The notes beneath the pieces were generated by a model. It made no database searches and was not told the DNA's origin. It saw only the letters and a program-made list of their open reading frames with translations. The position numbers were made by a program, and so were the translations under genes. DNA of 55,499 nucleotides from Sneathiella sp. (GTDB taxonomy: Bacteria > Pseudomonadota > Alphaproteobacteria > Sneathiellales > Sneathiellaceae): contig NZ_NZMB01000022.1 of the NCBI RefSeq assembly GCF_002694385.1, positions 1 through 55,499 on the forward strand, read 5' to 3'. Below are positions 1 through 55,499 of this stretch, piece after piece; positions within the stretch are counted from its first letter, which is position 1; each line of letters begins with the position of its first letter.

Positions 1-96
1 AATCGCCGCCGTCAGCGTCGTCTTGCCATGGTCAACGTGACCAATCGTCCCAATGTTTACATGCGGTTTACTGCGATCAAATTTCTCTTTGGCCAT
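1..96 (-). CDS. tuf: Elongation factor Tu, N-terminal fragment cut by the window edge
   Basis: EF-Tu is the GTPase that delivers aminoacyl-tRNA to the ribosome. Only the first 32 codons lie in the window. They begin [16 protein letters not shown] and run into the G1 P-loop GHVDHGKT, which is diagnostic of EF-Tu. The ATG (complement of 94-96) is preceded by a purine-rich GACGGAAA. The gene lies about 100 nt downstream of tRNA-Gly on the same strand. A tRNA-Tyr/tRNA-Gly/tuf transcription unit is common in proteobacteria, so the three probably share the promoter before tRNA-Tyr. The rest of the gene is outside the window. Confidence 0.95.
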
Positions 97-199
97 TTTC
101 CGTCGTCCCGAAGCAAAAGTTACTCAGCCCAAAACACCGGATATTCCCTATTCCGGCATCAAAATTTCGTTGACCGTATTTAGAGCGCCGGTCAGCGCT

Positions 200-273
200 T
201 GGAGCGGGTGAAGGGAATCGAACCCTCGTATTCAGCTTGGAAGGCTGCTGCTCTACCATTGAGCTACACCCGC
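200..273 (-). tRNA. tRNA-Gly (anticodon TCC)
   Basis: The reverse complement folds as a cloverleaf. The acceptor arms GCGGGTG and CACCCGC pair, the D-arm contains GCTCAATGGTAGAGC, the anticodon loop reads TTCCAA with TCC as anticodon, and the T-arm contains GGTTCGATTCC. The CCA end is encoded (tgg at 200-202 on the plus strand). It sits between tRNA-Tyr and tuf and is probably cotranscribed with both. Confidence 0.95.
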
Positions 274-326
274 CCTGTTTCGCATCAGTGATGCCAGCTC
301 CACGACATCAATCCATCTCATGCAGG

Positions 327-411
327 TGGTGGAGGGAGTTGGATTTGAACCAACGTAGGCAGTGCCAACGGATTTACAGTCCGTCCCTTTTAACCACTCA
401 GGCATCCCTCC
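327..411 (-). tRNA. tRNA-Tyr (anticodon GTA)
   Basis: This is a class II tRNA with a long variable arm. Acceptor strands GGAGGGA and TCCCTCC pair, the D-arm carries GAGTGGTTAAAAGG, the anticodon loop CTGTAAA has GTA as anticodon, and the T-arm contains GGTTCAAATCC. The discriminator A and CCA are encoded. It is the first gene of the minus-strand tRNA-Tyr/tRNA-Gly/tuf unit. Confidence 0.95.
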
Positions 412-451
412 GCACAAGCATCTCCTCCGGTATACGCCGAAGGTGACCGGC

Positions 452-479
452 ACTATCGAAAATTCACGAATAAAGTCAA
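452..479 (-). promoter_or_regulatory. Sigma-70 type promoter for tRNA-Tyr/tRNA-Gly/tuf
   Basis: On the minus strand a -35 TTGACT (complement of 474-479) is followed after 16 bp by GATAGT (complement of 452-457), about 40 nt before tRNA-Tyr. The nearly perfect -35 and the absence of an open gene here support a stable-RNA promoter. It lies in the divergent gap shared with rlmB. Confidence 0.6.
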
Positions 480-577
480 CCGAAAAAGAAAGTTTTTTTA
501 ACGATAAGGCAATTTTTTTCGGCCCGCCGGAAAATGCTGGCTTGTTGCAACATGTGAAGCGCAATATAAGCAACGCC

Positions 578-1435
578 ATGTCAAGAAGCAAGCCAGCAAA
601 CCCGCGCATGAAGAAAAGCAGAGCCGCCGCCGGCACCGCCGGTCGCCCCGGCGCACGCGCGCCGCACGGCGGCAAGGCGCCGCAGGGGCAGGAAAGCTGG
701 CTTTATGGCGATCATGCCGTGCTCGCCGCCCTTGCCAACCCGCGCCGCAAGCTGCGCCGCCTCGTCGTGACCCGCGCGAAATTCGACGCCTTTGATCCCG
801 ATCTGCAGGGGCATATCCAGTCCCTCATCGCGCCGGAATTTTTCGACAAGGACGCCCTCGCCGCCCTGCTGCCCGAAAATGCCATCCATCAGGGCATCGC
901 CCTGCTGCCCGCCCCGCTGGCCGAGCCTGCGATTGAGGATCTGCCCGGCGCGGAGGAGACGGAACCGGCCGTTGTCGCCGTGCTCGACCAGGTGACGGAC
1001 CCGCAGAATGTCGGCGCGATCCTGCGCTCCGCCGCCGCTTTCAATGTCAAGGCGCTGATCGTGCCGGACCGGCATTCCCCGCCGGTCACCGGCGTGCTGG
1101 CGAAGGCCGCCTCAGGCGCACTCGAGACTGTGCCGGTCATCCGCGTCGGCAACCTGTCCCGCGCCCTTGATCAGCTCGCCGATCGTGGCTACTGGCGAAT
1201 CGGGATGGATGGCAAGGCCGACAAGACGCTGGAGCAGGCCGCGCAGGGTCTTCAGAAGGTTGCGCTCATTCTCGGCTCCGAAGGCAAGGGCCTGCGTCAC
1301 CTGACCGCCGAGAAATGCGATCTGCTGGCGAAGCTGCCCATCGGCCCGCAAATCGAAAGCCTCAATGTCTCGAACGCGGCGGCCATCGCCTTCTATGAGC
1401 TCGATCGGCCGGGCCGCCTCACCGGCAAAAAATGA
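578..1435 (+). CDS. rlmB: 23S rRNA 2'-O-ribose methyltransferase, RlmB/TrmH (SPOUT) family
   Basis: SPOUT-class RNA methyltransferase, 285 aa, expected to 2'-O-methylate a guanosine in 23S rRNA (G2251 in E. coli) using S-adenosylmethionine. A basic, low-complexity N-terminus of about 40 residues is followed by the substrate-binding domain (WLYGDHAVLAAL) and the SPOUT domain. All three family motifs are present: DPQNVGAILRSA (near 143), LILGSEGKGLR (near 230) and LPIGPQIESLNVSNAA (near 255). The ATG at 578 was chosen because longer in-frame extensions run through the tRNA-Tyr gene; the ATG at 608 is the alternative. tRNA-Thr follows on the same strand but has its own promoter. The exact target nucleotide is inferred from the family. 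Confidence 0.9.
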   Translation: MSRSKPANPRMKKSRAAAGTAGRPGARAPHGGKAPQGQESWLYGDHAVLAALANPRRKLRRLVVTRAKFDAFDPDLQGHIQSLIAPEFFDKDALAALLPENAIHQGIALLPAPLAEPAIEDLPGAEETEPAVVAVLDQVTDPQNVGAILRSAAAFNVKALIVPDRHSPPVTGVLAKAASGALETVPVIRVGNLSRALDQLADRGYWRIGMDGKADKTLEQAAQGLQKVALILGSEGKGLRHLTAEKCDLLAKLPIGPQIESLNVSNAAAIAFYELDRPGRLTGKK

Positions 1436-1484
1436 CCCGGATTTCGCGCCATTGGCGGGGGCGGAAATTTTGTGTATTTTTTAC

Positions 1485-1513
1485 TTGTCGAAGGGGGCTA
1501 AGCTGACTATTTT
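1485..1513 (+). promoter_or_regulatory. Promoter of tRNA-Thr
   Basis: TTGTCG (1485-1490) and TATTTT (1508-1513) are separated by exactly 17 bp, with the tRNA-Thr 5' end 15 nt downstream of the -10. The stretch between rlmB and the tRNA holds no gene. Confidence 0.5.
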
Positions 1514-1527
1514 CCAGCCAGCCTTAC

Positions 1528-1603
<76 letters not shown>

Positions 1604-1604
1604 C

Positions 1605-1641
1605 ATAAGCCCTTGAAGACACCCTGTCTTTGAGGGCTTAT
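1605..1641. terminator. Terminator hairpin between tRNA-Thr and the convergent oxidoreductase gene
   Basis: A 16-bp arm at 1605-1620 pairs with 1626-1641 (ATAAGCCCTTGAAGAC against GTCTTTGAGGGCTTAT), with only G-T style exceptions, around a 5-nt loop. It lies 2 nt after the tRNA-Thr CCA and ends about 20 nt from the stop of the minus-strand gene, so it can serve both directions. Confidence 0.75.
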
Positions 1642-1662
1642 CTGTTTGCGAAGCCGTCCGGT

Positions 1663-3090
1663 TCAGTCTTCCCGCCATTCATCACCCAGCAGCTCCGGCT
1701 CGGCATAGGCGTAGAGATCCGCGAGATGCCGGTCGGCATCCTCCGTGAAAAAGGCGCTCGCCAGCGCATTCACCAGCCGCTCCACTCCCACATTGACGCC
1801 CGGAATATCGGCGCTGATGCCGGAATGGCTGAGCATGCTGGCCGCGTTGAACAGATGGATGCGCGCCAGATGCGGCGCCGCGCCCGGCTCCTTTTCCAGA
1901 AACTCGAAACCGGGGCCGAGATAGGGGAAGCGGCCGAGCTCGTCACTCTCCAGCCCGGCGGGCGGCATGAAATGATCGCGCCACAGCCGGATATCGCCTG
2001 CATGTGCGGCCAGCTCCGGCTGCCGCGTCATGTCAATGGCATAGCCGGTACCGAGGATGACAAAATCGCCCGTGAATTTCCTGTCCCCGCTGTCAAGCTG
2101 CACCGCGCCATCTGTCACCGCCGCCTGGCGGACAGAGACGCCCTTGTGGATATGGAAATTGTCATATTCCTTCAGCCGCAGCATGGAGAGACGGGGCGGC
2201 GCGATACGGCTTGCCAGGCTGTAATGAAGAAACCGCCAGCGCCGTGCGTCATCGAGGGCGAGGGTTCCGCGGAAAAAGCCGGGATAGGCTGTATTCTTGA
2301 ACTTGTTGACGCGGGGAATCTCGGTAGCGCGCATCAGCAGATGCACCTCCCCTGCGCCCTGTTCCAGCGCCACCGCGGCACTATCCACCGCCGAGGCTGC
2401 CCCGCCGATCACCAGCACCCGTTTCCCCGCCATTGCAGAGAAATCAATCGCCTCCTCCGTATGGGCGATGAGAGACGGCGGAATATCCTCGAAAACCGCC
2501 GGGATGCGGCATCCGCCAAAGGCGGCGCGCCCGGTCGCCAGCACGAGATGACGGGCGAGCAGAGTGACGGGCCCGTCCGGCCCTTGAAGGTGCAGCCGGA
2601 GGAGGTCTCCTTCCGGCTCAATCCGCTCCAGCCGATGATTATTCTCTGTCGGGATGTCCAGGATATGGCGGTACCAGATCAGATACTCCATCCACATTTC
2701 ACGCGGGATATACTCGAAGCTTTCCCACATCTCGCGGCCATATTTTGCCACGCACCACATGCGGAAGGTGAGGTTCGGCAGGTTGAGATTGGGCCCGGCA
2801 AGCCGTTTCGGCGAGCGCAGGGTGCGCATGCGCGCTGTCGTCACCCACGGCCCTTCTGCCCCGGCGTCCCGCGCATCAAATATGCGAAAATTCTGGATCC
2901 CCTCGCGCCGCAGGCCAAACGCCGCGGCCATGCCGCACATGCCGCCGCCGATGATCACCACATCGGCGACACTGGCGCCATCCGGCCCCGACATCGGCTT
3001 CACCCAGTTATCCGGCGGATAGTTAAGGTAGCGGAAATCCCGCCTGATCTGGCCTTCGAGCTGATCGAGACCGCTTCTTCCCGTTACCAT
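1663..3090 (-). CDS. FAD/NAD(P)-dependent oxidoreductase, flavin monooxygenase-like
   Basis: Protein of 475 aa with two dinucleotide-binding folds. The FAD site is VIIGGGMCGMAAA (near residues 45-57), a second nucleotide site VLVIGGAASAVDSAA lies near 220, and the ATG-type motif LVLATGRAAFGG is near 185. This layout is that of class B flavin monooxygenases and related pyridine-nucleotide oxidoreductases. The substrate cannot be read from sequence. The N-terminus has about 40 residues before the first Rossmann strand. It is transcribed away from the rfb cassette, and the two share a 216-bp gap. It could take part in sugar or secondary metabolism, but the adjacency alone does not show that. Confidence 0.8.
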   Translation of the reverse strand: MVTGRSGLDQLEGQIRRDFRYLNYPPDNWVKPMSGPDGASVADVVIIGGGMCGMAAAFGLRREGIQNFRIFDARDAGAEGPWVTTARMRTLRSPKRLAGPNLNLPNLTFRMWCVAKYGREMWESFEYIPREMWMEYLIWYRHILDIPTENNHRLERIEPEGDLLRLHLQGPDGPVTLLARHLVLATGRAAFGGCRIPAVFEDIPPSLIAHTEEAIDFSAMAGKRVLVIGGAASAVDSAAVALEQGAGEVHLLMRATEIPRVNKFKNTAYPGFFRGTLALDDARRWRFLHYSLASRIAPPRLSMLRLKEYDNFHIHKGVSVRQAAVTDGAVQLDSGDRKFTGDFVILGTGYAIDMTRQPELAAHAGDIRLWRDHFMPPAGLESDELGRFPYLGPGFEFLEKEPGAAPHLARIHLFNAASMLSHSGISADIPGVNVGVERLVNALASAFFTEDADRHLADLYAYAEPELLGDEWRED

Positions 3091-3165
3091 AGCGCTACAT
3101 TTTTATTATTATTGACCAATCCGCAGCATAGGGAAAATGCCGCCGCCCTGACAACGGGAAACTGT

Positions 3166-3181
3166 CCGTTTTAATAAACGG
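3166..3181. promoter_or_regulatory. Short perfect dyad in the gap before rfbF
   Basis: CCGTTT (3166-3171) and AAACGG (3176-3181) form a perfect 6-bp inverted repeat around TAAT. It lies between the oxidoreductase (minus) and rfbF (plus), just upstream of a TATTAT at 3187-3192 that could be a -10 element. It may be an operator or a small leader hairpin; no binding protein is implied by the sequence. Confidence 0.3.
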
Positions 3182-3306
3182 CTGCTTATTATCTTCGGTT
3201 CCGCCAAAGGCGCGCAATCTTGACACCGCCCGCCGATATTGAAATAAGCATATCAATGGAATGTGCCGTCGCGGCACAGGCGGCTCCGGGCAGTAAGGGG
3301 AAATCG

Positions 3307-4080
3307 GTGAAAGCAGTTATTCTGGCCGGCGGGCTCGGCACCCGGATATCGGAAGAATCCCATCTCCGGCCGAAGCCCATGATTGAAATCGGCGAATATC
3401 CGATCCTGTGGCATATCATGAAGATCTATTCCCATTACGGGATCAATGATTTCATCATCTGCCTCGGCTATCGCAGCTATGTCATCAAGGAATATTTCGC
3501 CAACTATTTCCTGCACCGCTCCGACGTCACCTTCGATCTGGAAAATAACGAGATCACCTATCATACCGCCAAGGCGGAGCCGTGGCGCGTCACCCTCGTC
3601 GATACGGGGGAGGCGACCATGACCGGCGGGCGCCTGAAGCGCGTTGCCGGATATCTCGATCCTGATGAGACCTTCTGCATGACCTATGGCGATGGCGTGG
3701 CCGATGTGGATATCGCCGCCCTTATTGCCTTTCACAAGGAACAGGGGCGCGAGGCGACCCTGACCGCCGTCGCCCCGCCCGGCCGCTTCGGCGCCGCCAT
3801 CATCGAGAATAACAAGGTCCGGCAGTTTACCGAAAAACCGGCGGGCGATAATGGCCTGATCAACGGCGGCTTCTTCGTGCTGGAGCCGTCGGTGCTCACA
3901 CGTATTTCCGGCGATGACATGCCGTGGGAGAATGACCCGCTGACCGGCCTTGCCGCCGATGGGCAGCTTGCCGCCTATCACCACCGCGGCTTCTGGCAGC
4001 CGATGGATACCTTGCGCGAGAAGAACCTTCTCGACCAGCTCTGGAAGAGTGGCAAGGCGCCGTGGCGGGTCTGGCGTTGA
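3307..4080 (+). CDS. rfbF: Glucose-1-phosphate cytidylyltransferase
   Basis: Makes CDP-glucose from CTP and glucose-1-phosphate, the entry step to CDP-linked deoxysugars. The 257-aa length is typical of RfbF. The nucleotidyltransferase signature GGLGTR is at 8-13 with the conserved Lys at 23 (RPKPM), followed by the metal-binding region [10 protein letters not shown] (near 128) and EKP (near 173). The GTG at 3307 was chosen because AAGGGG lies 6 nt upstream and the protein then begins exactly at the conserved KAVILAGG strand. An upstream in-frame ATG at 3256 would add 17 unconserved residues. It heads a five-gene cassette and is followed after 16 nt by rfbG. Confidence 0.92.
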
Positions 4081-4096
4081 CGGCGGGGATCATGTC

Positions 4097-5170
4097 ATGA
4101 CCGCCGCCGCCGTCAATCCCGATTTCTGGAACGGCCGCCGGGTTCTGCTGACCGGCCATACGGGCTTCAAGGGGGCGTGGGCCGCGCTCTGGCTCGCCAA
4201 GATGGGCGCAGATGTCACCGGCATTTCCCTCGCCCCGGACGGGGAGTTTTCCCTGTTTGGCATACTACAGCCCCGCCTTTCCCTTACCTCCCATCTTCTC
4301 GACATCCGCGATAAAGGCGCCCTTGCCAATGCCGTGACGGAGGCAAATCCGGAGATTGTCCTGCATATGGCGGCGCAGGCGCTTGTCCGCCGTTCCTACC
4401 GGGAGCCGGAGGAAACCTTCGCCGTCAATGTCACCGGCAGCATAAATCTGATGGAGGCATTACGCGATCTGGAAGGGCTCAAAGCGGCGCTGATGATCAC
4501 CAGTGATAAAGTCTATCGCAATGACGACAGCGGCCGCGCCTTTGTGGAAAGCGACCCACTCGGTGGGGATGATCCCTATTCCGCCTCCAAGGCGGCGTGC
4601 GAGATTGCCGTCGCCTCCTACGCCAAAAGCTTCTTTTATGACAACAATGTGCCCGTCGCCACTGCGCGCGCCGGCAATGTCATCGGCGGCGGTGATTTTT
4701 CGGAAGACCGGCTGATCCCCGATATCTGGCGCGCCGCCCGTGACGGGGAAAGCGTCACTTTGCGATATCCCGGCGCCACCCGCCCCTGGCAGCATGTGCT
4801 GGAATCCGTCTCCGGCTATCTCCTCTATCTTCAGGCCCTGGCCATGGATAAAGGCGCAGGGGTGCCGAAGGCGCTCAACTTCGGGCCGGAGAAAATCGAA
4901 AATCTCACCGTCGGGGAAATTGCCCGCGATGTGCAGGCGGCCTTTGGCATCCCTGATGACTGGTCACTGGAAAAGGCCGCGCAGCCGCCGGAGAAAACCC
5001 ATCTCGCCCTCGACGCCTCCCTCGCTCGCAAGACCATCGGCTGGCGGGCCAACTGGACGGCCGAAACCGCCCTTGCCCGAACCGTGGACTGGTACAAGGC
5101 ATTTAACGAAGGCGCAGATATGTATGACTTTACCCTGTCCCAGATTACCGCCTATGAGGCCCGTTCATGA
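4097..5170 (+). CDS. rfbG: CDP-glucose 4,6-dehydratase
   Basis: NAD-dependent extended short-chain dehydrogenase that converts CDP-glucose to CDP-4-keto-6-deoxyglucose. At 357 aa it has the normal family length. The nucleotide-binding motif TGHTGFKG lies at 19-26, the SDKVY segment at 136-140 and the catalytic YSASK at 161-165. The TGHTGFKGxW form is typical of CDP-glucose rather than dTDP-glucose dehydratases, which agrees with the RfbF partner. The last codons overlap the next start by 4 nt (ATGA), implying translational coupling. No rfbH (C-3 dehydrase) gene is present, so the 3-hydroxyl should be kept. Confidence 0.92.
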   Translation: MTAAAVNPDFWNGRRVLLTGHTGFKGAWAALWLAKMGADVTGISLAPDGEFSLFGILQPRLSLTSHLLDIRDKGALANAVTEANPEIVLHMAAQALVRRSYREPEETFAVNVTGSINLMEALRDLEGLKAALMITSDKVYRNDDSGRAFVESDPLGGDDPYSASKAACEIAVASYAKSFFYDNNVPVATARAGNVIGGGDFSEDRLIPDIWRAARDGESVTLRYPGATRPWQHVLESVSGYLLYLQALAMDKGAGVPKALNFGPEKIENLTVGEIARDVQAAFGIPDDWSLEKAAQPPEKTHLALDASLARKTIGWRANWTAETALARTVDWYKAFNEGADMYDFTLSQITAYEARS

Positions 5171-6405
5171 CCCGCCCCTTGAGTTGCCGTTTCTGTCATC
5201 GGGAACTGACCCATACATTTGTCGATCTCGGCAGAACGCCGCTCGCCAATAGCTATCTGCGCGAAGAGCGGGATATCGCGCGGGAGAAATCCTATCCGCT
5301 GCATGCCCGCGTCTGCGACGGCTGCTTTCTGGTACAGGTGGAGGATGTGGTCCCGGCCACCGAAATCTTCTCCGATTACGCCTATTTTTCCTCCTACTCC
5401 AGCAGTTGGGTGGAACATGCGCGCCGCTATGCGGAGAAGATGATCACCGCCCTTGATCTCGGCCCCGCCTCGCTGGTGGCAGAGATTGCCAGCAATGACG
5501 GCTATCTGCTGCGCCATTTCGTTGAAAAAGGCATCCCCGTGCTCGGGATTGAACCGGCCGCCAATGTCGCCAAAGTGGCGGAGGACGCGGGCGTCAGGAC
5601 CGATGTCGCCTTCTTCGGGGTGGAGACGGCTAAACGCCTCACCGCCAGCGGGCCCCGCGCCGATCTGATGGCTGCCAACAATGTCATGGCGCATGTGCCG
5701 GATATCAATGATTTTATCGGCGGGGTGCCGATCCTGCTGAATGAGGAGGGCGTCTTCACCATCGAATTTCCGCATCTTCTCAACCTGATTGAGAAGGTGC
5801 AGTTCGACACCATCTATCATGAGCATTATTCCTATCTCTCCCTGCTGACGGTGGAGAAAATTCTCGCCGCCCACGGCCTGCGCGTCTTTGATGTGGAGGA
5901 ACTTGCAACCCATGGCGGCTCGCTGCGCATCCATGCCTGCCATCAGGCTTCCAAAAAACATTTAGAGACGGATCGGCTAACGGCGCTGCGGGTGAAGGAG
6001 GCCGCCGCCGGAATGGGAACCCTCGCGGCCTATGAGGGCTTCACGCCGAAGGTGGAACATGTGCGGGACCAACTGCTCGCCTTTCTGCAACAGGCGAAGG
6101 CGGCGGGCAAGAAAGTCGCTGCTTACGGCGCGGCGGCGAAAGGGAATACATTGCTGAATTTCTGCCATATCGGGCCCGAGCTGATCGAATATGTCGTTGA
6201 CCGCAATCCGGAAAAGCAGGGAACCTTCCTGCCCGGCAGCCATATCCCCGTGTTCGATCCCGCGAAAATCCGCGCCGAAAAGCCCGATTACGTGCTGATC
6301 CTGCCGTGGAACCTGGCCGATGAAATCTCCCGCGATATGGCGGATATCCGCGCCTGGGGCGGGCAATTCGCCATTCCCATCCCCACGCTCACGATCCTGC
6401 CATGA
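5167..6405 (+). CDS. SAM-dependent C-methyltransferase of a nucleotide sugar
   Basis: Protein of 412 aa with the three-part build of sugar C-methyltransferases such as TylC3 and TcaB9. The N-terminal zinc-binding domain has Cys7, Cys10, Cys50 and Cys53. The SAM-binding core contains AEIASNDGYLL (near 103-113). The active-site segment YHEHYSYLS (near 218-226) matches the Glu-His pair used as base in this family. The C-terminal Rossmann-like domain contains AAYGAAAKGNTL (near 320). The enzyme is expected to methylate a carbon next to the 4-keto group, C-3 in characterised relatives. It overlaps both neighbours by 4 nt, placing it between the dehydratase and the epimerase in one pathway. Regiochemistry is inferred. 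Confidence 0.85.
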   Translation: MTRPLSCRFCHRELTHTFVDLGRTPLANSYLREERDIAREKSYPLHARVCDGCFLVQVEDVVPATEIFSDYAYFSSYSSSWVEHARRYAEKMITALDLGPASLVAEIASNDGYLLRHFVEKGIPVLGIEPAANVAKVAEDAGVRTDVAFFGVETAKRLTASGPRADLMAANNVMAHVPDINDFIGGVPILLNEEGVFTIEFPHLLNLIEKVQFDTIYHEHYSYLSLLTVEKILAAHGLRVFDVEELATHGGSLRIHACHQASKKHLETDRLTALRVKEAAAGMGTLAAYEGFTPKVEHVRDQLLAFLQQAKAAGKKVAAYGAAAKGNTLLNFCHIGPELIEYVVDRNPEKQGTFLPGSHIPVFDPAKIRAEKPDYVLILPWNLADEISRDMADIRAWGGQFAIPIPTLTILP

Positions 6406-6941
6406 TCTTTATCGAAACGAAAATCACTGGCGCCTATCTGATCGAACCTGAACGGCTTGAGGATAACCGCGGGCATTTCACCCGCAGCTTTTGCAGCCGC
6501 GAATTCGCCGCCGCCGGGATCAGCTTCCTGCCCGTGCAGAGTAATCTCTCCCACAATAAAGCGGCATATACATTACGTGGAATGCACTTTCATGCGGCGC
6601 CTTATGCGGAGACGAAGCTGGTGCGCTGCACGGCCGGTCGCCTGTTTGATGTGATCGTCGATATCCGCGACGGCTCGCCCAGCTACGGCCGCTGGGTCGG
6701 CGCGGAACTCAGCCGCGACAACGGCTCCGCCCTGTTCATTCCGGCGGGCTGCGCCCATGGCTTCCTGACGCTGGAGCCGGACACCGACGTCTTCTACCAG
6801 ATGAGCCCGCATTTCACGCCGGGCTATGAGCGCGGCTTTCGCTGGGATGATCCGGACATCGGCATCGACTGGCCTGGTACGCCCGCCGTGATATCGGACC
6901 GCGACGCCGCCCTGCCCCTCCTGCGGGAGGTGTCTCCATGA
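6402..6941 (+). CDS. dTDP-4-dehydrorhamnose 3,5-epimerase family protein
   Basis: Cupin-fold epimerase of the RmlC/RfbC family, 179 aa. The conserved LRGMHFH motif contains the catalytic His62, and EDNRGHF at 20-26 matches the family's N-terminal signature. The characteristic FIPAGCAHGFL turn lies near 111-121. In this cassette the substrate should be a CDP-4-keto-6-deoxy sugar after or before C-methylation, and the reaction is probably epimerisation at C-5 and/or C-3. It overlaps both the methyltransferase and the reductase by 4 nt. A similar fold is used by 3,4-ketoisomerases, so the exact reaction is not certain. Confidence 0.8.
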   Translation: MIFIETKITGAYLIEPERLEDNRGHFTRSFCSREFAAAGISFLPVQSNLSHNKAAYTLRGMHFHAAPYAETKLVRCTAGRLFDVIVDIRDGSPSYGRWVGAELSRDNGSALFIPAGCAHGFLTLEPDTDVFYQMSPHFTPGYERGFRWDDPDIGIDWPGTPAVISDRDAALPLLREVSP

Positions 6942-7822
6942 GGCGCTGTCTTGTCACCGGCGCGACCGGTTTTATCGGCCCGCATGTGGTGCGCCGCATG
7001 CTGGATTGCGGCTGGGAGGTGATTTCTCTCTCCCGCCATGAAGAGCTTCCGCTCGCCGGGGCGCATCGGCATATCGCCGTTGATCTTCATGACATCCCCT
7101 CAATGGAAATGGTGATCAAGGAGGCGGCGGCGAGCCACCTCATCCATCTCGCGTGGGAGGCGACGCCCGGCAAATTCTGGCACTCGACCGAGAATTTCCA
7201 CTGGGTTTCAACCAGCGCCTATCTGCTGGATGCTTTTGTGAAAACCGGCGGAAAACGGGCAGTGCTGGCCGGGTCCTGCGCCGAATATCAATGGCAGCCG
7301 GACGCGCTGGTTGAGGATCGTTCAACGGCGGAGGGGGACAGCCTTTACGCCGCCTCGAAGCTCGCCTTCCGGCGGCTTGCCCACACCATCGGCCAGGAGA
7401 TTGACCTTGTCTGGGCGCGGCTGTTCTTCCCCTATGGCCCCGACGAGGACGCCAGCAAGCTCACCTCCTACATCTTCCGGGAACTCTGCGCCGATCGCCT
7501 GCCCACCTTCCAGACGCCCGGCAACGGCATTGATCTGATCCATGTGACGGATGTGGCCCGCGCGCTGGAACGGCTGGCCGTCTCCGACCTTACCGGCACC
7601 GTCAACATCAGCAGCGGCCGGGCCGTGCTGCCCCCTGAAATTGCACTGGAAGCCGCGAAACTCCTCGGCAAGGAGGCGCTGGTCCCGCCGCTCACCGAAT
7701 TGGTGGAAGAGACATCGCTGAGCACCGCCCTTTATGGCGATAACCGCCGGTTAATGTCCGTCTGGGAGGGCGCGCCGATGCTCTCCCTTGTGGATGGGCT
7801 TAAAAGCTATCTGAAAGTCTGA
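6938..7822 (+). CDS. NAD(P)-dependent epimerase/dehydratase, probable CDP-4-keto-sugar reductase
   Basis: Extended SDR protein, 294 aa, with the nucleotide-binding motif TGATGFIG at 7-14 and the catalytic YAASK at 137-141. As the last gene of the cassette it is the best candidate for the 4-ketoreductase that finishes the deoxysugar. The alternative is an epimerase acting before it. The start overlaps the previous stop by 4 nt. The gene ends 9 nt before the end of the convergent sulfotransferase gene, with no clear terminator between them. Confidence 0.8.
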   Translation: MRRCLVTGATGFIGPHVVRRMLDCGWEVISLSRHEELPLAGAHRHIAVDLHDIPSMEMVIKEAAASHLIHLAWEATPGKFWHSTENFHWVSTSAYLLDAFVKTGGKRAVLAGSCAEYQWQPDALVEDRSTAEGDSLYAASKLAFRRLAHTIGQEIDLVWARLFFPYGPDEDASKLTSYIFRELCADRLPTFQTPGNGIDLIHVTDVARALERLAVSDLTGTVNISSGRAVLPPEIALEAAKLLGKEALVPPLTELVEETSLSTALYGDNRRLMSVWEGAPMLSLVDGLKSYLKV

Positions 7823-7831
7823 CCCAACCGC

Positions 7832-8635
7832 CTAGTCCGAAGCCGCAAGGCTTTCCCGTGTCTTGATAAACAGCGGATCACCGGCAAATTCAGGATAAAA
7901 ATCGAGCATTCGGGAAAGCGCCTCTTTCCCCCGGCGGGAAAGGTTCCGCCCGCGCCCGACCTTGCCCACATTGAAGCGGGTTTTCGTGCTTTCCATGGCC
8001 CGTTCCAGCGCGGCGTTGATCTCCGCATCCTCCGCCGGGCAGTTCGCGCGCTGCAGCACATCGCGCATCACGCTGGCCGTATCCGCCGTCAGGTCATCGA
8101 AATCATACAGCTCCCCGATGCCCGCGGTGCGCCATCCCGCATAAAAATTGAGATACCACGGCAGGGCGAGGCGAACAATCGCCTCCTCAAACTCGTCATC
8201 GGGCATGTTTTTCTGCAAATCGCTGAAGAAAGCGTAAGGCACCGGTTCCGGATCGGCGCGCAGGTGATCGCGCAGGCTGATGGCGCAATCCGCCAGGTTG
8301 CGGATCAGGACGGCAAAGGTGACGCCATATTTGCGCCCGTAAAATTCCGTCGCCCGGCTATGGCGCAGATGGCATTGCGCGACATATTTCCGCCGGTTGT
8401 AATGGGATAGCTGAATGGGGCAGAGTTCCTGCTCGCGCTGTTCCCATGCGGGGACGAGGGTTGCCTGCTCCATCCCCGGCAGCTCGGCAAGCGCCGTCGC
8501 CAGAAAGGTCGAGGCCGTCTTCGGCATGCAGGCGATCACGATATGCGGACGTTTCGGCGGCAGCAGGCGGCCCGTCACCCCGTCCACCGCCAGATAGGCC
8601 CCGTTAAGCAGCCGGTTAGCCCTTTTCTCTTTCAT
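7832..8635 (-). CDS. Sulfotransferase family protein
   Basis: Protein of 267 aa with the 5'-phosphosulfate-binding loop PKTASTF at 38-44 directly after the first beta strand (IVIACM), and a later strand/helix LIRNLADCAISL that fits the 3'-phosphate-binding region. This is the build of PAPS-dependent carbohydrate and lipid sulfotransferases. No signal peptide is seen, so it should act in the cytoplasm on an activated or lipid-linked acceptor. It is the third gene of a minus-strand run with a CmcI-like methyltransferase and a glycosyltransferase, suggesting sulfation of a surface glycan. GAGGATG upstream of the ATG gives a usable ribosome binding site. The acceptor is unknown. Confidence 0.75.
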   Translation of the reverse strand: MKEKRANRLLNGAYLAVDGVTGRLLPPKRPHIVIACMPKTASTFLATALAELPGMEQATLVPAWEQREQELCPIQLSHYNRRKYVAQCHLRHSRATEFYGRKYGVTFAVLIRNLADCAISLRDHLRADPEPVPYAFFSDLQKNMPDDEFEEAIVRLALPWYLNFYAGWRTAGIGELYDFDDLTADTASVMRDVLQRANCPAEDAEINAALERAMESTKTRFNVGKVGRGRNLSRRGKEALSRMLDFYPEFAGDPLFIKTRESLAASD

Positions 8636-8669
8636 AACCGCATCCTCATAACGTCTGAAATTCCATGCC

Positions 8670-9923
8670 CTATTTCCTCAGCCTGCTGACATTGCGCCGC
8701 ATTTCGAGGCCTTTCACAAGTTGTTTGAACGTTGCGATCAGCTTGTTGGCGGACGGGGAATAGGGCTTTCCCGTCACCGTCTGTATCCAGGCGACAACCG
8801 ACGCGACCGTCTGCAAGTCCTTCTTTCCGATCAGGGATTTGCGTTTTTTGGATGGTATTTCACCATCGGCGGCAGTTTTCTCCCGCTCTGTCAGATCCGC
8901 CGGATCCGCAAGAGGGACGCGGCTGTAGGCGGGGTCCATCTTCAGAAAAAAATCCTCCAGCACGTTCCAGCAGCGGTTCTGCTTCGGAAATTTGCGCATG
9001 TCGGCAATCACCACCTCGCGCCAGCGGGCATGGTCAATCACCGCGCGGCCCGCCAGATGATCCTGATTGATCCGCATCAGATTGGCATAGACATAGGCAG
9101 GGATGGAGCGGATGCGGAGATCAATTTCCGGCGCGATGCGGTCCGCCTCGGCCAGTTCCGTGAAATTCTCGGCGATTTTGGTCTGCTGGTCCGTATGCTT
9201 TGTCGGCGCATTCATGGCGGAGCCGTTACTCTTCTCCCCCGCGCCGGCGATGGTCACCGGATTACGGATCCACAAAAGCGATTTCGCCACCGTCAGGTTG
9301 GTCAGCGCCGTGTTCACATCGGGGATCTGGCCCTGAAAATATTCCCCGCCCGTTGCCTTCACCGCATCAATCACCCGGCGCGAAACGCAGCCATGATAGA
9401 TATTCGCCCCGTCGCGATAGTTGATCAGGCGGGCGGCGCAGAAATCCTCAAAAACCTGCTGCGGATCAAGCCGTTTCAGCGGCCCACAGAAATCCCGGTA
9501 GCGGAATTTGAGCAGGCCATCCTTCGGGCCATTTTCCTTATGCGGCCAGATATAGGTGATATGCCGCCAGATCACCACATCGGGCGCCTGTTTATGGAGA
9601 AGATGACGCAGGGTCGCAATCCCGTTCGGGACGACCCCATCATCATCGCCGATGAAAATGACGTAATCCCCGGACGCATGGGACAGCGCGAATTCGAAAT
9701 TCTGCCGCATGCTGATATCGCGCCCCGGATGCACATAGCGAAGGCGCGCATCGCTGATTGCGGCCACCACATCGCCGGTGTCATCAACGCTGTTGTTGTC
9801 GCTGACCACCACCTCGATATCCGGATCGGGGGAGGCAAGGCAGGTCTCAAGACAGTATTTCAGGAATTCCGCACGGTTACGGGTCGGCACCACAATACTG
9901 ATTTTCAGGGGGTCATTGCCCAT
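8670..9923 (-). CDS. Glycosyltransferase family 2 protein
   Basis: Protein of 417 aa with a GT-A domain in the first 200 residues: ISIVVPTRNRAEFLK (8-22), the nucleotide-binding SDNNSVDDT (41-49) and the metal-binding GDDD at 92-95 in IFIGDDDG. The remaining 200 residues are less conserved and may contact the acceptor. It would transfer a sugar from a nucleotide donor in the cytoplasm; donor and linkage are unknown. The deoxysugar made by the facing cassette is a reasonable candidate donor by location only. I chose the ATG at 9923; a TTG codon directly before it is the alternative. The gap to the upstream CmcI-like gene is 13 nt. Confidence 0.82.
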   Translation of the reverse strand: MGNDPLKISIVVPTRNRAEFLKYCLETCLASPDPDIEVVVSDNNSVDDTGDVVAAISDARLRYVHPGRDISMRQNFEFALSHASGDYVIFIGDDDGVVPNGIATLRHLLHKQAPDVVIWRHITYIWPHKENGPKDGLLKFRYRDFCGPLKRLDPQQVFEDFCAARLINYRDGANIYHGCVSRRVIDAVKATGGEYFQGQIPDVNTALTNLTVAKSLLWIRNPVTIAGAGEKSNGSAMNAPTKHTDQQTKIAENFTELAEADRIAPEIDLRIRSIPAYVYANLMRINQDHLAGRAVIDHARWREVVIADMRKFPKQNRCWNVLEDFFLKMDPAYSRVPLADPADLTEREKTAADGEIPSKKRKSLIGKKDLQTVASVVAWIQTVTGKPYSPSANKLIATFKQLVKGLEMRRNVSRLRK

Positions 9924-9936
9924 CAAAACGCGCCCG

Positions 9937-10764
9937 TCACACCCGTTTCAGGAAGCCGTCCGGCGTGACGGAAAACATCAGCTTGTCTTCCAGCGCCTGG
10001 TTATTCTCAAAACGCAGCGGCGCGCCGTCTGCCGCCAGTATCTTGCCGGTTTCAAGCTGTTTCTGATATTCGAACACGGCGCTTTTCGGGCTGTTGCCGG
10101 GGTGCCATGGGCGATCGGGATAGAAATCCTCCGGCATGTCCTCAACGATGGTATCAAAGACAAGGCAATAGCTGCCGGGGCTCGTCAGCGGGGCATAGGC
10201 CTCCAGCTCCGCCAGCACATGATCATGGGTATGATTGCTGTCGAGGCTGATGAGGATGCGGGAATAGCCTTTCGCATAGTCCTTGACCTTGGCCACCATT
10301 TCCGCCGCGATGGAGGAGCCTTCGAACATGTCGATCCGCCCGGCCATGGGATGCGCCTCAATCGCCGCGCGGTTATGGGCGCGGATGTCGATATCAATGC
10401 CAAGCACGCGGCGCTTCGGTTTCGCGGGGTCCAGCATCGTGCCGCTTTCCACCGCCTCGCAATATTCCAGCAGGGACAGCATCGCCGCGCTCTGGATAAG
10501 GGAGCCGCCATGGGCGATGCCCGTCTCAATAATCAAATCCGGCTTGACCTCCCAGACAATCTCCTGAAAGGCGACAATATCCGTCGGAAGCTGGATGATC
10601 GGCCGGCCGAGGGACGAAAAATTATACACATAACGCTTCGCGAGCGCCTCTTTCAGCCAGTCGTGGGACAGCTTCTTCCACGCCGTTTCCTGCTGATAGG
10701 AGCGGATCGTCTCCGTCACTTCCTGCTGAAATTCAACAATCGGATCGGCTTTGTCTGTCGGCAT
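9937..10764 (-). CDS. Cephalosporin hydroxylase (CmcI)/rhamnosyl O-methyltransferase family protein
   Basis: Protein of 275 aa in the family that contains CmcI and mycobacterial rhamnosyl O-methyltransferases. The SAM-site motif ETGIAHGGS lies at 80-88, followed by a region rich in acidic and histidine residues (LDSNHTHDHVL) and FDTIVEDMP near the end. Despite the hydroxylase name, members of this group in glycan loci are best viewed as SAM-dependent O-methyltransferases. The ATG at 10764 is preceded by GAGG at good spacing; the longer open frame to 10926 is unconserved. It is the first gene of the CmcI/GT2/sulfotransferase unit. Methylation of a sugar is inferred from context. Confidence 0.75.
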   Translation of the reverse strand: MPTDKADPIVEFQQEVTETIRSYQQETAWKKLSHDWLKEALAKRYVYNFSSLGRPIIQLPTDIVAFQEIVWEVKPDLIIETGIAHGGSLIQSAAMLSLLEYCEAVESGTMLDPAKPKRRVLGIDIDIRAHNRAAIEAHPMAGRIDMFEGSSIAAEMVAKVKDYAKGYSRILISLDSNHTHDHVLAELEAYAPLTSPGSYCLVFDTIVEDMPEDFYPDRPWHPGNSPKSAVFEYQKQLETGKILAADGAPLRFENNQALEDKLMFSVTPDGFLKRV

Positions 10765-10917
10765 GGATACCTCGAAATTTTCCCCAAACGGCCGCAATGG
10801 GCGGCGGGCGGCCCGCGCCGCGCCCCCTGTTTCTAACCGTCCTTCAGGGGTAAAACAACCGATTTGCGGCCCGTATATGCGCCGGGCGGCATTTTCGGCA
10901 ATTTTCACAGGATTTTT

Positions 10918-10946
10918 TTGCCGCAAGCGGTGAAAATTACTATGCT
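10918..10946 (+). promoter_or_regulatory. Promoter of the SDR/EamA gene pair
   Basis: TTGCCG (10918-10923) and TATGCT (10941-10946) are separated by 17 bp and lie 45 nt before the SDR start codon, which has a good AGGAGAAG ribosome binding site. This is the only clear promoter in the 226-bp divergent gap. Confidence 0.5.
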
Positions 10947-10990
10947 GTCGTAACTTTTCGCAAACCCGGCGGCTTCAGGAGAAGAAAGAA

Positions 10991-12034
10991 ATGACGAGGC
11001 AAGATCTGGTGACGGTAACCGGCGCCAGCGGCTTTATCGCGCTGCATACAATCCGGCAGCTTCTGGCCGCAGGTTATGCCGTGCGCGGCACGCTGCGGTC
11101 CATGGACAAGGCCGACGGCATTGCCCGCGCCCTCGCCGCCCGGGGGGATGTGTCGCATTTGAGTTTCGCCCGCGCCGATCTCACCGCCGATGACGGCTGG
11201 GACGCCGCGCTTGAGGGCGCGGATTATCTCATCCATATGGCCTCCCCCGTCCCGGCGGAGGCACCGAAAGATGAAAACGACCTGATTACCCCGGCGCGGG
11301 ACGGCGCCCTCCGTGCGCTCCGCGCCGCCTGTGACGCGGGCGTGAAGCGCATTGTCATGACCTCCTCCATCGCGGCGATATCGGGCGGGCATGACAAATC
11401 ACAACAGCTCGACGAGGGCTGCTGGAGCGATGTGACAAAGGACATCGGCGCCTATCAGAAAAGCAAGACCCTCGCGGAAAAAGCAGCCTGGGATTATATC
11501 GCTGCCCTGCCCGTTGAAAGCCGCCCCGAATTTGCCGTGATCAATCCCGGATTCGTGCTCGGCCCCGTGATCGGCGGCCAGGCCAGCGCCTCCCTCGAAA
11601 TTGTCCGCCGGCTGATGGCGCGGGAGGTGCCGGGCGTGCCCAATATCGGCTTTTCCCTTGTCGATGTGCGCGATGTCGCCGCCGCCCATGTCACCGCCCT
11701 CATTCATGACGCAGCGCCCGGGAGCCGCTTCATCTGCGTTGCCGAAAGCATGAGTTTTCGCGAAATCGCCCGCCATCTCGCCGATTATCTCGCCCCGCAA
11801 GGCTATAAAATCCCAACGCGGCCGGTGCCGGACTGGCTGGTGCATTTTCTCGCCCTGTTCAGCCCGACCTTCAAACTGGTCGCCACCCGGCTCGGCCCGG
11901 CGACGGCCTTCGACACCCGCGCCGCGCGAACCCGGCTTGACTGGCAGCCGCGTTCCATGGTCCAGTCGCTGTTTGATACCGCCGACAGCCTCGGTGCGCA
12001 GAACATCACCCGCCCGGGGAGAACTCCGTCATGA
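10991..12034 (+). CDS. Extended short-chain dehydrogenase, dihydroflavonol-4-reductase-like aldehyde reductase
   Basis: Protein of 347 aa with the nucleotide-binding TGASGFI at 10-16, SSIAAISGG near 125-133 and the catalytic pair Y155/K159 in YQKSK. The spacing and the NPGFVLGP segment match the DFR-like branch of extended SDRs, which reduce aldehydes or ketones with NADPH. The bacterial substrate is usually unknown. AGGAG lies just upstream of the ATG. The stop overlaps the start of the EamA transporter by 4 nt, so the two are probably cotranscribed, though a functional link is only suggested. Confidence 0.85.
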   Translation: MTRQDLVTVTGASGFIALHTIRQLLAAGYAVRGTLRSMDKADGIARALAARGDVSHLSFARADLTADDGWDAALEGADYLIHMASPVPAEAPKDENDLITPARDGALRALRAACDAGVKRIVMTSSIAAISGGHDKSQQLDEGCWSDVTKDIGAYQKSKTLAEKAAWDYIAALPVESRPEFAVINPGFVLGPVIGGQASASLEIVRRLMAREVPGVPNIGFSLVDVRDVAAAHVTALIHDAAPGSRFICVAESMSFREIARHLADYLAPQGYKIPTRPVPDWLVHFLALFSPTFKLVATRLGPATAFDTRAARTRLDWQPRSMVQSLFDTADSLGAQNITRPGRTPS

Positions 12035-12921
12035 ATACCCGGATGTCCCCGCATCTGTTCGGCCTGCTTGTGACCGCCGCCGGCGTCATCGTCCTGTCGC
12101 CGGACGGGCTGCTGGTCCGTCTGATCGCCACCGACAGCGCCAGCCTTCTGTTCTGGCGCGGGCTGTTTTTCTCAGCGGCGATCTTTGCCTTCTATCTCCT
12201 GCGCTATGGCGCCGGTAAAGTTGTAAGCCTGCTCACAAACATGGGCAGGCGGGGCGTGATTGCCGCCCTGTTCTATAGTCTCAGCAGTGTCTTTTTCGTA
12301 CTTGCGATTACCCATACCTCCATTGCCAATGCGCTCGTCATCATTGCCACCGCTCCCCTTTTCGCTGCGGTTTTCTCCTGGCTGTTTCTCAAAGAATCGG
12401 TTGCGTTGCATACCTGGATTGCCATCCTTGTCTGTATCGGCGGGATCAGCCTGATATTCATGGGCAGCCTGGGCGGCGGCAGCCGCTTCGGCGATTTCTG
12501 CGCGCTGGGCGCGGCCTGCATGATTTCCGGACAGTTCACCACGGTGCGCCATGCGAAGGATCTCGACATGGTGCCCTCGCTCGGTATTGCCGGGCTGTTC
12601 ATGGCGGCCTTCGCCCTGCCCTTTGCAACCCCGCTCGCGGTCTCCGGCGAAAGCTTCGCCTATCTCGCCCTGCTTGGCCTGGTGGTACTGCCCCTCGCGC
12701 TGGCCCTGATCACCATCGGCCCGCGCTATATCTCCGCCCCGGAAGTCAGCCTGCTGATCCTGCTGGAAAGCATTCTCGGCCCCTTCTGGGCCTGGCTGGC
12801 GCTCGATGAACTGCCGACGCAGGAAACCGTTTTCGGCGGCATCATCGTCATTTCCACCCTGATCATCCACACCGCCCTGACGCTGCGGCGGAACCGCCGC
12901 CTCGCCCGTCAGGCGATCTGA
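12031..12921 (+). CDS. DMT superfamily (EamA) membrane transporter
   Basis: Protein of 296 aa made almost wholly of hydrophobic segments, consistent with ten transmembrane helices in two EamA repeats. The first repeat ends near the glycine-rich MGSLGGGSRFGDF (near 147-159). Such proteins export small metabolites or amino acids across the inner membrane. The substrate cannot be told from sequence. Start and previous stop share ATGA. It ends 8 nt from the convergent cell wall hydrolase gene. Confidence 0.85.
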   Translation: MNTRMSPHLFGLLVTAAGVIVLSPDGLLVRLIATDSASLLFWRGLFFSAAIFAFYLLRYGAGKVVSLLTNMGRRGVIAALFYSLSSVFFVLAITHTSIANALVIIATAPLFAAVFSWLFLKESVALHTWIAILVCIGGISLIFMGSLGGGSRFGDFCALGAACMISGQFTTVRHAKDLDMVPSLGIAGLFMAAFALPFATPLAVSGESFAYLALLGLVVLPLALALITIGPRYISAPEVSLLILLESILGPFWAWLALDELPTQETVFGGIIVISTLIIHTALTLRRNRRLARQAI

Positions 12922-12929
12922 ACGGATGG

Positions 12930-13649
12930 TTAGATTGTCTCTTCGCGATAAAAGATGTGGCTGCCCACCTGACCGAGCTTGCTGAGCCGGACGCTCCATC
13001 CCGGCGAGACATAGGTCGCGTGATAATGGGTCGCCCGCTTGGCAACCCCGCTGCGTTCCCCCTTCATGACCAGCGCCACCACTTTCAGGGATTTCTCCCA
13101 CGCCGCCGTATTGGTCGGGCGATCCGGTAGCCCGTCACAGGCAAAGGAAAACTGGCATCTGTGCTTGCGTTCCTGATTCTGGAAGACAACATCACAGGCG
13201 GTATCCGGATAACGCGTATCGGCAATGCGGTTGAGAATCACCTCCGCAATGGCGATCTGGCCCACCAGCGGTTCACTGCGGGCCTCGAAATACACCGCCT
13301 GGGCGATGCACATTTCCTGACGGGTGAACGGCCGACCGAACAGATCAACGGATTGCAGAGAGGTATCCAGGGAATCGCCGCTTGGCATATCAAGGTTGGG
13401 AATCTCCCTCATTTTGCCCGGCAGGGCCGACAATTCTGAAAACTTTCTGTCAAGACGGGCGAGCGACGCCTGTTTAAGCGCACCGGAATAAACATACTGG
13501 TCAATGGGCCGCGCCGATGCGCCGATCTGAAACAGCAGCGTCAGGCTGACCGCCGACACCGCGAGAATACTGATCGCCCCAAAAATCATCCCCGCTTCAT
13601 GGGAGCGAGGGGTCAATTTTGAGAGAAGCTTGTTCCACGGGCTTTGCAT
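12930..13649 (-). CDS. Cell wall hydrolase, SleB-like (Hydrolase_2 domain)
   Basis: Protein of 239 aa. An N-terminal cytoplasmic tail (about 20 residues, basic) is followed by one transmembrane helix (near 21-43), so the rest is periplasmic. The C-terminal 130 residues hold the SleB/Hydrolase_2 domain: AQAVYFEARSEPLVGQ contains the conserved Glu of this lytic-transglycosylase-like family, followed by AEVILNRI and a C-terminal ATHYHATYVSPGW motif. These enzymes cut peptidoglycan. In alphaproteobacteria without spores they are thought to act in wall remodelling. The gene is preceded by a long AT-rich gap. Confidence 0.88.
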   Translation of the reverse strand: MQSPWNKLLSKLTPRSHEAGMIFGAISILAVSAVSLTLLFQIGASARPIDQYVYSGALKQASLARLDRKFSELSALPGKMREIPNLDMPSGDSLDTSLQSVDLFGRPFTRQEMCIAQAVYFEARSEPLVGQIAIAEVILNRIADTRYPDTACDVVFQNQERKHRCQFSFACDGLPDRPTNTAAWEKSLKVVALVMKGERSGVAKRATHYHATYVSPGWSVRLSKLGQVGSHIFYREETI

Positions 13650-14311
13650 TATCGTTATCCATCATTTCTAATCGAAAGCGACGCCGGGGATTTCCCCGCT
13701 GTTGCCATGATTATATCAAGACGTACATCCGGCCTTCATCCCCCTTACACGGGACGGGCCTGTGTTTTTTTTACCTTCTGTTAACTATGGACGGCGATTA
13801 ATGGTTAATGAAACCTTATCGAACGATGTCTGACTTTTCAGATTCACGAAATTTAAACCCTTTAAAATCAGACATTTGACGCAACACGTACATGGACATG
13901 CCTCTCGGGACAGCATCTTTGCGGGCTTATCCCCCAAATGAGGTATGGCCCTTTTGCCCCGCCCCGGCGTCCCGGTTACTCACCGATGGCCCGGTCCGGC
14001 CGCTTCAGGATTGTCCCGGAGCTGCTGTGTTCCTATCAGAGATGACGCAATTAGACAAGAATTTGTGGCGCGGGAGCCGCCAACAGCCCGTGAATCTGCG
14101 GTCATCGCCCGGTGTCCGGGTAATTTTCGGGCGGTCCGCCTTAACAAAAAGAAGGCATTATCTGCACAAAAAGTAATCTTTGTGCTCATAAATTAGAATT
14201 TCACAAAAATTTTTTGTTTTTACCAATTGTTTTGCTTGCATCCAGAGATTCAATTGATATATCAGCTAACAGAAATTTTCACAGAACAACAACAAATGTA
14301 TGGTTTTATTT
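13650..14311. other. Long intergenic region with inverted repeats, no convincing gene
   Basis: This 662-bp gap separates the divergent cell wall hydrolase and ArsR genes. I see no supported coding sequence; the open frames present lack ribosome binding sites and family features. It holds a long inverted repeat (ATGTCTGACTTTT at 13826-13838 against AAAATCAGACAT at 13864-13875, one base missing), a GC-rich block with competing hairpins near 14100-14140, and an AT-rich stretch from 14170 to 14290 next to the regulator start. Both flanking promoters must lie here. A structured RNA is possible but matches no class I recognise. Confidence 0.5.
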
Positions 14312-14632
14312 ATGAATATAACGTCTCTGCAAAACAATGCCCAGAACGCCAGCCGATTTCTCAAGGCCATTTCGAACAAGCATCGCCTGCTTATTCTATG
14401 CAATCTGGTTGATGCCGAATTGTCCGTCGGCGAGTTGGAGAAAATTGTCGGTCTCAGCCAGTCCGCGCTGTCGCAGCATCTTGCCCGCCTGCGCAAGGAA
14501 GGGGTTGTGAAAACCCGCCGGGAAGCCCAGACAATCTATTATTCCCTTCAGGACGAGAATGTTGTCGATGTTCTCCGTCTGCTGGAAACCATTTTCGCAG
14601 AAGATACCGCGAAACTCGCACGCGTCGCCTGA
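14312..14632 (+). CDS. ArsR family transcriptional regulator, BigR/SqrR-like
   Basis: Winged-helix regulator of 106 aa. The recognition helix region SQSALSQHLARLRKEGVV lies at about 49-66 and the wing RREAQTIYYSL at 69-79. Sequence and layout resemble the BigR/SqrR/HlyU group of thiol sensors, which use one Cys in helix 2 and one near the C-terminus. Cys30 (LLILCNL) matches the first, but the second position appears to be Ala96 (TIFAED). It therefore may not form the usual intramolecular polysulfide bridge. No metal-binding CxC motif of ArsR/SmtB sensors is present. The ATG at 14312 is preferred; the ATG at 14300 would add four residues. It faces a quinone reductase gene. Confidence 0.85.
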   Translation: MNITSLQNNAQNASRFLKAISNKHRLLILCNLVDAELSVGELEKIVGLSQSALSQHLARLRKEGVVKTRREAQTIYYSLQDENVVDVLRLLETIFAEDTAKLARVA

Positions 14633-14644
14633 TCGCGCAGGGGA

Positions 14645-14665
14645 ACGGGGCGGCCTCCGCCCCGT
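14645..14665. terminator. GC-rich hairpin after the ArsR gene
   Basis: ACGGGGCGG (14645-14653) and CCGCCCCGT (14657-14665) form a perfect 9-bp stem with a 3-nt loop, 12 nt after the ArsR stop and about 20 nt before the convergent gene's stop. There is no clear T-tract, so termination efficiency is uncertain. Confidence 0.5.
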
Positions 14666-14686
14666 CCCGCCATTCTGACCGGGGCA

Positions 14687-15688
14687 TTATTCCCCGCCCC
14701 CAATCACCACAACCTGTTTGCCGGTCACGTCCCGCCCTTCCATTGCCCGAAGGGCGTTTGTTATGTCTGACAGCGGCCAGCTTTTGCCGATGACCGGCCG
14801 CAGCTTCGCGGCTTCGGCAAAGCGTTGCAGGCCGACGGCGACGCGCTTTCCGGCCACCGGATCGCGCCGCCCGAATTCCCCGGCCCGCACGCCGATCACG
14901 GCGCAGCCCCGGCCTTGCGCCCGGTCGGGCCGCAGAATGCCGAATTCCCCGCCCGCAAAGCCGACCACCAGCAGCCGCCCGCCCCAGGCGATACAGTCCA
15001 GGCTGCGTTCGAACAGCGCGCCGCCCACGGGATCGGAAATGACATCGGCGCCCTGCCCCTCCGTTAATTCCATCACCCGCGCGGCGAAATCCTCCTCAGC
15101 ATAGTTGACGAGTTCGTCAGCCCCGCTCTCCGCGGCGATGGCCAGCTTCTCGGCCGAGCTGGCCCCGGCGATGACCCGTGCGCCCAGCGCCTTGCCCACC
15201 GCCACCGTCGCCTGCCCGACGCCGCCGCCCGCGCCAAGCACCAGCAGCGTCTCCCCGCGCTGCAATCCCCCTCTTTCAATGAGTGAGACATAGGCCGTCA
15301 GAAAGGTAACGGAGAAGGCCGCGGCCTCTTCGAAGCTGAGATGCGCGGGCATGGGGGTGAGCTGCGCCGGGCTCGCCGTTGCATGTTCGGCGAAGGCCCC
15401 CGTCTTGGATTTATACAGCACCGCATCGCCCACCTGAAACGGCGCGTCGAGGGCGTTCGTCTCCTCGACAATGCCGGCGGCCTCCATCCCGGGGATGAAA
15501 GGCAGCTCCGGGCGGAACTGATATTTGCCATAGGTCATCAGCAGATCGGGGAAATTGAGTGCCGCCGCCTTCAGCCGCACCCGCACCTGCCCCGGCGCAA
15601 GCGGTGCGAGCGGCACCTGCTCCAGCGTGACGGCACCGGGCCCTTCCAGGCTGCGACAAATGGTCCGGGTGGTATATGTGTCAGTCAT
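14687..15688 (-). CDS. NADPH:quinone oxidoreductase family protein (zinc-independent MDR)
   Basis: Medium-chain dehydrogenase/reductase, 333 aa. The N-terminal GroES-like domain contains ALNFPDLLMTYGKYQFRPELP and the Rossmann motif VLGAGGGVGQATVAVGKALG (near 150-170) binds NADPH. Cysteine ligands of zinc alcohol dehydrogenases are absent, which places it with quinone oxidoreductases (QOR) or enoyl reductases. It probably reduces quinones or reactive carbonyls in the cytoplasm. It ends near the convergent ArsR gene and is divergent from ccdA across a 140-bp gap. Substrate is not determinable. Confidence 0.88.
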   Translation of the reverse strand: MTDTYTTRTICRSLEGPGAVTLEQVPLAPLAPGQVRVRLKAAALNFPDLLMTYGKYQFRPELPFIPGMEAAGIVEETNALDAPFQVGDAVLYKSKTGAFAEHATASPAQLTPMPAHLSFEEAAAFSVTFLTAYVSLIERGGLQRGETLLVLGAGGGVGQATVAVGKALGARVIAGASSAEKLAIAAESGADELVNYAEEDFAARVMELTEGQGADVISDPVGGALFERSLDCIAWGGRLLVVGFAGGEFGILRPDRAQGRGCAVIGVRAGEFGRRDPVAGKRVAVGLQRFAEAAKLRPVIGKSWPLSDITNALRAMEGRDVTGKQVVVIGGGE

Positions 15689-15828
15689 TGAGTATGTTCT
15701 TTTTCCCTGTTCTTTCCTTGCTAGCCCATTATTGCGGCGGATATCCAGCAGAATTTACAATCTTGTGACTGGATCGGCGGGGGGAAACGGGGTAACTCTG
15801 GCGCGACGGACGAGATGAGGTTAGAGGC

Positions 15829-16578
15829 ATGGCGGCAGTGGAAATCACCTATCTGGCGGCGGCGGGCGGCGGGCTGATCAGTTTCCTGAGCCCCTGCGTC
15901 CTGCCGCTGGTGCCAGCCTATCTTTGCCTTGTCGCGGGCAAGTCGCTGGATGACATCACCACGAGCGGCGAGAGCGAGGGGCCGCGCGGCATCAACTGGC
16001 CGGTCGTGCTGACCGCCGTTATTTTCGTGCTTGGATTCTCGACGGTGTTTATCCTGCTCGGCGCGTCGGCGACCTATATCAACCGGCTGATCGTCGGGCA
16101 TCTGGATGTGCTCTCCAAGATCGCGGGCGGCGTGATCATCCTGTTCGGCATTCATATGACCGGGCTGGTGCGCATCCCCTTCCTCTATCGGGAAGCCCGC
16201 TTCAACAGCATCGACAAACCGCAGAACTGGCTCGGTCCCTATGTCATCGGGCTGGCGTTCGGTTTCGGCTGGACGCCCTGCATCGGGCCCATCCTCGGCA
16301 CCATTCTCGCCTTCGCGGCCAGTGACAGCTCGCTCGGCTATGGCGTCAGCCTGCTGGCCGTCTATTCCCTCGGTCTCGGGATTCCCTTTATTCTCGCGGC
16401 TTTCGCGCTGGACAGCTTCCTGTCCTTTTCGCGGCGCTTCCGGCGCTATTTCAAGCTGCTGGAAGTGGTCACCGGGCTGATCCTGATCGCGACGGGCCTG
16501 CTCATCTTCACCGGCCAGTTCCAGATTCTCGCCTACTGGTTTCTCGATACCTTCCCGGGTCTCGCCACGCTGGGATAG
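15829..16578 (+). CDS. ccdA: Cytochrome c biogenesis protein, CcdA family
   Basis: Inner-membrane thiol-disulfide transporter, 249 aa, about six transmembrane helices. The two redox cysteines are present: Cys23 in FLSPCVLPLVPAY and a second near 149 in GFGWTPCIGPILG. CcdA passes electrons from cytoplasmic thioredoxin to periplasmic partners needed for haem attachment to c-type cytochromes. There is no periplasmic thioredoxin domain, so it is CcdA rather than full-length DsbD. GAGG precedes the ATG. The membrane-anchored cytochrome c at 24582 is one possible downstream client, but c-type cytochrome assembly genes are not in the window. Confidence 0.88.
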   Translation: MAAVEITYLAAAGGGLISFLSPCVLPLVPAYLCLVAGKSLDDITTSGESEGPRGINWPVVLTAVIFVLGFSTVFILLGASATYINRLIVGHLDVLSKIAGGVIILFGIHMTGLVRIPFLYREARFNSIDKPQNWLGPYVIGLAFGFGWTPCIGPILGTILAFAASDSSLGYGVSLLAVYSLGLGIPFILAAFALDSFLSFSRRFRRYFKLLEVVTGLILIATGLLIFTGQFQILAYWFLDTFPGLATLG

Positions 16579-16580
16579 CC

Positions 16581-16661
16581 CTACACAACCAGCGCCGAAA
16601 GGCCCAGCAAACACAACAGCAGCAGGGCGAGGAACCAGGTCGCTTTGATTTGATCGCGCAT
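16581..16661 (-). CDS. Putative 26-residue membrane peptide
   Basis: A short frame starting at the ATG complementary to 16659-16661 and ending in TAG at 16581. Its product starts MRDQIKATWF and continues as a leucine-rich helix of about 17 residues ending ALVV, so it would be a single-pass membrane peptide with a short charged N-terminus. AGGA lies 8 nt upstream of the start. It is antisense to nothing and sits 2 nt after the ccdA stop, in an otherwise gene-free gap of 310 bp before the SRAP gene. Small membrane ORFs of this kind are often missed by gene finders, but chance occurrence is possible. Confidence 0.4.
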   Translation of the reverse strand: MRDQIKATWFLALLLLCLLGLSALVV

Positions 16662-16888
16662 CGTCTTTTTCCTGAGATTGAAAGGCCGTTCCGGGTTAAG
16701 GCTTTGCCGCCTGCATTTATTCCCGTAGTCTGCCTTGATGCGCCTTCACATATAGCCCGCGCCGCGCCGGTCAAGGGGAGGCGGATCACATATGCGCGCA
16801 ACGGCAAGGAAATGATCCGGCTTTGTAGCCGCGATCACATCAGGATAAGATAGCGGCCCCACACGGGCCCATCCGGGAGAAGCAGGAA

Positions 16889-17572
16889 ATGTGCGGACGA
16901 TTTGTCCTGAGTAGCCCCGTCGATGAGATGCAGGAGATTTTCGGCTTTCCCGAAATGCCCAACCTCGCGCCGCGCTACAATATCGCTCCGACAACGGACA
17001 TTGCGGCCATCCGCCGGGGGGAGAAGGGCGGCCCGCATCTGTTCACCGCCCGCTGGGGGCTGATTCCGTCCTGGGCGTCCGCGCCCGATATCAGCACGCA
17101 TATGTTCAACGCACGCAGCGAAACGGTGCGCGAGAAGCCCGCCTTTCGTGCGGCATTCGAAAGCCGCCGCTGCCTGATCCCGGCAAACGGATTTTACGAA
17201 TGGGAAAAAGCGGACAGCCGAACGCGCCAGCCCTGGTTCATCCATGTACGGGGGCGGCCCCTCATCGCCTTCGCCGGTCTCTGGGAAAGCTGGACATCAC
17301 CGGAGGGGGAGGTCATCGAAAGCTGCACAATCCTGACCGTGGCGGCGGCGATGAGCATTGCCTTCATCCACCCCCGGATGCCGGTCATTTTACAAGAAGA
17401 GAATTACGGACGCTGGCTCGACGGATCCGCCGGGGAAGAGATACTGACCGCCCTTCCCGACGCGGAGATCACCCGCCACCGGGTATCCCAGCGCGTCGGC
17501 AATGTCCATCAGGACGATGCCGACCTGTTGGCGCCCGCGCAGGCCCTGCCCACTCAGACCAGCTTGTTCTGA
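16889..17572 (+). CDS. SRAP domain protein (YedK/HMCES family)
   Basis: Protein of 227 aa that forms a protective covalent DNA-protein crosslink with abasic sites in single-stranded DNA, keeping them from error-prone processing. All four key residues line up with E. coli YedK: catalytic Cys2 directly after the initiator Met (MCGRF), Asn74 (MFNARSET), Glu104 (NGFYEWEK) and His161 (FIHPRMP). Family length is normal. Its last 19 nt overlap the 3' end of the convergent rpoH gene. I did not find an obvious LexA box in front of it, so SOS control is not shown here. Confidence 0.93.
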   Translation: MCGRFVLSSPVDEMQEIFGFPEMPNLAPRYNIAPTTDIAAIRRGEKGGPHLFTARWGLIPSWASAPDISTHMFNARSETVREKPAFRAAFESRRCLIPANGFYEWEKADSRTRQPWFIHVRGRPLIAFAGLWESWTSPEGEVIESCTILTVAAAMSIAFIHPRMPVILQEENYGRWLDGSAGEEILTALPDAEITRHRVSQRVGNVHQDDADLLAPAQALPTQTSLF

Positions 17573-18474
17573 GAATTATCCCCTGCCGGGCCGGACAGCA
17601 CAGGGTTGCGCACCGCTTCCCGACTGATGCGGACGACGGAACTGCGCAGCTTCTCAAATGCCTTATGTTCGATCTGGCGCACCCGCTCCTTGGTGATGCC
17701 GAGCCGTTCGCCCAGCACCTCCAGCGTGGTTTTGTCATCGAGCAACCGACGCTCGCGGATGATGATCTGCTCCCGCTCGCTCAACTCCTGAAGCGCCGAT
17801 TCCAGCCATTTGGAACGAACGGCGCCATCCAGGCTGTGCATGGTGCTCTCTTCCGGGGTTGGGCCGGTATCGCGGAGGAAATCCTCCACGCTGTCGTCGC
17901 CCTCCTCGCCCACCGGCGCATTCAGCGACTGATCCCGGCTGGACAGACGGTTGGCCATCTTCTCCACATCCTCGATCCCGATTTTGAGTTTGCGGGAAAT
18001 TTCCATCAGCGTATCAGAGCTGAAGGCCGTCTCATCCATATTCTGGATTTTCGCCCGCAGCCAGCGCAGATTGAAAAACAGGGATTTCTGCGACGCGCTG
18101 GTCCCCGAGCGGACAATCGACCAGTTGCGCAGGACATAATCCTGCATCGCCGACTTGATCCACCAGGTGGCATAGGTCGAAAAACGGATTTCACGCTCCG
18201 GCTCGAATTTGAAGGCCGCCTGCATCAGGCCGATATTGCCCTCCTGCACCAGATCGCTCATGGACAGGCCGTAATTACGGAATTTGGACGCCACCGAAAC
18301 AACAAGGCGCATATAGGCGGACACCAGCTCGTGCAGCGCCTTTTCATCGCCCTTTTCGCGCCAGCGATACGCCAGCTCGAACTCCCGCTCCCGCGTCAGC
18401 AGCGGGACGGACATTGCCGCGGAGACAAAAGCACGGTTACGCTTATGACTGTTAGCCGTCTCATGCTTGGTCAT
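17554..18474 (-). CDS. rpoH: RNA polymerase sigma-32 factor (heat shock)
   Basis: Sigma-70 family factor of 306 aa. The RpoH box QKSLFFNLR at 129-137, found only in sigma-32 proteins, identifies it. Region 2 (DLVQEGNIGLMQAAFKFEP, then RFSTYATWWI) binds the -10 element, and the region 4 helix-turn-helix TLEVLGERLGITKERVRQI binds the -35. The ATG at 18474 was chosen for its GGAGG at 8-nt spacing; the open frame extends 19 codons further without support. It controls chaperone and protease genes on heat shock. The gene's 3' end overlaps the SRAP gene by 19 nt on the opposite strand. Confidence 0.93.
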   Translation of the reverse strand: MTKHETANSHKRNRAFVSAAMSVPLLTREREFELAYRWREKGDEKALHELVSAYMRLVVSVASKFRNYGLSMSDLVQEGNIGLMQAAFKFEPEREIRFSTYATWWIKSAMQDYVLRNWSIVRSGTSASQKSLFFNLRWLRAKIQNMDETAFSSDTLMEISRKLKIGIEDVEKMANRLSSRDQSLNAPVGEEGDDSVEDFLRDTGPTPEESTMHSLDGAVRSKWLESALQELSEREQIIIRERRLLDDKTTLEVLGERLGITKERVRQIEHKAFEKLRSSVVRISREAVRNPVLSGPAGDNSQNKLV

Positions 18475-18531
18475 GTGATCTTCCTCCCACCTGTTGAAGC
18501 CGAAATGACGACGCCGTGGAAACGAACGCAC

Positions 18532-18537
18532 ATTATA
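18532..18537 (-). promoter_or_regulatory. Candidate -10 element upstream of rpoH
   Basis: A perfect TATAAT (complement of 18532-18537) lies 57 nt before the rpoH start. No good -35 is found at 16-18 bp, so it may need an activator or be fortuitous. Confidence 0.35.
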
Positions 18538-18692
18538 ATGGTTCTAATTTAATACCGAACCCGGAAAGACGCAATGCCCCAGACGTGTTCTGACGCAATT
18601 GTGATCCATCCCGTATGCGCAAATTATATATGAGAATAACCTGCAACAGTGCCAAAAATATGACAGAAAACGGGAAGGCGAATGCTTCGGCT

Positions 18693-19937
18693 TCAAACCT
18701 TGCGCGGGACGGTCGGGGTTTTCTCCACCGATCCCGAATAGATGAGAAGCGTAACCGTCAGAATGCCCGCCACCACGAAAAAGGAAATTGTAAAACCGTT
18801 GTCCGGGCTTGCCGCCAGAATCCAGCCATAGAGCGACTGCATGAAGCCAACCCCCAGAATCGCAATCAGATTCAGGGTCGAATTGGCCCGCCCGACCATA
18901 TAGTCGGGGAAAAGGGTGCGGCAATGGGCCGCCAGCACCACGTAATATTGCTGCGTGAAGCTGATATAGGCGAATAGGATCATCGTCAGCCAGACGGGCA
19001 TGTTCGTGGTGAAACCAAGGATGAGAAAGGTGACCAGCACGGAAGAGGAGGCCGTGATGACAATTTTTTTGCGGCTGCGGACCTTGCGATCGATAAAGCC
19101 GAAAAACAGGGCGCCGAGCGGCATCGTCACCGCCATCAGCAGGATGACATTCCCCCGTGAAAGCGCATCCATGTCATAGGTGAATTCCAGATAGGGCCCA
19201 CCCCACATCCCCATCAGCGCCGTCGAGGGGCCATAGGAGACAAAGCCCATGCCGAGCAGGTTTAGAAACCGCGGGTAAGTCAACACCGCCCAATAGCCAC
19301 GCAGGCTATGCAGGAAAGTGGCGGGCTTTTCCGCGCTTTCCTGATAGCCCGGCGGCGTATCGCGAATGACGATACTGCCGATACCGATCATGACCACGGT
19401 CAGGACGGCGGCGGCGATGCAGGGGATGCGCCAGCCGTAAACTTCAATGGCATAGGCAAGCGGCGCCGAGGACATGATGGCGCCGAAACTGGAAAAGGCC
19501 ATCAGCCAGGAGGCAATGGTGGCAAATTTTTCTGGCGGAAACCATTTTGCGAACAGGACATAGGAGGCCATCATCACCGCGGAATAGCCTAATCCGATCA
19601 TCACCCGGGCGATGATCACATCATTCAGGCTGTCGGCAGAGGCCAGCAGCAGGGCGCCGAGCGCCCCGAACAGCGTGACCGTGGACAGCACCAGGCGCGA
19701 GCCGAAGCGGTCCAGCGCAATCCCCATGGGGACCTGCACGATGGCAGAAGCGAAAAACAGCGCTGCCGCCGCGATACCGAGACTGGAGACCGGCACGCCG
19801 ATATCGACGGCAATCGGCGGCATGATGACGGCCCCGGCGCTCCGGTGAAATTGCCCGAGCCCGAACAGGATCGCACAGATCAGGAAGATATAGACCGCGC
19901 GGTTTCTGATCAGCGCATCACGGGGTTCAGACGACAT
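18693..19937 (-). CDS. MFS transporter
   Basis: Major facilitator superfamily protein of 414 aa with about twelve hydrophobic helices. The loop between helices 2 and 3 carries IALDRFGSR, a version of the family signature (G-x-x-x-D-R-x-G-R/S), near 75-83. A second, similar loop FFGFIDRKVRSRKK lies near the middle, where the second half begins. MFS members of this type often import or export organic acids or drugs. The substrate is not predictable. Its gene stands alone between rpoH and the carbonic anhydrase gene, each on its own transcript by spacing. Confidence 0.87.
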   Translation of the reverse strand: MSSEPRDALIRNRAVYIFLICAILFGLGQFHRSAGAVIMPPIAVDIGVPVSSLGIAAAALFFASAIVQVPMGIALDRFGSRLVLSTVTLFGALGALLLASADSLNDVIIARVMIGLGYSAVMMASYVLFAKWFPPEKFATIASWLMAFSSFGAIMSSAPLAYAIEVYGWRIPCIAAAVLTVVMIGIGSIVIRDTPPGYQESAEKPATFLHSLRGYWAVLTYPRFLNLLGMGFVSYGPSTALMGMWGGPYLEFTYDMDALSRGNVILLMAVTMPLGALFFGFIDRKVRSRKKIVITASSSVLVTFLILGFTTNMPVWLTMILFAYISFTQQYYVVLAAHCRTLFPDYMVGRANSTLNLIAILGVGFMQSLYGWILAASPDNGFTISFFVVAGILTVTLLIYSGSVEKTPTVPRKV

Positions 19938-20043
19938 TCTCTTATCTTTTTTTATCTTTAATTGCCATAACGCGCCGCCGGAAGCGACCGGGTGTTGCCT
20001 GTTTCAGCCCTCTGCCCCACAGGCGAAAACCGCCAATAAACAG

Positions 20044-20059
20044 TTTCCCCATTGGGAAA
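20044..20059. promoter_or_regulatory. TTTCCC-N4-GGGAAA dyad before the carbonic anhydrase gene
   Basis: A perfect 6-bp inverted repeat (TTTCCC 20044-20049, GGGAAA 20054-20059) lies directly before TATGCT (20061-20066), a plausible -10, about 70 nt from the carbonic anhydrase start. Its location suggests an operator overlapping the promoter. No regulator can be assigned. Confidence 0.35.
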
Positions 20060-20131
20060 TTATGCTAAAAGTCGCGACGATAGATAGTCTAGAAATGCGC
20101 TTTTTATACAAAAGACACAAGGAAGAAGTTG

Positions 20132-20815
20132 ATGGACGAATTCAAAAAGGTGTTCGAGAAGAATAAGGCATGGGCCGCCAGCACAGTCGCCGAGGATCCG
20201 GACTTTTTCTCACGACTAGCGCATCAGCAATCGCCCGAGCATTTGTGGATTGGCTGCGCCGACAGCCGTGTCCCCGCCAACCAGATCATGGACCTGCCGC
20301 CCGGCGAGGTGTTCGTGCATCGCAATATCGCGAATATCGTCGTGCCGTCCGATCTCAACTGCCTCTCCGTCCTGCAATATGCGGTCGAGGTTCTGAAGGT
20401 GCGGCATATCATCATCTGTGGCCATTATGGCTGCGGCGGTATCGCGGCCGCCATGTCAACGCGCAAGAACGGCATGATCGACAACTGGCTCCGGCATATC
20501 CGGACAACCGCGCGGATCTATAATGACCTGATCGAAAAGACGACCAGCGAGAAGGAAAAGACGGATCTGTTGTGCGAACTGAATGTGATTGAACAGGTGC
20601 AGAATGTCTGCGCCACCACCATTGTGCAGGACGCCTGGGATCGCGGGCAGAAATTCGCCGTTCACGGCATTATCTACTCGGTCGCCGACGGCCTTTTGAA
20701 AGACCTCATCCATTGCGAAATCGGCAGCAAGGTCACCCATGGTGAGGATTTTCCCAAATCCCTTGAGGCAAGGGATCAACAATTCCAGCGCTTCAACCAG
20801 TTCCGGCTGGAATGA
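20132..20815 (+). CDS. Beta-class carbonic anhydrase
   Basis: Zinc enzyme of 227 aa that interconverts carbon dioxide and bicarbonate. The zinc ligands Cys42, His98 and Cys101 are in GCADSRV and CGHYGCGG, and the Asp44/Arg46 catalytic pair is intact. It is close to E. coli Can in length and motif order. The ATG at 20132 has GGAAGAA upstream at about 5 nt; the TTG one codon earlier is less likely. It probably supplies bicarbonate for carboxylases. The next gene (moxR) starts about 100 nt later. Confidence 0.93.
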   Translation: MDEFKKVFEKNKAWAASTVAEDPDFFSRLAHQQSPEHLWIGCADSRVPANQIMDLPPGEVFVHRNIANIVVPSDLNCLSVLQYAVEVLKVRHIIICGHYGCGGIAAAMSTRKNGMIDNWLRHIRTTARIYNDLIEKTTSEKEKTDLLCELNVIEQVQNVCATTIVQDAWDRGQKFAVHGIIYSVADGLLKDLIHCEIGSKVTHGEDFPKSLEARDQQFQRFNQFRLE

Positions 20816-20917
20816 CTTTTTGTCAAATCGCTTGATCTGAACGGCGCGCGGGCTTATTTTCCAAGGAACGGCGCCTCAGATAACACGTAAAAAAAATAAA
20901 GAAATCGAGAATACGGC

Positions 20918-21763
20918 ATGAAATTTAAAGGTACTGAAAACTATGTTGCGACGGAAGATCTGATGATCGCCGTCAATGCCGCCATGACGCTCCAGCGCCC
21001 GCTGCTGATCAAGGGCGAACCCGGCACCGGCAAGACCGTGCTGGCGCAGGAAGTGGCGAAGGCCCTCGGCAAACCCTTTATCGAGTGGAACATCAAATCC
21101 ACCACGAAGGCGCAGCAGGGGCTGTATGAATATGATGCCGTCTCGCGCCTGCGCGATTCCCAGCTCGGCGATGACAAGGTGCATGACATCTCCAACTATA
21201 TCCGCCCCGGCAAGATGTGGGAGGCCTTCACCGCCGACGTCAGCCCCGTGCTGCTGATCGATGAGATCGACAAGGCGGATATCGAGTTTCCGAACGATCT
21301 GCTGCAGGAGCTCGACCGCATGGAATTCTACGTCTATGAGACGCAGCAGACCATCAAGGCGCAGCACCGCCCGCTGGTGATCATCACGTCGAATAACGAA
21401 AAGGAACTGCCGGACGCCTTCCTGCGCCGCTGCTTCTTCCATTACATCAGCTTCCCCGATGCGGAAACGATGGAAAAAATCGTCGATGTGCATCACCCCG
21501 ATGCGAAGCAGGAGCTGGTGCGCGATGCGCTGCGCGTTTTCTTCGATGTGCGCGAGACGCCGGGCCTCAAGAAAAAGCCGTCCACCAGCGAGCTGATCGA
21601 CTGGCTGAAACTGCTGATGAGCGAGGACCTGCCCGAAGACGTTCTGCAATCGCGGGATCCGGGCAAGATCATCCCGCCGCTGCATGGCGCGCTGCTGAAG
21701 AATGAGCAGGATGTGCATCTGTTTGAACGGCTCGCCTTTCTGTCCCGCCGCGAACAGCGCTAG
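20918..21763 (+). CDS. MoxR family AAA+ ATPase
   Basis: AAA+ ATPase of 281 aa. Walker A GEPGTGKT lies at 33-40, Walker B VLLIDEIDKAD near 110-120, and the sensor-1 region ITSNNEKELPDAFLRRC near 155-171. MoxR proteins act with VWA-domain partners as chaperones that help assemble or activate metalloenzymes and complexes. The VWA gene follows after 9 nt, giving the usual pair. The client is not encoded next to them. In carboxydotrophs the similar CoxD/CoxE pair matures CO dehydrogenase, but no such structural gene is here. Confidence 0.9.
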   Translation: MKFKGTENYVATEDLMIAVNAAMTLQRPLLIKGEPGTGKTVLAQEVAKALGKPFIEWNIKSTTKAQQGLYEYDAVSRLRDSQLGDDKVHDISNYIRPGKMWEAFTADVSPVLLIDEIDKADIEFPNDLLQELDRMEFYVYETQQTIKAQHRPLVIITSNNEKELPDAFLRRCFFHYISFPDAETMEKIVDVHHPDAKQELVRDALRVFFDVRETPGLKKKPSTSELIDWLKLLMSEDLPEDVLQSRDPGKIIPPLHGALLKNEQDVHLFERLAFLSRREQR

Positions 21764-21772
21764 GATACAGCC

Positions 21773-22951
21773 ATGTTCACGAAATTCTTCTTCACCCTGA
21801 AAGACGCCGCGCTCCCCGTCACCTTGCGGGAATATCTGACGCTGATCGAGGCGCTGAAGGCCGGTTGCGCGGAATATTCGGTCAATGATTTCTATTATCT
21901 GGCCCGCGCCACCCTGGTGAAGGATGAGAAGAATCTCGACAAGTTCGATCAGGTTTTCGCCCACTGCTTCAATGGCATCGAGTTTATTTCCGATGCGGCC
22001 GAGGCGGAAATCCCCGAAGAATGGCTCAAAAAGCTGGCCGAGCTGGCGCTGACCGACGAGGAAAAGGCCCAGGTCGAGGCCATGGGCGGCTGGGAAAAGC
22101 TGATGGAAACCCTGCAACAGCGCCTGAAAGAGCAGGAAAAGCGCCATCAGGGCGGCAACAAATGGATCGGCACCGCCGGCCGTTCGCCCTTCGGCGCCTA
22201 TGGCTACAACCCGGAAGGGGTGCGCATCGGCCAGAAGGAAAGCCGCCACCGCAAGGCGGTCAAGGTCTGGGACAAGCGCGAATACAAGAATCTCGATGAT
22301 AGCGTGGAACTCGGCACGCGCAACATCAAGGTCGCCATGAAGCGGCTGCGTCAGTTCGCCCGCGAAGGCGCGGCGGAGGAGCTGGACCTTGACGATACCA
22401 TCCGCTCAACGGCGCGCAATGCGGGCTTTCTCGATCTCAAGATGCGGCCCGAGCGGCACAATACGGTCAAGGTCCTGATCCTGTTCGATATCGGCGGGTC
22501 GATGGATGACCATATCAAGGCCTGCGAGGAGCTGTTTTCGGCGGCCCGCACAGAGTTCAAGCATCTGGAGTTCTATTACTTCCACAACTGCGTTTATGAA
22601 AAGCTGTGGAAGGAAAACAGCCGCCGCCACACCTCCTTCACCCCGACATGGGATGTGCTGCATAAATACCCGGCGGATTACAAGCTGATCTTTGTCGGCG
22701 ATGCGACCATGAGCCCCTATGAAATCGCCTATCCGGGCGGCAGCGTGGAGCATTGGAACGAGGAATCCGGCCAGGCCTGGATGGAGCGGATGCTGAATAT
22801 CTACCACAAGGCTGTCTGGCTCAACCCGGTGCCGGAAAAATACTGGGAATACACCCCGTCCGTGCAGCTTCTAAAGCAGCTCATGACCGACCGGATGTAT
22901 CCGCTCACCATCGGTGGCCTTGAAAATGCCATGAAGGAACTGAGCCGGTAA
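21773..22951 (+). CDS. VWA domain protein, CoxE-like partner of MoxR
   Basis: Protein of 392 aa. The N-terminal half is helical and charged and the C-terminal part contains a von Willebrand A-like domain. The metal-ion-dependent adhesion site reads DIGGS in LFDIGGSMDDH (near 241-251), where the usual pattern is DxSxS; the first Ser is replaced by Gly. Later the strand LIFVGDATMSPYE provides the second acidic site. It would work with the adjacent MoxR ATPase, binding the client protein. No signal peptide, so cytoplasmic. The stop codon lies inside a perfect hairpin. Confidence 0.87.
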   Translation: MFTKFFFTLKDAALPVTLREYLTLIEALKAGCAEYSVNDFYYLARATLVKDEKNLDKFDQVFAHCFNGIEFISDAAEAEIPEEWLKKLAELALTDEEKAQVEAMGGWEKLMETLQQRLKEQEKRHQGGNKWIGTAGRSPFGAYGYNPEGVRIGQKESRHRKAVKVWDKREYKNLDDSVELGTRNIKVAMKRLRQFAREGAAEELDLDDTIRSTARNAGFLDLKMRPERHNTVKVLILFDIGGSMDDHIKACEELFSAARTEFKHLEFYYFHNCVYEKLWKENSRRHTSFTPTWDVLHKYPADYKLIFVGDATMSPYEIAYPGGSVEHWNEESGQAWMERMLNIYHKAVWLNPVPEKYWEYTPSVQLLKQLMTDRMYPLTIGGLENAMKELSR

Positions 22952-22964
22952 CACCCGTTACCGG
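22945..22964. terminator. Perfect hairpin over the VWA stop codon
   Basis: CCGGTAAC (22945-22952) and GTTACCGG (22957-22964) form a perfect 8-bp stem with a 4-nt loop, including the TAA stop. No T-tract follows, so it may be a weak terminator between convergent genes or stabilise the mRNA 3' end. Confidence 0.4.
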
Positions 22965-22978
22965 GCGTTCCGGCGTCT

Positions 22979-23770
22979 TTAGTCGTCCCGTCCCGGACGA
23001 ACGAACACTTCCCATTTGCCGCCAAAGGTCTTTTTCGGCTTCTCAAACGCCGGATTGTCCTCCAGAAGCTTGTGGTGCATGGGGTTGTTATAGAGGAAAT
23101 AGATCGGTTCCCGCACCGCTGCCAAATCACGCAGGATATGGTCAATCACCTCCGCCAGTATATCGGCGCCGAAGGCATTGAAGACATAAATCACATGCGG
23201 CTCCGGCGGCAGGCTATGCTCCGTGACATCCCCGTGAACGGAGCGAAGCGCGCGCGCCGTCACCCGCTTGCGACGGTACAGCTCGGCGATATTGCGGGTC
23301 GCGGTTTCATGCAGGGCCTGGCTGAGCTCCACCCCGGTTACCGATTTGAACGGATAGCGGGACGCCGAGGCGAGTACCGCCCCCTTGCCCGAGCCGAAAT
23401 CAATGAAATGATATTTCTCGTAATCGAGATGCAGCTTTTCCACAACATAGCGGAATTCATAATCCGAGGATGCTTCATAGCGTTTTGCCGATTCCTTCCG
23501 CTCCTCCGGAATATCCAGCATGTCCGTCTCGACCACCCCCGCAATATCAAGACCGATTTCGCGCATATTCTGGCGGAAAAACCGGTATTCTTCGAGGATA
23601 TGAAATCTTGTTTTGGCGAACAGGGCGGCCAATAGCCCGAGAAGGGTACGCTTCAGCCCCCGGTATTTGATATTGACGGCAAGCGTGCGGAGGTTCCGCA
23701 GAAACTGGTTATGTTCGACCTCAAGCCCTGGATACCGGGCGGTCTTTGTGAAAACAAATTTAAACAACAT
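22979..23770 (-). CDS. Class I SAM-dependent methyltransferase, substrate unknown
   Basis: Protein of 263 aa. An N-terminal basic and partly hydrophobic segment (LKRTLLGLLAALFAKT) precedes the methyltransferase core. Motif I is FIDFGSGKGAVL (near 123-134), followed by VTGVELSQ with the acidic residue that binds the SAM ribose. VIYVFNAFG and YFLYNNPMH form the later strands; the NNP resembles the NPP/Y type motif of N-methyltransferases. The ATG at 23770 has AAGGA upstream; the open frame extends five codons to a TTG. Substrate and partner are unknown. It is convergent with the moxR/VWA pair. Confidence 0.75.
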   Translation of the reverse strand: MLFKFVFTKTARYPGLEVEHNQFLRNLRTLAVNIKYRGLKRTLLGLLAALFAKTRFHILEEYRFFRQNMREIGLDIAGVVETDMLDIPEERKESAKRYEASSDYEFRYVVEKLHLDYEKYHFIDFGSGKGAVLASASRYPFKSVTGVELSQALHETATRNIAELYRRKRVTARALRSVHGDVTEHSLPPEPHVIYVFNAFGADILAEVIDHILRDLAAVREPIYFLYNNPMHHKLLEDNPAFEKPKKTFGGKWEVFVRPGRDD

Positions 23771-23858
23771 ATTATCCTTGGACAAATAATAGGACTGCCG
23801 AAAAGAAGAAATGCGGGCGGCAGCCCGTCAACTTTCCGGTTAAAATCTTAATTTTCTG

Positions 23859-24410
23859 TTAACTTTTATCCTCCTCCACGAACTGGACGGCATTCAGAAG
23901 AGGTTGCAGGCGTGCCGCCGCCAGCCTCTGCAGCGCGAGCGTTATCACCAGATAATAAGCGGCCAGATGCAGGGTGATCGCCGCCTGCTGGCCGACAAAA
24001 ACCAGTGCACCGATCAACAGCGCCAGCACAAGCAGGATGGCGCGCGCCAGATGCCGCAGCAGCGCGGACTTTCGCAGGAATTTATCGCTTGCAAGCTCAT
24101 ATTTGTACCAGATGTCAAAGGCGGTCGAGAGAAGAACCACAGGCAGCAGAACAAGCAGTACCGCCAGCGACAGGGCCAGCCCGCCGCGCCCGCTTTTAAA
24201 AAACTCCGCCATCAGGGCGAGCAGGGAATATTGTCCCTGCAGCCCCATAAAACCGCCCGACGTGACCAACGGCTGCGTCACGCCAAGCCCCAGCAGCGCC
24301 GCGCAGAGCATCAGCCCAACGCCAAGAAACCGGTCCGGCCCGACCGCATATTTCGCAATCGTCTGACGGTCTGCCCGCCCGACAATTATTCGCTCAAGGA
24401 CCCAGTGCAT
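23859..24410 (-). CDS. Unrecognised multi-pass membrane protein
   Basis: Protein of 183 aa with about four hydrophobic segments: LGVGLMLCAALLGLG, a second at LALSLAVLLVLLPVVLL, a third at ILLVLALLIGALVFV and a fourth at LAAYYLVITLALQ. Between the second and third is a hydrophilic stretch with DIWYKYELASDKFLRK. It resembles no family I can name with confidence. There is 88 nt to the methyltransferase gene downstream on the same strand, so cotranscription is possible. The ATG at 24410 has no strong ribosome binding site, so the start is provisional. Confidence 0.55.
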   Translation of the reverse strand: MHWVLERIIVGRADRQTIAKYAVGPDRFLGVGLMLCAALLGLGVTQPLVTSGGFMGLQGQYSLLALMAEFFKSGRGGLALSLAVLLVLLPVVLLSTAFDIWYKYELASDKFLRKSALLRHLARAILLVLALLIGALVFVGQQAAITLHLAAYYLVITLALQRLAAARLQPLLNAVQFVEEDKS

Positions 24411-24581
24411 CGCCCAGAAATTCCTTACCCGTTACCTTATATGTCGCTTATAGCGCGTTTCGCCGCCGACAGGAATCCCCGGCCGTCATTTTTGCCATCG
24501 GACATGACGCCCGCCCGCTTTCCCCCTGTACGGCAGCAAAAAACCCCGATATTCTGGAGAAAGAGAAATAGTGATGGTGGA

Positions 24582-25010
24582 ATGATGAGTAGCCTGCTCA
24601 AAAATATCACCTTTATTGTCCTGATTCTATTGTTCCTTGGCATCAGCTATATCCTGCTCCAGGAATCGGAACAGCGGGACAGCCTGGCCGGCGCACCGAT
24701 CGTCGAAGTGACCGAGGCCGCCCTCACCCCGCTGGCGGAGGACGGGCAGGCTGTATTCGATACGAAATGCGCCTATTGCCATGGGCTGAATGCCGCCGGC
24801 CGCGATGGCGTCGGCCCGCCGCTTGTGCATCTGATGTATGCGCCCGGCGCCACGGATGATGCCAGGCTGGCCCTGTCCATTCGGAAAGGGGTCAAGGCCG
24901 ATAAATGGCCGTTCGGCGATATGCCCGCCGAACCCGACCTCGCAGAGGAAGAAATCCGCAGCCTTGTCGCCTATATCCGCGAGATGCAAAAGGCCAATGG
25001 CATCCAGTAA
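24582..25010 (+). CDS. Membrane-anchored c-type cytochrome
   Basis: Protein of 142 aa with one N-terminal transmembrane helix (about 9-26) and a periplasmic class I cytochrome c domain. The haem-attachment motif CAYCH places Cys63, Cys66 and His67; Met83 or Met108 is the likely sixth ligand. The domain resembles cytochrome c5/c555 proteins that shuttle electrons in respiratory chains. The start is one of two adjacent ATGs (24582 or 24585). CcdA, encoded at 15829, belongs to the pathway that prepares such cytochromes. No oxidase gene is nearby. Confidence 0.85.
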   Translation: MMSSLLKNITFIVLILLFLGISYILLQESEQRDSLAGAPIVEVTEAALTPLAEDGQAVFDTKCAYCHGLNAAGRDGVGPPLVHLMYAPGATDDARLALSIRKGVKADKWPFGDMPAEPDLAEEEIRSLVAYIREMQKANGIQ

Positions 25011-25054
25011 GCCACACCATCATGATGGCCCCCTCCCCCGGGGCGGCAGATGGA

Positions 25055-25540
25055 TCAGCTTATCTTCCGCAGCAATCTGACGATCTCTTCTTTTTCGTCT
25101 TCCGTCAGCGGTTCAAGGGTATCGTCCGTGATATCGAAACCATGCGGGATCAACTGCGCCGTCATGCGCTGCCCTTCCTCGGTCAGCCGCAACAGCATGC
25201 GCCGCCGGTCACTTTCATCGGGGCGGGTTTCGATCAGCCCGCGGTCGATCAGGCGGCGGATCACCCCCTGAATGGTCGCCGGGTCCATCGCAGTCAGACG
25301 GCCCAGATGATTCTGTGACAGCTCCCCTTCGTCGCGCAGCTTGGTGAGCGCCGCGAATTGCGTTGGCGTAATCTGCTCATAACCCATATGAGACTGGAAA
25401 ATGGCGCTGGCTCGCTGATGGGCGCGGCGGAGCAGATGTCCGATATGAACCTCAACATGATAGTCGTCAATGGAACGGCCGACCGATTGTTCCGGTTGTT
25501 CCGGTTTTAGCGGGAGTACATGGGTCATAACAGGCATCAT
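25055..25540 (-). CDS. MarR family transcriptional regulator
   Basis: Winged-helix regulator of 161 aa. The helix-turn-helix spans about residues 75-100 (LSQNHLGRLTAMDPATIQGVIRRLIDRG), followed by the wing PDESDRRRMLLRLTEEG, the classic MarR DxRxxxxxLT signature. It probably binds DNA as a dimer and answers to a small aromatic ligand. The first of three close Met codons was taken as start. The histidine phosphatase gene lies upstream on the same strand with a 46-nt gap, so the two may share a transcript. The target is unknown. Confidence 0.88.
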   Translation of the reverse strand: MMPVMTHVLPLKPEQPEQSVGRSIDDYHVEVHIGHLLRRAHQRASAIFQSHMGYEQITPTQFAALTKLRDEGELSQNHLGRLTAMDPATIQGVIRRLIDRGLIETRPDESDRRRMLLRLTEEGQRMTAQLIPHGFDITDDTLEPLTEDEKEEIVRLLRKIS

Positions 25541-25586
25541 CTCATTAACGAGGCCGCCACAGGCAAGCGACAGGCGGCGCGGAAGG

Positions 25587-26141
25587 TTATTTTACGACGG
25601 TAACCGCTTCCCTTCCCTTTTCAATCAACTCCATCCCATCGCCGGACAGGCGAATCTTGGTGACCGAACAGTGATCGGGACGGAACACAATCACATTATC
25701 GCTTCCTTCAAGGGCGCTGACAATAGCGTTGATGACAACAAAATGGGTGAAAAACACCGCGTCCTGTGTCTGGCGTCCGGTAAACTCCAGGATGGTTGAA
25801 CGCCAGTGTTGCAGGTGGTCAGACTGTTCCGACCAGCGCCCCGCGAGAACCTTGTCAAGCCATGCCCGCCGCCCGCCGAGGTCCAGCCCGGCCGAGGGCA
25901 CCTCCGACAGTTCCGGCGCGACCAGCGGTTCCTGCTGCCAGAGATCGGCCAGCGGCCTTGAGGTTTCACGCGTCCGCAAAAGGGGGCTTGAGAAGAGCGC
26001 AACCGGCGGTATTTCCTGATGAATTTGCGATGCGATATCAATGGCCTGACGCTCCCCGCGCGCGCTCAAGCCCGGATCCAGCGACTGATCCCATGACGAA
26101 GCCGCCTCCCCGTGGCGGACAAGATAGATTGTTATACTCAC
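25587..26141 (-). CDS. Histidine phosphatase family protein
   Basis: Phosphatase of 184 aa in the phosphoglycerate-mutase-like branch. The phospho-acceptor His10 is in LVRHGE, the supporting Arg is in SSPLLRTRET (near 51-60), Glu80 is the likely acid and the second His133 is in FFTHFVVIN. Small size and lack of the mutase loops fit a phosphohistidine or small-molecule phosphatase such as the SixA/CobC group. Start is GTG at 26141, preceded by GGAG at 7 nt. It is divergent from a LysR regulator. Confidence 0.85.
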   Translation of the reverse strand: MSITIYLVRHGEAASSWDQSLDPGLSARGERQAIDIASQIHQEIPPVALFSSPLLRTRETSRPLADLWQQEPLVAPELSEVPSAGLDLGGRRAWLDKVLAGRWSEQSDHLQHWRSTILEFTGRQTQDAVFFTHFVVINAIVSALEGSDNVIVFRPDHCSVTKIRLSGDGMELIEKGREAVTVVK

Positions 26142-26412
26142 ACTTCCACTCCTTTTTCCGGCCCCTGTTCCAATGGCCGGTTATCAGGTTATAAAGCAAA
26201 TATTCACATCATAAACGGGAAATTCAAATAACAACGGAAAAGACTAAATAATTACTATTAAAAGTATACCCTGTATTGGTGTATTAAATAAAAACATCTC
26301 AATTGACAGGCGTTAAAACATAACTTAAGCGTTATTAACGTTAATACTATGCAATGTAAGAGAGACAGGGGGACGTTTAGCGCCGCCGCCTGATGTAAAC
26401 CGGGTATATGAG
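26142..26412. promoter_or_regulatory. AT-rich divergent promoter region
   Basis: This 271-bp gap between the histidine phosphatase and LysR genes holds no gene. It is markedly AT-rich from 26200 to 26350. It contains a perfect TTGACA (26303-26308) and the 10-bp palindrome TTAACGTTAA (26335-26344), within a run of TTAA repeats. LysR-type regulators often bind such gaps to control themselves and the divergent gene. Confidence 0.4.
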
Positions 26413-27285
26413 ATGAATCACGCGCAGTTAAAGGCATTTCATGCCGTGGCAGAAACCGGGGGCTTTTCAGCCGCCGCCAAAACCCTCGGGCTTACTCAAC
26501 CGGCCGTCACATTACAGATCCAGGCGCTTGAACAGGCCTATGACACCAAGCTGTTCCAGCGCCGCGGCCGCAAGACGGAAATCACAGCTTCGGGCAAGCT
26601 GCTGCTTGAGATCGCCCGCAAGATGCTGCGTCTTGAAGAGGAAGCGCACAGGCTGCTGTCCTCCATCGGCACGCTCGACAGCGGGCGGCTCAATGTGGTG
26701 GCGAGTTCATCCCTCACCTCCCTGCCGCTTGTCGCCGCCTTTCAAGCGCAATATCCCGGCGTGCGTCTCTCCTTCACGACGGCCTCCGCTGAGATGATCG
26801 AGACGCAGCTCCTCGATTTTCGCGCCCATCTCGCCGTTCATCATGCGCCACCTTCAGACAGCCGCCTGTTCGGCGTCAAGATAGAGGAAGAGCCCCTTAA
26901 AATCGCCGTGTCACACAAACATCCCTGGTCAACGAAGAAATCGGTCCCCCTCCGCGATCTGCAGGACCAGATTCTAATCCTACCTTTTACACCTGCCAGC
27001 CGCAGCGAGGCAAAGGATCACTGGTCAAGGCTGCTGCAACATGATGCCGACAAGATCATTCCCCTGCAAAGCAAGGAAATCGGGCGCGAGGCGGTTGCAA
27101 ATGATCTTGGCATTACTTTCCTGACCGAAACCGAAATCCAATGGGATTCGCGTATTCACAGTATCGAGATTGAGGATCACAGCCTGAAGGAAGCCACCTA
27201 TGTCCTGGGGCTCAAGGGCGAACGGCATACGCGGCTTGTGTCGTCCTTTTTGGAACTGACGGGGCATAATCCCGGCGAAGATTAA
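26413..27285 (+). CDS. LysR family transcriptional regulator
   Basis: Protein of 290 aa with an N-terminal winged helix (residues 1-60: LKAFHAVAETGGFSAAAKTL, then QPAVTLQIQALEQAY) and a periplasmic-binding-protein-like effector domain from about 90 (GRLNVVASSSLTSLP). The family is clear. The effector and target are not; LysR regulators next to phosphonate or sulfur genes look similar, but no such genes are present here. It is divergent from the histidine phosphatase and convergent with an MBL-fold gene (12-nt gap). Confidence 0.9.
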   Translation: MNHAQLKAFHAVAETGGFSAAAKTLGLTQPAVTLQIQALEQAYDTKLFQRRGRKTEITASGKLLLEIARKMLRLEEEAHRLLSSIGTLDSGRLNVVASSSLTSLPLVAAFQAQYPGVRLSFTTASAEMIETQLLDFRAHLAVHHAPPSDSRLFGVKIEEEPLKIAVSHKHPWSTKKSVPLRDLQDQILILPFTPASRSEAKDHWSRLLQHDADKIIPLQSKEIGREAVANDLGITFLTETEIQWDSRIHSIEIEDHSLKEATYVLGLKGERHTRLVSSFLELTGHNPGED

Positions 27286-27297
27286 CCGGCGCGGGGC

Positions 27298-28158
27298 TCA
27301 GAGCGCCATGGAAACCCTGTCGGTCTGACCGACCGCATCCAGCTCAATCGTCATGCCTTCCCGCGCGACGAAGGCATTCGGCCACATATCATGCGCGGCC
27401 AGCGCCACGCCATCCATAAACACGTCATCATGGGACGGATCGTGATGGAATATGGCCAGTTGACCAACTCCGGCGGCGCGGCAGAGACGCACGCCTTCCT
27501 GCCAGGTCGAATGGCCCCATCCCTTGTAGGACGGATATTCAGCGTCGGTATAGGTGGAATCATAGATGACAAGATCCGCCCCCTCGATAAGATCGAGGAT
27601 ATCCTGATCCGGATGGCCGATAACATGCTCCGTATCGGTCACATAGCAGACGGATACGCCCTCATGCTCAATCCGATAGCCGGTGCCTCCGTCGGGATGC
27701 TTCAGCGGGGCCGTACGTACATGAATGCCGTCGCCAAGGGAGAAGGAAGCCCCCGCCTTGAAATCTTCAAAGCTGAGCTTGGCCGCCAGTTCCGCAAAGG
27801 GCACGGGGAAAGTTGGCTGGCACATTTGCGAGGAAAGGACCTTTTTGATCCCGCCAAGTTCGCACAGATGCCCGGCCATGACCTTGATATTCACATCCGC
27901 ATTATAAATCGGGGCAAAGAAGGGGAATCCGTTGATATGATCCCAATGGGTATGGGATTGCAGGAAAAGAAAATCTTTTATGCCGCGGCGCATCAGGCAG
28001 TCGCCCAGCAGCCGCACACCCGTTCCCGCATCCAGGATGATAATGCGGTCGTTGATGACAATTTCAACGCAGGAAGTATTGCCGCCATATTTCATATGAT
28101 CGGCAGACGGGGTCGCGATTGACCCCCGAACACCCCAGAATTTCACCCGCATCGTCAT
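27298..28158 (-). CDS. MBL-fold metallo-hydrolase
   Basis: Metallo-beta-lactamase fold protein of 286 aa. The metal-binding motif HTHWDH is at 69-74 (His69, His71, Asp73, His74), with N-terminal VRGSIATPSADHMKYGGNTSC typical of a branch related to PhnP and cyclic-nucleotide phosphodiesterases. Later ligands are in LKHPDGG, YDSTYTDAEYP and AIFHHDPSHDD. It is probably a cytoplasmic phosphodiesterase, but substrate is unknown. The ATG at 28158 was chosen over an upstream GTG at 28179 and a later ATG at 28152. Confidence 0.85.
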   Translation of the reverse strand: MTMRVKFWGVRGSIATPSADHMKYGGNTSCVEIVINDRIIILDAGTGVRLLGDCLMRRGIKDFLFLQSHTHWDHINGFPFFAPIYNADVNIKVMAGHLCELGGIKKVLSSQMCQPTFPVPFAELAAKLSFEDFKAGASFSLGDGIHVRTAPLKHPDGGTGYRIEHEGVSVCYVTDTEHVIGHPDQDILDLIEGADLVIYDSTYTDAEYPSYKGWGHSTWQEGVRLCRAAGVGQLAIFHHDPSHDDVFMDGVALAAHDMWPNAFVAREGMTIELDAVGQTDRVSMAL

Positions 28159-28307
28159 AAAGTTCAATATCACCTTCACTTGTGGCTACATCTAATATTT
28201 ACAAATGTGATATTGCCAAATGATGAAATCACCTGCTTTCCGCCGTTTTTGTAATGGCGATCACGAATTTCGGGGAAGATTCGGGGGAAAAGCAGGCAGA
28301 CGGACCG

Positions 28308-29495
28308 TTAATTCGCCTCCGGACCCAGAATCCGCTCCGTCAACCGCACCCAGTAGCTGGCGCCGAGCGGCAGGATCTCGTCGTTAAAATCATAATTGGG
28401 GTTATGGACATGGCAGCTTCCCTCCCCCGCGCCATTGGCGATCATGATGTAGCAGCCGGGGCGCTCGCGCAGCATCCAGGAAAAATCCTCCGCCCCCATC
28501 ACCGGCGTGACATTGCGGTTCACCTTTGCACTGCCCACCAGTTCGACGGCGGCGGCGATGGCCTCCTCCGTTTCCTCGGGCGTATTGATGGTCGGGGCAT
28601 AGCGGCGGTCATAGGTAAATTCCGCCTTTGCCCCATGGGCGGCGGCTATGCCGGTCGCAATCTGCCGCATGCGATGTTCAATCATGTCCTGCACGCCCGG
28701 ATCAAACGCCCGCGTCGTTCCTTTCAGCACCACATCGGCCGGAATAACATTGCCCGTATGGCCGCCGTTGATCTGCGCGACGGTCACCACCGCCGCCTGC
28801 AACGGGTCCGTATTGCGGCTGACAATATTCTGCCACGCCAGCACAATCTCGGACGCAATGACGATCGGATCGGTGGCCAGATGCGGAAAGGCGCCATGAC
28901 CGCCATTGCCGATGATGCGGGCTTCGAAAAAATCGGCGGACGCCATGATCGGCCCCTTACGCACCGCGAAACTGCCAACCTCATGTCCCGGCATGTTATG
29001 CATGCCGTAAACGCTGTCGACGGGGAATTTCTCGAACAGGCCATCCTGGATCATGACCCGGCCACCGGCGACATTTTCCTCCGCCGGCTGAAAGATGAAT
29101 TGCACGGTGCCGTCGAAATTCCGGGTGCGGGCCAGATGCTTCGCCGCCCCCAGCAGCATGACCGTATGGCCATCATGCCCGCAGCCATGCATCTTGCCGT
29201 CAATGCGCGAACGATGATCAAAGTCGTTGAGTTCCTGAAGATCGAGCGCGTCCATATCCGCCCGCAAGCCGATGGCGCGATTGCCGCTGCCGCTTTTCAG
29301 CGTCCCGACCACCCCCGTTTTGGCGAGGCCGCGGTGCACCTCGATCCCGAAGCTTTCCAGCTTTTCGGCAACAAAGTCGGAGGTTTGAAATTCTTCAAAG
29401 GCGGTTTCGGGATGCATGTGAATCCTATGCCGCCATTCGGTCAGTTCGGCATGCATGGTCTCGATGTCAGGAAGTATTTTCATTTTTTGCACCAT
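28308..29495 (-). CDS. M20 family amidohydrolase/carboxypeptidase (hippurate hydrolase type)
   Basis: Metal-dependent hydrolase of 395 aa. The metal-binding GCGHDGHT motif, the LQP-like FQPAEEN motif with the catalytic Glu, and the HNMPGHEVG segment place it with amidohydrolases that release amino acids from N-acyl or N-aroyl conjugates. A lid domain follows near residue 180-290. The ATG at 29495 or 29483 is the start; the open frame to 29681 adds a stretch with no family features. Ribosome binding sites are weak for both. It is divergent from the phosphate transporter. Confidence 0.88.
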   Translation of the reverse strand: MVQKMKILPDIETMHAELTEWRHRIHMHPETAFEEFQTSDFVAEKLESFGIEVHRGLAKTGVVGTLKSGSGNRAIGLRADMDALDLQELNDFDHRSRIDGKMHGCGHDGHTVMLLGAAKHLARTRNFDGTVQFIFQPAEENVAGGRVMIQDGLFEKFPVDSVYGMHNMPGHEVGSFAVRKGPIMASADFFEARIIGNGGHGAFPHLATDPIVIASEIVLAWQNIVSRNTDPLQAAVVTVAQINGGHTGNVIPADVVLKGTTRAFDPGVQDMIEHRMRQIATGIAAAHGAKAEFTYDRRYAPTINTPEETEEAIAAAVELVGSAKVNRNVTPVMGAEDFSWMLRERPGCYIMIANGAGEGSCHVHNPNYDFNDEILPLGASYWVRLTERILGPEAN

Positions 29496-29692
29496 TTTAT
29501 GGCTGTCTGTGACGCGTCTTGAAAAAAGCCTATCACAACAGAAAAGGCTGATAAAAGACGTTTTATCATGGTCTGAACGCCGCAATCGGGCAATCCGTTC
29601 CGAAACCCTCTTTTCATCCGGCCCCGTCTGGACTAGAAAACAGGACGAACGGAAACAGTTTGTTGCCTGCAAAAAACGCACGGGATGGGTAG

Positions 29693-31186
29693 ATGGTAAA
29701 GAAAACGCTCGATAAGGACCTTGGCCGTATCGAGACGCTTGAAACGCAGGCTTCGCAGGCTGGCAAAGGCCTCAAGCCGCTGGCGCTCGCCGTTCTGTTT
29801 CTGATGATTGTCTGGGCGGTAGCGGCCAGCGTCACCACCAGCGGCGAACATTCTACCCTGATCATCATTGCCGCCATCATCGGCGGCTACATGGCGCTGA
29901 ATATCGGCGCCAATGATGTGGCGAATAACGTCGGGCCCGCCGTTGGCTCGCGTGCCCTCACTATGTTCGGGGCGATTGTCATCGCGGCGATTTTCGAAGC
30001 CGCAGGCGCGATTCTCGCCGGTGGTGATGTTGTCAACACCATCCAGAAAGGCATCATTAATCCGGCCGGAATGCCGACCAGCGAAGTGTTCGTCTGGGCC
30101 ATGCTGTCCGCGCTGTTTGCCGCGGCGCTGTGGGTCAATGTCGCCACCTGGGTCGGCGCGCCGGTCTCCACCACCCATGCCGTTGTCGGCGGGGTCATGG
30201 GCGCCGGGATCGCCGCCGCCGGTTTTAGCGTCGTGAGCTGGGGCACCATGGGCGCCATCGCCGCAAGCTGGGTGATTTCCCCCGTGCTCGGTGGCGGGAT
30301 TGCCGCCATCTTTCTCGCCTTCATCAAATACAATGTCATCTACAAGGAAGACAAGGTGGCGGCGGCGCGGCGCTGGGTGCCGCTGCTGGTCGCGATTATG
30401 GCCGGTGTTTTCTCGGCCTATCTTGTCATGAAGGGGCTCGGCAAAATCTGGAAGCCCGGCCCATTGATGATCCTGACCCTGTCGCTGCTGTTTTTCATCG
30501 GCACTTTCGCCATTGTTCGGCCGATCATTCATCGCGCCTCGCAGGGCATGGAAAACCGCAATAAATCCGTCCGCGCTCTGTTCACCATTCCGCTGATCTG
30601 CTCCGCCGCGCTGCTTTCCTTCGCCCATGGCGCCAATGACGTCGCCAACGCTGTCGGCCCGCTCGCTGCGATTGTCGGCGTCTCCACCTCTGGCGCCATT
30701 GACGCGAAAGTCGGTATTCCGCTCTGGGTCATGCTGATCGGCGCGGCAGGCCTCAGCGCCGGACTGTTCCTGTTCGGGCCCAAGCTGATCCGTACGGTGG
30801 GCGAACAGATCACCAAGATGAACCCGATGCGCGCCTATTGCGTGGCGCTGTCCGCCGGGATCACCGTGCTGATCGCCTCCGCCCTCGGCCTGCCGGTCAG
30901 CTCGACCCATATCGCCGTCGGCGCGATCTTCGGCGTCGGCTTTTTCCGTGAATGGGATACGGAACGGCGGGCGCGGCTGCTGCGGGAAAGCCTGCGGGAG
31001 CAGAAAATCCATCCTGACAGCAACCTGCCCATCTGCGATCAGGCGGAGACCTCCAATAACAAACGCAAGAAGCTGGTGCGCCGGTCTCAGCTCATGACCA
31101 TCGTCGCGGCCTGGATCATCACCGTTCCCTGTGCGGCGCTGATGGCCGCCGTCATTTTCTGGATCATCCAGTATTTCGGCGCCTGA
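29693..31186 (+). CDS. Inorganic phosphate transporter, PiT family
   Basis: Inner-membrane phosphate:cation symporter, 497 aa, about ten to twelve helices. The two PiT signature repeats are intact: GANDVANNVGPAVGSRAL in the first half and HGANDVANAVGPLAAI in the second, plus the paired VSTTHA and VSSTHI motifs. A hydrophilic loop of roughly 70 residues near the C-terminus (RARLLRESLREQK to KLVRRSQ) is cytoplasmic. It takes up metal-phosphate complexes at low affinity. No phoU-like gene is next to it, though one often accompanies pit. Confidence 0.93.
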   Translation: MVKKTLDKDLGRIETLETQASQAGKGLKPLALAVLFLMIVWAVAASVTTSGEHSTLIIIAAIIGGYMALNIGANDVANNVGPAVGSRALTMFGAIVIAAIFEAAGAILAGGDVVNTIQKGIINPAGMPTSEVFVWAMLSALFAAALWVNVATWVGAPVSTTHAVVGGVMGAGIAAAGFSVVSWGTMGAIAASWVISPVLGGGIAAIFLAFIKYNVIYKEDKVAAARRWVPLLVAIMAGVFSAYLVMKGLGKIWKPGPLMILTLSLLFFIGTFAIVRPIIHRASQGMENRNKSVRALFTIPLICSAALLSFAHGANDVANAVGPLAAIVGVSTSGAIDAKVGIPLWVMLIGAAGLSAGLFLFGPKLIRTVGEQITKMNPMRAYCVALSAGITVLIASALGLPVSSTHIAVGAIFGVGFFREWDTERRARLLRESLREQKIHPDSNLPICDQAETSNNKRKKLVRRSQLMTIVAAWIITVPCAALMAAVIFWIIQYFGA

Positions 31187-31321
31187 CGTAACCGCAATCA
31201 CATCATCGACAGATTTTCCCGGAAACTTTATCATAAACCGATAAAGTTGAATTTGATGCTTTGCCTTCCGTCAAAAACGGTTATTCTGGAACGAGCGGTC
31301 AGATATAGAAGGATGTTCTCC

Positions 31322-31783
31322 ATGAACGCAACCGAGAAGAAAAAGAAACTCGAAGAATCCCGCAAGGCCATGACGGGACTGGAACAGTTGCAGGCGGTCA
31401 TCAGCGGCGGACAACGCCCGCCGATTTCCGAAACCCTGGATTTCAACCTGACAGAAGTCTCCCCCGGCAGGGCGGTCTTCGTGGGCGAGCCCAATGAGAA
31501 GCATCTCAACCCCATCGGCACCGTGCATGGCGGCTATGCGGCCACCTTGCTCGATTCGGCCCTCGGCTGTTCAATTCATACGGTTCTGGAGCCGGGGGAG
31601 CGATATACCACCGTCGATCTCAACGTGAAATATCTCCGCGCCATGATGCCCGGCATGGGCAAGGTGACGGTGACCGGGGAAGTCGTGCACAAGGGCCGCC
31701 GCATCGCCACGGCGGAAGCCCGTGTGGTTGGCGAGGATGGCAAGCTGTATGCGACCGGCAATACCACCTGCGCCATAATCTGA
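31322..31783 (+). CDS. PaaI family thioesterase (hotdog fold)
   Basis: Protein of 153 aa with the hotdog thioesterase signature NPIGTVHGGYAATLLDSALG (His69-Gly-Gly and Asp78). It should hydrolyse acyl- or aryl-CoA thioesters in the cytoplasm. An N-terminal charged helix (KKKKLEESRK) precedes the fold. The ATG at 31322 was chosen because AAGGA lies 8 nt upstream; an in-frame ATG at 31313 is possible. The gene stands alone between the phosphate transporter and a convergent NnrU gene. Confidence 0.87.
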   Translation: MNATEKKKKLEESRKAMTGLEQLQAVISGGQRPPISETLDFNLTEVSPGRAVFVGEPNEKHLNPIGTVHGGYAATLLDSALGCSIHTVLEPGERYTTVDLNVKYLRAMMPGMGKVTVTGEVVHKGRRIATAEARVVGEDGKLYATGNTTCAII

Positions 31784-31812
31784 AACTTTATCTGACGTGC
31801 GCGGGTGATACC

Positions 31813-32505
31813 TCAGACCGGATGCGGCGACACGCCAAACACCGGTTCATGCAGAAAAATCAGCAGCGTACAGAAGATAACGCCCAGTAAAATCCGCCAC
31901 CAGAGACGACGAAACGAGAGTTTCGCCCGCCCCGCCAGCACGGCGGCGAAGGGAATATTCGAGGTGCGCGCGCTGTATTGCGCCCAGCTATCGCCAAGCT
32001 GCCGGGCTTTCTTCGCATCAATGAGAAACGTCCCGGCCAGCGCCAGCGCGCCGAATGTCCCGAAGAAAATCAGCGCCGACGTCTCGCCATTGTTGATAAT
32101 ATGGGTGATCGACCAGAGAACGAAACTCCACATCATCGGGTGGCGCGTGATGGCATTGATGCCGCTGTAGGCGCTTTCCTTGTCAATCAGCCCGCCCGCG
32201 CCGACGGCGGTCGGGTTCGGGCTGGTCAGGGCGCTGATAAACAGGATGCTGGCAATCAGCATCAGCAGCATGCCGATATGCCGCCCCGCATTGCCCGCAT
32301 ACCAGAGTGTGTCCCCCACCGGCGCCGCGTTAAAGGCGAACACCATCCACACCAGTGCGGCAATAGAAAGAAGACTGAATCCCGCGAGATAGGCTTTTTC
32401 CCCGATCGCCGCGACGATCCTGATCCGTAATACACTCGACGGGATGATATGAATGGCCAGAAAGGCCCCCGCTGCGAGCAACAGCCCGCCCATTGTTCCT
32501 GTCAT
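31813..32505 (-). CDS. NnrU family membrane protein
   Basis: Membrane protein of 230 aa with about six helices. The ITRHPMMWSFVLWSITHIINNG segment is the NnrU/Z-ISO signature with conserved histidines that bind haem in plant zeta-carotene isomerase. Bacterial nnrU genes are known from denitrification loci, but no nitrogen-oxide genes lie here, so the role is open. The ATG at 32505 has GGAG at 7 nt; a GTG at 32517 would extend it by four residues. Confidence 0.85.
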   Translation of the reverse strand: MTGTMGGLLLAAGAFLAIHIIPSSVLRIRIVAAIGEKAYLAGFSLLSIAALVWMVFAFNAAPVGDTLWYAGNAGRHIGMLLMLIASILFISALTSPNPTAVGAGGLIDKESAYSGINAITRHPMMWSFVLWSITHIINNGETSALIFFGTFGALALAGTFLIDAKKARQLGDSWAQYSARTSNIPFAAVLAGRAKLSFRRLWWRILLGVIFCTLLIFLHEPVFGVSPHPV

Positions 32506-32625
32506 TTTCTGCTCCACCTCATGAAAACCGGATGGGTAAGTGTGCCATCAAACGGCGCCGCACGAAAGCGCACTGACCCTGAAAGTGGCGTGAATGCGAG
32601 GGCCGTCACACCGGATGCAGCGGAT

Positions 32626-32871
32626 TCAGAAGCGATCCCCGTATTTTTCAATCATCCGCCGCCCCTCCTCCGTCAGCTTGCAGACGAGCCAGTCGGGCTT
32701 GATCGGGTTATCAAACCATGTTTCAACCCAGCCTTTCTTCAGGCAACTCCTGATGATTGAGTTGCTGATCTGCTGCCCATCCGAATCAAACAGCGGCAGC
32801 TTGCCCCCCGGCTGGTAACGCCCGAGCCGGAGATATTTAAGCTGTGAGGCTGTCGGGGGTCGTGATGCCAT
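32626..32871 (-). CDS. Small hypothetical protein, winged-helix-like
   Basis: Protein of 81 aa with no recognised family. It has a polar N-terminus (MASRPPTASQLKYLRLGRY) and then a stretch SIIRSCLKKGWVETW followed by DWLVCKLTEEGRRMIE. The helix, a strand pair and a LTEEG turn read like the second half of a small winged helix, as in MarR or phage-type regulators. Ribosome binding is modest (AGG at 8 nt). It is upstream of nnrU on the same strand with a gap of 120 nt. Confidence 0.6.
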   Translation of the reverse strand: MASRPPTASQLKYLRLGRYQPGGKLPLFDSDGQQISNSIIRSCLKKGWVETWFDNPIKPDWLVCKLTEEGRRMIEKYGDRF

Positions 32872-33002
32872 CTGTCGAACCTAGTCCAATTCATCGCCCG
32901 ATAAAAGACAACCGGCCGCATTTCGTTAAAAGGAGGCTTTTTTTATTACCGCAGGAGGTTTAAAAAAACTTCAACAGCAGAAAATTCAGGCGGGGGACGT
33001 CC

Positions 33003-33506
33003 ATGGCGATCGAGACAGGCTATACAAAATATTTTCCGGTATCCTGGGAAGAGCTTCATCGCAATGGCCGGGCACTCGCCTGGCGGCTGATGGAAAAGGC
33101 GCCGTTCAAGGGCGTGATTGCCGTCACCCGCGGCGGCCTTGTTCCCGCCGCCATCGTCGCGCGGGAACTGGATATCCGGCATATTGATACAGTCTGCATC
33201 GCCGCCTATCGCAATGACAAGACGGTCGGCGAGGTGAAGATCATCAAAGGGTTGGAGCATATTCCCGATCGGGGTGACGGCTGGGTCATCGTTGATGATC
33301 TGGTCGATAGCGGCGTGACCGCCCGCCATGTCCGCCAGATGGTGCCAAAAGCGCATTTCGCTACCATCTATGGTAAACCCAAGGGGCTGGAACAGGTGGA
33401 TACCTTCATTACCGAAGTCAGCCAGGATACCTGGATTCTCTTCCCCTGGGATCAGGCGCCGTCCTTCGTGAAGCCGATTGTTGAAAATCCCCAGCCGCCC
33501 CGATGA
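33003..33506 (+). CDS. gpt: Xanthine-guanine phosphoribosyltransferase
   Basis: Purine salvage enzyme of 167 aa that joins xanthine or guanine to PRPP. The PRPP-binding motif VIVDDLVDSGVTA is at 95-107, the RGG of VTRGGLVPAA at 43-45 and WILFPWDQ near 147 contacts the base, all as in E. coli Gpt. The start follows a purine-rich GCGGGGGACGTCC. It is followed after 15 nt by the hydroxypyruvate-isomerase-like gene, so the two are probably cotranscribed without an obvious functional link. Confidence 0.92.
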   Translation: MAIETGYTKYFPVSWEELHRNGRALAWRLMEKAPFKGVIAVTRGGLVPAAIVARELDIRHIDTVCIAAYRNDKTVGEVKIIKGLEHIPDRGDGWVIVDDLVDSGVTARHVRQMVPKAHFATIYGKPKGLEQVDTFITEVSQDTWILFPWDQAPSFVKPIVENPQPPR

Positions 33507-33521
33507 CCGGAAGCAACTCCT

Positions 33522-34313
33522 GTGACCCTCAAATTCGCCGCCAATCTCAGTTTTCTCTATCAGGAGCTTCCCTTTCTGGACCGGTTCGCCGCCGCGGCGG
33601 ATGACGGATTTACCGGCGTGGAATGCCTGTTCCCCTATGAATTTGATCCGGCAGATATCCGCCGCGCCCTTGACCAGCAGGGATTGACGCAGGTTCTGTT
33701 CAACTTCTGGCCCGGCGACATGGCAAAAGGGGAGCGGGGTTACGCCAGCCTTGCGCGCCACCAGAGAGAATTCCGGGCGAGCCTGGAACAGGGGTTTTTA
33801 TATGCCGCCGCCCTGGACTGCGACAGCCTGCATCTGATGGCGGGGCTGCGTGATCCGGCGCAGCCCTATGAGGCGCAATACGCCACCTATCGGGAAAATC
33901 TGGCATTCGCCGCCCGTATGGGAGAAGCCAAGGGCATCCGTATCCTGATCGAGCCGATCAATCCCATCGACATGCCGGGATATTTTCTGAATGATTTTGA
34001 TATGGCCGCCACCCTGATCAGGGAAATAGATCATCCCAACCTCGGCCTGCAATTCGATTTCTATCATGCGCAGCGCCTCGCCGGCGATCTCGTCCACCAG
34101 TATCGAAAACTTGCCCCGCTCGTCTCCCATATCCAGATCGCCAACCCGCCGGACCGGCATGAACCGGGCAATGGCGAGATCAATTACCCCTATATTTTCG
34201 GCATTCTTGAACAGGCGGGCTACAGCGGCTGGATCGGCTGTGAATACAAGCCTTCGCGCGGAACACGAGAGACACTCGGCTGGGCGCGGCCATATCTTTC
34301 GAGAGAAATATAA
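33522..34313 (+). CDS. Hydroxypyruvate isomerase family protein (Hyi, TIM barrel)
   Basis: TIM-barrel protein of 263 aa. It starts with the family phrase KFAANLSFLYQELPFLDRF; IRILIEPINPIDMPGYFL contains the metal-binding Glu near 143, LQFDFYHAQ another ligand and GWIGCEYKP the last. Hyi converts hydroxypyruvate to tartronate semialdehyde; close relatives are OtnI and other 2-oxo-tetronate isomerases, and without neighbours from those pathways the substrate is open. Start is GTG at 33522 preceded by GGAAG. Confidence 0.82.
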   Translation: MTLKFAANLSFLYQELPFLDRFAAAADDGFTGVECLFPYEFDPADIRRALDQQGLTQVLFNFWPGDMAKGERGYASLARHQREFRASLEQGFLYAAALDCDSLHLMAGLRDPAQPYEAQYATYRENLAFAARMGEAKGIRILIEPINPIDMPGYFLNDFDMAATLIREIDHPNLGLQFDFYHAQRLAGDLVHQYRKLAPLVSHIQIANPPDRHEPGNGEINYPYIFGILEQAGYSGWIGCEYKPSRGTRETLGWARPYLSREI

Positions 34314-34411
34314 AAGGCCGGGAATTATTGAAAATTTAAGACAACCGGGATACAAGTAAGCAATAAGAAAAAACCGGGCAAATAATAAAGATAGCGGGTA
34401 CATGACGGGCA

Positions 34412-36205
34412 ATGGCCCTCTTTGAAAATTCCAAGGCAGGGGAAAGATTTATCAACCCCATAATGTCTGCCACAAGCAGTACGCCGGTAAAACTGATGGC
34501 CTGCGCCATCGCCATTGGTCTGCTTGCCGGATACGGGGCCGTGGGCTTCCGCATCGCCATCAGCGAAATACAGCAGCTTTTTTATGGCGCGGACAGCCAC
34601 GGCGTTGTCGCGCAGGCAATCGAGTTGCCATGGTGGCAGATTGTCGCCGCACCCATGATCGGCGGTCTCATTGTCGGCCTGTTCTGGAAATATATCCTGC
34701 CCCGCCATCGCAGCCAGGGCGTCGCCGACGTAATCGAAGCGGTGATCGTCAACCGCGGCAAGATGAAACTCATTCCCGGGCTTGGCGGGCTCTTTATTAA
34801 TGCGCTCACACTCGGCTGTGGCGGGTCCAGCGGACGGGAAGGCCCCGTTGTCCATTTCAGCGCCCTGATCGCCAGCCAGATCGGGCAATGGCTGCGGATG
34901 CCATCCAGATATTATATGACGCTGATTGCCTGCGGTGTCTCCTCGGGCGTGGCCGCCTCCTTCAACGCGCCGATTGCGGGAATGTTCTTCGCCCTTGAAG
35001 TGGTTGTCGGATCGCTGGCGACACAGGCCTTTGCGCCCATTGTCATCGCATCCGTCATCGGCACCGTTGTCAGCCGTGTCTATCTCGGCGACTACCCTGC
35101 CTTTATCATCCCGAATTATGAAATCGTTTCCTTATGGGAATTTCCTGCGATTGCTCTGCTCGGCGTTGTCTCCGCCATTGTCTCGCTGATCTTTATCTGG
35201 AGCATCGGCTTCACGGAGCGGACCATCGACCGCTTCCGCCTACCCGAAGTATTGCGCCCTGTCGCGGGCGGGGCGGTTCTCGGCATCATTGCTGTTTTTG
35301 TGCCGCAGATCATCGGCGTCGGCTATGAGGCGACGGACAGCGCGTTGAAAGGCCAGTATCCGCTGATTATCCTGCTGATGCTGATCGTGGTGAAAACCAT
35401 TGCGGTCGGGATTACCTTCGGCTCGCGTTTCGGCGGCGGGTTTTTCTCCCCCTCCCTCTTTATCGGCGCCATGACGGGGGGCGCTTTCGGCCTGATCGCC
35501 GCCGCCGCCTTCCCCGAAATGGCGGCCAGCCATGGTCTTTATGCCATTATCGGCATGTCGGCCGTTGCCGCCTCTGTCCTTGGCGCGCCGATTTCGACCA
35601 TCCTGATCGTTTTCGAGCTGACGGGCGATTACAAGATTTCCATTGCCGTGATGGTGGCCGTTTCGGTTGCAACGCTCATTTCCAAGAATATTTACGGGCG
35701 CAGCATTTTCCAGACCCAGCTTCTCAATCGCAATGTGGATGTGAACGAGAGCCGGGCGCTCCGCCTGCTCAGCTTCCGCCAGGTGCGGGGCATCATGGAT
35801 CGTGAATTCATCGAAATTCCCAAGCACACTGACATGAAGGAACTGCGCAAGATCATCCGCAATACGAATCATGACAAATTCGTGGTGGTGGAGCCGGAGA
35901 CTCACGAATTCATCGGATGCATTGATTACAGCGACCTGAAAGCGGGACTGTTCGGGGACGAGCCGCTTGATCATATGACGGCGCAGGATCTGATGCATGA
36001 TGACGGCCCTGTGCTGTTCCCCGATACCAGCCTGAAAAACGCCCTGGAAATTATCGGCAAGTCCGATACCGAGAATATTCCCGTCATCAACCGGGCCAAT
36101 GAACGGCGCCTGATCGGCATCCTGCATCAGAAGGATCTGCTGCGCGCCTATAACGCCGCGCTTCTCTCCGCCCAGGACGATACCCGCGACCGGGTTTTCA
36201 AATAA
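34412..36205 (+). CDS. ClC family chloride channel/antiporter with two CBS domains
   Basis: Protein of 597 aa. The membrane part (about residues 30-440) carries GREGP at 141-145 with the gating Glu143, and GSRFGGGFFSPSLFIG later, both key ClC motifs. The first filter segment reads RSQGVADV (100-107) instead of GSGIPE, so the Ser of the inner gate is not conserved in the usual form. Two CBS domains occupy about 460-590, as in nucleotide-sensing ClC proteins. Ion selectivity is uncertain. The uvrD gene starts 52 nt downstream. Confidence 0.9.
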   Translation: MALFENSKAGERFINPIMSATSSTPVKLMACAIAIGLLAGYGAVGFRIAISEIQQLFYGADSHGVVAQAIELPWWQIVAAPMIGGLIVGLFWKYILPRHRSQGVADVIEAVIVNRGKMKLIPGLGGLFINALTLGCGGSSGREGPVVHFSALIASQIGQWLRMPSRYYMTLIACGVSSGVAASFNAPIAGMFFALEVVVGSLATQAFAPIVIASVIGTVVSRVYLGDYPAFIIPNYEIVSLWEFPAIALLGVVSAIVSLIFIWSIGFTERTIDRFRLPEVLRPVAGGAVLGIIAVFVPQIIGVGYEATDSALKGQYPLIILLMLIVVKTIAVGITFGSRFGGGFFSPSLFIGAMTGGAFGLIAAAAFPEMAASHGLYAIIGMSAVAASVLGAPISTILIVFELTGDYKISIAVMVAVSVATLISKNIYGRSIFQTQLLNRNVDVNESRALRLLSFRQVRGIMDREFIEIPKHTDMKELRKIIRNTNHDKFVVVEPETHEFIGCIDYSDLKAGLFGDEPLDHMTAQDLMHDDGPVLFPDTSLKNALEIIGKSDTENIPVINRANERRLIGILHQKDLLRAYNAALLSAQDDTRDRVFK

Positions 36206-36257
36206 ACAACCGATCTGCGGTAGCCTCGCGGCACCGCTTGGGCTATATCTTGTCCCT

Positions 36258-38549
36258 ATGGATGACAGCTTCGACATAGCCAGCTTTGCAGGCAATACCG
36301 GCGCGCCGAAAGCCCCGGATTTCAGCTATCTTGACGCTCTCAACGAAGGGCAGCGCGCGGCGGTGGAGGCCCTTGACGGGCCCGTCCTGGTGCTCGCTGG
36401 CGCGGGCACCGGCAAGACGCGGGTGCTGGTCTCCCGCCTTGCCCATATCCTCAATATGCGCGATGTCCGGCCGTGGGAAATTCTCGCTGTCACCTTCACC
36501 AACAAGGCCGCCGCCGAGATGCAGGAACGCACGGCGGACCTCGTCGGCCCGCAGGCGATCGAAATCAAACTCGGCACCTTTCACGCTATCGGCGTGTGGC
36601 TGCTGCGCCGTCATGCGGAGCTGCTAGATCTGTCCACCAGCTTCACCATTCTGGACACCGATGACCAGCTCCGCCTGCTGAAACAGATCATGAGCGAAGG
36701 CGGCGTTGATACCAAAAAATGGCCGCCGCGAGCCATGGCCGCCATTATTGATCGCTGGAAAGACAAGGGGCTGCGGCCTGATCAGGTGTCGGGCACCGGC
36801 GGCAGCGAATTTGCAGATGGCAAAGGCATCGCCTTCTACAAACGCTATCAGCAACGGCTGGCAGAGCAGAATGCCTGCGATTTCGGTGACCTGCTGCTGC
36901 ATGTCCTGACCCTGTTCCAGAAGCACCCAGATATTCTCAGCCTCTATCAGCAGCGTTTCAAATATATCCTGGTGGATGAGTATCAGGATACCAACGTCGC
37001 GCAATATCTCCTCCTCCGGCTGCTGGCGCAGCGGCATCGCAATATCTGCTGCGTCGGCGATGATGACCAGTCCATTTACGGCTGGCGCGGGGCGGAGGTC
37101 GGCAATATCCTGAAATTCGAAGACGACTTCCCCGGCGCCCGTGTCATCCGGCTGGAACGCAACTATCGCTCCACCTCGCATATTCTGGGGGCCGCCTCCG
37201 GCCTGATTGCACAGAATGAGGGTCGGCTCGGCAAAACCCTTTATACGGAGGATAACGAGGGCGCGCCCGTTACCCTCAAAAGCCATTGGGACGGCCAGAG
37301 CGAAGCCCGCTGGGTCGCCGAAGAGATCGAAGCGCTGGAGCGCAAGGGAACGCGCACAAAGGATATGGCGATCCTTGTCCGCGCCAGCTTCCAGACCCGC
37401 GATTTCGAAGAATGCTTCTTAAGTCTTGGCATCAAATACCGGGTGATCGGGGGGCTGCGCTTTTACGAGCGGCGGGAAATCCGCGATGTCCTCGCCTATC
37501 TCCGCGTCATCAACCAGCCTGACGACGATCTCGCCTTTGAACGCATTTATAACCTGCCCAAACGCGGGCTGGGTGAAAGGGCGCTCGAAAAGCTTCGGGA
37601 GATTGGCCGCGGGGCCGGGCTGTCGCTGTCCCGCGCCGCCGATTTTGCCGTCGAACAGGGCTTTTTCAAGGGCAAAGCCCATAGCTCCCTGAAGGAGCTC
37701 TCGGAAAATTTTCATAACTGGCGGGCGCAGCAGGACCTTGTAGCGACCGACGAACTGGTGGAAACCGTGCTGGAGGACAGCGGATATTTCGACATGTGGC
37801 AGCAGGACACGTCAACCGAGGCGGAAGGCAAGCGGGAAAACCTGAAGGAGCTGATCCGCGCCGTCGGCGAATATGAAAGCCTGTCGCAATTTCTCGAACA
37901 TGTCTCGCTGGTGATGGAGAACAACGCCGACAAGGGCGATGACATGGTCAGCCTGATGACACTGCATGCCGCAAAAGGCCTTGAATATGATGTGATTTTC
38001 CTGCCCGGATGGGAGGAAGGTCTGTTCCCGCATCAGCGCGCTCTCGATGAAAATGGCGTCAAGGCCCTGGAAGAGGAACGCCGTCTCGCCTATGTCGGCA
38101 TCACGCGCGCCAAGAAACGCTGCTTCATCAGCCATGCGAGCAACCGCCGCATCCATGGGCAATGGCAATCCTCCCTCCCCAGCCGGTTTGTCGACGAACT
38201 GCCGAAAGAACATATCGCCGATCAGTCTGAACAGGGACTGTACAGCACCACCGCCCGCCAGACGGGGGAGAGCAGCTTTTCCTCCTGGCGGAGCCGGGAA
38301 ACCAGCCATCTTGCGGAGATTCTCAACCGGAACGCTCAGAGGAATGAACGGCTTGTGGACAACAGCACCAAACCGGTCAGCCGAACACCGGCAACAAATG
38401 AGAACGGGGGCCTTGCCGTCGGCAGCCGCATATTTCACCAGAAATTCGGCTATGGCCGCATCCTCCGCAAGGATGGCCCGAAACTGGAAATCGCCTTTGA
38501 AAAGGCCGGTATGAAGAAAGTGATGGAACAATTTGTCCAGGCAGCCTGA
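36258..38549 (+). CDS. ATP-dependent DNA helicase, UvrD/PcrA family
   Basis: Superfamily 1A helicase of 763 aa. Motif I GAGTGKT is at 48-54, motif Ia includes TFTNKAAAEM, motif II is DEYQDTN, motif III GDDDQSIYGWRGA, motif IV RNYRST, motif V HAAKGLEYD and motif VI YVGITRAKKR. It unwinds DNA 3' to 5' in mismatch and excision repair. The C-terminal KFGYGRI segment is the Tudor-like tail of UvrD/PcrA that contacts RNA polymerase. Length is normal. The last 17 nt overlap the prmA frame. Confidence 0.93.
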   Translation: MDDSFDIASFAGNTGAPKAPDFSYLDALNEGQRAAVEALDGPVLVLAGAGTGKTRVLVSRLAHILNMRDVRPWEILAVTFTNKAAAEMQERTADLVGPQAIEIKLGTFHAIGVWLLRRHAELLDLSTSFTILDTDDQLRLLKQIMSEGGVDTKKWPPRAMAAIIDRWKDKGLRPDQVSGTGGSEFADGKGIAFYKRYQQRLAEQNACDFGDLLLHVLTLFQKHPDILSLYQQRFKYILVDEYQDTNVAQYLLLRLLAQRHRNICCVGDDDQSIYGWRGAEVGNILKFEDDFPGARVIRLERNYRSTSHILGAASGLIAQNEGRLGKTLYTEDNEGAPVTLKSHWDGQSEARWVAEEIEALERKGTRTKDMAILVRASFQTRDFEECFLSLGIKYRVIGGLRFYERREIRDVLAYLRVINQPDDDLAFERIYNLPKRGLGERALEKLREIGRGAGLSLSRAADFAVEQGFFKGKAHSSLKELSENFHNWRAQQDLVATDELVETVLEDSGYFDMWQQDTSTEAEGKRENLKELIRAVGEYESLSQFLEHVSLVMENNADKGDDMVSLMTLHAAKGLEYDVIFLPGWEEGLFPHQRALDENGVKALEEERRLAYVGITRAKKRCFISHASNRRIHGQWQSSLPSRFVDELPKEHIADQSEQGLYSTTARQTGESSFSSWRSRETSHLAEILNRNAQRNERLVDNSTKPVSRTPATNENGGLAVGSRIFHQKFGYGRILRKDGPKLEIAFEKAGMKKVMEQFVQAA

Positions 38550-39393
38550 TCCCGCCTTTTGGCAGCTCACCCTGACCCTGCCCCTCGATCAGGCCATGCA
38601 GATCGCCGATCTTTATGAAGAGGAGGCGCTGACCGTCTCAACGCAGGAGGCCGTACCGGACGGATCGCTCTGGCGGCTGGATATCCTGTTCGAACAGCAG
38701 CCCGGCGCCGAGTTGCTGCACCGCCTGCCACCGGAGACAGAGTTCGATCTCGCCCCTCTCATCCAGAAGGACTGGGTCAGCGAAAGCCAGAAGATGCTGC
38801 CGCCCGTCGATGCCGGACGTTTTTATATCCACGGCTCGCATGATGCGCCGCATCCGGCCGCCTCGCGCCATAATCTGCTGATAGACGCGGGCGCGGCATT
38901 CGGCACCGGCCTGCATGAGACGACATTCGGATGCCTGACCGCGCTGGATGATCTGCATAAATGGCGGCGGGTCCGCCATCCGCTGGATCTCGGCTGCGGC
39001 TCCGGCGTCCTGGCTCTCGCCATTGCAAAAGCATGGAACATCCCCGTCCTTGCGAGCGATATTGACCCCGCCGCCGTCGAGGTGACAAAAGCAAATGCCC
39101 GGCGCAACCGACTTGCCCCCCTCCTGACTGTGGTGGAGGCCATCGGCCTGCAAAACCGGCTGCTGCGGGAACAGGCGCCCTATGATCTGATTGTCGCCAA
39201 TATTCTCGCCTGGCCGCTCATGAAAATGGCGCCGGACATTGCCGCCGCCCTTGACCGGACAGGGGTCCTGATCCTTTCGGGGCTGCTTGGCACACAGGAG
39301 GTGATGGTGAGAAAGGCCTATTTAGAGCAGGGCCTGAAGCTGAAACGCCGATACGCTATCGGCGAGTGGAACACGCTGGTTCTCTGCCGATAG
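38533..39393 (+). CDS. prmA: Ribosomal protein L11 methyltransferase
   Basis: PrmA trimethylates several lysines and the N-terminus of ribosomal protein L11. This 286-aa protein has the substrate-recognition N-domain (first 90 residues), then the linker AFGTGLHETTF and motif I LDLGCGSGVLALA (near 153-165), with VANILAWPLM as the catalytic NxxP-like strand. Start is TTG at 38533, inside the end of the helicase gene (17-nt overlap); no later in-frame start keeps the conserved TLTLPL strand. Its 3' end is part of a perfect 14-bp inverted repeat. Confidence 0.9.
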   Translation: MSRQPDPAFWQLTLTLPLDQAMQIADLYEEEALTVSTQEAVPDGSLWRLDILFEQQPGAELLHRLPPETEFDLAPLIQKDWVSESQKMLPPVDAGRFYIHGSHDAPHPAASRHNLLIDAGAAFGTGLHETTFGCLTALDDLHKWRRVRHPLDLGCGSGVLALAIAKAWNIPVLASDIDPAAVEVTKANARRNRLAPLLTVVEAIGLQNRLLREQAPYDLIVANILAWPLMKMAPDIAAALDRTGVLILSGLLGTQEVMVRKAYLEQGLKLKRRYAIGEWNTLVLCR

Positions 39394-39486
39394 CGTATCA
39401 GGGAAGAAGTTGCAGCCGGTCCGCCTCGAATGGGGGGAAGAAACGGATCGGCTGCGAACGATCAGACCGCCTTGCGGTGATCGTTC
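39350..39486. repeat. Three consecutive inverted repeats between prmA and the DUF1127 gene
   Basis: Repeat 1: GATACGCTATCGGC (39350-39363) pairs perfectly with GCCGATAGCGTATC (39386-39399), 14 bp, loop 22 nt, spanning the prmA stop. Repeat 2: GCAGCCGGTCCG (39412-39423) pairs with CGGATCGGCTGC (39444-39455), 11 of 12. Repeat 3: GAACGATC (39456-39463) pairs with GATCGTTC (39479-39486), with an inner ACCGC/GCGGT stem, inside the last codons of the DUF1127 gene. They abut without overlap. Convergent terminators are the simplest reading, though none has a T-tract. Confidence 0.7.
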
Positions 39487-39974
39487 AGATTTGCCGGCAG
39501 GGCAACATTGTCATTGGCCCGGAGCTGTAGCTTGCCATTAACGGCCGCTTCAATTTCCCCGCGGGAAAGGCCGATGTCCGCCAGTTCACGGCTATTCATG
39601 GCCATAAGCTGAACATAAGCCGCCCGTGCCTGCTGGGCTTCAATGAATTTGCGGCCCAGCTTGCGCCAGAAACCTTCACCCCGTACGGAGGCGGATTTGA
39701 CGGTGCCATCAACGGCCTGATCAATCTCCGCCCGCGTCAGGCCGATATCCTTCAGCTCACGATCGCTCATTTCATACAGTGCGGCCTTGGCAGCAGTCGC
39801 CTGCCGCTGTTTCTTGAACTTTGCGACCAGGCCCGAAAGCTGCTCGGCGATGAAACGGCTTCTACGTGCATAAGCCTGCTGCGTCAGCTGAAATTCATCA
39901 ATATAGTCATTGTTGGCATTGACGGGCGCACCCTGCACAAAGCCGTTCTGTTCTTTCGCGACATAACTCGTCAT
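39462..39974 (-). CDS. DUF1127 protein with two tandem DUF1127 repeats
   Basis: Protein of 170 aa. DUF1127 normally is a 45-75 aa basic protein with the ending L-x-D-I-G-L-x-R-x-E-I. Here the motif occurs twice: MSDRELKDIGLTRAEID (near 69-85) and MNSRELADIGLSRGEIE (near 126-142), each preceded by a basic helix (FKKQRQATAAKAALYE and LGRKFIEAQQARAAYVQ). Both copies look intact. Small DUF1127 proteins are known in alphaproteobacteria to bind RNA and influence phosphate and carbon metabolism. A double copy could be a built-in dimer. It shares orientation with the small gene 44 nt upstream. Confidence 0.8.
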   Translation of the reverse strand: MTSYVAKEQNGFVQGAPVNANNDYIDEFQLTQQAYARRSRFIAEQLSGLVAKFKKQRQATAAKAALYEMSDRELKDIGLTRAEIDQAVDGTVKSASVRGEGFWRKLGRKFIEAQQARAAYVQLMAMNSRELADIGLSRGEIEAAVNGKLQLRANDNVALPANLNDHRKAV

Positions 39975-40018
39975 TTTCCTACTCCTTCAATTCCGTCATC
40001 GCTCCCGTAGAGCGAAGA

Positions 40019-40300
40019 TTAGCGATTATTTTTTTCCGTAACCGGGATGAAGCCATTTTCATTGGCGGCATCACCCAGAATTTCATTTTCATACCGAACT
40101 GCCCTGACAAGCGGGCCGTGGCCCAGGTCCAGGACAATCGTCTTTTCCACATCGGCAAGACAAAGGCGCGCGCGCAAGGATCGCATCAGCCCCGACAGGC
40201 CGAAGGACCGGTCAGTAAAAGCTGGTTCATATCGCAAATGACCGACCGCGCCGTAGCCGGGCTGTCCTGCATCTGCATATCTTTCATTCCTTGCGAACAT
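40019..40300 (-). CDS. Small hypothetical protein upstream of the DUF1127 gene
   Basis: Protein of 93 aa if started at the ATG complementary to 40298-40300 (MFARNERYADAG), which has GGAAAG upstream. It has no recognised domain. The middle SGLMRSLRARLCLADVEKTI is a basic helix followed by a short acidic and hydrophobic tail. Its 44-nt spacing to the tandem DUF1127 gene suggests a shared transcript. A slightly longer start at 40321 is possible. An AT-rich region upstream (40320-40380) looks like its promoter region. Confidence 0.5.
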   Translation of the reverse strand: MFARNERYADAGQPGYGAVGHLRYEPAFTDRSFGLSGLMRSLRARLCLADVEKTIVLDLGHGPLVRAVRYENEILGDAANENGFIPVTEKNNR

Positions 40301-40512
40301 TTCACTCTTTCCGCCTGACATTCTCAATGACGAATATATTGCACTGCATCCATTAAAAAACAATAACTTACTAAGCGTTTTTGCCCGCAAAGATCGAAAT
40401 GGTGCTTTGCAGAAAATGCATGGCTCACGTTGCACTCATGACGAAAAAGCGCCATATTCATCATCAGAAGTATCATGTTATCAATAGGGTTAGCCCATTT
40501 CAGGATATCGCG

Positions 40513-42522
40513 ATGGAAACCGCCGCATTGCCCGCTCTCGCCCCGTTCCTTCCCCATGGTATGAAGGAGGAAGAGGCCGTTCAGATCCTAAAGGCCGCTG
40601 CCGCTGCCCCGCCACGCGGGGATGAGGATCTGCTGCTCACCCGGCTTTTCCCCCGTCTCGATGCGGAAAATCTGGCGAAAATCCGCGCCGCGCGAGAAGA
40701 AATGCGCGCGCAAATTCAGACCGATGTTCTCAACCGTGCGGCATCCGTAGAACGGCTTGCGGCGCTACGGGCGGAAATGGCGCGGCAGACGCTTGACGGC
40801 TTTATCATCCCGCTTAATGACGAATTTCATGGCGAGGCGGCCCCGGCGGCGGCGGAACGGCTCAAATGGCTGACCGGCTTTACCGGATCGGCGGGCGTTG
40901 CCGCTGTCCTCAAAGACAGGGCGGCAATCTTTATTGACGGGCGCTATACGCTGCAGGTGCGGGGCGAGGTGGATACCACGCTTTTCACCCCCCGCCATGT
41001 CAGCGAGGAGCCCATGAGCGACTGGCTGAAAGAACATATGTCCAGTGGCCAGACCCTTGGCGTTGATCCCTGGCTGCATACCGAAAGCGGCATGAACAAT
41101 CTGAAACGGCTGACCGGAGAGATTGGCGTGACGCTCGCCTCTGTCGCAAAAAACCCCATAGATGCCGTCTGGCCGGACCGGCCGCCGCAACCACTTGCCC
41201 TGGTGCAGCCGCAGACGGAAAAATTTGCTGGGAAAAGCTCCGCCAGCAAGCGTCAGCGCATGGCCGCCCACCTGGCGGAGCGCAAAGTCGATGCCACCGT
41301 GCATACCCTGCCCGATGTGGTGGCCTGGCTGCTCAACATCCGGGGCGCGGACTTGCCCTGCACGCCCTTTGCCCTTGGCTTCGCCATTTTGCATCAGGAT
41401 GCGACGGTCGACCTCTTTATGAAAGAAATGAAATTTGCAACCGGCCTGAAGGAGCATCTCGGCAATATGGTCCGTGTCTGGGCGCCGGAGGAATTTACCG
41501 CCGCCCTCACGGCGCTTACCGGCAAAACCGTGCAGATTGACCCGATGGTCACCAGCCAGGCCATACTCGACCGGCTGACGGAGGGCGGAGCCAATCTCAT
41601 CCGGGCGGAAGATCCCTGCCTGCTGCCGAAAGCAACCAAAAATGCCGTCGAGGTGGAGGGGATGCGCCGCGCGCATATCCGCGACGGGGCGGCGATGGCG
41701 AAATTCCTCCACTGGCTCTCGGCCAATGCCACGTCCGGGGATATTGATGAGCTCACGGCGGAGGCGAAGCTACGTTCCTTCCGCGAGATAGGCGAGAATT
41801 TCCGCGACCTCAGCTTCAACACCATCTCCGGCGCCGGGCCGAATGGCGCCATCGTCCATTACCGGGCGACACCGGCCAGCAACCGCAAGCTGGAAAGCGG
41901 CAATCTCTATCTGGTGGACAGCGGCGCACAATATCTGGACGGCACCACGGATATCACCCGTACCATCGCCATCGGAACGCCGTCACAGGAAATGAAGGAA
42001 CGCTTCACACTGGTCCTGAAAGGGCATATTGCCCTTGCCCGCGCGATCTTCCCCAAAGGCACATCGGGAAGCCAGCTCGATACGCTGGCCCGCGCACCAC
42101 TCTGGGCCGCCGGGCTCGATTTCGATCATGGCACCGGGCATGGCGTCGGCAGCTATCTCAGCGTCCATGAAGGGCCGCAGCGGATTTCAAAAGCGCCGAG
42201 CGCGGTCGCCCTGCAACCGGGCATGGTCCTGTCCAACGAGCCGGGATATTACAAGACAGACGCCTATGGCATCCGCATCGAGAATCTGGTTGTTGTCTCC
42301 GAGGTGACGCCTCCCGCCGGGGCGGAACGGGTTGTTTACGGTTTTGAAACCCTGACATTCGCACCGATTGACAAGGCGCTTGTGGAAACGGGGCTGATGA
42401 GCGATACGGAAATCGCCTGGCTCAACAGCTATCACGCCGCGGTGCGGGCAAAAATCTCTCCGCTACTGACGGGGGACAGCGAAACGCTCACCTGGCTGGA
42501 GCAGGCGACGGCGCCCCTTTGA
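40513..42522 (+). CDS. M24 family aminopeptidase P
   Basis: Metallopeptidase of 669 aa that removes an N-terminal residue ahead of proline. Three-domain APP layout: creatinase-like domains at about 70-360 (RLAALRAEMARQTLDGFIIP begins the first) and the pita-bread catalytic domain after 370. The metal ligands are in DSGAQYLDGTTDIT (two Asp), HGTGHGVGSYLSVHEG (His) and EPGYYKTDAYGIRIEN (two Glu). The ATG at 40513 has AGGA at 7 nt. About 70 residues precede the usual family start; this extension is helical and Ala-rich. It converges on ligA with a 12-nt gap. Confidence 0.88.
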   Translation: METAALPALAPFLPHGMKEEEAVQILKAAAAAPPRGDEDLLLTRLFPRLDAENLAKIRAAREEMRAQIQTDVLNRAASVERLAALRAEMARQTLDGFIIPLNDEFHGEAAPAAAERLKWLTGFTGSAGVAAVLKDRAAIFIDGRYTLQVRGEVDTTLFTPRHVSEEPMSDWLKEHMSSGQTLGVDPWLHTESGMNNLKRLTGEIGVTLASVAKNPIDAVWPDRPPQPLALVQPQTEKFAGKSSASKRQRMAAHLAERKVDATVHTLPDVVAWLLNIRGADLPCTPFALGFAILHQDATVDLFMKEMKFATGLKEHLGNMVRVWAPEEFTAALTALTGKTVQIDPMVTSQAILDRLTEGGANLIRAEDPCLLPKATKNAVEVEGMRRAHIRDGAAMAKFLHWLSANATSGDIDELTAEAKLRSFREIGENFRDLSFNTISGAGPNGAIVHYRATPASNRKLESGNLYLVDSGAQYLDGTTDITRTIAIGTPSQEMKERFTLVLKGHIALARAIFPKGTSGSQLDTLARAPLWAAGLDFDHGTGHGVGSYLSVHEGPQRISKAPSAVALQPGMVLSNEPGYYKTDAYGIRIENLVVVSEVTPPAGAERVVYGFETLTFAPIDKALVETGLMSDTEIAWLNSYHAAVRAKISPLLTGDSETLTWLEQATAPL

Positions 42523-42534
42523 CCGGCGGCGCCG

Positions 42535-46310
<3,776 letters not shown>

Positions 46311-46322
46311 GTCCGGCGGGCG

Positions 46323-47150
46323 CTAAAAGACGGTTTTCCAGGCCTTGACGATCCATGAATCTTCGTGGATTTCCGGCTTGAGATAATTCTTGTCCAGAAG
46401 TGCATATGAATCTTCATACCATTCGCTGCCCGGGAAGTTGTAGCCGAGAACCGCCGCCGCCGTCTGCGCCTCATCCCGAATACCGAGGATCAGATAGGCT
46501 TCCGTCAGGCGGTGCAGCGCCTCCGGCGCATGCGTAGTCGTCTGATATTCCTCAACCACCGTGCGGAACCGATTGATGGCGCCGACAATATGCTTCTGGT
46601 TCAGGTAATACCGCCCGATGGCCATTTCCTTACCCGCCAGATGGTCCCGTGTCAGATCAATCTTGAGGCGCGCATCCTGGGCATATTCCGTATTTGGAAA
46701 ACGGCGCACCAGATTTTGCAGGGCATCGAGGGCCTGTCGCGTCACCTTCTGATCCCGCTCAACACCCGTGATCTGTTCATAATAGGAAATCGCCACCAGA
46801 TAATAGGCATAGGCGACATCCTTGTTACCCGGATGCAGCTCGATGAACCGTTCCGCCGCCAGAATGGCCTGGTCATATTCATTACTCTGGTAATAGGCGA
46901 AGGCGGACATGATCTGCGCTTTGGTCGACCAGACGGAATAGGGATACTGACGCTCTACCTCATCAAACCCGCGCGCCGCCTGACCATAATTTTCGCTATT
47001 CAGATCGGCCAGTGCCTGATTATACAGATCCTCGACCGGCCGTTCGACATAGGCGTCGGGCTCCGATGTGCCGCTACAGGCCGACAGCACCATGACAATT
47101 GAAAAGGCGCACAGCACCTTTGCCTGTTTGGAAAATATTTGGTGAAACAA
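46323..47150 (-). CDS. bamD: Outer membrane assembly lipoprotein BamD
   Basis: Lipoprotein of 275 aa in the BAM complex that inserts beta-barrel proteins into the outer membrane. The signal peptide ends in lipobox LSAC with the lipidated Cys25. Five TPR-like repeats follow (for example YNQALADLNSENYGQAARGFDEVERQYP). TTG at 47150 is chosen as start: AGAGG lies 7 nt upstream and no ATG occurs until within the signal peptide. It is the first gene of the bamD-recN-ligA unit; lpxC would usually come just before it but is separated here by a plus-strand XRE gene. Confidence 0.95.
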   Translation of the reverse strand: MFHQIFSKQAKVLCAFSIVMVLSACSGTSEPDAYVERPVEDLYNQALADLNSENYGQAARGFDEVERQYPYSVWSTKAQIMSAFAYYQSNEYDQAILAAERFIELHPGNKDVAYAYYLVAISYYEQITGVERDQKVTRQALDALQNLVRRFPNTEYAQDARLKIDLTRDHLAGKEMAIGRYYLNQKHIVGAINRFRTVVEEYQTTTHAPEALHRLTEAYLILGIRDEAQTAAAVLGYNFPGSEWYEDSYALLDKNYLKPEIHEDSWIVKAWKTVF

Positions 47151-47555
47151 CTTGTTCCTCTCGGCCCGTGACCATCAAACTACAGAAGCTGCGGCATTTT
47201 ATCCAATCAATGGAGCAAGGGGAAGTTTTCGATTAAGTTTTCTTCGTGTTCGGGAAAAAATGATCCGCAAGGCGGCATTGTCCTCAAATGATGACCGGCG
47301 CGATTGCGGAAAACTCTATCGCGATAACCCGGCGTTAGAGCTCCGGGAGAAGCGATAAAAAAATTTTATCTAATTATTGTTAGAATTTAGATATTTCGTT
47401 TTTCTACCCGTGTGTGTTATATTACCTATAAGGGTGAAGGCGCCGTTCGATTTTCTCCCACGATAATATATCGTTTTTCTCGAATCGTCGACAACGCCCT
47501 TGACAGTAAAACAACCAAAAATAAATTCAGGTTTTAAGAAAGGTACCAAACTACA
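47151..47555. other. AT-rich intergenic region between bamD and the XRE gene
   Basis: This 405-bp gap is divergent and contains no supported gene. Composition turns sharply AT-rich at 47350-47430. It holds GATAAAA/TTTTATC as a perfect 7-bp inverted repeat around 3 nt (47354-47370), a GC-rich CCCGG/CCGGG hairpin just before it, and TATATT at 47418-47423 as a possible -10 for the XRE gene. The repeat is a candidate operator for autoregulation. Confidence 0.45.
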
Positions 47556-47942
47556 ATGGGCAAAGTCGCGAAAAGAGTCGACGACCACGTCGGTGAGCGG
47601 ATTCGTGAAAGACGCACAATGATGGGTCTGACACAGGAGCATCTGGCGAAGGCACTCGATATTTCCTATCAGCAGGTTCAGAAGTATGAAACCGGCGCCA
47701 ACCGCGTAAGTGCTGGCAGATTATATGAAATAGCAAAACGGCTTGAAGTCGATGTTGCCTATTTCTTTGAACATCTTGAACCATCAACAGCCAGCATTCC
47801 CTTGGAACATGGCGGAAAAAACCGCTCCACGATTGAGCTTGTCCGCAATTACAGCGAAATTGAAGAGCCTGCTGTGCGCTCCGCGGTCAGCGGCCTGATC
47901 AAAAGTCTGGCTGGCAAGGAGCGGCGGCGCAAGTCCGCATAA
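47556..47942 (+). CDS. XRE family helix-turn-helix regulator
   Basis: Protein of 128 aa. The HTH_3 domain runs from about 10 to 70: IRERRTMMGLTQEHLAKAL, ISYQQVQKYETGANRVSAGRL and LYEIAKRLEVDVAYFF. The C-terminal 50 residues are charged and end in KERRRKSA, possibly a tetramerisation or DNA-contacting tail. It is a cytoplasmic repressor or activator of unknown target. It lies on the opposite strand to its neighbours lpxC and bamD, in a gap with a terminator on one side and AT-rich DNA on the other. Confidence 0.88.
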   Translation: MGKVAKRVDDHVGERIRERRTMMGLTQEHLAKALDISYQQVQKYETGANRVSAGRLYEIAKRLEVDVAYFFEHLEPSTASIPLEHGGKNRSTIELVRNYSEIEEPAVRSAVSGLIKSLAGKERRRKSA

Positions 47943-47972
47943 ATTCCACCCGACAGAGATTTCACAGAATGA

Positions 47973-48010
47973 ACAGGCGCGGAAATCACTCCGCGCCTGT
48001 TATGTTTTTT
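47973..48010 (+). terminator. Intrinsic terminator of the XRE gene
   Basis: ACAGGCGCGGA and a complementary TCCGCGCCTGT form a perfect 11-bp stem with a 6-nt loop, followed by TATGTTTTTT. It starts 30 nt after the XRE stop and ends 46 nt before the lpxC stop on the other strand. Confidence 0.85.
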
Positions 48011-48056
48011 GCTGTTGATTTCTAAAACAGCGCCAGATTGTACACAAGAATTTCGG

Positions 48057-48992
48057 TTAATCCCGAGCTGGCGCGGCGGCCTTCTGCGCGGGCCAACTCG
48101 CCCCGCCGACATTGCCGCTGCGCAGCGGTGCCTCGGTGGTGTAGCACCAGGCATCCCGGTCCGACAGGAAAGCGTGCAACAGCTTGTTATTCAACGCATG
48201 TCCGGAACGGAAGCCATAAAATTCCCCGATGATCGGCGCCCCGGCGAGATAGAGATCTCCGATGGCGTCCAGCGCCTTGTGCCGTACAAATTCATCGTCA
48301 TAGCGCAGCCCTTCTTCATTCAGGATGTCCGAGCCGCTGAGCACGATGGCGTTTTCAAGCGACCCGCCCTTGGCCAGCCCGAGTTTTTTAAGCTGCTCAA
48401 AATCGCTAAGGAAGCCGAACGTCCGGGCGCGGGAGATTTCCTTCTTGAATATCCCGTTGCGCAGGTTATAGCTGCAATTCTGCTTGCCGATCCGGGGATT
48501 GTCGAAATCAATATCAAAAGCAACGGAGATATTGTCAGCCGGGGAGAGAATCGCCCGGGCGGCACCGTCCGCCACCTCGATTTCCTTCAACACCTTGATA
48601 TAACGACGCGGCGCGTCCTGCTCCTGGATATCAGCACATTCAATCAGAAAAATAAAAGGCGCGGCGGATCCATCCATAACCGGCACTTCCGGTCCGTCCA
48701 GCTCGATAACAAGATTATCAATTCCGGAACCGGAAAGGGCCGCCATCAGATGCTCAACCGTTGCCACCTTCACGCCCGCGTCATTGCGGACCGTCGTGCA
48801 CATGACAAGATCGGACGCGCTGTCATAGCGCGCCGGAATATCGGCAATGGCCGCGTCAACATCGGTGCGTCTGAAAATAATGCCGCTGTTCGCCGGAGCG
48901 GGAACCAGCTTCATATTGATCAGCTCCCCGCCATGCAGACCTACGCCGGTGCAGCTGATGCTGTTCCGCAATGTCTTTTGATTAACAAACAT
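48057..48992 (-). CDS. lpxC: UDP-3-O-acyl-N-acetylglucosamine deacetylase
   Basis: LpxC, 311 aa, the committed zinc-dependent step of lipid A synthesis in the cytoplasm. The zinc ligands are His81 in TVEHLMAAL, and the His/Asp of RHKALDAIGDL (near 240-250). The catalytic His of SGHALNN is present too. N-terminal NSISCTGVGLHGG matches the family start. It shows that the organism has lipid A. The C-terminus ends in a short Ala-rich tail. Confidence 0.96.
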   Translation of the reverse strand: MFVNQKTLRNSISCTGVGLHGGELINMKLVPAPANSGIIFRRTDVDAAIADIPARYDSASDLVMCTTVRNDAGVKVATVEHLMAALSGSGIDNLVIELDGPEVPVMDGSAAPFIFLIECADIQEQDAPRRYIKVLKEIEVADGAARAILSPADNISVAFDIDFDNPRIGKQNCSYNLRNGIFKKEISRARTFGFLSDFEQLKKLGLAKGGSLENAIVLSGSDILNEEGLRYDDEFVRHKALDAIGDLYLAGAPIIGEFYGFRSGHALNNKLLHAFLSDRDAWCYTTEAPLRSGNVGGASWPAQKAAAPARD

Positions 48993-49034
48993 TTTCCGCC
49001 ACTTCTGTTGACCATGTACAAATTTTGTAGCCTG

Positions 49035-49063
49035 AATGTACGAAACAGCCTCGGTACAAACAA
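49035..49063 (-). promoter_or_regulatory. Candidate lpxC promoter
   Basis: On the minus strand TTGTTT (complement of 49058-49063) and TACATT (complement of 49035-49040) are 17 bp apart and about 43 nt ahead of the lpxC start. It is the only matching pair I found in this 139-bp gap. Confidence 0.35.
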
Positions 49064-49131
49064 ATCAAACATTGTTACCAATTATTTCGGCGCTGCACAA
49101 TTTAATGGTAAATAAATCGTTATTTACATCC

Positions 49132-49788
49132 TCAATGCGTGCCATAGAGCCGGTCCCCTGCATCGCCGAGCCCCGGAACGATATATGCCTTTTCATTCAG
49201 CCGCTCATCAAGAGCCGCCACATAGATTGCGACCTTTGGATGCTGGCGCCGCATCACCTCCACTCCTTCGGGAGCGGCGACCAGCGCCATAAAGCGGATA
49301 TCTTCAGGAGCAACCCGGTGATCGAGCAGCACATCGACCGCCGCCGCCGCGGAATATCCCGTCGCCAGCATCGGGTCCACCAGAATGAACAGCCGCCCTT
49401 CCGCCGAGGGGAGACTGCGGAGATATTCCACGGGGCGTTTCGTCTCATGATCCCGATACATCCCGATATGCCCGACGCGGGCCGAGGGCATGAGGTCAAG
49501 CAACCCGTCGGCCATGCCGAGACCGGCCCGCAGGATAGGCACAACTGCCGCCTTCTTCCCGGCGAGAACCGGCCCCTCCATCTTGCAGACCGGCGTTTCG
49601 ATGGCGCTGCCGGTTACGGGCAAATTGCGTGTGATTTCATATCCCATCAGCAGGGCAATTTCCCGCAGCAGCTGGCGAAAGCTGCGGGTCGACGTCTCCT
49701 TGCGTCGCATATGCGTCAGCTTGTGAACAATCAACGGGTGATCGAGGATATGCAGGTTGGGAAAACGCGGATCGCGGGTCATAGGCAT
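49132..49788 (-). CDS. upp: Uracil phosphoribosyltransferase
   Basis: Upp converts uracil and PRPP to UMP. At 218 aa it is slightly longer than the usual 208-210. [23 protein letters not shown], the PRPP loop [12 protein letters not shown] (near 138-149) and the C-terminal [13 protein letters not shown] are family hallmarks. Together with pnp and deoA, divergently transcribed across a 256-bp gap, it forms a base and nucleoside salvage group. Confidence 0.94.
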
Positions 49789-50044
49789 CGTTTCTTTATG
49801 GCTAGGCGTTCTGGTCCTCAGAGTACGGGTATCTTAAATTTAGACGAGTTTACGGGTTAATCCACCACTGTTGAGCATGATCCGCTATTTCATGGCAGCT
49901 GGACACCGCGCAGGGCCGATAACAAATATTTATAACCTTTCCGGCCAATTTTCTGCAAATCGCTGTTTGGTATGATAAAAGTCACCCCTATACTGCACTC
50001 AACATCGAAAGACGATCCTGTTCCGCCAATCATCGGGAATAAGA

Positions 50045-50911
50045 ATGACCCTGAATCCACATATCGCCGCCGACTATGTCAAACAGGTTGCCCCCGGCTT
50101 TTCGCCCCGTGTCGGTATCGTTCTGGGATCCGGCCTTGGCGGACTTGCTGACAAGATCGAAACCCTCGTCAGCATCGATTATGGCGAGATCCCGGACTTT
50201 CCCCGCTCCTCCGTCGAAGGCCATACTGGAAAACTCATACTCGGCCGATTGGGCGGCATGGCGGTCGCCTGCCTTCGGGGCCGCGTCCATTATTATGAGG
50301 GCGTCACCCCCCGCGATCTTGCGATCCCCATACGCATGCTTAAATTGCTCGGCGTCGATATTTTGCTGCTAACCAATGCCGCGGGCAGCTTTCGTCCGAA
50401 GATGAAACCCGGAAGCCTGATGATGATCCGCGATCACATCAATCTTTCCGGCCTCAACCCGCTGGTTGGACCCAATGACGACGTCTTCGGGCCGCGCTTC
50501 TTTTCCATGGAAGACGCCTATGATCCGGTGCTTAGAAAACATCTCGCGGCGGTCGCAAAAGAGCTTGGCATCACGCTGCATGAGGGGGTTTATCTGCATT
50601 ATCTCGGCCCCAATTTCGAAACCCCGGCGGAAATTCGCGCCTTTCGCCTCCTCAGTCCCGATGCCATCGGCATGTCAACAACGCCGGAGGTGCTCACCGC
50701 CCGTCATGCGGGCATGCGCGTTCTCGCCATTTCCAGCATCACCAACCCCGTCGCCGGGACGAACAAAACGCCGCTCAGCCATGAGCAGACGCTTGAACAG
50801 GCGAAAATCGCGGCGGGCGATCTGGAAAAGCTCGTCATTGTGTTTCTGGAAACCCTGAAACGGGAGTTGCTGAAAGCCCATATCCGCAGCACGGAGGGAC
50901 ATAATGGCTGA
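50045..50911 (+). CDS. Purine nucleoside phosphorylase (trimeric PNP family)
   Basis: Protein of 288 aa that splits purine nucleosides with phosphate into base and ribose-1-phosphate. The phosphate-binding VLGSGLGGLAD (Ser29) and EGHTGKLILG match the trimeric, mammalian-like PNP rather than hexameric DeoD. LLTNAAGSF, GPNFETPAEIRAF and MSTTPEV follow in the expected order. The stop overlaps the start of deoA by 8 nt, so the two are coupled. MTAP is a related family, but the context favours PNP. Confidence 0.9.
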   Translation: MTLNPHIAADYVKQVAPGFSPRVGIVLGSGLGGLADKIETLVSIDYGEIPDFPRSSVEGHTGKLILGRLGGMAVACLRGRVHYYEGVTPRDLAIPIRMLKLLGVDILLLTNAAGSFRPKMKPGSLMMIRDHINLSGLNPLVGPNDDVFGPRFFSMEDAYDPVLRKHLAAVAKELGITLHEGVYLHYLGPNFETPAEIRAFRLLSPDAIGMSTTPEVLTARHAGMRVLAISSITNPVAGTNKTPLSHEQTLEQAKIAAGDLEKLVIVFLETLKRELLKAHIRSTEGHNG

Positions 50912-52268
50912 AAGCCAGCCTGAACGCAGTTTTTTTCCTCAGGAAATCATCCGCAAAAAACGCGACGGCAAAACGCTCGATGAGGCTGAAATCACCTACA
51001 TGGTCCGCGGCCTTACAGACGGCCGGATCAGCGAAGGACAGATCGCCGCCTTTGCCATGGCGGTTTATTTTCAGGGAATGAGCATGTTGGAACGCACGGC
51101 CCTGACCCAGGCCATGCTGCGGTCCGGCACCGTCATAGACTGGCAAAAGGAAGGTGTTTCCCGCCCCATTGTCGACAAACATTCAACGGGCGGCGTCGGA
51201 GATAAGGTCAGCCTGATCCTGGCGCCCCTGATTGCCGCCTGCGGCGGAGCGGTACCCATGATTGCCGGACGCGGCCTTGGTCATACCGGCGGCACGATTG
51301 ACAAGCTGGAAAGTATCGCCGGATACCGGATAAATCCGGCGATGGATCTGTTCGTTAAAACCGTTCGCCACGTTGGCTGCGCGATTATCGGACAGAGCGA
51401 CGCCCTCGCCCCGGCGGATGGCCGCTTCTATGCCATTCGCGATGTGACGGCGACGGTTGAATCCATTCCGCTGATCACCGCCTCGATCCTCTCAAAGAAG
51501 CTGGCCGCCGGTCTCGACGCCCTTGTCATGGATGTCAAGTTCGGCTCCGGCGCCTTCAAGCCAGATCCGGGGGAAGCGGAGGAACTTGCCCGCAGCATCG
51601 TATCCGTTGCCAATGCCAGCGGCCTGCCGACCACTGCGCTGCTGACCGACATGGATGAGGTTTTGGGCCATACGGCGGGCAATGCCGTCGAAGTCAGAGA
51701 AGTCATTGATTTCCTGATGGGGCGCCATATGGATCCGCGCCTGTTTGATGTGGTGATGGCCCTGGCGAGTGAGATGCTCATTCTCGCCGGAATAGCGGAT
51801 GAAACTACGGCACTTCACGCGGCAAAAGGCGCACTCGCCAGCGGGACGGCGGCCGAACGATTTGCCCAGATGGTGGCGGCCCTTGGCGGACCCGCCGATC
51901 TCATGACAAACATGAACGCGCATCTCCCCCTCGCCCCGGTGCGCCGGAACATCATTGCCCCACGGCGCGGCTTCATCAACCGGATCAATGTCCGAGAATA
52001 CGGCCTTGCCGTCATGGAACTGGGCGGCGGTCGTCGGCAGGCGACAGATATGATCGATCACGGGGTGGGGCTTGTAAATATTGCTGGTATTGGTGCAAAG
52101 GTCGGGCCGCGGGCGCCTGTCGCCACGCTTTATGCCCGCACCGAGGCAGATGCCGATCAGGCCGAGACGCGCCTTTTGCAAGCAATCACCATCACGGATG
52201 ACTGTCCGGCAATTCCATTACCGGTACGCCAGCGGATAACGGCGGAAAAAACTAGGCATCCTGTCTGA
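50904..52268 (+). CDS. deoA: Thymidine phosphorylase
   Basis: Pyrimidine nucleoside phosphorylase of 454 aa. Phosphate-binding KHSTGGVGDKVSL is near 92-104, GRGLGHTGGTIDKLE and the family's DVKFGSGAF segment follow, and the C-terminal barrel-like PYNP domain closes the protein. It releases thymine and deoxyribose-1-phosphate. It shares a transcript with the purine phosphorylase (8-nt overlap). Confidence 0.94.
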   Translation: MAESQPERSFFPQEIIRKKRDGKTLDEAEITYMVRGLTDGRISEGQIAAFAMAVYFQGMSMLERTALTQAMLRSGTVIDWQKEGVSRPIVDKHSTGGVGDKVSLILAPLIAACGGAVPMIAGRGLGHTGGTIDKLESIAGYRINPAMDLFVKTVRHVGCAIIGQSDALAPADGRFYAIRDVTATVESIPLITASILSKKLAAGLDALVMDVKFGSGAFKPDPGEAEELARSIVSVANASGLPTTALLTDMDEVLGHTAGNAVEVREVIDFLMGRHMDPRLFDVVMALASEMLILAGIADETTALHAAKGALASGTAAERFAQMVAALGGPADLMTNMNAHLPLAPVRRNIIAPRRGFINRINVREYGLAVMELGGGRRQATDMIDHGVGLVNIAGIGAKVGPRAPVATLYARTEADADQAETRLLQAITITDDCPAIPLPVRQRITAEKTRHPV

Positions 52269-52318
52269 TACACCTTCCCAGACGCAGAACGCATCGCCAG
52301 GTCGCGCCCGTCGGAACG

Positions 52319-52924
52319 TCAGTTCTGCTTTTTCGGGGCGCTTTCAACAGTTTCTTCGATCTTGATATCAACCTTTGGATTGGCATCGTTGAAACGCTTC
52401 ATGACCTCTTCCGTGATATTCATGGTCGGATTGAAGAATACGGTTCTCTCGCGATCAATGCCAATATTAACCCCTTTTTCCTTGCTGACATCGGCGGCAA
52501 CACGGATGATGAATTCGCGAAATTTGAGGCGGACACCCACAAGCACTTCATTCATCTTGCCATTGATGACCTGAAAATCGCGTTGTAGACCTTGTCGCTG
52601 CTGATTCAGCTCAGCCAGTTTCTGCTGATAGGCATCGGGGGCCAGGATGGCGCGCTGTTTATCGAGCGCTTCCTTTTCCTTCAAAAGCGCATCCCCGCGC
52701 TTGTTCAGCTCATCAACTTTGCTTTTGAGAAGCGCTTTGACTTCCTCTTCCGCTTTTTTTACCGGCGCCGATTCCTGCAAAATATAGTTGATATCAATAA
52801 CAGCGACAACGGCTTCCGGCAGCTTTGATTGTGCCTGCGCACCCGCCCCCCCCGGCAGGGAAAGCGTGGTTGTGACGGCTGTCACAAACAATCCAATGAG
52901 CAGATACTGAATCTTTTTTGTCAA
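52319..52924 (-). CDS. OmpH/Skp family periplasmic chaperone
   Basis: Protein of 201 aa. The N-terminal signal peptide of about 30 residues ends near GAGAQAQ. A long coiled coil follows (EEEVKALLKSKVDELNKRGDALLKEKEALDKQ), and the ending IGIDRERTVFFNPTMNITEEVMKRFN is typical of OmpH. It holds unfolded outer-membrane proteins on the way to BAM; BamD is encoded nearby in the window. It is convergent with deoA. Confidence 0.88.
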   Translation of the reverse strand: MTKKIQYLLIGLFVTAVTTTLSLPGGAGAQAQSKLPEAVVAVIDINYILQESAPVKKAEEEVKALLKSKVDELNKRGDALLKEKEALDKQRAILAPDAYQQKLAELNQQRQGLQRDFQVINGKMNEVLVGVRLKFREFIIRVAADVSKEKGVNIGIDRERTVFFNPTMNITEEVMKRFNDANPKVDIKIEETVESAPKKQN

Positions 52925-53122
52925 TTGTCTCTCCGGAGTTTGGGGATTGCCGAGGTGTTACAGAGCTACATAACATCACCGGATTAATAAATCCAGAACC
53001 CTCATTGCGTCATTCTCAGCCTGTTATCCCCGAAATAGCTAGCAAAAAAGGCAAAACAGTGAAATTTGGACGTTGCATTGCGGCGGTCCCTCAAAACCGG
53101 AATGCAGCCCTTTTGAGAGAAT

Positions 53123-53680
53123 CTACCCGTTCCAGATTTCCACACATTCCGTCGCCGCTTCAAGCGGCAGAATGGGCGGCCGCTCGGCGGTGCCTATATA
53201 AAGAAAGCCGACGATCATATCTTCGTCCCGCGCGCCAAGGGCGGCTTTCACATGCGCATCAAAACAGGGCGCACCGGTACGCCATATCCCGGCATAACCA
53301 AGCGCATGAATGGCCAGCATAATATTTTCGGCGGCGGCGCCGGCGGAAAGATACTGTTCGATCGGCGGCACCTTGGGGCTGTCCGTCACCCTGGCAATGA
53401 CAATGATCATCATGGGCGCCCGGAGTGGCTTCTGGCTTTCCTTTTCAAGCGCGGCATCGCTGGCCTCAGGGTCGCGCTTTTGCAGCGCATCGCGGAATAT
53501 TCCGCCAAGTTTTTGCCGCGCCTCCCCTTCAACAACCAGAAACCGCCAGGGCCGGAGGCGACCATGATCGGGCGCGCGACCCGCGGCCTGCATGATTATC
53601 TTCACCTCTTCGGCATTGGGGGCGGGTTCTGTCAACCGCGCCGATGATTTACGCGTGATCAGGGCTTCAATGGCATCCAT
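53123..53680 (-). CDS. Nitroreductase family protein (YdjA-like)
   Basis: Flavin (FMN) reductase of 185 aa. MDAIEALITRKSSARLTEP at the N-terminus, GRAPDHGRLRPWRFLVV (near 34-50), and AAAENIMLAIHALGYAGIWRTG later match the minimal YdjA/Frm2-like nitroreductases that act as dimers. The ATG at 53680 starts the conserved part; the open frame to 53752 adds a segment with no family match. Physiological substrate is unknown. Confidence 0.88.
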   Translation of the reverse strand: MDAIEALITRKSSARLTEPAPNAEEVKIIMQAAGRAPDHGRLRPWRFLVVEGEARQKLGGIFRDALQKRDPEASDAALEKESQKPLRAPMMIIVIARVTDSPKVPPIEQYLSAGAAAENIMLAIHALGYAGIWRTGAPCFDAHVKAALGARDEDMIVGFLYIGTAERPPILPLEAATECVEIWNG

Positions 53681-53930
53681 TAGACTGATGTTTCCTTTTT
53701 TAAAGGCGCCGGTTTCATGGCAGCAATAGCAGAGAATCTGCCGACTGGCCAACGCGTTGCATCAAGGTGGTTGTTATCGCCACATTCTGTCCCTACAGTA
53801 TTAAAGGGACGGGGGAGAAGACAATCCATTATCAAACCGGCGACATATTTTGTCTGAAATCAATGTCAGCGGTCACAAAATAGAGGAGTATGCAATCGCC
53901 ATCCCCGGGGGGAGAAATGAGGAAACCATC

Positions 53931-54755
53931 ATGTCCATAAAAACTATCCTGCTACATTTGAATGACGAAGCCCATCTCGACACCAATATCGAAGCGGCCC
54001 TTGGCCTTGCGGTCGAGCATAAAGCACATCTGATCGGCCTGTACACAATTGCACAGGTTGTTGTTCCGGCAACCTATATGGGCTATGTCCCGCCGGAATT
54101 GATCGAACAGTCCCACCAGGCGGAAGAGAAAAAAGCAGCGGCGGCAAAAAAGCGTCTGGAGGAGCTGGCCGCTAAAGTTGACTGCGGCGTTGACGTCTTC
54201 ATCGAACAGGGATATGCGCCGGACCTGCTGAATGCCCACGCCCTTGCTGTCGATCTTGTCGTGATCGGCCAGGGCGATCCGGAGGCGGAGAATAATGCGC
54301 AAGTTCGCTATATTGCCGAGGAAATTGTGGTCAGCTCGCCAAGGCCGGTCCTGATTATTCCATCTGCCGGTAAATTTCACGATTTTGGCAATCACGTCAT
54401 GGTCGCGTGGAACAATACGCGGGAATCCTCCCGCGCCCTGCATGAAGCCTTGCCCTTCCTGAAAAAGGCGGACAAGGTGACGCTGCTGCGGGTTAACGCA
54501 ACGGAAGATGAAAATTTCGAGACCAAGCAGATCATGGCGCATCTTGAACGACATGGTATTAAGGCGGAATTCAAATCGGGGCACTGGCCGGACCTCGATG
54601 TCGGCGATGCCATGCTGGGCGCGCTGGTCGATTATAGCGCCGATATGCTGGTGATGGGCGCCTATGGCCACAGCCGCATCCGCGAAATGATTCTGGGCGG
54701 CGCAACGAAAAGCATTCTGTCGCATATGACGGCGCCGACGCTGCTCTCCCATTAA
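53931..54755 (+). CDS. Universal stress protein with two UspA domains
   Basis: Protein of 274 aa. The first Usp domain is about 1-145 (IKTILLHLNDEAHLDTNIEAAL), and the second begins near 155 (HVMVAWNNTRESSRALHEALPFL) and ends in the ATP-binding GAYGHSRIREMILGGATKSIL (G-2x-G-9x-G-S/T type). The first lacks the full motif, as is common in fused pairs. The ATG at 53931 has GAGG at 8 nt; the open frame extends to 53850 without support. Such tandem proteins are induced by oxygen limitation or stress. Confidence 0.9.
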   Translation: MSIKTILLHLNDEAHLDTNIEAALGLAVEHKAHLIGLYTIAQVVVPATYMGYVPPELIEQSHQAEEKKAAAAKKRLEELAAKVDCGVDVFIEQGYAPDLLNAHALAVDLVVIGQGDPEAENNAQVRYIAEEIVVSSPRPVLIIPSAGKFHDFGNHVMVAWNNTRESSRALHEALPFLKKADKVTLLRVNATEDENFETKQIMAHLERHGIKAEFKSGHWPDLDVGDAMLGALVDYSADMLVMGAYGHSRIREMILGGATKSILSHMTAPTLLSH

Positions 54756-54774
54756 TCATACAGTCAGCGGGACG

Positions 54775-55329
54775 TCAGAAAATATCGCTTTTTCGCACGT
54801 CCCGCCATGCGCCCATTGGCAGATCACCAAGCTCCAGCCGACCTATGCGCTGACGGATCAGTCGCAATGTCGGAAACCCTGTCGCCGCCGTCATGCGGCG
54901 CACCTGTCGGTTTTTCCCCTCCGTCAGGGTAAGCGTTATCCAGCAGGTCGGGATTGATTTGCGAAACCGGACCGGCGGATCGCGCGGCGGCATCTCCGGC
55001 TGCGGCGTGATCAGCTCCGCCCGGCAGGGTTTCGACTGATAACCGCCAAACATCACGCCCTTCGACAGTTTAGCCATGTCGGCTTTTCCCGGTATTCCCT
55101 CCACTTCGGCCCAATAGGTCCGCTCATGGCCGTTTTCCGGGTCCAGCAGCCGTTTGATGAACGGCCCGTCATCACTCAGCAGCAACAGCCCCTCGCTGTC
55201 CTTATCCAGCCGCCCAGCCGCATAAACATTGGGCGGCAGGGAAAATTCTGCCAGCGTCCGCTGCCCCGCTTCTCCTGTGAACTGGCTGAGGACACCGTAC
55301 GGTTTATGAAAGGCAATATATCTTGGCAT
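54775..55329 (-). CDS. rRNA pseudouridine synthase, RluE-like
   Basis: RsuA-family pseudouridine synthase of 184 aa, likely for position 2457 of 23S rRNA as in RluE. The catalytic Asp42 lies in GRLDKDSEGLLLL; HKPYGVLSQF at 8-17 and NRQVRRMTAATGFPTLRL near the end are family marks. No S4 domain precedes the catalytic domain, which fits RluE rather than RsuA or RluB. It is convergent with the universal stress protein gene. Confidence 0.9.
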   Translation of the reverse strand: MPRYIAFHKPYGVLSQFTGEAGQRTLAEFSLPPNVYAAGRLDKDSEGLLLLSDDGPFIKRLLDPENGHERTYWAEVEGIPGKADMAKLSKGVMFGGYQSKPCRAELITPQPEMPPRDPPVRFRKSIPTCWITLTLTEGKNRQVRRMTAATGFPTLRLIRQRIGRLELGDLPMGAWRDVRKSDIF

Positions 55330-55388
55330 GGTCAGGGACTATCAGTAAGGTCGGAAATCGGCCGCTTCTTGTGATGGCCAATTGAAAA

Positions 55389-55402
55389 TTGTTTTACATC
55401 AA
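55389..55402. promoter_or_regulatory. FNR/FixK-like box
   Basis: TTGTTTTACATCAA matches TTGAT-N4-ATCAA with the right half perfect and one mismatch in the left half. It lies in the gene-poor last 170 bp, 60 nt upstream of the RluE-like start and possibly ahead of a gene beyond the window. One match to a short degenerate motif is weak evidence. Confidence 0.3.
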
Positions 55403-55428
55403 AGTTATCAAATTTTTAGGTAATTTTA

Positions 55429-55467
55429 GCGATGGTAAAAGACGAATTTCTGGCACCATCGCCAGAA
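55429..55467. repeat. Mutually exclusive hairpins at the window end
   Basis: GCGATGGT (55429-55436) pairs with ACCATCGC (55455-55462), 8 bp. TTCTGGC (55448-55454) pairs with GCCAGAA (55461-55467), 7 bp, reusing two bases of the first stem. The two cannot both form. Either could belong to a leader or terminator of a neighbouring gene outside the window. Confidence 0.4.
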
Positions 55468-55499
55468 TAGTCAAAAATGCCAAACCGGATCAACATCTG

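Follow-up and report, generated by a model that had tools for sequence, protein, structure and literature searches.

A predicted PAPS-dependent sulfotransferase beside a branched-deoxysugar cassette in Sneathiella: a putative surface-glycan locus with exchangeable decoration genes

Organization of the locus

The window analyzed here, the whole stretch of 55,499 nucleotides from a Sneathiella genome, contains three minus-strand genes that converge on a five-gene deoxysugar cassette on the plus strand. The cassette begins with a glucose-1-phosphate cytidylyltransferase of the RfbF type (3220..4080, plus strand; TIGR02623, 2.1e-137, over the cut-off), whose true start probably lies near position 3300, because TTG is the first codon of the open reading frame and the family match does not begin before residue 30. 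It is followed by a CDP-glucose 4,6-dehydratase of the RfbG type (4097..5170, plus; TIGR02622, 2.6e-126, over the cut-off), and the two equivalogs together identify a CDP-glucose deoxysugar pathway. The third gene (5167..6405, plus; PF08421 and PF08484) encodes a sugar 3-C-methyltransferase, assigned by full-length similarity to solved enzymes, with D-mycarose 3-C-methyltransferase 4rv9 as the best PDB match (4.3e-77, residues 6-412) and then 5t64 and TcaB9. An RmlC-type 3,5- or 5-epimerase (6402..6941, plus; TIGR01221, 2.3e-51, over the cut-off) and an SDR presumed to be the 4-ketoreductase (6938..7822, plus; PF01370, 1.2e-28) complete the cassette, which is predicted from these sequences to make a CDP-linked 3-C-methyl-6-deoxy sugar, whose stereochemistry we infer. 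The branched-sugar cassette announced in a preliminary description of this DNA is thus supported, both by the RfbF and RfbG equivalogs and by the relatedness to 3-C-methyltransferases.

The three minus-strand frames are all open (7832-8635, 8670-9926 and 9937-10764). The gene nearest to the cassette encodes the sulfotransferase treated below (7832..8635, minus), and its stop lies 9 nt from that of the last cassette gene, a gap (7823..7831) where no terminator-like site was found; promoter and terminator scans gave nothing beyond chance level. The second gene, separated by 34 nt (8635/8670), encodes a family-2 glycosyltransferase of 417 amino acids (8670..9923, minus; PF00535, 7.7e-21), for which a TTG at 9926 and an ATG at 9923 are available as starts and of which residues 8-102 match chondroitin synthase (4.7e-7). 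The third, after a further 13 nt (9923/9937), starts with an ATG shortly preceded by a GAGG and encodes a protein of 275 amino acids of the CmcI/rhamnosyl O-methyltransferase family (9937..10764, minus; PF04989 RMNT_CmcI, 4.5e-83, 278.5 bits against a cut-off of 23.2). This protein scores 72.7 bits against the 400 demanded by the rhamnosyl O-methyltransferase equivalog NF045824, and no PDB sequence match was obtained at 0.01. The gaps, the convergence and the enzyme classes given for the three genes in the preliminary description all hold, the class of the sulfotransferase by homologue profile and predicted fold.

On the left the locus is bordered by an FAD/NAD(P)-oxidoreductase (1663..3090, minus; PF13738, 4.2e-15), a homologue of which lies left of the cassette in nine genomes, the window's own included, with two more genes between them in G001. 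The right border (10991..13649) consists of an SDR (10991-12034, plus), an EamA transporter (12031-12921, plus), present in 23 of the 24 genomes of the genus, and a cell-wall hydrolase (12930-13649, minus). Among the 29 window proteins scanned (19 + 10), no match was found to glycan flippase, polymerase, ligase or capsule-export families, and therefore a surface location of the product is an inference; flagellar families likewise found no match among the window proteins scanned.

The sulfotransferase

The protein encoded at 7832-8635 (267 amino acids) is a predicted PAPS-dependent sulfotransferase of an unnamed subfamily, one that escapes Pfam and NCBIfam scans made with a single sequence. Taken alone, it matches no Pfam or NCBIfam family over the cut-off, reaching 15.8 bits against a cut-off of 27 for Sulfotransfer_3 (E 0.017) and giving no match to Sulfotransfer_1, and a single-sequence PDB search did not confirm a sulfotransferase; the matches obtained there, to FimG, a universal stress protein and an ATP synthase subunit, were taken as chance. 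No match was found in the plasmid collection at 1e-8. Five of the seven members of the homologue set A1 match Sulfotransfer_1 and Sulfotransfer_3 each at E up to 1 (best 2.3e-10), and a profile of the homologues matches SULT structures (5x2b, 1.7e-5). The AlphaFold (AF2) model is a confident and complete fold (pLDDT 86.6, pTM 0.84), with a Foldseek result of 4e-7 and TM 0.64, and its superposition on 5x2b (VIA-align: Z 15.2, rmsd 3.4, 218 residues) places it in the PAPS-sulfotransferase fold. Small-molecule sulfotransferases make up most of the nearest folds, a point against the glycan reading preferred below.

The PAPS site can be followed residue by residue in the alignment to SULT. Residues 36-46, CMPKTASTFLA (codons 8498..8530, minus), align to the loop that we take to be the 5'-phosphosulfate loop, with P38, K39, S42 and T43 invariant in all 12 aligned sequences. 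H89 (codon 8369..8371, minus), equally invariant, aligns with the His in the Thr-His-Leu stretch of SULTs, where this residue is catalytic. Residues 108-121 (codons 8273..8314, minus) correspond to the segment that presumably binds the 3'-phosphate, where R112, D116 and S120 are invariant in 12/12. The sequences from outside the genus in this 12-row alignment are 25-34% identical, and the homologues of G233, G246, G319 and G043, four of the ten genomes matched, are not among its rows.

The genes for the sulfate donor are at hand in the same genome, where CysD (TIGR02039, 6.1e-162) and CysNC (NF004035, 1055.7 bits) lie side by side on another contig and an APS kinase scores 1.6e-70. Their presence lacks specificity, since 11 of the 14 control genomes also have an APS kinase, and at C1 the window's genome encodes a further sulfotransferase. 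The suggestion that sulfation hints at a lifestyle proved weak, and sulfotransferases were rejected as a rare lifestyle marker: Sulfotransfer_3 was found in 147 of the 289 class members sampled (2/14 control genomes), and the present subfamily in 10 of 385 genomes.

Variation within the genus

Counted by its C-methyltransferase (at least 68% identical; that of G011, at 38%, is left uncounted), the cassette is present in 16 of the 24 genomes of the genus. The genes beside it vary. The glycosyltransferase, CmcI-type methyltransferase and sulfotransferase adjoin it in five genomes, the window's own included; in G013 the CmcI gene is on another contig, and in G009 the sulfotransferase is inverted. 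This frequency, 5/24, was judged to exceed chance, but the association links related genomes, a point against the reading preferred below. Two further cassette genomes (G020 and G023) have the glycosyltransferase and methyltransferase with other genes in place of the sulfotransferase, and the remaining nine have a different GT2 and methyltransferases. The glycosyltransferase has a strong match in seven genus members, all with the cassette. The sulfotransferase adjoins the cassette in five of the six members that possess it; the sixth, G004, lacks the cassette and has a HAD/cytidylyltransferase-like gene next to the sulfotransferase. With the same border genes, two sister genomes (support 99/98) differ in what lies between: G012 carries the cassette with the other module, G004 the sulfotransferase with other genes. 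On the tree of five border genes, from which G002 was omitted for missing genes, at least four changes between the two module types are required among the cassette bearers. A fixed unit of cassette and three genes, as first proposed, is rejected by these alternative modules and by the border-gene tree, and the two operons do not always occur together, since G004 and members of other families have the sulfotransferase and no cassette.

The gene that replaces the sulfotransferase in G020 and G023 has weak kinase-like matches (LanKC, 2.6e-4 and 9.7e-5, far under the cut-off; aminoglycoside phosphotransferase, 0.023), and its structure model (pLDDT 36.8) is useless; therefore no claim of a sulfate-for-phosphate swap is made.

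The sulfotransferase itself falls into two deep allele classes, G000/G013 (71%) and G001/G015 (72%), with 52-55% across them, and, of the three genes, shows the lowest conservation in three of four comparisons with G000 (G001, G015 and G009, not G013). Its tree disagrees with that of the border genes, in five-taxon tests that are not one-sided and that compared 9 of the 15 possible trees. Every tested tree that lacks G000+G013 is rejected by the sulfotransferase data (AU at most 1e-4), whereas the five border genes join G000 with G001 (100/96). Two border genes reject the best sulfotransferase tree by AU (0.009) and not by SH (0.066), one tree that unites G000 and G013 is not clearly rejected, and neither the glycosyltransferase plus CmcI data nor the cassette data reject the sulfotransferase tree (AU 0.13 and 0.15).

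Occurrence outside the genus

Among the genomes of the class with a CmcI-type match (own genome excluded; the best 7 of 24 were read), one from another family, G264, has a CmcI-type gene (70%) and a glycosyltransferase (60%) converging on the cassette. Among those read, it is the one case with the same glycosyltransferase and layout, and its 18-kb stretch has no sulfotransferase-like frame. Cassette and CmcI-type gene, with no sulfotransferase in the stretch read, were also found in G352, G109 and Sinorhizobium. In G109, four cassette genes (the SDR missing, an aminotransferase present) and a CmcI-type gene (43%) lie among flagellar genes, the cassette having FlgK, a flagellin-family protein and FliD as neighbours and a TPR/GT41 protein adjoining. 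Of six sulfotransferase loci read in other families, three (G302, G246 and G339) have neighbours of glycan type, some of these identified by eye, and three (G206, G399 and G233) show no clear glycan locus; those of G319 and G043 were covered by the list of open reading frames alone. G031 has two homologues, one adjoining a CysD-like gene.

A proposed constant sugar with exchangeable decorations

Our preferred reading, to which we give a probability of about 0.6, is that the window carries one allele of a polymorphic surface-glycan locus, in which the branched sugar is constant, the decorations are swappable and sulfate is one of them. The slot holds other sugar-decorating genes in related species and therefore probably alters the chemistry of the cell surface. 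From the order of the cassette, cytidylyl transfer, 4,6-dehydration, C-3 methylation, epimerization (which would give the L series) and 4-ketoreduction would lead to a CDP-activated 3-C-methyl-6-deoxyhexose. The three minus-strand genes probably attach, methylate and sulfate this rare sugar: the GT2 enzyme would move it, or its partner sugar, onto a glycan, the CmcI-type enzyme may O-methylate the sugar or the glycan, and the sulfotransferase would then add sulfate from PAPS supplied by chromosomal CysD/CysNC. The methyltransferase, and in part the glycosyltransferase, would be the long-term partners of the cassette, and the sulfotransferase an interchangeable end decoration, missing from related species or replaced there by other genes. 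Since it is exchanged or absent among species, strains would differ in surface charge and antigenicity. The placing of sulfate on a surface saccharide is suggested by gene neighbourhoods. The enzymes themselves are ordinary, and it is their modular arrangement that is informative.

Alternatives concern what the sulfotransferase acts on and whether it acts at all. That it serves a separate glycan, a lipid or a small molecule, and was placed here by chance recombination, is rather unlikely: the cassette-free copy in G004, the two deep allele classes and the conflict with the border-gene tree speak for it, and its position beside the cassette in five of the six genus members that have it, together with the glycan-type neighbours in half of the other-family loci read, against it. 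Slightly less probable is a glycan built by the cassette, glycosyltransferase and methyltransferase and modified by the sulfotransferase that sits on flagellin rather than on lipopolysaccharide or capsule. The cassette and CmcI-type gene among the flagellar genes of G109 indicate that the acceptor may be flagellin, and two strong flagellin genes lie on the window's own contig (flagellin is found in 22 of the 24 genus genomes); however, these are about 160 kb from the locus, no flagellar family appears among the window proteins scanned, and the annotation of the Sinorhizobium stretch, which encodes these enzymes as well, lists no flagellar gene. Shorter flagellins (open frames of 270-316 against 384-438 amino acids) accompany the cassette at this site, and since they also track clade they are not used as evidence. 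A decayed or inactive fold retained for another role is very improbable; its low conservation among the three genes and its sub-threshold Pfam score would fit such a role, but the frame is open, neither the residues of the PAPS site nor the His position vary across the 12 aligned sequences, and the predicted fold is confident and complete.

An extension of the polymorphic-locus reading, bolder and unlikely as a whole, is a glycotype switch, in which decoration modules are exchanged between species around a constant branched-sugar cassette at one chromosomal site, and the sulfotransferase, with its two deep allele classes, is swapped alone. Such a locus would make a sulfated, O-methylated 3-C-methyl-6-deoxy-L-hexose near CDP-linked vinelose, and sulfation would switch surface charge on or off, which phages or predators might select on. 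CDP-linked vinelose has long been known from Azotobacter; vinelose was not found in the literature searched, where cereose and cillose are named as CDP-sugars in the portions available. For a sulfated glycan that contains a C-methyl branched sugar, the locus offers a concrete, testable gene set, and the genomes of the genus form a natural series, with constant sugar genes and changing decoration genes, that could tell what the sulfation of bacterial surface glycans is for.

Comparison with known systems

SULTs are PAPS sulfotransferases of the cytosolic type that act on small molecules. The window protein has in common with them (PF00685; mouse SULT7A1, 5x2b) the fold, the PAPS loops and the His position, and differs in sequence, with 11-17% identity among the fold matches listed and no Pfam or NCBIfam cut-off passed. 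The cassette's 3-C-methyltransferase is a full-length relative of 4rv9, TcaB9 and 5t64, which we take to belong to dTDP-sugar antibiotic pathways, whereas it sits in a CDP-glucose pathway. On Sinorhizobium meliloti pSymB (CP140934), rfbF, rfbG, rfbC, a class I methyltransferase, an SDR and a "cephalosporin hydroxylase" provide, in 8 kb, the five cassette enzyme types and, at 56% identity, a CmcI-type gene, but in another order and on other strands, with an acyltransferase and a transposase between; no sulfotransferase is annotated in the 37 kb shown, in a PLSDB gene table that is incomplete.

In the parts of the source available, the sulfated capsule cluster of Cobetia marina combines glycosyltransferases, PAPS genes and a sulfotransferase for one sulfated polysaccharide (PMC11766843). 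The window genome has the same three kinds of gene; however, the Cobetia cluster, as far as described there, is a single large capsule cluster that includes the transporter and PAPS genes, whereas here the PAPS genes are on another contig and the part scanned has no exporter. LpsS of S. meliloti is described, in the accessible part of its source, as a lipopolysaccharide sulfotransferase of the Stf0 family (PMC12445080), a family to which no match is reported for the window protein. Both are alphaproteobacterial sulfotransferases, and the action on a surface glycan ascribed to LpsS in that text is the one predicted here.

Enzymes of the locus and their predicted product

The best reading of this locus, drawn from sequence and given a probability of about 0.6, is the predicted sulfation of a surface glycan that carries a branched sugar. 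The three enzymes named in the preliminary description, a sulfotransferase (7832-8635, 267 aa), a GT2 glycosyltransferase (8670-9923) and a CmcI-type methyltransferase (PF04989; 9937-10764), all on the minus strand, hold, and re-reading the open reading frames reproduced their positions, their spacings of 34 and 13 nt and the 9 nt separating them from the plus-strand sugar cassette (3220-7822) on which they converge. No terminator-like site was found in this 9-nt gap, and a scan of 7500-11100 for terminators and promoters gave matches at chance level only. At 10765-10990 the window lacks a GlxA/AraC-type regulator and a PF09859 2OG-oxygenase, both carried in the locus by 11 other cassette genomes (families assigned on the copies of one of them, G001).

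As a single sequence, the sulfotransferase gave no Pfam match over the cut-off, no NCBIfam match and no meaningful PDB match. In an alignment of seven homologues, five members matched Sulfotransfer_1 and five Sulfotransfer_3 at E values no higher than 1, the best being 2.3e-10. The homologue profile reached SULT7A1 at 1.7e-5 and other SULTs more weakly. The AlphaFold2 model (12 input sequences; pLDDT 86.6, pTM 0.84) groups with SULTs by both Foldseek (4e-7) and VIA-align (Z 15.2, 218 residues), and most of the SULT structures it matches were solved with PAP. The 12 aligned sequences all keep K39, S42, T43, H89, R112, D116, S120, R220, N222, G227, R228 and G229. CysD and a bifunctional CysNC, adjoining each other on another contig, are encoded in the same genome, so that PAPS can be made; this supply is not specific, since an APS kinase is present in 11 of 14 control genomes and the window's genome has a further sulfotransferase, on contig C1.

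Within the cassette, RfbF (TIGR02623) and RfbG (TIGR02622), both equivalogs, and RmlC (TIGR01221) exceed the family cut-offs, the methyltransferase (5167-6405) is full-length kin of the solved sugar 3-C-methyltransferases 4rv9 (4.3e-77), 5t64 and TcaB9, and the final gene encodes an SDR. By analogy with dTDP-mycarose-type pathways, the cassette product is likely to be CDP-3-C-methyl-6-deoxyhexose, a sugar that would be L-configured provided that the RmlC homologue inverts C-5.

Modularity within the genus

Among 24 genomes of the genus, 16 carry the cassette C-methyltransferase at 68% identity or more (17 match at 1e-20, G011 at 38% only). All five cassette enzymes were found in 12 of these 16. 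Contig ends truncate the cassettes of G002, G010 and G013, and G023 yielded no homologue of the SDR. The glycosyltransferase is strongly matched (54% or more) in seven genomes, all with the cassette, and weakly (28-35%) in five more; the CmcI-type gene is matched in seven (in G023 at 44% only) and the sulfotransferase in six.

A fixed unit of the three genes and the cassette is not borne out, the full set standing beside the cassette in five of the 16 cassette genomes: G000 (holding the window), G001, G013, with its CmcI gene on another contig, G015, and G009, with the sulfotransferase inverted. In G020 and G023 no sulfotransferase was found, and glycosyltransferase and CmcI gene are accompanied by a methyltransferase and by a protein (L058, 8546-9673; L060, 12791-13909) that has a weakly kinase-like motif but no Pfam match (tested on the G020 copy), and whose structure model failed.

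Nor do the two operons always occur together. Nine cassette genomes (G002, G003, G008, G010, G012, G017, G019, G021, G022) have a different module, on a separate contig from the cassette in G019, composed of another GT2 (in the aligned cases, with a partial-length similarity of 28-36% to that of the window), a Methyltransf_24 protein and a protein without a Pfam match. Eight of them have one more protein, which either is a methyltransferase of the Methyltransf_11 family or weakly resembles a methyltransferase (TIGR04371, below the cut-off); the families were assigned on G017 and G003 representatives. G004, a genome 86% complete, has the sulfotransferase without the cassette.

History of the site and of the sulfotransferase

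The tree built from five border genes covers 23 genomes, has 15 of its 20 inner branches starred and contains a clade of 12, all cassette-bearing; no single contig spans the locus in G008, G010, G013 and G019. On this tree the module type (glycosyltransferase plus CmcI versus other) requires at least four changes among cassette bearers, and cassette presence at least four over all 23 rows. The right-hand border genes are kept without the cassette in five genomes (G005, G018, G014, G011, G007). The sisters G012 and G004 (99/98) share another site, flanked by the same border genes, which holds the cassette and other module in G012 and the sulfotransferase with other genes in G004. There (L063, 1582-5612), where G012 has the cassette, the sulfotransferase homologue adjoins a HAD/cytidylyltransferase-like fusion, an unnamed protein of 439 aa and an ORF judged by eye to be methyltransferase-like. 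Elsewhere in the genomes, and leaving weak matches aside, the flagellin open frames of the clade that has the cassette at the window's site measure only 270-316 aa (G000 contig C11, 170668-173014), against 384-438 aa for the other clade.

Sulfotransferase identity is 71% between G000 and G013, 72% between G001 and G015 and 52-55% across these pairs; the CmcI identity of G000 and G001 is 84%. Every tested tree that lacks G000+G013 is rejected by the sulfotransferase data (AU at most 1e-4); the five-gene border tree places G000 with G001 (100/96). The best sulfotransferase tree is rejected by two border genes under AU (0.009; SH 0.066). On the opposing side, neither glycosyltransferase plus CmcI (0.13) nor the cassette (0.15) rejects it. 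Also opposing is tree 6, one with G000+G013: the sulfotransferase data put it at the borderline (0.048) and the two border genes accept it (0.107), although it is rejected once glycosyltransferase and CmcI are added (0.019). Taken together, these comparisons point to a separate history for the sulfotransferase; allele exchange is suggested, not proved.

Comparison with other systems

The enzyme families are ordinary, and it is their modular arrangement that is informative. Sulfated glycans had also been taken as a hint of lifestyle, a view that does not hold: of 289 class members sampled, 147 have Sulfotransfer_3, so that owning such an enzyme tells little. The sulfotransferase subfamily itself occurs in 10 of 385 sampled class genomes, own included. 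Glycan-type neighbours, named partly by eye, surround three of the six other-family sulfotransferase loci read (G302, G246, and G339, where a CmcI gene lies about 6 kb away); no clear glycan locus was seen in G206 (one methyltransferase), G399 or G233. G031 has two homologues, one adjoining a CysD-like gene.

The CmcI-type gene is present at E 1e-40 or better in 25 of the 385 genomes, own included. Of the best 7 of the 24 non-own genomes, around which stretches were read, three have a C-methyltransferase cassette (G264, G352, G109). In G264, CmcI (70%) and glycosyltransferase (60%) converge on SDR, RmlC, C-methyltransferase and dehydratase in the layout of the window, without the sulfotransferase; the G109 cassette sits among flagellar genes, with an aminotransferase. 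The G308 stretch has some cassette enzymes, the C-methyltransferase being absent, and no cassette enzymes occur within the stretches read from G260 and G345 (both short) and G339. The G109 stretch (L125, 3-17902), with cassette, CmcI-type gene, DegT aminotransferase and TPR/GT41 protein between FlgK, a flagellin-family gene and FliD, is possibly a flagellin-glycan locus. On a Peteryoungia desertarenae plasmid (L138, 4892-12003), two CDP-glucose cassettes lie back to back; both contain class I methyltransferases, and a GT2 follows one of them.

Since the CmcI-type gene accompanies cassettes outside the genus, with no sulfotransferase in those stretches, the O-methyltransferase looks like the long-term partner of the cassette and the sulfotransferase like an accessory. 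On S. meliloti pSymB, a CmcI-type gene ('cephalosporin hydroxylase') likewise occurs together with rfbF, rfbG, rfbC, a class I methyltransferase and an SDR and, unlike in the window, no sulfotransferase is annotated within the 37 kb shown.
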